From IMG/VR virus record IMGVR_UViG_3300022916_000101, positions 1 to 20,590 of that record: a DNA stretch of 20,590 nucleotides; one strand, given 5' to 3'. The DNA is from a virus. A model generated the notes under the pieces. The model was not told the origin of the DNA. It saw only the letters and a program-made list of their open reading frames with translations, and ran no database searches. Both the position numbers and the translations under genes were made by a program. Of the stretch, positions 1 through 20,590 are shown one piece after another (position 1 is the stretch's first letter; each line of letters begins with the position of its first letter).

Positions 1-127
1 TTCCACTATCAACATCCTCCGGATACCCCAACGCGAAAAAAACATCAGCATCGGGAAGAAAAGAAGGGGGTCAATATTGGACGCCGAAAACCCCCGCTAA
101 GGGGTCAATATTCCACGCCGGTTCACA
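1..127 (-). mobile_element. Probable end of an IS21-family insertion sequence
   Basis: Two near-identical 20-base direct repeats lie at 67-86 and 101-120. Both read GGGGTCAATATT, two variable bases, then ACGCCG. On the minus strand the segment starts TGTGAACCGG and carries two copies of the ATATTGACCCC block. Repeated blocks of this kind just inside a TG/CA terminus are known for IS21-family elements (istA/istB), and the wording resembles IS21-type ends I recall. The boundary at about 127 is inferred from the final CA dinucleotide. Bases 1-60 give no convincing istB reading frame, so no transposase can be named here, and the body of the element would lie to the left of the window. A decayed remnant is equally possible. 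Confidence 0.5.
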
Positions 128-170
128 CTTGTAATTATGAGCATCCGACAAATCGGCATTTTGAGACACT

Positions 171-401
171 ATGAAAAGTAGCGCGGTAACCATGGCAAAT
201 AGCGGCATCGACTGGGTCGACATCGTCTTTAATTGGTGTGTTCACCTTCTCTATGATTGGGCGACGTTTTTTGGCATTACTTACGAGGAGATCAATATTT
301 GGGTCTTTATCGTTATTTGGCCCGTCATCACCCTTGCGATGGCTGTTTGGATATTGGTTCTGTTGCGAAAAATCCGTCGACTCAAACTCGTACAAACTTA
401 G
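171..401 (+). CDS. Small predicted membrane protein (hypothetical)
   Basis: This 76-aa protein has one strong hydrophobic segment at about residues 43-65 (INIWVFIVIWPVITLAMAVW), followed by a basic tail (RKIRRLK). That suggests a single-pass inner-membrane protein with its C-terminus in the cytoplasm. The N-terminal half is rich in aromatic residues (DWVDIVFNWCVHLLYDW) and may form an amphipathic helix. The start could be the ATG at 171 or the one at 192; neither has a strong ribosome-binding site, and only a weak GAG precedes 171. It is on the plus strand, ends six bases before the stop of the minus-strand DUF6441 gene, and lies just inside the IS-like end. Its composition looks like a true membrane protein rather than an antisense artefact. 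It may be a host gene or a cargo gene. No function is recognised. Confidence 0.5.
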   Translation: MKSSAVTMANSGIDWVDIVFNWCVHLLYDWATFFGITYEEINIWVFIVIWPVITLAMAVWILVLLRKIRRLKLVQT

Positions 402-406
402 AATGT

Positions 407-1066
407 TTAGCCAGGTTTAGCCGGTTGATAACGTTTGCTAATCAGACCCGGCGTGCGACGCGACCAAACCTCAGTCGCTCGGCGAACGTCCAAACGTTTA
501 GGTATCCGAACCTGCGGCACCATGATGAACATCACCACCGTTGTGATCCCTGATTTGATCCGTCCTGTCTTTGTAAAAGCGCCACCTTTGGCCTGACGAC
601 CAACGCGCCCCGTTTTGCTGCTTACACGAACGCTATCGACCACCAGAAGTGACGGGCGGCCAGGTCGATACACAAACCGCAGTGGCCCAAATCGGCTCAC
701 TGGAAAATTAGCTGGCGTAATCCGTTTCCCGCCCACACCTCTCTTGGGTGCCGACGCCGTTGGGATTGCCAACCAAAAACCAGACTTACCCCTGATCACC
801 GCACCTTGATCAAAGGTCCTCACGATCTCCGGTGCCTTTGACCAGATAAGGCTGGCCGCGTCGTGCCCTTTGTTGGGATAGGCCTGGTTTCTCCAGGTTC
901 GAGATAATCGAGCGCCCAGACCTGCCGAGATGATTTGACTTCGAAGACTTCCCTTCAGCCCGTCACCCGCGTCTTTAACACCGGCAACAACGGCCTTTTC
1001 AATCTGACGCACTTCGAGTGCCATAGCCGTTTTAAGGGAGCCAGCTAATGATGCCGCAAACTTCAT
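407..1066 (-). CDS. DUF6441-family phage protein (probable head-tail or tail completion)
   Basis: This 219-aa protein opens MKFAASLAGSLKTAMALEVR and has a basic, small-residue-rich body with a WRNQAYP motif near residue 58. It matches what I recall of the DUF6441 family found in alphaproteobacterial prophages. The role is inferred from position: it follows the head-tail joining gene, where phages of this type carry head-completion or minor tail proteins. Its ATG overlaps the stop of the upstream gene by four bases (ATGA), so translation is probably coupled. It is the last phage gene in the late direction. After it come a convergent small ORF and an IS-like end rather than a major tail protein gene. 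Confidence 0.7.
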   Translation of the reverse strand: MKFAASLAGSLKTAMALEVRQIEKAVVAGVKDAGDGLKGSLRSQIISAGLGARLSRTWRNQAYPNKGHDAASLIWSKAPEIVRTFDQGAVIRGKSGFWLAIPTASAPKRGVGGKRITPANFPVSRFGPLRFVYRPGRPSLLVVDSVRVSSKTGRVGRQAKGGAFTKTGRIKSGITTVVMFIMVPQVRIPKRLDVRRATEVWSRRTPGLISKRYQPAKPG

Positions 1067-1389
1067 AGGGGCCTGACGTCCAGAGACCAGACCAAGCGAT
1101 CCGGGTCGCGCCGTTCAGGCTCTCCCTGAATGACATAGGCCACACCATTAACTGTTAGATGATCTCCCGGACGAGGATCAAGAATGTCGGAAGTCCGCAC
1201 ATCAAATAATGTAGTTTCTGAATGAATGCGGGTTTCACCAAAACCGATGATTTCGTCGGGACGCCGAGCAATCACCCGCACAGAGACGGGGTCACCGCTT
1301 TGGGCCAGGTAAACGGCCGACTGGGTTAAGTTGGTGTCGGCAAACAACCGTGCAAACGCGATGTCAAAAGCATTGGTCATGACACACAT
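1063..1389 (-). CDS. Phage head-tail joining protein (gpFII-like)
   Basis: This is a 108-aa protein, or 105 aa if the ATG at 1380 is used; both starts lie within MCVMTNAFD. The sequence is mostly beta-strand and ends with the pattern HLTVNGVAYVIQGEPERRDPDR. That fits the small head-tail attachment proteins of lambda gpFII type, which cap the filled head and receive the tail. The gene lies downstream of capsid genes and overlaps the DUF6441 gene by four bases. No strong ribosome-binding site is visible, because the sequence just upstream is the HU terminator stem and its T-run (1391-1416). Expression therefore needs readthrough of that terminator or a start site not seen here. The family call rests on size, context and general pattern. 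Confidence 0.65.
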   Translation of the reverse strand: MCVMTNAFDIAFARLFADTNLTQSAVYLAQSGDPVSVRVIARRPDEIIGFGETRIHSETTLFDVRTSDILDPRPGDHLTVNGVAYVIQGEPERRDPDRLVWSLDVRPL

Positions 1390-1390
1390 A

Positions 1391-1416
1391 GAAAAGGCGG
1401 CACCTTGAGGCCGCCT
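1391..1416 (-). terminator. Rho-independent terminator after the HU gene
   Basis: A perfect 7-bp stem (1395-1401 paired with 1410-1416, AGGCGGC/GCCGCCT) with an 8-base loop is followed on the minus strand by TTTCT. It lies 26 bases past the HU stop codon and directly against the start of the head-tail joining gene. It should end HU transcripts and would also oppose late transcription running from the capsid genes into the head-tail gene. Confidence 0.75.
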
Positions 1417-1441
1417 GATCCCAATAAATATGAAAAGTGAA

Positions 1442-1717
1442 TTAGCCGTTCACGCTGTCTTTCAGAGCTTTTCCAGCTTTGAATTTAACGGCTTTGCTTG
1501 CGGCAATCTTAATGGTCTCGCCGGTTGAGGGATTACGGCCTTCACGAGCCGCTCGGTCAGAAATTTCAAAATTACCGAATCCAACCAGAGCGATTTTCTC
1601 ACCTTTGGTCAAAGTTTCGCTAATGGTATCGAGAACGGCGCTAACGGCAGTGCCAGCTTCAGCCTTGGAAATCCCTGCCTTTTCGGCAACGGCGTCTTTT
1701 AGATCATTAAGATTCAT
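1442..1717 (-). CDS. HU-family DNA-binding protein
   Basis: This 91-aa protein is the usual length for HU. It starts MNLNDLKDAVAEKAG and has the HU core GFGNFEISDRAAREGRNPSTGE at residues 46-67, including the RNP..GE beta-arm tip that inserts into the DNA minor groove. HU acts as a dimer that bends and compacts DNA. The start at 1717 is chosen over an in-frame upstream ATG (1762) because GAAGGAGAA lies directly before it. The gene sits between the major capsid and head-tail genes, divergent from the pRiA4b-like gene, with its own ribosome-binding site and terminator. That marks it as an inserted, independently expressed unit. It could be a phage-borne HU for genome packaging or replication, or a captured host copy. 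Confidence 0.93.
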   Translation of the reverse strand: MNLNDLKDAVAEKAGISKAEAGTAVSAVLDTISETLTKGEKIALVGFGNFEISDRAAREGRNPSTGETIKIAASKAVKFKAGKALKDSVNG

Positions 1718-1795
1718 CGAATTCTCCTTCAAATAATGTACAAAGGCTTGAATAGTCCCCATTTAACTCGAAGACAATTTTTTAGTGAACTAATC

Positions 1796-2347
1796 ATGCC
1801 AGCCTCTATTTCTCTCCACATCCGCCTAGCTGACATCGAGCCAGAAATCTGGCGACAGGTCACAGTCCCTGCCAACTACACCCTGGCAGGACTACACTTT
1901 GTCATCCAGGCTGCGATGGGTTGGGAAGATGAACACCTCCATCTCTTTGTCATCGATGGCGAGCGCTATGGCGTGCCTGACGATGCCTCTGGAGGACGTC
2001 CTATTGCAGAGGAAGCCAATGTGAGGCTCTCCCACGTTCTCGTTGAAGGTCATACGTTTTTATATGCTTACGATTTCGGTGACGACTGGCGGCACGAGAT
2101 CGACGTCGTCAAAGTTAGTGATGCAATCGCGCCTTTATCTTGCCTTGATGGCAAACGGGCCTGCCCACCCGAAGATAGTGGTGGACCTTATGCCTACGCT
2201 GATTTGGTAGAGGCTGTGCAAAATCCGAAATCCGCCGACCCAGACTATCTGGACTGGATCGGCGATTTTGATCCCGAAGAATTTGACCTTGAGCTTGCAA
2301 ATAAACGCTTAAAGGCGCTGAGCAAAAACAACCCCACCACGCATTGA
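1796..2347 (+). CDS. pRiA4b ORF-3-like protein
   Basis: This 183-aa protein matches the plasmid pRiA4b ORF-3 family (PF07929) as I know it. It has an N-terminal SLHIRLADIEPEIWR segment, the signature YDFGDDWRH at about residues 92-100, CPPEDSGG at about 123-130 and DFDPEEFD at about 157-164. Members are common on plasmids, integrative elements and near transposons. Their biochemical role is not established, and I assign none. It is the only plus-strand gene inside the minus-strand head module. Its stop lies two bases from the end of the major capsid gene, so the two converge tightly. The start at 1796 (MPASISLHIR) fits the family. An upstream in-frame ATG at 1736 would add 20 residues, and neither start has a strong ribosome-binding site. 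Confidence 0.88.
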   Translation: MPASISLHIRLADIEPEIWRQVTVPANYTLAGLHFVIQAAMGWEDEHLHLFVIDGERYGVPDDASGGRPIAEEANVRLSHVLVEGHTFLYAYDFGDDWRHEIDVVKVSDAIAPLSCLDGKRACPPEDSGGPYAYADLVEAVQNPKSADPDYLDWIGDFDPEEFDLELANKRLKALSKNNPTTH

Positions 2348-2349
2348 GG

Positions 2350-3366
2350 TCAGGTGCGCTTGGCTTTCATCAGCACACGCGGACGGGTGCAAATCGGCAG
2401 CGGATTGGATTGGGCGTGAAGTGCCACCCAACGGCCAAACTGTGTGTCCGGGGCCTGTTTGGCGTAGCGCGGCAAACCGATCGTGTTGACGGTTTCTACA
2501 AAATCCGCCGGTGCATTGTATTGGCGAAACAGCCCCGGCACGCCGACCGGGAAGAAGTGGGCTTTGTTGGAATCGGTAAAATCAACCGAACCCACGCGGC
2601 CCCGGTATTCTTCAAACACAATACCCGCATATTCGAACGAACCGCGTGCCTGACCTTCGCGAAGGAACAAACCGTCGAGATATCGGTCATAGGCGGCAGA
2701 GACTTCCGGGTGTGTGACCAGGTCATCAAAGAACGCGGAACCGCAGATGGCATGGATGTGGCTATAGGGCGTCGCCCCCAGTTCATCCTCGATCTTGCGC
2801 TTAACGTCATGGCACTTCTTTTTGATCGCGCCGGAGACGGGCGAGGCGTTATTGAGATCGAAGTCGATCTCCGTCTGCTGAGAAACACCGAACTCCTGAA
2901 ACAGATCATAGAGGACGGTAGATCCGTCCGCGTCCAGAATTTGTCCCATGATGGCTCCAATGCGCAAATGCTCCAGGGTCGCATCTAGTTTGCGGGCCAT
3001 TTCTTCCAGGCGATCATTCATCACCTGTTGGACACCTTCCAATTGGCTGTCCGATCCGAATGCCCGAAGGTTTTGTACTTCGTCAGCCAGAATGGTGTCT
3101 TCCAACGCAATATGGGGAACGGTCAAAGACCGGGCCTTGCGCTTGTTGTGTGCATTCTGCACGGCAGGAGCGCCACGCGCGGTGGTTTCCACCAAGGTAA
3201 GCGAGCCTTCCCGTTCTTCCACCAAGACCGAAGTCGTCGCCACGCCTTGTTCACGGAACAGGCTCAGCTGACCAATGCGGCCTGGTAGAAAAGGAATTTT
3301 ATTGATGGAGTCCGTCAGAGACACCAACGAGAAAGCATTGGAATTAAAAATATCGAGTGCGGGCAT
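2350..3366 (-). CDS. Major capsid protein, lambda gpE family
   Basis: This 338-aa protein is close to the 341 aa of lambda gpE. Features consistent with the phage major capsid protein E family (PF03864) are the N-terminal DIFNSNAFSLVSLTDSINKIPFLP segment, the central RAFGSDSQLEGVQQVMNDRLEEMARKLDATLEH helix region, and the C-terminal TNSNPL-type end (LHAQSNPLPICTRPRVLMKA). It would form the icosahedral shell together with the decoration protein encoded just upstream. The start is supported by AGGAGAGG a few bases before the ATG. The gene follows the protease and gpD-like genes in lambda order. Its 3' end abuts the convergent pRiA4b-like gene. Confidence 0.93.
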   Translation of the reverse strand: MPALDIFNSNAFSLVSLTDSINKIPFLPGRIGQLSLFREQGVATTSVLVEEREGSLTLVETTARGAPAVQNAHNKRKARSLTVPHIALEDTILADEVQNLRAFGSDSQLEGVQQVMNDRLEEMARKLDATLEHLRIGAIMGQILDADGSTVLYDLFQEFGVSQQTEIDFDLNNASPVSGAIKKKCHDVKRKIEDELGATPYSHIHAICGSAFFDDLVTHPEVSAAYDRYLDGLFLREGQARGSFEYAGIVFEEYRGRVGSVDFTDSNKAHFFPVGVPGLFRQYNAPADFVETVNTIGLPRYAKQAPDTQFGRWVALHAQSNPLPICTRPRVLMKAKRT

Positions 3367-3375
3367 GGGCCTCTC

Positions 3376-3741
3376 CTATCGGACAATAATTGTGGCAACG
3401 GACAACTGATCGATGGCCGTTTGTTTCTGGGGATCGGTGATGCCGGCAGGCCAGACCACTTCGCCGCCATGAACTTCGGCAAAACGCGTGATGACAACCC
3501 CTGGGGCATCACCACCGGAGGCATCGACCGCATCAAACAAAACGGCTACGGCCACTTCGGCGCCAGAGGTGGCGACCGGATCAATCTCGCGGTACTTGCC
3601 GGATGTGGTGACACGGCCAAGAACCGTTCCCGGCTCCAAGGTGCGGCCATTCAGGATTGTTACGGTCTCGCGACTGATGGATCCGTTTCCTTCAGAAACG
3701 ATGAATTCGCCAGTGTGCTGGCCTTCGGTCATGACAGGCAT
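3376..3741 (-). CDS. Head decoration protein, lambda gpD family
   Basis: This 121-aa protein is slightly longer than lambda gpD (110 aa). The N-terminal pattern TEGQHTGEFIVSEGNGSISRE, followed by NGRTLEPGTVLGRVT, is typical of the family (PF02924). These proteins trimerise on the expanded capsid and hold the shell against the pressure of packaged DNA. The start at 3741 is supported by AAGGAG seven bases upstream; a second ATG at 3732 is less well placed. It lies between the protease/scaffold gene and the major capsid gene, as in lambda (C-Nu3-D-E). Confidence 0.92.
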   Translation of the reverse strand: MPVMTEGQHTGEFIVSEGNGSISRETVTILNGRTLEPGTVLGRVTTSGKYREIDPVATSGAEVAVAVLFDAVDASGGDAPGVVITRFAEVHGGEVVWPAGITDPQKQTAIDQLSVATIIVR

Positions 3742-3751
3742 GGGTTACTCC

Positions 3752-4132
3752 TTAATTGGCGGTTTTGTTGCGCGCCGCATAGATCGCAGCGGTGTCGATG
3801 ATGGGCTCTGATGGAGCCTGAGCTTGGCTGTGACGCAGGGCGCTCACGGCTGAGGCTTCATCAGTTTCGGCGCGAACTTGCAAAAGTGCTGTGCGCACTT
3901 GATCCGTGGCGGTCGCTTTGGCGATAAACGCCGTGGCCATCTCGGGCGACCCTGCGAGGGCGCAGAGCTGGTTGACTTCGTTCACGTACGCCAAAGTCGC
4001 TGTGCGTTCCTGCGCGCGAACCTGATCTAAATCGACGACGTTGTCTTCTACAGGCGCTTCGGCGGGTGCGTCTTCGCTCGGTTTGGCTTCCGCATCAGTG
4101 GCAATTGGATCAGGGGTGGGTTTATCGGTCAT
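3752..4132 (-). CDS. Probable internally started scaffold protein (Nu3-like)
   Basis: The methionine at residue 210 of the protease (MTDKPTPDPIATDAEA) is in frame and preceded by AAGGAG with a six-base spacer, a better ribosome-binding site than that of the full gene. Translation from here gives a 126-aa acidic, helix-forming protein without the protease domain. Lambda uses the same arrangement: Nu3 is the C-terminal part of gpC, made from its own start and used as the removable core of the prohead. The ribosome-binding site is seen directly; the scaffold role is inferred. Confidence 0.75.
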   Translation of the reverse strand: MTDKPTPDPIATDAEAKPSEDAPAEAPVEDNVVDLDQVRAQERTATLAYVNEVNQLCALAGSPEMATAFIAKATATDQVRTALLQVRAETDEASAVSALRHSQAQAPSEPIIDTAAIYAARNKTAN

Positions 4133-4759
4133 GTTTGTCTCCTTAGTCTCAGGGGAAGCAGCGGTTACGAGCGACGCCAGCGCGGGCGGCACCCGGGTGA
4201 AATTGGAAAGATCAAAGGTTGCGGCCATGGAGACCGGATCTTCGAGCCGATCAGCAAACCCAGCATCCAAGGCTTCTGCAGCATCGAACCAGGTTTCTTC
4301 AGCCATCCAGTGGATGATCTCTGATGGTGTGCGCCCCGTCTTGTCCTGATAGGCGCTCGCCAGACCATCGCGCATCTTGTCCAGGGCCTCGGCCATGGAG
4401 CGCATATCGCCTGCGTTTCCCATAACCACAGCGGACGGGTCATGAACCATGATCATCGCGTTTCTCGGCATGACGACATCGTCACCCGCGCACAAAATGA
4501 CAGAGGCAATGGAAGCAGCCAGGCCATCCACTGTGATGGTGATCTTTGCCGGATGGCGTTTAAGCGCATTGTAGATGGCGATGCCGTCAAACACAGACCC
4601 CCCCGGGCTGTTGAGCCTGAGCGTTAAATCCGCGACGTCGCCTAAAGCCTTCATCTCATCGATAAAAGCTTTTGCCGGTACGCCGTAGGCACCAATCTCA
4701 TCATAAATAGAGAGCTCCGCGACACCATTTTTGGCGCGCGCTGTAAACCAGGATTTCAT
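3752..4759 (-). CDS. ClpP-like prohead protease fused to a scaffold domain
   Basis: This 335-aa protein is the capsid maturation protease, the counterpart of lambda gpC. Residues 1 to about 175 form a ClpP/crotonase-like serine protease. The catalytic serine is probably S83 in GLAASIAS and the histidine H106 in MIMVHDP. The acidic position matches E155 in the ETWF motif, common in phage ClpP-type proteases, where ClpP has Asp. A proline, alanine and acid-rich linker at about residues 205-250 (PTPDPIATDAEAKPSEDAP) leads to a helical C-terminal region typical of a scaffold. The start is preceded by AAAGGA. An internal start at 4132 probably makes the scaffold alone. The gene sits between the portal and gpD-like genes. 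Confidence 0.92.
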   Translation of the reverse strand: MKSWFTARAKNGVAELSIYDEIGAYGVPAKAFIDEMKALGDVADLTLRLNSPGGSVFDGIAIYNALKRHPAKITITVDGLAASIASVILCAGDDVVMPRNAMIMVHDPSAVVMGNAGDMRSMAEALDKMRDGLASAYQDKTGRTPSEIIHWMAEETWFDAAEALDAGFADRLEDPVSMAATFDLSNFTRVPPALASLVTAASPETKETNMTDKPTPDPIATDAEAKPSEDAPAEAPVEDNVVDLDQVRAQERTATLAYVNEVNQLCALAGSPEMATAFIAKATATDQVRTALLQVRAETDEASAVSALRHSQAQAPSEPIIDTAAIYAARNKTAN

Positions 4760-4771
4760 GGGGATGTCCTT

Positions 4772-6253
4772 TTAGGCGGCAGAAACGTTCTGCTCGCGGG
4801 TACTTTGGGTTTGGTCGTCTTCGGTCACATCCGAAGATGATGCGTCGTCTTTCTCAAACCTAAGCCCGAGCGCTTCTTGTCGTGCCTGATCTGCAGCAAT
4901 GCGCCGGTCCACTTCTTCGGCATCAAAGCCTTCGCTTTCGATGACGTCTGAGCGGGATTTAAGCCCGGCATTGATCGCTTCAATCTCAGCCTTGCGATCT
5001 TTAAGGGGATCGACCCAATCCCATTTGGGCGGGATCCATTTTGCAGGGAGGTATCTCCCTGGCATCATCGCAAAATCATTTATGCCAAGCGCGCCAGACA
5101 ACACAGCGTCTTCCATCCAGCGTCGCCATACCGGGCGGCACATCTGAAAGATCATCACATTGTGCTGGAACTGTTCCATGCGTCGTCGGAACTCAAGCTT
5201 GCCTTCGCGCAGGCTGGAATAGTTGGCCTGTCGGAGATCCCCCGTCACATTGGTATAGGGCACACCCATGGCTGAACAGCAGGCCAGCAAAGTCCGGTAC
5301 TGAAACGCCTCGTAGGATCCACCCACGTCGGCCGGATCGGAGAATTTGATGTCTTCGCCGGGAAGCAACATCTGCAAAGTACCCGGCTCCAATCCCACCA
5401 ATGATGCGTGATCTTGGTCTTTTGGCGCGGCCTCTTCTCCCATGATCTCTTCGGGATAAGGTTTGGTGACGAACGCCGCAAACATGGCAGCGACCTTTTT
5501 GCGGTCCAGTTCCGCATCGTCATATTGCTCCAATAACCAGAGCCTCGTCATGGCGGGCGTCAACCACGGAACACCCCGGATCTGTCCCTCGGCCACGGGA
5601 TTGAAAATATGAAGTACCTGATTGGCCGGGACACGCACCCGAGAGTGATCCGTGTGTTGACGAACGTCGCCAGGCGGTTGCCTCAAAAAGTGATAGGCAA
5701 CCCGACGCCCTAAGCGATCGAACTCAATACCGAAGACGACTTCGTTGCCGTTGGGCAGTGTCTCCGAATGGGCATAAGGCAATTGCTCTGACGGCAGCAT
5801 TTGCAGCTGCAACGGGACGACCAATCCGTCACTGGACCTGCGGGGCCGTAGGCGAATGAAACACTCGCCCGCTTCAAACACGGCTCGAGCAGCAATGGAC
5901 TGCAGACCATAAAAATCCGTCAGGCCATCAGCATCGGCCTCATCTGTCCAAGCAAGCCATAGCCGCTGAACCTTATCTTTCAACGCAGCATCTTCGATCA
6001 AGCTTGATGGCTTGATGCCCGCACCAATGGCGTGAGCCGCAAAGCTTGTAGTCGCATTGTTGGCGTAAGGGTTGTTGCGTACCAGATCTCGCGACCGGGC
6101 ACGTAACACATCACCCCCTTGGCGAATGGCTGCATTAATCCCCTCGCTGCCAACGCGCCAAGATGACAATCGACGGGCCATCCGGGCACCTTCAAAGGCC
6201 TGGGCTCGGGCTGTCTTTGCCTTACCCCAGCCAAATCGTTGCCAAAATGCCAT
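4772..6253 (-). CDS. Phage portal protein, lambda family
   Basis: This 493-aa protein compares with 533 aa for lambda gpB and belongs to the lambda portal family (PF05136). Recognisable stretches are ARSRDLVRNNPYANNA at about residues 51-66, LPSEQLPYAHSETLPNGNEVVFGIEFDRLGRRVAYHF, HIFNPVAEGQIRGVPWLTPAM and NVTGDLRQANYSSLREG. The portal is the dodecameric ring at one capsid vertex through which terminase pumps DNA. The start at 6253 is chosen because MAFWQRFGWG is a normal portal N-terminus, lies one base after the gpW stop and has AAGGGA upstream. A 61-codon longer frame exists but runs antisense to nothing known and through gpW in another frame, so it is rejected. Confidence 0.95.
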   Translation of the reverse strand: MAFWQRFGWGKAKTARAQAFEGARMARRLSSWRVGSEGINAAIRQGGDVLRARSRDLVRNNPYANNATTSFAAHAIGAGIKPSSLIEDAALKDKVQRLWLAWTDEADADGLTDFYGLQSIAARAVFEAGECFIRLRPRRSSDGLVVPLQLQMLPSEQLPYAHSETLPNGNEVVFGIEFDRLGRRVAYHFLRQPPGDVRQHTDHSRVRVPANQVLHIFNPVAEGQIRGVPWLTPAMTRLWLLEQYDDAELDRKKVAAMFAAFVTKPYPEEIMGEEAAPKDQDHASLVGLEPGTLQMLLPGEDIKFSDPADVGGSYEAFQYRTLLACCSAMGVPYTNVTGDLRQANYSSLREGKLEFRRRMEQFQHNVMIFQMCRPVWRRWMEDAVLSGALGINDFAMMPGRYLPAKWIPPKWDWVDPLKDRKAEIEAINAGLKSRSDVIESEGFDAEEVDRRIAADQARQEALGLRFEKDDASSSDVTEDDQTQSTREQNVSAA

Positions 6254-6254
6254 C

Positions 6255-6470
6255 TCAATATCCCTTGGAAGTCGTGACGCGAATTTGTCGAATTTGTCTT
6301 TCGCCAGAGAGCTGTTTCCGCTCGTTCTCCAGCGCGCGAATAGCCGCGACAATCTCGTTATCGCCTCGGTATTCGACTGTCTTTCCGTCATAACTGACCC
6401 GCGCGACGCCACTGGCACGCTGGGCTCGCAGAGCATCCAGCTGCACTGTAATTTCTTCTATCGTTGCCAA
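6255..6470 (-). CDS. Head-tail joining protein, gpW-like
   Basis: This 71-aa protein sits between the terminase large subunit and the portal, the standard place for gpW, which seals the portal after packaging. The sequence TVQLDALRAQRASGVARVSYDGKTVEYRGDNEIVAAIRALENE has the helix - beta-hairpin (YDGKTVEYRGD) - helix layout of the family. The start is a TTG at 6470, preceded by GAGG eight bases away; no ATG is available. It begins eight bases after the terminase stop and ends one base before the portal ATG, so translation of the three genes is probably coupled. Confidence 0.85.
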   Translation of the reverse strand: MATIEEITVQLDALRAQRASGVARVSYDGKTVEYRGDNEIVAAIRALENERKQLSGERQIRQIRVTTSKGY

Positions 6471-6478
6471 TGGAGCCT

Positions 6479-8425
6479 CTATCTCGTCATGTAGCCGCTG
6501 GAGATCACCCGTCGCTCTACAGGTTTGGTGCGTTTGACACGCCCGGCTTGAGGAGCCGTCGCCAATTCCGTGTTCAAGGTTTCCGGTGCCAGGTGCAGCT
6601 GCTCTTCAAGATCACGCCAGCGGGCCTCAGGCCAGCGATCAATGCCGACGATCCAAGCTGCAGCGCGGGCATAAACCCGGCAATCCAAAGCTTCATTCCG
6701 TTCTCGCAGCTTTTGCCATTCGAGGCGGGTGAACCCACGCTTGTTTTTGACTGTAATAAGCTGCTCGGCAACCAACTGCTTGAGCCATTCGGCATCCACC
6801 CATTTTGGCAAATGAACGGTGCCTGGTAGATAGTCGGCACCTTCGGCACGTTCTTCGTCCGTTGGGCGTTCAGCCCTCAGAAACCGGTAGGTCTCAGACT
6901 TGAAGGTGGAGACTGCAACCGTCCAGAGGCGCGCGCCACGACGGAGTTTCTTGCCGCCGTCGGTCGCATCTACAAGGGTTGGCCCGGACACCGGGCTGGA
7001 CCGATTGAACCCCTCGGCACCCTTGATGGGGGCGACTTGTCCAAATCCGGCCTTACGCGCCCACGCATAAACCGCCGGTGCCTCGTAACCGGTATCGATG
7101 GCCATCTTGGCAATACGCAAATGCGCCCCACCTTCGTGGGCCCAGGTTTGATCCAACAGGCCAGCCAGCTCCAACCAGGCTTCCGGTCTTTGCGGACCGC
7201 CATCGATAACGATGTGATCAACGAGCCAGCTTTCCAGTCCACGGCCCCAGGCCCAGACATCAACCTCCAACCGATCCTTTTGAACGTCGACGCCAGCCGT
7301 CAGAAACAAACCTTTCGAAGAAACAATGCCAGCGGGACCAGATTCTCTCTGATCATAAAGCCGCTGCCAATCGGGCGCTTCTCCAGTTTCGACCCAGGTC
7401 TCGCCGAGGTCGGTGTTCTTCACGGATTTAACCGCTGCGTCGTTGCCTTGGGCCATTTCCCAGGCCGTTGCGATCTCAGCCCAGCTTCGCCAACCGATGG
7501 GGCTATAAAGGCTGGAGATGTGAAACCCTGCAGTTTTCTCATTGCCTTTGTCGGACTTGACCGTTGAGCGCCATTCTCCTTGCTCCAACATTCGCGTCTT
7601 ATGATGCTCATGAATAGTCCCATCGCAGTCTTCGCAGAGATAATGGGCCGTTCCCGGTTGCCCTTTTTCCCAACGCAACCGCTCAAACTCCAGCCATTGG
7701 AAATGGCCGCAATGGGGGCAAGGCACGAAGTATCGCCGTTGGTCTGAAGCTTCGAACTCCCGCTCGATCCGCGACACGCCTTTGACAGTTGGTGTCGAAA
7801 CAATAAAGACCTTCCGCCGCGCAAAAGTTCGTGTGCGGGCCTCAGCCAGCGCGACGGGATCTCCTTCACCATCGATGTCTCCTGGGTATCCGTCGACCTC
7901 ATCGAGAAACAGATAGCGCACCGGCATGGAGCGTAGCCCCACCGCCGAGTTGGCACCCGTCATCGCCAACAAGCCGCCCTGGAACGATTTGGTCAGGACC
8001 GTGTTGCCGGAATCTCTGGCGCGCGCTGGTTTAACAAGGCTTGAGAGCACCTCACTTTCTTCAATAAGCGGATCAATGCGTTGTCGCGAGTTCCGTTTGG
8101 CCATCTCCACGGTGGGCAGCACTGCCAACATGGGGCCGGGTGCATGGTGGATGACATAGCCAATCCAGTTATTTCCGCATTCAGTCGCGCCAATCTGCGC
8201 GCCCTTCATAAACACCACCCGCTCGTATGGCGACGAAGGGGACAGACAATCCATAATCTCGCGCAGATAGGGCGTGCGCGATGTTCGCCATGGCCCAGGT
8301 TCTGAAGCACCTTTGCCGGATAACCTTCGATGTTGATCCGCCCATTCCGACACCTTCAGCAATGGGTCTGGCCGCAGTCCGCGAGCAAATGCTTTGTTGT
8401 ATATTTTGTTGGCGTCAGGAAGCAT
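6479..8425 (-). CDS. Terminase large subunit, GpA family
   Basis: This 648-aa protein is near the 641 aa of lambda gpA (PF05876). It is the packaging ATPase and cos-type nuclease. The ATPase domain has a Walker A variant KGAQIGAT at 74-81 and Walker B YLFLDEVD at 171-178. A zinc-binding pair, CPHCG (236, 239) and CEDC (264, 267), follows. The C-terminal nuclease has the family signature LTAGVDVQKDRLEVDVWAWG at about 375-394, with D380 a likely metal ligand. The start is preceded by GAGGAAC and overlaps the end of the small subunit gene by 11 bases. GpA-type terminases are associated with cohesive-end packaging, so the genome is probably packaged from cos sites. Confidence 0.97.
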   Translation of the reverse strand: MLPDANKIYNKAFARGLRPDPLLKVSEWADQHRRLSGKGASEPGPWRTSRTPYLREIMDCLSPSSPYERVVFMKGAQIGATECGNNWIGYVIHHAPGPMLAVLPTVEMAKRNSRQRIDPLIEESEVLSSLVKPARARDSGNTVLTKSFQGGLLAMTGANSAVGLRSMPVRYLFLDEVDGYPGDIDGEGDPVALAEARTRTFARRKVFIVSTPTVKGVSRIEREFEASDQRRYFVPCPHCGHFQWLEFERLRWEKGQPGTAHYLCEDCDGTIHEHHKTRMLEQGEWRSTVKSDKGNEKTAGFHISSLYSPIGWRSWAEIATAWEMAQGNDAAVKSVKNTDLGETWVETGEAPDWQRLYDQRESGPAGIVSSKGLFLTAGVDVQKDRLEVDVWAWGRGLESWLVDHIVIDGGPQRPEAWLELAGLLDQTWAHEGGAHLRIAKMAIDTGYEAPAVYAWARKAGFGQVAPIKGAEGFNRSSPVSGPTLVDATDGGKKLRRGARLWTVAVSTFKSETYRFLRAERPTDEERAEGADYLPGTVHLPKWVDAEWLKQLVAEQLITVKNKRGFTRLEWQKLRERNEALDCRVYARAAAWIVGIDRWPEARWRDLEEQLHLAPETLNTELATAPQAGRVKRTKPVERRVISSGYMTR

Positions 8426-8948
8426 CCGCTAGTTCCTCGAGCGCGGCTCGGATCTCCGTGTAAAGCAGCGTGTGCACGCGGGTCGCATCGCTTTCAGCTG
8501 CCAGAACCGCTGACAATCTCTCCGGGATATTCAGCAGGCCATCGCGAACAACCCGTGCCTGGTTGAAAGCGGCAACTTTAACTTCATCGGCGTCCACATA
8601 TTTGCCAGCTTCAACTCGGGCCTTAATCTCAAGGAGCTTGGCTTTTTCCACCTCGCTCTTAATCCGTGTCTTAAGCAACAAGGTCGGAAGGTCACCGCCG
8701 ACCGGCGATGAGACAGGAAAGTCAATTGCCTGAGCCGTGGACTTGATAATAGGTGCGGTCTGCGGTTCAGCTCTCCTCGCTGGCCGGGCGGGTTCGCGAA
8801 CGGCTGCGAGGGCAGCATCGGCTTGCGCCGGATCGACTTTGCGATCCTGCAATGTGATCACGCCCTTGGCCACCATTTGGCCCACGTATTGGCGCGAGAC
8901 CCCACGCTGGCGCGCGTATTCGGCCTGACTGACAAGCATTTGCGTCAT
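8415..8948 (-). CDS. Terminase small subunit (Nu1-like)
   Basis: This 177-aa protein has the size and position of lambda Nu1 (181 aa). The N-terminus (VSQAEYARQRGVSRQYVGQMVAKGVI, about residues 6-31) reads as a helix-turn-helix that would recognise the cos region. The middle is an alanine and proline-rich linker. The C-terminal half (LLLKTRIKSEVEKAKLLEIKARVEAGKYVDADEV...) is a helical oligomerisation and large-subunit binding region. The start at 8948 is chosen over a second ATG at 8939. It is the first gene of the head module, and its promoter must lie in or beyond 8949-9044, the divergent gap shared with arfA. A cos site would be expected near here but cannot be recognised by eye. Confidence 0.8.
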   Translation of the reverse strand: MTQMLVSQAEYARQRGVSRQYVGQMVAKGVITLQDRKVDPAQADAALAAVREPARPARRAEPQTAPIIKSTAQAIDFPVSSPVGGDLPTLLLKTRIKSEVEKAKLLEIKARVEAGKYVDADEVKVAAFNQARVVRDGLLNIPERLSAVLAAESDATRVHTLLYTEIRAALEELADAS

Positions 8949-8986
8949 ACGTTCCCATGTTCGGGCCGCCCTTGATTATTGAATTG

Positions 8987-9016
8987 TCGACAGGAGCGTC
9001 GACTGTCGCCTATAGT
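8987..9016 (+). promoter_or_regulatory. Probable sigma70 promoter for arfA
   Basis: TCGACA at 8987-8992 (5 of 6 to TTGACA) and TATAGT at 9011-9016 (5 of 6 to TATAAT) are separated by 18 bases and end 28 bases before the arfA start codon. Two copies of the palindrome GTCGAC (8986-8991 and 8998-9003) overlap the -35 and spacer, a possible operator. The elements are seen in the sequence; activity is inferred. Confidence 0.6.
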
Positions 9017-9044
9017 CCGCGCCCATCAAAACGAGGAAGGAACC

Positions 9045-9305
9045 ATGAAACGAAAACCGTTATCTAAACCCCGCAGCCTTGCGGCCCGCGCATTGGAATC
9101 TCCGTTGTTCCGAATGCAGAAAGTCAAAACCCTTAAAGGTAAAGGATCATACAAACGTCGCCCGAAACACCGAGGCGGCGTTTCTGTTTTTGTCAGAGCG
9201 ACAATGCGGTTTCCAAATCTTCGTGCTCAAACGCGCTTTCCATCCGTTGGATTTCAGCTTCTTTCGCGCCGCGACGCCGTGCGACCTCACGCCAGCCTCT
9301 TGTAA
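9045..9305 (+). CDS. arfA: Alternative ribosome-rescue factor ArfA
   Basis: This 86-codon frame starts at 9045 behind a strong GAGGAAGGA site. Residues 14-42 match the ArfA core as I know it from E. coli ([28 protein letters not shown]): here ARALESPLFRMQKVKTLKGKGSYKRRPKH, with the PLFR and KGKGSY motifs. ArfA enters ribosomes stalled on non-stop mRNA and recruits release factor 2, as a backup to tmRNA. A terminator hairpin (9153-9183) falls within codons 37-46 and its T-run ends near codon 49. Most transcripts should therefore lack the stop codon at 9305 and yield a non-stop product of about 48 residues, which tmRNA would degrade when active. Codons after 49 are unlike ArfA and overlap hipA antisense. 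The gene is on the plus strand between two minus-strand phage modules, so it behaves as a moron. Confidence 0.87.
   Translation: MKRKPLSKPRSLAARALESPLFRMQKVKTLKGKGSYKRRPKHRGGVSVFVRATMRFPNLRAQTRFPSVGFQLLSRRDAVRPHASLL
9153..9191 (+). terminator. Intrinsic terminator inside the arfA reading frame
   Basis: A 10-bp stem (9153-9162 with 9174-9183, AAACGTCGCC/GGCGGCGTTT, one G-U pair) with an 11-base loop is followed by CTGTTTTTG. It lies before the arfA stop codon and just after the hipA stop (9193). It would produce a non-stop arfA mRNA, as described for proteobacterial arfA genes, where either an RNase III hairpin or a terminator truncates the message. On the hipA side the stem also forms, but the T-run is poor (TTTG). 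Confidence 0.85.
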
Positions 9306-10443
9306 CATCCGCAACATCGCGGATCAGATTATCCGCGTCCTTTGCCTTAAGCGCATATTCCTCCGCCACGGATCGAAGCAGTTCAATCGAGCAAGTTCCG
9401 TCGTCAAAATCAATATTGGTGGCCAGTATCCGAGGCTTCACATCCTGCGGGGTCGGGTTGATGTCGTAAGCCGGAGACAAGGTCCACCCACGTTGTCCGA
9501 GCCACAAAAATCCATGGTTCCGCAGGTGGTCGTCGGTGTTTGAGACGAGAATGGAAAACACCACACGTTTGTAGAGCTCTGTTCGGTCAGCGATTGCGCT
9601 CGCACCATGTTGGGTCAGAGCATCTACGATTTCCAAATAACTGCCTCGATCACCATCTCTGTGCTCGGTCATCGACATGGCCGACAAGAACGGAATTCGC
9701 TGCTGGCCATCGCGGTCGAACCGGCGTGACAAGAATATCGGGCGCCCATCGTTTTCAACAATATCATGGCGAGCCGTTCGAATGCCCGCTGCATCGGCTA
9801 AATCCAATGCAATAGCCTCCCAGCGCTCCAGGGAATAATCATCCGTCTCCTTCGGAAATTTTGCGATGGACAAACAACCATGTTGATCAATGACAGATGC
9901 CTTGGGACGCGCGCCACCGAGTGATGAGCCCGGCGCAAAAATCAGTAACAGATCCTCGTCGCTTTCTTCACCGCGCAGAATGCGCTCAGATGCGCCGAGC
10001 AACTTTCCCAAAGCCACCGTCCCCGGGACACCAACTTCTTGCGGCGCCTGGAATACATCATCCCCTTGCCAGCGAAACCGCAATGCGCCCAGTCTGGTTT
10101 CGTCAGAAACACCAAGCAGAAAATCGGCTTCATGAAGGGTGCGAATCGCTCTGCCTTCACGATCTGCTGAGCGGCGCTCCCTCCTGCGCATCAAGGTGCG
10201 GCCCCAAGTATCCGGAGCCGAATCTCCAAGCGTGCCAAACATTTCTTGGTTGGCTGGTGGCCGGAACGTGCCAGGACCAACCGGTAATGAAGGATCGATC
10301 GAAAAACTATCGGCGTCTTTGATCCATTGCTGATCATATTCGAATGTAACCGACTGCCTGGCTCGACTAGCATGTCGACGCATCAGTCCAATGCGGCGGC
10401 AATTTCCTTGCCAATCCAAGAATATCTCCACGTCCGACATCAT
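9193..10443 (-). CDS. hipA: HipA-family Ser/Thr kinase toxin
   Basis: This 416-aa protein is close to the 440 aa of E. coli HipA. The glycine-rich ATP-binding/activation segment is SSLGGARPKASV at 173-184. The kinase catalytic loop is SNTDDHLRN at 301-309, with D304 as the likely catalytic Asp and N309 as metal ligand. LSPAYDINP at 322-330 supplies the DFG-like Asp, D327. E. coli HipA phosphorylates glutamyl-tRNA synthetase and so blocks translation; homologues target other tRNA synthetases, and the target here is unknown. The ATG at 10443 overlaps the hipB stop as ATGA, giving coupled toxin-antitoxin translation. All kinase residues appear intact. The gene sits between the early phage genes and the head module and ends tail-to-tail with arfA. 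Confidence 0.93.
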   Translation of the reverse strand: MMSDVEIFLDWQGNCRRIGLMRRHASRARQSVTFEYDQQWIKDADSFSIDPSLPVGPGTFRPPANQEMFGTLGDSAPDTWGRTLMRRRERRSADREGRAIRTLHEADFLLGVSDETRLGALRFRWQGDDVFQAPQEVGVPGTVALGKLLGASERILRGEESDEDLLLIFAPGSSLGGARPKASVIDQHGCLSIAKFPKETDDYSLERWEAIALDLADAAGIRTARHDIVENDGRPIFLSRRFDRDGQQRIPFLSAMSMTEHRDGDRGSYLEIVDALTQHGASAIADRTELYKRVVFSILVSNTDDHLRNHGFLWLGQRGWTLSPAYDINPTPQDVKPRILATNIDFDDGTCSIELLRSVAEEYALKAKDADNLIRDVADVTRGWREVARRRGAKEAEIQRMESAFEHEDLETALSL

Positions 10444-10769
10444 GACTGACCTTTCCGGCTGCGCGTTATGTAAGCGCGTTGCGGCAGATCTTCTTTCGCG
10501 ATGTTTTGCCCAACATCATCATGCGTCGCATCAGCGACGTCAGCGAGACGCTCCAACAGGTTTAATGCCTGCAACACAGCTGCGATGATGCCGATGCTGA
10601 CCGACGGGTCACCTTTTTCAATACGCGAGATCGTTGGCCTGGACGTCGCAGCGCGTTCCGCCACAATTTCCATGGGCAGTTTTCTGCGTAAACGCGCGTC
10701 ACGAATGTCTTCCCCCAGCTTTTTGAGGGCGCGCCTGGCTGACGGTGGCGGACGATGCGGCGTAGGCAT
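10440..10769 (-). CDS. hipB: HipB-like antitoxin / transcriptional repressor
   Basis: This 109-aa protein has an XRE-type helix-turn-helix at about residues 15-65: LGEDIRDARLRRKLPMEIVAERAATSRPTISRIEKGDPSVSIG, including the SRPTISRIEKG recognition helix. HipB proteins bind and inhibit HipA and repress their own operon. The C-terminus (EDLPQRAYITRSRKGQS) is basic and flexible, unlike the folded core. The start has GGAAG eight bases upstream. It is the first gene of the two-gene hipBA unit, with a probable operator directly upstream (10785-10808). Confidence 0.88.
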   Translation of the reverse strand: MPTPHRPPPSARRALKKLGEDIRDARLRRKLPMEIVAERAATSRPTISRIEKGDPSVSIGIIAAVLQALNLLERLADVADATHDDVGQNIAKEDLPQRAYITRSRKGQS

Positions 10770-10784
10770 AACGATATCTTCCTA

Positions 10785-10808
10785 TTACTTTATTCAAAAA
10801 CAAAGTAA
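10785..10808 (-). promoter_or_regulatory. Inverted repeat upstream of hipB, candidate operator
   Basis: TTACTTT (10785-10791) and AAAGTAA (10802-10808) form a perfect inverted repeat with a 10-base spacer, 16 bases before the hipB start. On the minus strand TTGAAT (complement of about 10826-10831) lies 17 bases before TACTTT, a weak sigma70-like pair that would place the repeat over the -10. This is the usual place for a HipB autorepression site. The palindrome is seen; binding is inferred. Confidence 0.5.
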
Positions 10809-10859
10809 CACGAAGATAACATTAATTCAAATATAACTTCGACTGAATAGGCCTCCGCA

Positions 10860-11087
10860 TCAAAATCCTGATGCCTGGACGCGAATTGCCTCAAACAACC
10901 GCCTGACTGCATAGGATCGGGCGATACTCACCAGGGTGAATAGGCCGCCAATAGCCAGGTTGTCAGACAGAGAGACTTCCAGCCCAAACAGCGGAAAAAC
11001 AGCGATCTGTGTTGCCACCGCGACGCCATAGCCGATCGCTACATTGGTTAAGGACTCCAGCAGGGACATACGTCTTGATTGCCTCAT
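10860..11087 (-). CDS. Small membrane protein, DUF7220-like
   Basis: This 75-aa protein begins MRQSRRMSLLESLTNVAIGYG. It has two hydrophobic segments at about residues 14-35 (NVAIGYGVAVATQIAVFPLFGL) and 43-56 (NLAIGGLFTLVSIA) and a basic C-terminal region, fitting a two-pass inner-membrane protein. The N-terminal MSLLES.TNVAIGYG.A...Q..VFP.FG pattern is shared by small phage proteins I recall as DUF7220. Its function is not known. Its ATG overlaps the stop of the methyltransferase gene (ATGA), and an AAAGGATGG site precedes it. It is the last gene of the early operon. Confidence 0.75.
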   Translation of the reverse strand: MRQSRRMSLLESLTNVAIGYGVAVATQIAVFPLFGLEVSLSDNLAIGGLFTLVSIARSYAVRRLFEAIRVQASGF

Positions 11088-12409
11088 GCGGCCATCCTTT
11101 CATTTTTAATCTCATCGAATGTGCGTCCGTCCTTATCAAGGGCCGCCGATTTGCCGGTGGCATTCTGCCAGCGCTCAACAGCCACATCCACATAGACGGG
11201 GCTAATCTCCAGCGCATAAACCCGTCTTCCGACGGATTCTCCTGCCATGATCTGGGAGCCAGACCCTGAAAATGGTTCATAGCATAGCCCGCCAGGTTCC
11301 GCATGCTGGCGCATGGGAATGGCAAAACAATCGAGCGGTTTAGGCGTCGGATGGTCGGGACGTTCCTCGCCGGAAAGTCCATGGATATCCCAGACAGAGG
11401 AGAGGAACTGAGCCCCATCCGCTTTCGGCGGCATATTGCCTTTGATCCAGCCCATCAGGCAGGGCTCATGCTTCCAAAGATACCGGGACCGGGTGAGGAC
11501 ACCCTTTTCCTTATTCCAGATAATCTGTTGGTGCTGAAACGCGCCCATCTCCGTCCAAACCTCTTCCAGCATGGCCTGGCGGCGTGACGCATGCCAGCAG
11601 TACCAAGCAGCGTTCGGCTCGATGGCTTCGGCAATAGCAGCCTTGATAAATCCGCGATAAAGATCCGGGCCTTGGGATGAATCATCCCAGGTCACGCCGT
11701 AGCTGGCGGACCAATCTTTGTTGCCATCAGTCCCGCCGGTATCACCTTTGGCGACTTTGGCTTTGCGGGCACTGTTCTGCGGATGATTGGTGCCATCATA
11801 ATCAACCAGGTATGGCGGATCAGTAGCAAACAAGATGGCCCGTTCGCCATTCATCAAGCGCTTCACATCATCCGCGCTGGTACTGTCGCCACAGAGTAGC
11901 CGATGAGTTCCAAGCACCCAGAGATCACCCGCCTTGGAAACGGGGTTGGCCGGTGCTTCTGGAATTTCGTCATCACCCGTAAACCCGTCGGGGACTTGAT
12001 TGCCTGTATTTTGCAGCAACTGGTCGATCTCAGATAGATCAAACCCGGTCAGGTCCAGGTCAAAATCCTGGGCCTTGAGATCAGCGATCTCGAGACGCAA
12101 TAGCTCCTCATCCCATCCTGCATTTTCCGCTATTTTGTTGTCGGCAATGATGAGTGCGCGGCGCTGCGTCTCGCTAAGACCATCAATCCGAATGACGGGC
12201 ACCTCGTTGAGGCCAAGTTTGCGCGCCGCCATCAAACGCCCGTGACCGGCGATAATGACATCATCATCACCAACCAGGATCGGATTGACGAACCCGAACT
12301 CAGCGATGGATCCTGCGATCTGTGCGACTTGGGTTTCCGCATGTGTGCGGGCGTTGCGCGCATAGGGGATCAACCGATCCACCGGCATGGTTTCGATTTT
12401 AAGGTTCAT
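11084..12409 (-). CDS. DNA methyltransferase with ParB-like N-terminal domain
   Basis: This 441-aa protein has two parts. Residues 1 to about 100 form a ParB/Srx-type nuclease-like domain: VDRLIPYARNARTHAETQVAQIAGSIAEFGFVNPILV and IAGHGRLMAARKLGL. Residues from about 160 form an amino-methyltransferase. DPPY (197-200, catalytic motif IV) comes before the SAM-binding FSGSG (380-384), with HPTPKPLD at about 353-360; this order is that of beta-class N6-adenine or N4-cytosine enzymes. Such orphan enzymes are common in phages, where they may protect phage DNA or mark replication. No restriction partner is nearby. The start at 12409 (MNLKIETMPVDRL) fits the family but has no strong ribosome-binding site; a TTG at 12469 would add 20 residues. 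Confidence 0.92.
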   Translation of the reverse strand: MNLKIETMPVDRLIPYARNARTHAETQVAQIAGSIAEFGFVNPILVGDDDVIIAGHGRLMAARKLGLNEVPVIRIDGLSETQRRALIIADNKIAENAGWDEELLRLEIADLKAQDFDLDLTGFDLSEIDQLLQNTGNQVPDGFTGDDEIPEAPANPVSKAGDLWVLGTHRLLCGDSTSADDVKRLMNGERAILFATDPPYLVDYDGTNHPQNSARKAKVAKGDTGGTDGNKDWSASYGVTWDDSSQGPDLYRGFIKAAIAEAIEPNAAWYCWHASRRQAMLEEVWTEMGAFQHQQIIWNKEKGVLTRSRYLWKHEPCLMGWIKGNMPPKADGAQFLSSVWDIHGLSGEERPDHPTPKPLDCFAIPMRQHAEPGGLCYEPFSGSGSQIMAGESVGRRVYALEISPVYVDVAVERWQNATGKSAALDKDGRTFDEIKNERMAA

Positions 12410-12726
12410 TTTGTCAATCAGATGAAATTGGGTGAACAATTGGATGTGCTTGACAGATTGACCCTGCAAAGCCGCAGGAACTCTGGGCTGCCGTTCGGTC
12501 TGTCAAGCTGTCGTCAAGTTAGTTTTTGGCTCTGTCGCTAGCGAAATCCCGCGCTGACGCCTCCCGCATAGGATATCGGCCAGGAAGGAACCAACTTATC
12601 AAAGGTTTAGGGGCGGCTGCAAAAGAGCTGCGGACGTTGCCGCGCGCGCCTCTCGCGAGCATGGTCTGAAACTACCCCAAATCGAGCGCATCTGTCTCGC
12701 CTTGCGGTGTCTCACGAGAAAGCGTC
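12410..12726. other. Gap with a long inverted repeat; otherwise no gene seen
   Basis: This 317-bp stretch before the methyltransferase has no convincing gene. Its main feature is a 10-bp perfect inverted repeat, GCTTGACAGA (12448-12457) and TCTGTCAAGC (12499-12508). Four more pairs, two of them G-T, extend it inward. It encloses a small hairpin CCTGC/GCAGG (12463-12467 with 12474-12478). On the minus strand TTGACG and TTGACA lie here as possible -35 elements, without a clear -10. A promoter or regulated leader for the methyltransferase and DUF7220 genes is likely. A 100-codon minus-strand frame at 12599-12901 overlaps DUF6362 in another frame and is not supported. Confidence 0.5.
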
Positions 12727-13176
12727 TCAGTTTGCGATTTGCATTGACAGCTTCCGAGCGCGATTGATGACCCGCTCGCGAGCTCGCTTCATCTGCACGG
12801 GCATGCCATTGAGCTTCAAGGTGATGACGCTGAGGGAGAATTCCCAGCGCCGTGCCGCCGTTGCCCGGCTGATGCCAAAGCGCCAGCAGATGGGCTTCCA
12901 CCGCATGCCATCAGCACGCGCCCAGACCATCTTGGCATCTTCGCCATCGAGCATCTGAAGCCACTCAAGGGTTTCTTCCATGCGGGTGATGGAGCTTGCC
13001 GAAGGCGGCGGACGACGCATGGGGTCAGCTGCCTGACCAACCTTGTCTGCGAAGTCATAAACCATCTCTGGCCAGACGTTGAAGTAGCCTCGCACCTTCT
13101 GCTCAGGAAGGCGCTTGAGCACATCGGCAGCCTCCACCAAACGCGTTTCAACCTCGTGTGTTGTCCATTCAGCCAT
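12727..13176 (-). CDS. DUF6362-family phage protein
   Basis: This 149-aa protein starts MAEWTTHEVETRLVEAADVLKRLPEQKVRGYFNVWPEM. It has a C-terminal half with MRWKPICWRFGISRATAARRWEFSLSVITLKLNG at about residues 92-125, which reads as a helix-turn-helix. This layout fits DUF6362 as I recall it, a family of small phage proteins that may bind DNA. The start at 13176 is chosen because AAGGAG lies nine bases upstream; an upstream ATG at 13242 would run back through the preceding gene. The start overlaps the 66-aa gene by eight bases. A regulatory role, for example late-gene control as for some phage antiterminators, is only a guess from the helix-turn-helix and position. Confidence 0.75.
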   Translation of the reverse strand: MAEWTTHEVETRLVEAADVLKRLPEQKVRGYFNVWPEMVYDFADKVGQAADPMRRPPPSASSITRMEETLEWLQMLDGEDAKMVWARADGMRWKPICWRFGISRATAARRWEFSLSVITLKLNGMPVQMKRARERVINRARKLSMQIAN

Positions 13177-13369
13177 GTCTCGTCTCCTTGTCATTCGTTC
13201 GTTTGCCATAAAGCTTTTCGCCAATCTGTCGGACCAGTTCACGTTCTGGCCAGGTCAGGCGTTGGTCTTCAATCGACACGGCCATAAGTCCGCGCTCAAG
13301 CCAACCATCCTTTTTGATTTGCTCAGAACTGCGACGTTCGCCGCCAAACCCCGGTGGATGCCATCTCAT
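13169..13369 (-). CDS. Hypothetical 66-aa phage protein
   Basis: This short protein begins MRWHPPGFGGERRSSEQIKKDGWLERGLMAVSIEDQRLTWPERELVRQIGEKLYG. It is not recognised. It is supported as a real gene by a strong AAGGAGGT site, a one-base overlap with the DUF6378 stop and an eight-base overlap with the DUF6362 start, all normal for a compact phage operon. The segment SIEDQRLTWPERELVRQIGEKLYGKR looks like a helical pair. It has no cysteines, signal peptide or membrane segment, so it is probably a cytoplasmic accessory protein. Confidence 0.7.
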   Translation of the reverse strand: MRWHPPGFGGERRSSEQIKKDGWLERGLMAVSIEDQRLTWPERELVRQIGEKLYGKRTNDKETRHG

Positions 13370-13623
13370 CAGCTGACCTCCTTGAGCACAGCGGCGTAAC
13401 CCGCAATGTCGATCATGCTATCGAGATGTTGGGGAGCGTGGGCCAGCCGTGCCAGCTTTAGATCAATCAGGCACAACGCCACCTGCGACGGCGTGATGGG
13501 CTGGCCCAGCGTAATCGACCAGCGTTTGGCGATAGCTGTCATGGATGCCATCGGATCGCCGTAAGTCTCCCTGCGATTGCCGACAACGGCAGCAGCTTGT
13601 TTGAGCATCATTTCGCCGTTCAT
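13369..13623 (-). CDS. DUF6378-family phage protein
   Basis: This 84-aa protein carries the pattern MMLKQAAAVVGNRRETYGDPMASMTAIAKRWSI followed by PSQVALCLIDLKLARLAHAPQHLDSMIDIAGYAAV. That is the recognisable signature of the DUF6378 family of small phage proteins. The helical D...D/H..D.I.D..GY layout resembles the all-alpha NTP pyrophosphohydrolase-like fold. A nucleotide-related role is possible, but no reaction is established. It overlaps the resolvase gene stop by four bases and the next gene by one base, so it belongs to the same operon. Confidence 0.8.
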   Translation of the reverse strand: MNGEMMLKQAAAVVGNRRETYGDPMASMTAIAKRWSITLGQPITPSQVALCLIDLKLARLAHAPQHLDSMIDIAGYAAVLKEVS

Positions 13624-14141
13624 TGGCCTGTCCTTCCGTCACGATGGGCCATGGCCCAGTCCAGGATCGCAAGAGCATCCGCCTCGTTGTCATCCGCCGG
13701 ATCAAACCCGAGCTTCCGAACAGCGGCGATTACCGCATCCTTGTTCGCGTTCCCTTTGCCGGTTGCGTGGCGTTTGATGGTGCCGACCGGCACAGCCTCG
13801 TAAGGGATTTCGTGGTGTTCACACCAGGCGGTGACGTGAGCCAGAAAACCGCCATAGGCGTGGGCAGCATCGACACCGGCATGATGCCGGACTTCCTCGA
13901 AGAAAACGACGTCCAGACCACCAGCCATCTGTTTGATTTCTGTGAGCCATTGCTTGAACCGCAGGAAGCGCATACCGCCGCCTTGCCAGCGATCGTTCTT
14001 GAACTCGGTTATGCCACTGGTGACGGTCCGGTCGGAAAGGCGGACCGCCCAACCGGTCTTGGTGCCGAGATCCAGTGAAAGCATGACGAGTGGCCCCTGG
14101 GCCTGATCGGCGTGAATTGTTTTCGAAGTGGTTTGGGTCAT
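13620..14141 (-). CDS. RuvC-like Holliday junction resolvase
   Basis: This 173-aa protein has the RNase H-like fold of RuvC-type crossover junction endonucleases. LSLDLGTKTGWA at 21-32 holds the first catalytic Asp, D24. VVFFEEVRHHAGVDAAHAYGGFLA at about 78-101 holds the Glu (E82 or E83). The C-terminal DDNEADALAILDWA at 150-163 ends with D155. Phages use such enzymes to cut branched DNA before packaging or during recombination. The start at 14141 is chosen for the GGAGAC site upstream; the longer frame from 14207 runs back into the repeat region. It is the first gene after the repeat array. Confidence 0.9.
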   Translation of the reverse strand: MTQTTSKTIHADQAQGPLVMLSLDLGTKTGWAVRLSDRTVTSGITEFKNDRWQGGGMRFLRFKQWLTEIKQMAGGLDVVFFEEVRHHAGVDAAHAYGGFLAHVTAWCEHHEIPYEAVPVGTIKRHATGKGNANKDAVIAAVRKLGFDPADDNEADALAILDWAMAHRDGRTGQ

Positions 14142-14181
14142 ATCGAGTCTCCATGGAAATACGTTTGCTGGTGGATTGGTT

Positions 14182-14202
14182 TTGGCAACGGGTTGGTAAT
14201 GG
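14182..14202 (+). repeat. Outlying copies of the TTGGCAACGG repeat
   Basis: TTGGCAACGG (14182-14191) is followed one base later by the variant TTGGTAATGG (14193-14202). These two copies lie about 100 bases from the main array, on the resolvase side of the hairpins. Confidence 0.75.
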
Positions 14203-14218
14203 CCCATCGGTCTCTGGT

Positions 14219-14266
14219 GGGAGGAGTGTGTGTTACCAAAAACACTCCTCCCCCTTTAGGGGGAGG
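14219..14266. repeat. Two overlapping GC-rich palindromes
   Basis: The first palindrome pairs 14219-14229 with 14242-14252 (GGGAGGAGTGT/ACACTCCTCCC, 11 bp, 12-base loop). The second pairs 14247-14254 with 14259-14266 (CCTCCCCC/GGGGGAGG, 8 bp, TTTA loop). They share 14247-14252, so only one can form at a time. The second has the form of short dispersed palindromes common between alphaproteobacterial genes, and this may be such a host repeat. Confidence 0.7.
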
Positions 14267-14308
14267 TGGAAACGTGGAAATCTTTGAAATCATTGAATAA
14301 TTTGCTGG

Positions 14309-14487
14309 TTGGCAACGGAGCGGATTAGCAACGGAGGTGAGGCAAATTTCATGATTGGTTTCAGTGCCTTGCAGAGAAAATCCCGTTGCCAAAAACTTTT
14401 GGTAACCAACTGGCAACGTGGTAATTGGCAACGGAAACACGTTTCCAAAATTCGTTTGGCAACGGCTGGTAACGCTTGGCAACGGAG
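14309..14487 (+). repeat. Array of TTGGCAACGG direct repeats (iteron-like)
   Basis: Exact or near copies start at 14309 (TTGGCAACGGAG), 14325 (TTAGCAACGGAG), 14399 (TTGGTAACC), 14410 (CTGGCAACGT), 14425 (TTGGCAACGG), 14456 (TTGGCAACGG), 14466 (CTGGTAACG) and 14476 (TTGGCAACGGAG). One inverted copy, CCGTTGCCAA, lies at 14383-14392. Spacing at the right end is 10 bases, close to one helical turn, so a bound protein would line up on one face of the DNA. The array ends 12 bases from the stop of the primase-helicase. Confidence 0.8.
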
Positions 14488-14499
14488 CAAATTGAGACA

Positions 14500-16692
14500 T
14501 CAATCTTCTCCCTCGTCAGCACCGAGAATGAACTCACCCACACCCCGTGAAAATGGCCCGCACGGGACATCCAGCCACTTGTCTTCCTTCGAGCCAGAGG
14601 CCATGCCTTTGACCAGAACGCCGTCGTTGAGGAGCTCCTGAGCCATGTCCTGGATCCGCTTGCGACCCATCTCACGAAACTCCATCGGCAGGCGATGGCG
14701 CTGCTGATAGAGTCCCGTTCCGCCGGTGTGGGTGTAGGGGTGTCCGCTTTCAGCCGCGCGGGCAATCGCTGAGACCAGCGCATCCATCAAATCCTGTTCT
14801 GGCCGGCGGCGCGCTTTCAGTGACGCCGTGACGTCCATGAGAAGACCCGTCGGCGCGCGTAAAAAAGTGCGAATGGTTCGGTCGGCTGGGCCATTGGCCT
14901 TGACCACAGCGCCTTGATAGACAGCGTTTCGAACGAACGGCTCATCCATTGTTTTGAACACGGATGCCTGATGCTCGTCAGGTGACGGCCAGAGCGCATA
15001 GACCATGCGCACCCCATCAACAATTGCACTGGTGCCACGCACCGCGTCGCGCGCCTGTTCGACGGAAGCGATGGGTCGGTTGCCCTGTGGCTTGCGCATG
15101 TGGTGGGCAACGATGATGGCAGCGCCCGTCTCTGTGGCGAGGCTTGCCAACAAGCCGGTCGCAAAACTGCCCGCAGCCGGGTCGGACGTGACATCGGCAT
15201 GGATGAACGATGCCAATGGATCGAACACCACCAGTTTGAGATTACGAAGCCGCAGGATTTGATCTCGCAGTAATTTGAACTGGGGTGTGATCTCAGGGCC
15301 GTCCTTACCGGACACCACCAGAGGGATTGGCCCTCCCGCATTGGGCAAAGGAACGACAATCAAACGCTCAGGGACCTTGAGACGAAGCTCGTTCGGATCC
15401 AGTCGCTGCAGTCGCCTGTGAACCTCGCCCAGGTCGTCCTCGGCGGTGAAAATAACCGCTGTGCCAAACTCCCTCACTGGGCCGCCGAAGGCCATGGGCT
15501 CTGGACTGACAGACACAGAGCGCGGCTCGCCGGTTGCCACTGACAACGCTAAGTCCAGGGTCATCATGCCTTTTCCGGTATCACCCATGGCGGCGAGGAT
15601 TGAGACGACGCCCATGGGGAACGCACCCTCCACCAGAAAATGCTGCTCCGGGGCTTCGCCGGAATACCGGGTCGCCTGCCAATCCAGGAGGTTGAGATTT
15701 GTCTTTTCAGCACGAATGGACTGGCGCTCAGTAGTTGCGATGAACTCGGCCACATCTACGCCCTCAGCAACCGCGTCGGCGGCATCCCATTTGTCGGGCT
15801 TGTCATCAGGAGGGAGCAAAATGGACGCCGCCAGAGCGCCCGTGGCCAAAACAGCCTTCGATGCAGCCATGGCGTATTGCCAACCGGGACCATCCTTGTC
15901 CGGCCAGATCAGCACGCGCTTTCCTTTGAGCGGAGACCAGTCGGTTTTATCGACAGGCGCCTTGGCCCCGTTCATGGCGGTGGTGGCGCAGAGACCTTGC
16001 GCGATCAGGGCCTCAGCGCATTTTTCGCCTTCTACCAAAATGACGTCATCTGAACTCTTGATACCTGGTCGATTAAACAGAGGACGCGGATCAGGGGCTT
16101 TGGTCTTTCGGCTGAGAACATCCCAAGGGCGGAACTGTTTTCCTGTAGGAGGATCATAACGATAGACGTTGGCGATCAGCTTGCCGTCTTCGTCATGGTA
16201 GTCCCACTTGGCGGTCACCGGACCCAGCTCATCCATGGGTGGAGATTTGGTTTTGGCGATGCGGTCATCATGGAACGTTCGGGTATAGCCATCGAGCCAA
16301 CCGCGAATGTCTTCCATGATGATGGGGAAATCGGTGCGCGTGTCGTGACCACTGACCGCAGCCCACAGACTGATAATGTCACCACCTTCACCAGTGGCAA
16401 AGTCATGCCACATTCCGGCTTTTTGTCCGTTGAGTTCAACGGAAAGGCTATCGCCGCGATTTCCACGAACATCGCCCGCGACAAACTTGCCGCCTTGGTA
16501 GACGCCGCCCGGAAGCAGATAAGACAGCACACCTCGAATGTTAAATAGCATCCGGGTCTTGATATCCTCCGTGGTCTCGGAGAAATCCCGCGTTCGGTAA
16601 TCGTCCGGGTTTTGAGGTTCGGCGTCATTGAAGTCACGCCAACGATCAAAGTTGATAACGTTGTCGTCCCCATCTGTTAAGATTTCAGACAT
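14500..16692 (-). CDS. Phage primase-helicase (Toprim plus RecA-like ATPase)
   Basis: This 730-aa multidomain replication protein has these regions in order. About 73-112 is a primase-type N-terminal region (RGDSLSVELNGQKAGMWHDFATGEGGD) without zinc cysteines. About 215-300 is a Toprim-like domain with ILVEGEKCAEAL (acid at E221) and VLIWPDKDGPG (263-269). From about 355 is a RecA/RepA-like ATPase with Walker A GDTGKG at 370-375, Walker B VVFDPLA at 488-494 and IIVAHHMRK. It probably primes and unwinds phage DNA. The start at 16692 (MSEILTDGDD) has GGGGA upstream and overlaps the nuclease gene by eight bases. The N-terminal WRDFNDAEPQ (18-27) recurs at the N-terminus of the protein at 19555-20187. 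The 3' end abuts the repeat array. Confidence 0.88.
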   Translation of the reverse strand: MSEILTDGDDNVINFDRWRDFNDAEPQNPDDYRTRDFSETTEDIKTRMLFNIRGVLSYLLPGGVYQGGKFVAGDVRGNRGDSLSVELNGQKAGMWHDFATGEGGDIISLWAAVSGHDTRTDFPIIMEDIRGWLDGYTRTFHDDRIAKTKSPPMDELGPVTAKWDYHDEDGKLIANVYRYDPPTGKQFRPWDVLSRKTKAPDPRPLFNRPGIKSSDDVILVEGEKCAEALIAQGLCATTAMNGAKAPVDKTDWSPLKGKRVLIWPDKDGPGWQYAMAASKAVLATGALAASILLPPDDKPDKWDAADAVAEGVDVAEFIATTERQSIRAEKTNLNLLDWQATRYSGEAPEQHFLVEGAFPMGVVSILAAMGDTGKGMMTLDLALSVATGEPRSVSVSPEPMAFGGPVREFGTAVIFTAEDDLGEVHRRLQRLDPNELRLKVPERLIVVPLPNAGGPIPLVVSGKDGPEITPQFKLLRDQILRLRNLKLVVFDPLASFIHADVTSDPAAGSFATGLLASLATETGAAIIVAHHMRKPQGNRPIASVEQARDAVRGTSAIVDGVRMVYALWPSPDEHQASVFKTMDEPFVRNAVYQGAVVKANGPADRTIRTFLRAPTGLLMDVTASLKARRRPEQDLMDALVSAIARAAESGHPYTHTGGTGLYQQRHRLPMEFREMGRKRIQDMAQELLNDGVLVKGMASGSKEDKWLDVPCGPFSRGVGEFILGADEGED

Positions 16693-17449
16693 GCTCAGTC
16701 CCCCAGCAGCGGTCTGACCAAGAGCAAAACTTGCATTCAAAGAAATCCGCCGACTGCGCTATGCGAGGCAGAAGTTCGCCCGCATCGGTTGCCTGAAGAA
16801 TGCGCACGGCCTTGTCGCTGGACGTTTGCGCCAACGCGCCATCGAAGGGCACAAGCTCGTGATAGAGTTCTGCCGTGTCTTTGTTTATGGCTGTGAACAG
16901 CGCGGGGTTCGATGAGATACCAGGAACAGATGCTTCCATGTAGGCCTGATAGGTGGCGATCTGGGCGGCGTACACGGGTTTAGAAATTGCCAACCCGCGT
17001 TTGACCGTGTCTTTCCAGGATCGGGCGTTCATGGATTTGCATTCCCAAAGCGCTGGAAAGCCTGGTAGCAGCGGGCCGCCATTGATGATGCCATCCACAT
17101 GGCCGCGAATGCGTCCGCCCGCGACTGAAAACCCGAACTGCTCACCACCCGAGCGGTTGCCCTTGGTGGTATAGAGATCGAAGCCCGCTTTGCGCAGCCA
17201 GTCTATGGCCAGGTCTTCAAAAAGATGACCAGCAGCGAAGATCCGCAAGGTCTGACCATTAAAGTCAGCGCCATCATCTTTTGGGGCATTTGCGTATTCA
17301 AACTGAAGCGCTCTTTCGCAACCCACACCCAGACGCGAACCACCAAGGTAGTCGCGTGACGGGTGTGATAAATTTTCTGCAACCAAGGCTTCGTCGATTA
17401 GAGCGTTAAGCTGTTCGGCGACGCTGGCTGAATGATTAAAATCCAACAT
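16685..17449 (-). CDS. Cas4-like PD-(D/E)XK nuclease with predicted Fe-S cluster
   Basis: This 254-aa protein shows nuclease motifs GHLFEDL (H75, E78), GHVDG (D119), WECKS (E136, K138) and a downstream QIATYQAYM (Q163). Four cysteines are placed as in Cas4/AddB-type enzymes: C44 in the N-terminal GCERAL and C239, C242, C248 in the C-terminal FFECKFCSWSDRCW. The likely product is a DNA exonuclease stabilised by a 4Fe-4S cluster, working in phage recombination or end processing. No other CRISPR genes are present, so an adaptation role is not suggested. It overlaps both neighbours (one base with DUF6511, eight with the primase), within a tight operon. The cluster and the nuclease polarity are inferred. 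Confidence 0.85.
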   Translation of the reverse strand: MLDFNHSASVAEQLNALIDEALVAENLSHPSRDYLGGSRLGVGCERALQFEYANAPKDDGADFNGQTLRIFAAGHLFEDLAIDWLRKAGFDLYTTKGNRSGGEQFGFSVAGGRIRGHVDGIINGGPLLPGFPALWECKSMNARSWKDTVKRGLAISKPVYAAQIATYQAYMEASVPGISSNPALFTAINKDTAELYHELVPFDGALAQTSSDKAVRILQATDAGELLPRIAQSADFFECKFCSWSDRCWGTEHV

Positions 17450-17856
17450 CAGAAGGGGATCTCCGTGTCATCGCCCTTGGCCGTGGCCAACATGGCGTCC
17501 TGGAAGCCGCCAACAGCGACTTCAATCAGGGTCAAAACATTGTGTTCGGAAAGCTCAATCAACCGGGTCTCCCAGCCGATCTCTTCCATGATCTCTGCCA
17601 TCAGCTTGATGGTGGCGCGGATCGCGGCTTGTTCTTGCTCGGTCAGGTCAACCATGCCCACGCGCTCCTTCGCCAAGCGCGACCAGAAGCCCTGACATGC
17701 CATGGAGCAAAACCACACGGTTCGCCGTGAGCGTTTTGTGGCGTGACGGTCCAACCAGCCAAAGCCACGAGTTGGTCGCCTGCAAACACCACAAAGCTTG
17801 CCGCGTGGATGCCAGAGACGAAGACGTGAGGCCGCAGTTTCGGATAAGTGCACCAT
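17449..17856 (-). CDS. DUF6511-family zinc-motif protein
   Basis: This 135-aa protein has a zinc-binding pattern CGVC (C22, C25) and CSMAC (C50, C54) in the N-terminal half. The segment RRPTRGFGWLDRHATKRSRRTVWFCSMACQGFW resembles the zinc ribbon of DUF6511 phage proteins as I recall them. The C-terminal half (DLTEQEQAAIRATIKLMAEIMEEIGWETRLIELSEHNVLTLIEVAVGGFQDAML) is helical and acidic. It lies between the DEAH helicase (3-base gap) and the Cas4-like nuclease (1-base overlap), so it is probably an accessory to DNA processing. Function is unknown. The start at 17856 could also be a nearby upstream ATG in another frame, but this frame is the conserved one. Confidence 0.78.
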   Translation of the reverse strand: MVHLSETAASRLRLWHPRGKLCGVCRRPTRGFGWLDRHATKRSRRTVWFCSMACQGFWSRLAKERVGMVDLTEQEQAAIRATIKLMAEIMEEIGWETRLIELSEHNVLTLIEVAVGGFQDAMLATAKGDDTEIPF

Positions 17857-17859
17857 GGA

Positions 17860-19542
17860 TCATGCCGCCCTCCGAGCATCTGTTGATGCCGCCGTCACCA
17901 GGCGGGTAATTACGCTTTTGTTGAACTTGAAGGTGAGGAGCGCCGATGCCTGATAGCGGTTCAGTCCGTAATCCTGACGGTATTCAGGGGGGAGATATCG
18001 GAGCTGTTTGTCGGTCGCGGACTGGTTCAGCCAGGATTGGGTCTTGTGCGCGCTTTCGTCCGTTTCGTTTTCATTGAGCCAATCGTCCGACGCGGCCAGA
18101 CACACTGTTCGTTCGCCGACGGCAAGCAGTCTGGATGGGTTGCCTTTACGCCCGCCGACGGCGTGCCAACGACCGTGCAGAAAGAAAATGCCACCCCAGG
18201 CGTTGAACCCGTTGGCAACCAGCGCCGCATCATCTCCAAACAGATCGCACCAACGAAAACTGGACCGTTTGAGAAGATCAATCTCCGACATGACAAAATC
18301 GGTGAGCGGCGTGTCATCGGTCTGGCCCGCACTTACTATCTCCCAGACATGGCCGCAGAGGGGGCATTCGCGGACAGCGAGGGGAACGATGGCTCCACAC
18401 TCCGGGCAATCCTTCGTAGGTGCTTCTCCCGTACCGGTCTTGCCATCAAGATTAACATCTTGCTCCAGACACCCGTGCAACAAGGTCGATGTGCCAAAGT
18501 CCAAGACGATGCAGTCGGTCTTCAAAATGCCTGGAAACGCGTTTGGATCGACCGTGCGCAAACCACGCCCGACCATCTGAATCATGGTTGATTTGTAAGA
18601 AGACGGGCGGAGCAGGACGACGCAGCTGGTTGGTTGGTGATCCCAGCCTTCCGTGAGCACAGCCACGTTAACGATGACCTGAACGTTACCTTTCTCAAAG
18701 GCGCGAAGAACATTGCGTCGGTCAGCAGTTCCCATGTCTCCATAGATCATGTCAGCGTTGATGCCGTCGGCGATGAGTGCCTCTTTGACATTGCGGGCAT
18801 GGTCAACCGTGGAGCAAAACACCACCGTTTGCCGATCTCCGGCCTTTTCTTTCCAATGGCGGATTACCGCCTCGGTAATCGGCGTTTGGTTCATAATGGC
18901 ATCGACCGCCTGCATATCGAAGTCGTCGACAGTTTTGCGCACGCTGTTGAGAGCGTCCTGGGTGCCGACGTCGATCACAAAGGTGCGTGGTGGGACCAAA
19001 TGGCCAGAAGCAATCAGCTCACCAATGGAGATCTGGTCAGACACGTTCGAGAAAACCGGACGCAGGCCTTTTTTGTCACCCCGGTTGGGCGTGGCCGTGA
19101 CGCCAAAGACGCAAATGTCAGGATTGCGATCGCGCGCTCGATCAATGATCCGCCGATAGCTGTCGGCAGCCACATGGTGCGCCTCATCAATGACCAAAAG
19201 ATCCAGCGCTGGCATGGCGTCGAGATTGGTTGCTCGAGCTAGTGTCGGCACCATGGCGAAAGTGGTCCGCCCCCGCCATGACTTTGAGCGAGCATCAAAG
19301 ATTGAGGTGCTGATCTTCGGATTGACCTTGGCGAACTTCAGCACGTTCTGTGCCGTCAGTTCTTCGCGATGGGCAAGGACAGCAGCTTTGGCGTCGTTGG
19401 CCTCCAGCATCCGACCCACCACACCGGAAAGCATGATGGTCTTTCCCGCACCGGTCGGCGCGACACCAAGAGTATTTCCATGCGCATCGAGCGCACTGAT
19501 GCTGCGATCAACAAAGGTCTTTTGGCGAGGACGAAGTAACAT
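17860..19542 (-). CDS. DEAD/DEAH-box SF2 helicase with C-terminal zinc motif
   Basis: This 560-aa superfamily 2 helicase has motif I APTGAGKT at 28-35, DEAH at 119-122 (Walker B), TAT at 149-151, LTEGWD at about 296-301 and motif VI QMVGRGLR at 322-329. A zinc ribbon CPECG...CPLCG (C379, C382, C393, C396) follows, then a C-terminal domain with WHAVGGRKGNPSRL that looks phage-specific. It resembles the helicases of type III restriction/UvrB-like type but has no nuclease or methylase partner next to it. In phage operons such enzymes serve replication or recombination. The start is backed by AGGAGG eight bases upstream. The gene overlaps the end of the preceding gene's region and is followed by DUF6511. 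Confidence 0.93.
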   Translation of the reverse strand: MLLRPRQKTFVDRSISALDAHGNTLGVAPTGAGKTIMLSGVVGRMLEANDAKAAVLAHREELTAQNVLKFAKVNPKISTSIFDARSKSWRGRTTFAMVPTLARATNLDAMPALDLLVIDEAHHVAADSYRRIIDRARDRNPDICVFGVTATPNRGDKKGLRPVFSNVSDQISIGELIASGHLVPPRTFVIDVGTQDALNSVRKTVDDFDMQAVDAIMNQTPITEAVIRHWKEKAGDRQTVVFCSTVDHARNVKEALIADGINADMIYGDMGTADRRNVLRAFEKGNVQVIVNVAVLTEGWDHQPTSCVVLLRPSSYKSTMIQMVGRGLRTVDPNAFPGILKTDCIVLDFGTSTLLHGCLEQDVNLDGKTGTGEAPTKDCPECGAIVPLAVRECPLCGHVWEIVSAGQTDDTPLTDFVMSEIDLLKRSSFRWCDLFGDDAALVANGFNAWGGIFFLHGRWHAVGGRKGNPSRLLAVGERTVCLAASDDWLNENETDESAHKTQSWLNQSATDKQLRYLPPEYRQDYGLNRYQASALLTFKFNKSVITRLVTAASTDARRAA

Positions 19543-19554
19543 CGGACGGGCCTC

Positions 19555-20187
19555 CTACTGAGCCCAGGAAGGGCGGTTCGGCGTTGCGGTTGGCTGGGTT
19601 GATGTAGCTTGCCCCGTCGCTTGAGCCGGAGCTTGGCCGGTTGCAGTTACTAAGCCACCACCGGGTTTCCACGATCCGCCGGATTGCACATAGGCGTCCC
19701 AATCCTTCTGGTTGGGCGTGATCGCAAACTTGATCTCGTTCTTTGGATCACCATTGGCGTCTTTGCCGACATCAATCTTGGCCAGGAACTCAATGCCGTC
19801 GAGATCAGCAAAACCCTGAATGCGCCGGGCCGTCTGGGCTTGGGGCGAGTTGTCTTTGTCGGACAGGCCGCGTGCCGAATTGAGAACGCCGCGTACAAAC
19901 GAGCGACCCATGTTGCCCCATTCCGGGCCTTTAAGGCTCAGCAGGCCAATCAGGCTCCAGACCTTGCGCTTGGCGAACGGCCCCTCGGTGATGATGAACT
20001 CAGCATTGAGATAGACCGAGCCAGAGGTTTCGTTGCGTGTGGCGTAACCGCCAGTCCACCCTTGAGATGGATCATCATAACCGCCGGGCTTAAGGGTCAT
20101 GCGGACAGGCACGATGGTGCCCTTCGGCATCAGGTCATACGATGTTTGTGAATCGGCGTCGTTAAAGTCGTTCCAAGATCCAGTCAT
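19555..20187 (-). CDS. Phage WNDFNDA-type protein, possible ssDNA-binding role
   Basis: This 210-aa protein starts MTGSWNDFNDADSQTSYDLMPKGT and has a beta-rich core (VPVRMTLKPGGYDDPSQGWTGGYATRNETSGSVYLNAEFIITEGPFAKRKVWSLIGL, about residues 26-83). A low-complexity tail rich in Q, A, T and P follows, from about residue 180. I recognise it as a conserved protein of phage replication modules near Sak4/RecA-like ATPases. It may be a single-strand binding or annealing accessory (DUF669-like), but that role is inferred from position. The tail is not acidic as in classic SSBs. AGGAG lies before the ATG. Its N-terminal W.DFNDA motif is shared with the primase. Confidence 0.65.
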   Translation of the reverse strand: MTGSWNDFNDADSQTSYDLMPKGTIVPVRMTLKPGGYDDPSQGWTGGYATRNETSGSVYLNAEFIITEGPFAKRKVWSLIGLLSLKGPEWGNMGRSFVRGVLNSARGLSDKDNSPQAQTARRIQGFADLDGIEFLAKIDVGKDANGDPKNEIKFAITPNQKDWDAYVQSGGSWKPGGGLVTATGQAPAQATGQATSTQPTATPNRPSWAQ

Positions 20188-20189
20188 GA

Positions 20190-20590
20190 TCAGGATGCTC
20201 CTTCTTCTTGTTGTGATGCGGGGGTGGTGGCAGCGGGCTGAGTGTCCGCTTCAGGTGGAATTGGGCGGCCAAACTCCAAGCGCTCGCTTGCCGGTTTTAC
20301 GGGGCCGCTGATCTTCTCCATCAACCGGCCAAGATGAGGCTCTTCAATTTGGTCAAGACGACCACTGCGATCCTTAGCGGGATAGCCAGATGGATTCAGG
20401 GTCTGGCAGACAAAGGCCCGGAAAGGATCGCTGCCGTCCTGGCTGATCTCCGCCATCGCGATGACTTCATCGACGATGCCAGGCAGCTCGTTGCCGGTCT
20501 TGGAGCCGTCGATCTGGGGCAGGAAAACCCGCCGATTGAAGTCGTCGATCTTCTCGTCGAGGATACCGACGAACCAGACATTCTTGCCCC
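20190..20590 (-). CDS. Phage RecA/Sak4-like ATPase, 5' end beyond the window
   Basis: The minus-strand frame stays open from 20190 to the window edge, about 133 codons, so the gene is cut by the window. The visible C-terminal part includes VFLPQIDGSKTGNELPGIVDEVI, then NPSGYPAKDRSGRL, EEPHLGRLMEKI and a proline and glutamine-rich tail. The GYPAKDRSG and EPHLG.L..K patterns are typical of the C-terminus of phage AAA/RecA-like annealing ATPases (Sak4 type). The Walker motifs, expected upstream, are out of view, so the call rests on the C-terminus and context. An internal ATG at 20456 is not a credible start. The stop lies two bases from the next gene's start. Confidence 0.6.
   Translation of the reverse strand, partial: GKNVWFVGILDEKIDDFNRRVFLPQIDGSKTGNELPGIVDEVIAMAEISQDGSDPFRAFVCQTLNPSGYPAKDRSGRLDQIEEPHLGRLMEKISGPVKPASERLEFGRPIPPEADTQPAATTPASQQEEGAS

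Follow-up and report, generated by a model that had tools for sequence, protein, structure and literature searches.

A phage-borne arfA gene with a conserved hairpin, probably a terminator, inside its reading frame

Introduction

Non-stop arfA genes under the control of tmRNA are established in E. coli and other bacteria (PMC8012679, PMC10107115), and an earlier preliminary description of the DNA analysed here had already identified an in-frame terminator as a known design of proteobacterial arfA, in agreement with those reports. In E. coli, more than 40 ArfA residues are needed for activity (40 are too few), and 46-48 are ordered on the ribosome (PMC8012679). E. coli arfA (YhdL), like other proteobacterial non-stop arfA genes, combines the ArfA core with an in-frame hairpin before the stop and a short active product; truncation in E. 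coli is mostly by RNase III cleavage, with a longer hairpin situated further downstream, at codons ~53-65. Bacillus BrfA, a different protein from another bacterial group, is likewise a tmRNA-controlled backup factor with a terminator inside its frame (PMC8012679).

ArfA has also been reported in phages. Citromicrobium phage vB_CbaS-RXM, an alphaproteobacterial phage of another type than the one described below, encodes ArfA as g10, which is annotated as a 60-residue frame (PMC8953757); g10 has a stable in-frame hairpin and a short T-run, on which the accessible part of that report does not remark. Pelagibacter phage HTVC027P encodes ArfA as gp30, which is expressed both early and late in infection (PMC12753301); like the gene described below, gp30 adjoins the terminase small-subunit gene, but it ends at an ordinary stop codon and lacks a stable in-frame hairpin. 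The accessible parts of these two reports (PMC8953757, PMC12753301) make no mention of a non-stop design, and we found no description of a non-stop phage arfA in a literature search that covered few subscription journals. The preliminary description had suggested that a phage might carry a backup rescue factor; the viral location stands, whereas the idea itself had already been published for these two phages.

Results and discussion

The window that we analysed, a stretch of 20,590 nt, is one entire IMG/VR virus record, from a virus of alphaproteobacteria. The ORF starting at position 9045 encodes ArfA: its peptide, which begins MKRKPLSKPRSLAARALESPLFRMQKVKTLKGKGSYKRRPKHRGGVSVF, scores 36.7 bits against Pfam PF03889 in a profile search (E = 2.9e-9; curated cut-off 25.5 bits), and matches solved E. 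coli ArfA chains on ribosomes in the PDB (E = 2e-4). The ArfA core reads ALESPLFR...LKGKGSYKRRPKH, and the PLFR...KGKGSY segment with the basic tail that runs into the mRNA channel (SPLFRMQKVKTLKGKGSYKRRPKHR) aligns with the PDB chains. The preliminary description had noted PLFR and KGKGSY behind a ribosome-binding site, and had proposed an ArfA HMM search as a check; the motifs and GAGGAAGGA are present in the sequence, and the Pfam score answers that check. NCBIfam profiles gave no match to the peptide, and PHROGs matched it only with an unnamed family (E = 1e-4); as the family is only ~45 residues long, inference from it may be weak. The promoter-like site upstream (Table 1) agrees with 10 of 12 consensus positions and is identical in a contig that is 98% identical to the record and also carries arfA (L001). 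Two such sites were found in the arfA region, against 0.5 expected.

Table 1. Features of the arfA locus in the 20,590-nt window
Feature	Position	Strand	Basis
Phage terminase small subunit, left neighbour	8415..8948	-	phrog_57, E = 5e-34
Promoter-like site TCGACA-18-TATAGT, 5' of arfA	8987..9016	+	consensus match; putative function
Ribosome-binding site GAGGAAGGA	9033..9041	+	sequence; DNA similarity to L003 lineage starts at 9031
arfA coding part, 48 codons, without stop codon	9045..9188	+	Pfam PF03889; codon comparison with L003
Hairpin within arfA frame, 10-bp stem, loop of 11	9153..9183	+	folding, re-coding and shuffle tests; L001 and L003 differences keep pairs
T-run completing putative intrinsic terminator	9187..9191	+	sequence; similarity to L003 ends at 9189
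Read-through extension of frame to TAA, antisense to hipA 3' end, probably non-functional	9189..9305	+	L003 tail dissimilar
hipA-like toxin gene, convergent right neighbour	9193..10443	-	PF07804 HipA_C, E = 1e-45
hipB-like antitoxin gene	10440..10769	-	HTH_3/HTH_31; couple_hipB below its cut-off
Genes for DUF7220 and ParB_N/DNA methylase, bounding the cargo slot on its far side	10860..12469	-	profile matches, slot comparison

Phage genes lie on both sides of arfA, with a primase/helicase beyond the ParB_N/methylase gene. The preliminary description had placed arfA between prophage modules; its viral location is upheld but prophage status is not, since the record has no host flank and no recognised integrase. 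An ordinary host locus is ruled out by the viral record, by the phage genes on both sides and by a second lineage that carries arfA in the same slot. We did not find arfA in 11 host genomes with a related terminase, Thalassospira prophages included. Integration into ssrA would account for a need for ArfA, but no attachment site was seen within the short contigs that have this arfA. No tRNA, tmRNA or Rfam family was found in the record, its DNA matched no named phage, and the short ArfA peptide gave no match when searched against genome contigs.

Among relatives, gene content varies between the terminase small subunit and the methylase: this slot holds HipBA without arfA (L014-L016), DUF3489-like genes and others, or, in L002-L004, which form a second lineage of this phage type, phd-parE/relE-arfA. 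As the preliminary description had suggested checking, arfA recurs at the matching place: it occupies the identical slot, between the terminase small subunit and ParB_N/methylase, in the record, L001 and L002-L004, and in L002-L004 its neighbour past the hairpin is DUF7220, not hipA. Among ~34 viral contigs related by their terminase, many being fragments, only these two lineages carry arfA, which is therefore dispensable. Since the slot is variable, and arfA within it is reversed relative to its neighbours and has its own putative terminator and a promoter-like site recognised by consensus only, arfA is optional, moron-like cargo. We consider it probable that the mRNA of this phage accessory gene for ArfA ends at the in-frame hairpin, and that the gene constitutes a self-regulated rescue backup.

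The immediate neighbours of arfA raise the question of a link to toxins. In L003, a Phd-type antitoxin gene (1411-1692; PF02604), a ParE/RelE-type toxin gene (1689-1997; PF05016) and arfA (from 2013) lie on one strand, with about 15 bases between the toxin stop and the arfA start, which places arfA third in a toxin-antitoxin operon (L003:1411-2150). This order in L002-L004, together with the HipBA genes adjoining arfA in the record, would be consistent with a role for ArfA in softening or tuning the ribosome stalling caused by the adjoining toxin. However, L014-L016 have HipBA but no arfA and L002-L004 have arfA but no HipBA, indicating that the neighbours assort freely, and the PF05016 profile of the L003 toxin could fit a gyrase-targeting type as well as an mRNA cutter. 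We regard a toxin-linked role as unlikely, and it would refine rather than replace the rescue-backup explanation.

Comparison with the second lineage bears on whether arfA is under selection and on where the gene ends. The ArfA proteins are ~80% identical over 49 residues (81% by tblastn). At the DNA level, the record matches L003 over 9031-9189 at 81% identity, and the match then stops; it extends from the ribosome-binding site to the T-run, with no stop codon before the hairpin in either sequence, and the frames that continue past the hairpin (38 residues in the record, 113 in L003) have nothing in common. Since the similarity ends at the T-run and the tails differ, the unit ends at the terminator rather than at a stop codon; judged from this alignment, the conserved unit is the ribosome-binding site, 47-48 codons, the hairpin and the T-run. 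Codon differences from L003 comprise 14 synonymous and 8 amino-acid-changing codons, a purifying pattern. A recently acquired host gene that is useless to the phage and drifting could account for the patchy occurrence of arfA and for its clear homologues on chromosomes within the same bacterial order, but we judge this improbable given the purifying pattern between lineages, the slot shared by two lineages, and the independent arfA genes in other phages.

Beyond the two published cases, a tblastn search with an alphaproteobacterial ArfA consensus added further probable arfA genes, in phages of Caulobacter, Brevundimonas, Sinorhizobium, Erythrobacter, Roseobacter and Pseudomonas, with weak E-values for several of them. 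Most of the phage arfA genes found in this way end at stop codons. SmphiM12_363 of Sinorhizobium phage phiM12, an unrelated 195-kb phage, is a short ArfA-like frame (L165:501-644) in which a perfect in-frame hairpin and TTTTTT precede the stop codon; the match is weak (tblastn E = 0.3) and the KGKGSY motif is lacking, but the frame appears to be a second non-stop arfA in a phage. Unannotated ArfA-like frames are present in Caulobacter phage Cr30 (L163:438-602), Pseudomonas phage pf16 (L167:438-590) and Erythrobacter phage L02 (L168:432-617). In Roseobacter phage CRP-212, an ArfA-like frame above the Pfam cut-off (L009:1971-2108) lies out of frame within annotated gp38; it may be a gene that overlaps gp38, or the frame may have arisen by chance. 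Two further candidates (L005, L170) have the KGKGSY motif but not the full ArfA core, and were left out of the counts.

The hairpin of the record's arfA, with stem arms AAACGTCGCC / GGCGGCGTTT, covers codons 37-47 and, unlike that of E. coli, is accompanied by a T-run and sits in a viral genome. Both elements precede every in-frame stop codon, with the T-run following codon ~48. This is the top terminator-like site on the plus strand of the entire window; a stock terminator scan, which allows loops of no more than 8, failed to detect it, the loop here being 11. Since the encoded KRRPKHRGG stretch by itself favours hairpins, we compared the hairpin with synonymous re-codings. An equally stable terminator arose in 82 of 3,000 re-codings (2.7%; lenient rule) and in 14 of 1,000 (1.4%) in a second test, while 4 of 200 (2%) reached the stability of the hairpin by a folding-energy measure. 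Dinucleotide shuffling gave z = -2.8. With these values, the case for a terminator from the single sequence is moderate. Of the differences from L003, three fall in the hairpin, and these leave pairing intact, strengthen it (G-U to G-C) or are located in the loop; the differences in L001 keep all pairs. The predicted terminator becomes convincing once its conservation in two phage lineages and in chromosomal homologues is considered, and the layout proposed in the preliminary description, an intrinsic terminator at 9153-9191 ahead of the stop codon, is real. The T-run is short, so termination may be leaky, and it is weaker still in L003 (CTATTTCAGC); by analogy with E. coli, RNase III cleavage could contribute to the arfA mRNA end.

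ArfA scored above the Pfam cut-off in 8 of 385 alphaproteobacterial genomes, with arfA in ~2% of the species sampled. In the order that contains the closest terminase relatives, a wider ArfA profile matched 8 of 297 genomes, some of them weakly. A published nucleotide-HMM survey had found arfA in 0 of 2,376 Alphaproteobacteria (PMC11633108), a figure that our profile search suggests is an undercount. Several of the arfA genes from the 385 genomes sit beside plainly chromosomal genes, named from the sequence by eye, among them a TRAP transporter (L147), an apparent prfC (L149) and ppiC/cobyrinate-type genes (L145). In L149, arfA (4950) is slightly more than 1 kb downstream of the apparent prfC (release factor 3; 2085-3680), with one gene between them; a link to translation termination is possible. 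Stable in-frame hairpins precede the stop in six chromosomal genes (L136, L138, L139, L140, L153, L154), mostly with T-runs, and are located at or after the KGKGSY...KH segment; an ordinary stop ends arfA in L150-L152, L133, L137 and L155-L157. E. coli arfA behaved as a positive control in the hairpin test. Related hairpins in chromosomal alphaproteobacterial genes indicate that the design was inherited rather than invented by phage.

A rival reading would make the hairpin an accident of the codons for KRRPKHRGG and the 86-residue read-through protein the real product. The frame is indeed open to 9305, and the re-coding rates show that such a terminator can arise by chance. Nevertheless, the L003 tail is unrelated, belonging to a 160-residue frame, and the tails lie antisense to different genes; 38 of 117 bases of the read-through tail are alike between the two, which amounts to no similarity, and the 38 residues beyond the hairpin are not conserved. 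In addition, homologues repeat the hairpin with different stems. We consider an ordinary-stop arfA very unlikely; the stop at 9303-9305 is, on this comparison, merely the read-through end of the frame. It is more improbable still that the hairpin is the terminator of the convergent hipA gene, or a two-way terminator, that falls in arfA by overlap: the hipA stop codon at 9193 does adjoin it, 1 base past the arfA T-run, but the hairpin lacks a following T-run on the minus strand and is kept both in L002-L004, beside DUF7220, and in chromosomal arfA genes.

On the rescue-backup explanation, truncation, tmRNA control and RF2 recruitment are inferred by analogy with E. coli. Transcription would most likely end at the hairpin inside the arfA frame, generating an mRNA without a stop codon. 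Ribosomes would stall at its end, and tmRNA-SmpB would normally free them and tag the ~48-residue ArfA for destruction. If trans-translation were missing or overloaded, untagged ArfA would be released, bind stalled ribosomes and recruit RF2. At ~48 residues, the predicted product exceeds the minimum for activity in E. coli and would retain the portion that is ordered on the ribosome. During infection or lysogeny, ArfA could then be a backup against ribosome stalling that regulates itself, plausibly triggered by host toxins or defence systems that cleave mRNA or by an overloaded tmRNA in infected cells; any benefit to the phage is speculative. More tentatively, and with the odds against it, arfA genes of alphaproteobacterial phages may be gated by host tmRNA, with one lineage having wired arfA into a toxin-antitoxin operon as a phage-borne unit that responds to stalled ribosomes and may act against defence or toxins that cleave mRNA.

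Phage ArfA and non-stop arfA in bacteria were both known. What seems to be new is their combination, a phage location with the non-stop design, which phiM12 also shows; new too are the relative with arfA as the third gene of a Phd/ParE-type operon and the ~2% occurrence in sampled alphaproteobacterial species, against none in the published survey (PMC11633108). Thus, arfA occurs in alphaproteobacteria and their phages despite its reported absence from 2,376 genomes. A mobile element would thereby carry a self-sensing rescue gene, switched on only when host trans-translation fails, and non-stop phage arfA offers a clean, natural way to test if phage growth is limited by stalled ribosomes.

Elsewhere in the window, a strong minus-strand terminator (14247-14266; stem of -16.4 kcal/mol, AGTGTTTTTG tail) sits between the primase/helicase gene (14500-16740) and a RuvC-like gene (13620-14207).

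Follow-up and report, generated by a model that had tools for sequence, protein, structure and literature searches.

The non-coding gap between a primase-helicase gene and a RuvC-like gene is very probably an iteron replication origin, whose short repeated words would be bound by the C-terminal winged helix of the adjacent primase-helicase; from sequence comparison, we infer both the binding and the origin activity. The gap belongs to an IMG/VR virus record of 20,590 bases, and "window" refers here to this whole stretch. The preliminary description had put the array forward as a candidate phage origin beside the primase-helicase, and this is still the best reading; relatives point to the C-terminal winged helix as the binder. 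Computation provides the array itself, its position in relatives, the coordinated change of its word, the co-change of a predicted recognition helix, the homology of the helicase and a predicted winged-helix fold.

The array lies directly 3′ of the TOPRIM primase/RSF1010-RepA-type helicase gene and upstream of the RuvC-like gene, in a gap that runs between the primase stop (14500) and the RuvC-like start (14141).

13620-14141, minus strand: RuvC-like Holliday junction resolvase, a neighbour that the array keeps even where the initiator module has been exchanged
14142-14499 (about 357 nt): putative replication origin, the non-coding gap from the primase-helicase stop to the RuvC-like start
14182-14191, plus strand: exact repeat TTGGCAACGG
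14193-14202, plus strand: variant repeat TTGGTAATGG
14309-14318, plus strand: exact repeat TTGGCAACGG
14325-14334, plus strand: variant repeat TTAGCAACGG
14383-14392, minus strand: exact repeat TTGGCAACGG, inverted
14410-14419, plus strand: variant repeat CTGGCAACGT
14425-14434, plus strand: exact repeat TTGGCAACGG
14439-14448, minus strand: variant repeat TTGGAAACGT, inverted
14456-14465, plus strand: exact repeat TTGGCAACGG
14466-14475, plus strand: variant repeat CTGGTAACGC, read directly
14476-14485, plus strand: exact repeat TTGGCAACGG

Elsewhere in the window, a HipA-like toxin gene (HipA_C, 9193-10769) sits between the methylase and terminase genes, with a small antitoxin-like gene of HTH type next to it on the minus strand.

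Exact TTGGCAACGG occurs six times in the record and only in the array, within 14182-14485, with five copies on the plus strand and the one at 14383 inverted. Allowing up to two mismatches, 48 matches were found in the window against 26 ± 5 in shuffles. The octamer CGTTGCCA has 7 exact occurrences in the gap and 11 with at most one mismatch, and none of 390 other windows of equal length has more than 3 such sites; the commonest 7-mer of the gap is found 7 times, and no more than 4 times in any of 1,000 dinucleotide shuffles. A simple motif finder placed about 16 sites in the gap, 13 of them oriented one way and 3 the opposite way. The array as first described, with at least ten copies or variants and one inverted copy in about 300 non-coding bases, is confirmed. 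Short repeats beyond chance beside the proposed initiator gene, as expected of an iteron origin, are present. The right-end copies do lie 10 bp apart, as first described (14456, the variant at 14466, and 14476), but the proposal that they share one DNA face is not general, because the commonest head-to-tail spacing across the family is 7-8 bp on the same strand. A scan of viral contigs for CGTTGCCA arrays returned 119 stretches and was set aside; many of the stretches have spacings that are multiples of three, which suggests coding repeats.

Further features of the gap are the following:

14219-14252: strong hairpin with 11-bp arms GGGAGGAGTGT/ACACTCCTCCC, a candidate priming site
14247-14266: hairpin CCTCCCCC-TTTA-GGGGGAGG, overlapping the 14219-14252 hairpin and mutually exclusive with it
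14281-14305: AT-rich tract, a candidate unwinding element

The AT-rich tract noted at the outset was confirmed by count (19 of 25 bases A/T), and its complement (..ATGATTTCAAAGATTTCC.., with an ATTTCAA stretch) ranks among the parts of the gap outside the words that close relatives conserve best. Strong stem-loops, one or two per lineage, recur at the RuvC end in most lineages, their position shared and their stem sequences different. Their likeness to ssiA and ssiB of RSF1010, single-strand initiation sites for primase (PMC6925257), leads us to infer that they may be a priming site. GC skew, suggested earlier as a check, gave a divided answer: its cumulative minimum falls at the array in five of nine records (the window and four of the eight others) and the curve is monotonic in the other four. 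No DnaA box (TTWTNCACA) was found in the gap, and the single match in the window, at 2215, is at chance level; a DnaA-dependent origin, which would call for such boxes in the gap, was rejected. Rfam models of structured RNAs had no match in the gap.

The proposed initiator and its relevant parts are as follows:

14500-16740, minus strand: TOPRIM primase (motifs by eye) with RSF1010 RepA-type helicase and C-terminal winged helix, the proposed origin-binding initiator
14566-14802, minus strand: C-terminal winged-helix domain, about residues 647-725, predicted by AlphaFold
14626-14664, minus strand: predicted recognition helix, residues 693-705 (RKRIQDMAQELLN), with K694 the best co-changing residue and R693 and Q697 secondary

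The N-terminal half shows TOPRIM-like motifs by eye (VEGEK, PDKD) and matches the PHROG DNA primase/helicase family, while Pfam recognises only AAA_25, in the middle of the protein. A profile match to the RSF1010 RepA helicase (4.6e-11) places the helicase, at the level of sequence profiles, with RepA of RSF1010/IncQ, a hexameric type. AlphaFold models of 23 family C-termini (mean pLDDT 85.7) have a winged-helix arrangement, with helices at 647-664, 686-689 and 693-705 and, after them, strands at 710-712 and 722-724. In a fold search that included the PDB, the matches were RSF1010 RepA and a range of winged-helix proteins, all at E 0.001 or above.

Relatives were gathered by searching viral contigs and genomes with the primase-helicase protein and with RuvC, and word classes were assigned by the analyst from counts. 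In most phages of two clades of the primase-helicase family, A and B, an array occupies the same place and the word differs; in relatives at 40-82% identity, the array follows the primase stop, each with a locus-specific word. In clade A, which includes the window, it is the same gap after the primase stop that carries the array, with the following words:

GTTGCCA: window, L020, L036, L077
GTTCCCA: L009-L013, L053, L054
TTCCCGG: L021/L075, L205
GTTGCCA and GTTTCCA mixed: L016-like
TTTCCGG: L026
TTTCCAG: L028, L043
GTTTCCA: L040
GTTCCT: L049
TTCCTGA: L061

TTCCTA is also found among the array words of relatives. Clade B proteins have a different ATPase half and C-terminus from those of clade A, and their words include GGATTCT (L044), GAATAGT (L050), GGAAACT (L149), GCAAACT (L159), GCCAACT (L240), CCAAACT (L274) and others. 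When the close group is aligned, the sites are homologous and mainly the word bases change with the flanks kept, as in CACGTT[T/G/C]CCACCTCCCC and TCCGTT[G/T/C]CC; the copies of an array switch word together while their positions and flanks stay homologous. The check proposed earlier, a search of relatives for the same word in the same gap, finds that close relatives keep the array but often not the word. Absence of the array from close relatives, named in advance as grounds for refutation, was not what we found; they retain it in the gap under another word, which favours the origin reading in an unforeseen way.

An array beside the primase characterises clades A and B but does not extend to all relatives: as a dense adjacent feature it is missing from about 50 marine ones near 40% identity. 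In Rickettsiales genomes, about nine copies of the primase, several of which have reading frames that look intact, show none within the adjacent 400 nt. These copies probably belong to WO-type (Wolbachia) prophages; on the ±1.5 kb covered around them, relocation of the array or decay of the prophages may each explain its absence. At these loci (L497, L500, L502, L505, L507, L511, L493, L494 and L496), the genes are intact or nearly so and other sequence or genes stand at the place of the array. L530, in genome G664, pairs an array of a further word, CGTTGGCA, with the atypical helix MGEKRLRSL, and two more loci of that genome, L520 and L527, have GTTCCC words. Five other loci (L255, L262, L264, L270 and L169, the last from AcaML1) have the same RuvC family preceded by an apparent D5/P4-type primase, and the gaps there are short and seem to carry other, sparser repeats such as CCGTCAG. 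This may be a third case of initiator-module exchange.

Comparison of gene contents points to the primase C-terminal winged helix, and not the neighbouring genes, as the element that the word follows. In L153 the cassette around the gap is conserved throughout, with 81% identity in RuvC, 82% in the Cas4-like protein, 94% in DUF6378, 76% in the helicase and 64% in the primase N-terminus, yet no match could be detected for the primase ATPase and C-terminus, and the word is unrelated. L008 (IMGVR_UViG_3300027544_000011) combines an L010-like primase body with an L016-like winged helix and array, and looks like a recombinant. Linkage alone is no proof of function, because the primase C-terminus and the array are physically adjacent. 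The array might instead be a set of operators through which the primase-helicase or a phage regulator silences or times the downstream RuvC-methylase operon, an explanation we regard as unlikely. Lying between the primase stop and the RuvC start with one transcriptional direction, the array also forms the 5′ flank of the genes that follow, and iteron binders often autoregulate. Yet word identity tracks the replicative protein rather than any small regulator or neighbour, the primase gene is upstream of the array, so this is no simple primase operator, and paired hairpins and an AT-rich tract would be superfluous for an operator. Operator function may be a secondary role of the array.

We then asked which residues change with the word, using a branch co-change scan over a tree of the protein body that left out the C-terminal region (43 tips, 14 word-switch branches, 580 variable columns). 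K694 ranked first of the 580 columns, changing on 10 of the 14 word-switch branches (hypergeometric p = 1.0e-5, or about 0.006 corrected for 580 columns). R693 ranked 8 and Q697 ranked 11, and other columns co-change too. Across 24 trees, the original and 23 bootstraps with random tie-breaking, K694 ranked 1-3 in 18 and 19-88 in four. Two other analyses were set aside. A first scan with 35 tips placed helix columns near the top with others higher, and its three-residue class (p about 1e-6) was post hoc; a sliding-window partial Mantel scan was significant for the wing and C-terminus as much as for the helix, probably on account of word matrices in mixed register, and was replaced by the branch scan.

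Within clade A, the helix reads MGRKRIQDM in the window, MARNKIEGL in L009, IGRNRLEAM in L021, ISRHRLEKM in L026 and VGRDRLEKV in L049; in clade B it varies with the word at equivalent positions (GGRSTIAER, GGRTTIGER, GGKSTINER, GANRTINER, GGERTIRER). Arg-His accompanies TTTCC in 8 of 8 tips, Arg-Lys-Gln accompanies TTGCC in 6 of 6, and Arg-Asp accompanies TTCC[T/G] in 8 of 8 tips from five lineages, with Lys-Arg-Trp found beside TTTCC in two tips. The helix-word rule was written down before further loci were fetched, and the search was then extended to 263 genomes from one order and 399 from the phylum. No new clade A locus with an array contradicted it. Arg-Asp came with TTCCT in L501, L506 and L513/L508 and with TTCC[G/T] in L532 and L525; Arg-Asn came with TTCCC in L520, and L489, which nearly duplicates L031, paired Arg-His with TTTCC. 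Outside the written rule, L521, L527 and L533 combined TTCCC with Lys-His plus A or T at x4, and the new helix types Arg-Thr, Arg-Ala and Arg-Ser, also with TTCCC, were not predicted by it. For clade B, L175 and L176 agree with loci of the same helix and L266 is a miss. By this co-change of helix and word, the DNA-binding domain of the putative initiator appears matched to its own repeats, as expected of an iteron origin.

The same data bear on whether another phage protein binds the array, for instance at a packaging or partition site, which we consider very unlikely. Candidates would be the DUF6362 HTH protein, the ParB-like methylase, the terminase small subunit or an off-contig repressor: DUF6362 looks like a sigma-type HTH protein, the window encodes a ParB_N-methylase and a terminase, and centromere and packaging sites typically have dense direct repeats. 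However, DUF6362 is more alike between the window and L009, which has a different word (60%), than between the window and L020, which has the same word (47%), and the methylase likewise (88% against 59%). The terminase genes lie more than 5 kb away, and it is the recognition-helix column of the primase that ranks first. DUF6362, the methylase, RuvC and the terminase were ruled out as word readers by such identities or by distance. Least probable of all is homogenisation of the word without a cognate reader, by gene conversion or slippage that changes all copies: concerted change of tandem copies is common in satellite DNA, but here the copies are scattered over about 300 nt in both orientations, one or two bases change with the flanks fixed, and repeated co-change with one winged-helix residue in independent lineages would be unexpected.

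Under the preferred reading of an iteron origin read by the primase-helicase, recognition helix 693-705 would dock several protomers on the array, with R693, K694 and Q697 reading the middle of GTTnCC. A helicase ring like that of RSF1010 RepA would be nucleated at the array and melt the AT-rich tract inside it, and the TOPRIM primase of the same protein could then prime the strands that this exposes, possibly at the tandem hairpins towards RuvC. Host polymerase would extend from there, and the GC-skew minimum at the array is consistent with bidirectional replication. Initiator and word would evolve as a lock-and-key pair, which would explain why related phages carry different words at homologous positions.

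The proposed arrangement has several known counterparts. In SaPI and SCC elements, the C-terminal domain of the initiator helicase reads iterons directly downstream of its own gene (PMC7581432). The architecture of SaPI/SCCmec Rep/ori (SaPIbov1 Rep, SaPI5 Rep, Cch2) is alike, with the array here also directly downstream of the primase-helicase gene and C-terminal reading suggested by co-change, but the protein family differs: SaPI/SCC helicases are DUF927 or D5/Primase_Cterm proteins, whereas neither domain was found here, and the protein joins a TOPRIM primase to an ATPase of the RSF1010 RepA type. The array is also longer than in SaPI/SCC, and word and recognition helix have switched jointly many times. 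RSF1010/IncQ oriV, with RepA helicase, RepB primase and RepC iteron binder, similarly combines a RepA-type helicase, a primase and iterons. There, three proteins are involved and a separate RepC reads the iterons; here, primase, helicase and putative DNA reader form one chain, and the word follows the helicase-fused C-terminal domain rather than a separate RepC-like binder. The iterons of RSF1010 are 20 bp, and those described here are shorter, at about 8 bp. The alpha protein of phage P4 resembles the proposed initiator in being a one-chain primase-helicase; its C-terminal winged helix binds short repeats (ori1/crr type I), with a distant second site, crr; its ATPase and primase families are different from those of the window protein. 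In the PLE of Vibrio cholerae, the DNA-binding domain of the initiator RepA co-varies with the origin while the rest of the protein is conserved, and the ICP1 nuclease Odn cuts the PLE origin and may select for origin change (PMC8263062, PMC7145576). PLE initiators belong to the RepA_N family and use semi-palindromic iterons of about 30 bp in two module types, compared with more than 12 words in two protein clades here.

The RepA-like gene of Wolbachia phage WO (gp5) is a direct homologue, at about 50-54% identity. Some WO-type loci have TTTCC or TTCCT arrays after the gene, and several WO-type copies are without an adjacent array. The main WO genomics paper describes no phage origin; "origin of replication" refers there to the bacterial chromosome, and "iteron" is absent. 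In the literature covered, mostly outside subscription journals, we found no description of the array or of a word code for this primase-helicase family.

We speculate, tentatively, that the pairing amounts to a natural initiator-origin code, in which one or two winged-helix residues (x1 and its R/K neighbour) set the word, and words diversify against origin-targeting competitors or against cross-firing between related prophages in one cell. In favour of diversification, different words co-occur in sample 3300022912 (L007, GTTGCCA; L044, GGATTCT), record set 2775507270 (L081, GTTTCCA; L441, GAGTTGC) and genome G661 (L521, GTTCCCGG; L532, GTTCCGG). A counter-example to strict word avoidance comes from L028 and L043 (record set 2574179790), which share TTTCCAG and have near-identical primase C-termini. 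The analysis proposes a putative origin and its reader for a large prophage group of Alphaproteobacteria and others, relatives of phage WO included. About 20 helix types set against more than 12 words form a comparative dataset on which a winged-helix code could be tried out through single-residue swaps. How an initiator and its origin could change specificity without dying would become directly testable, and origin compatibility groups among prophages would be predictable from sequence alone.
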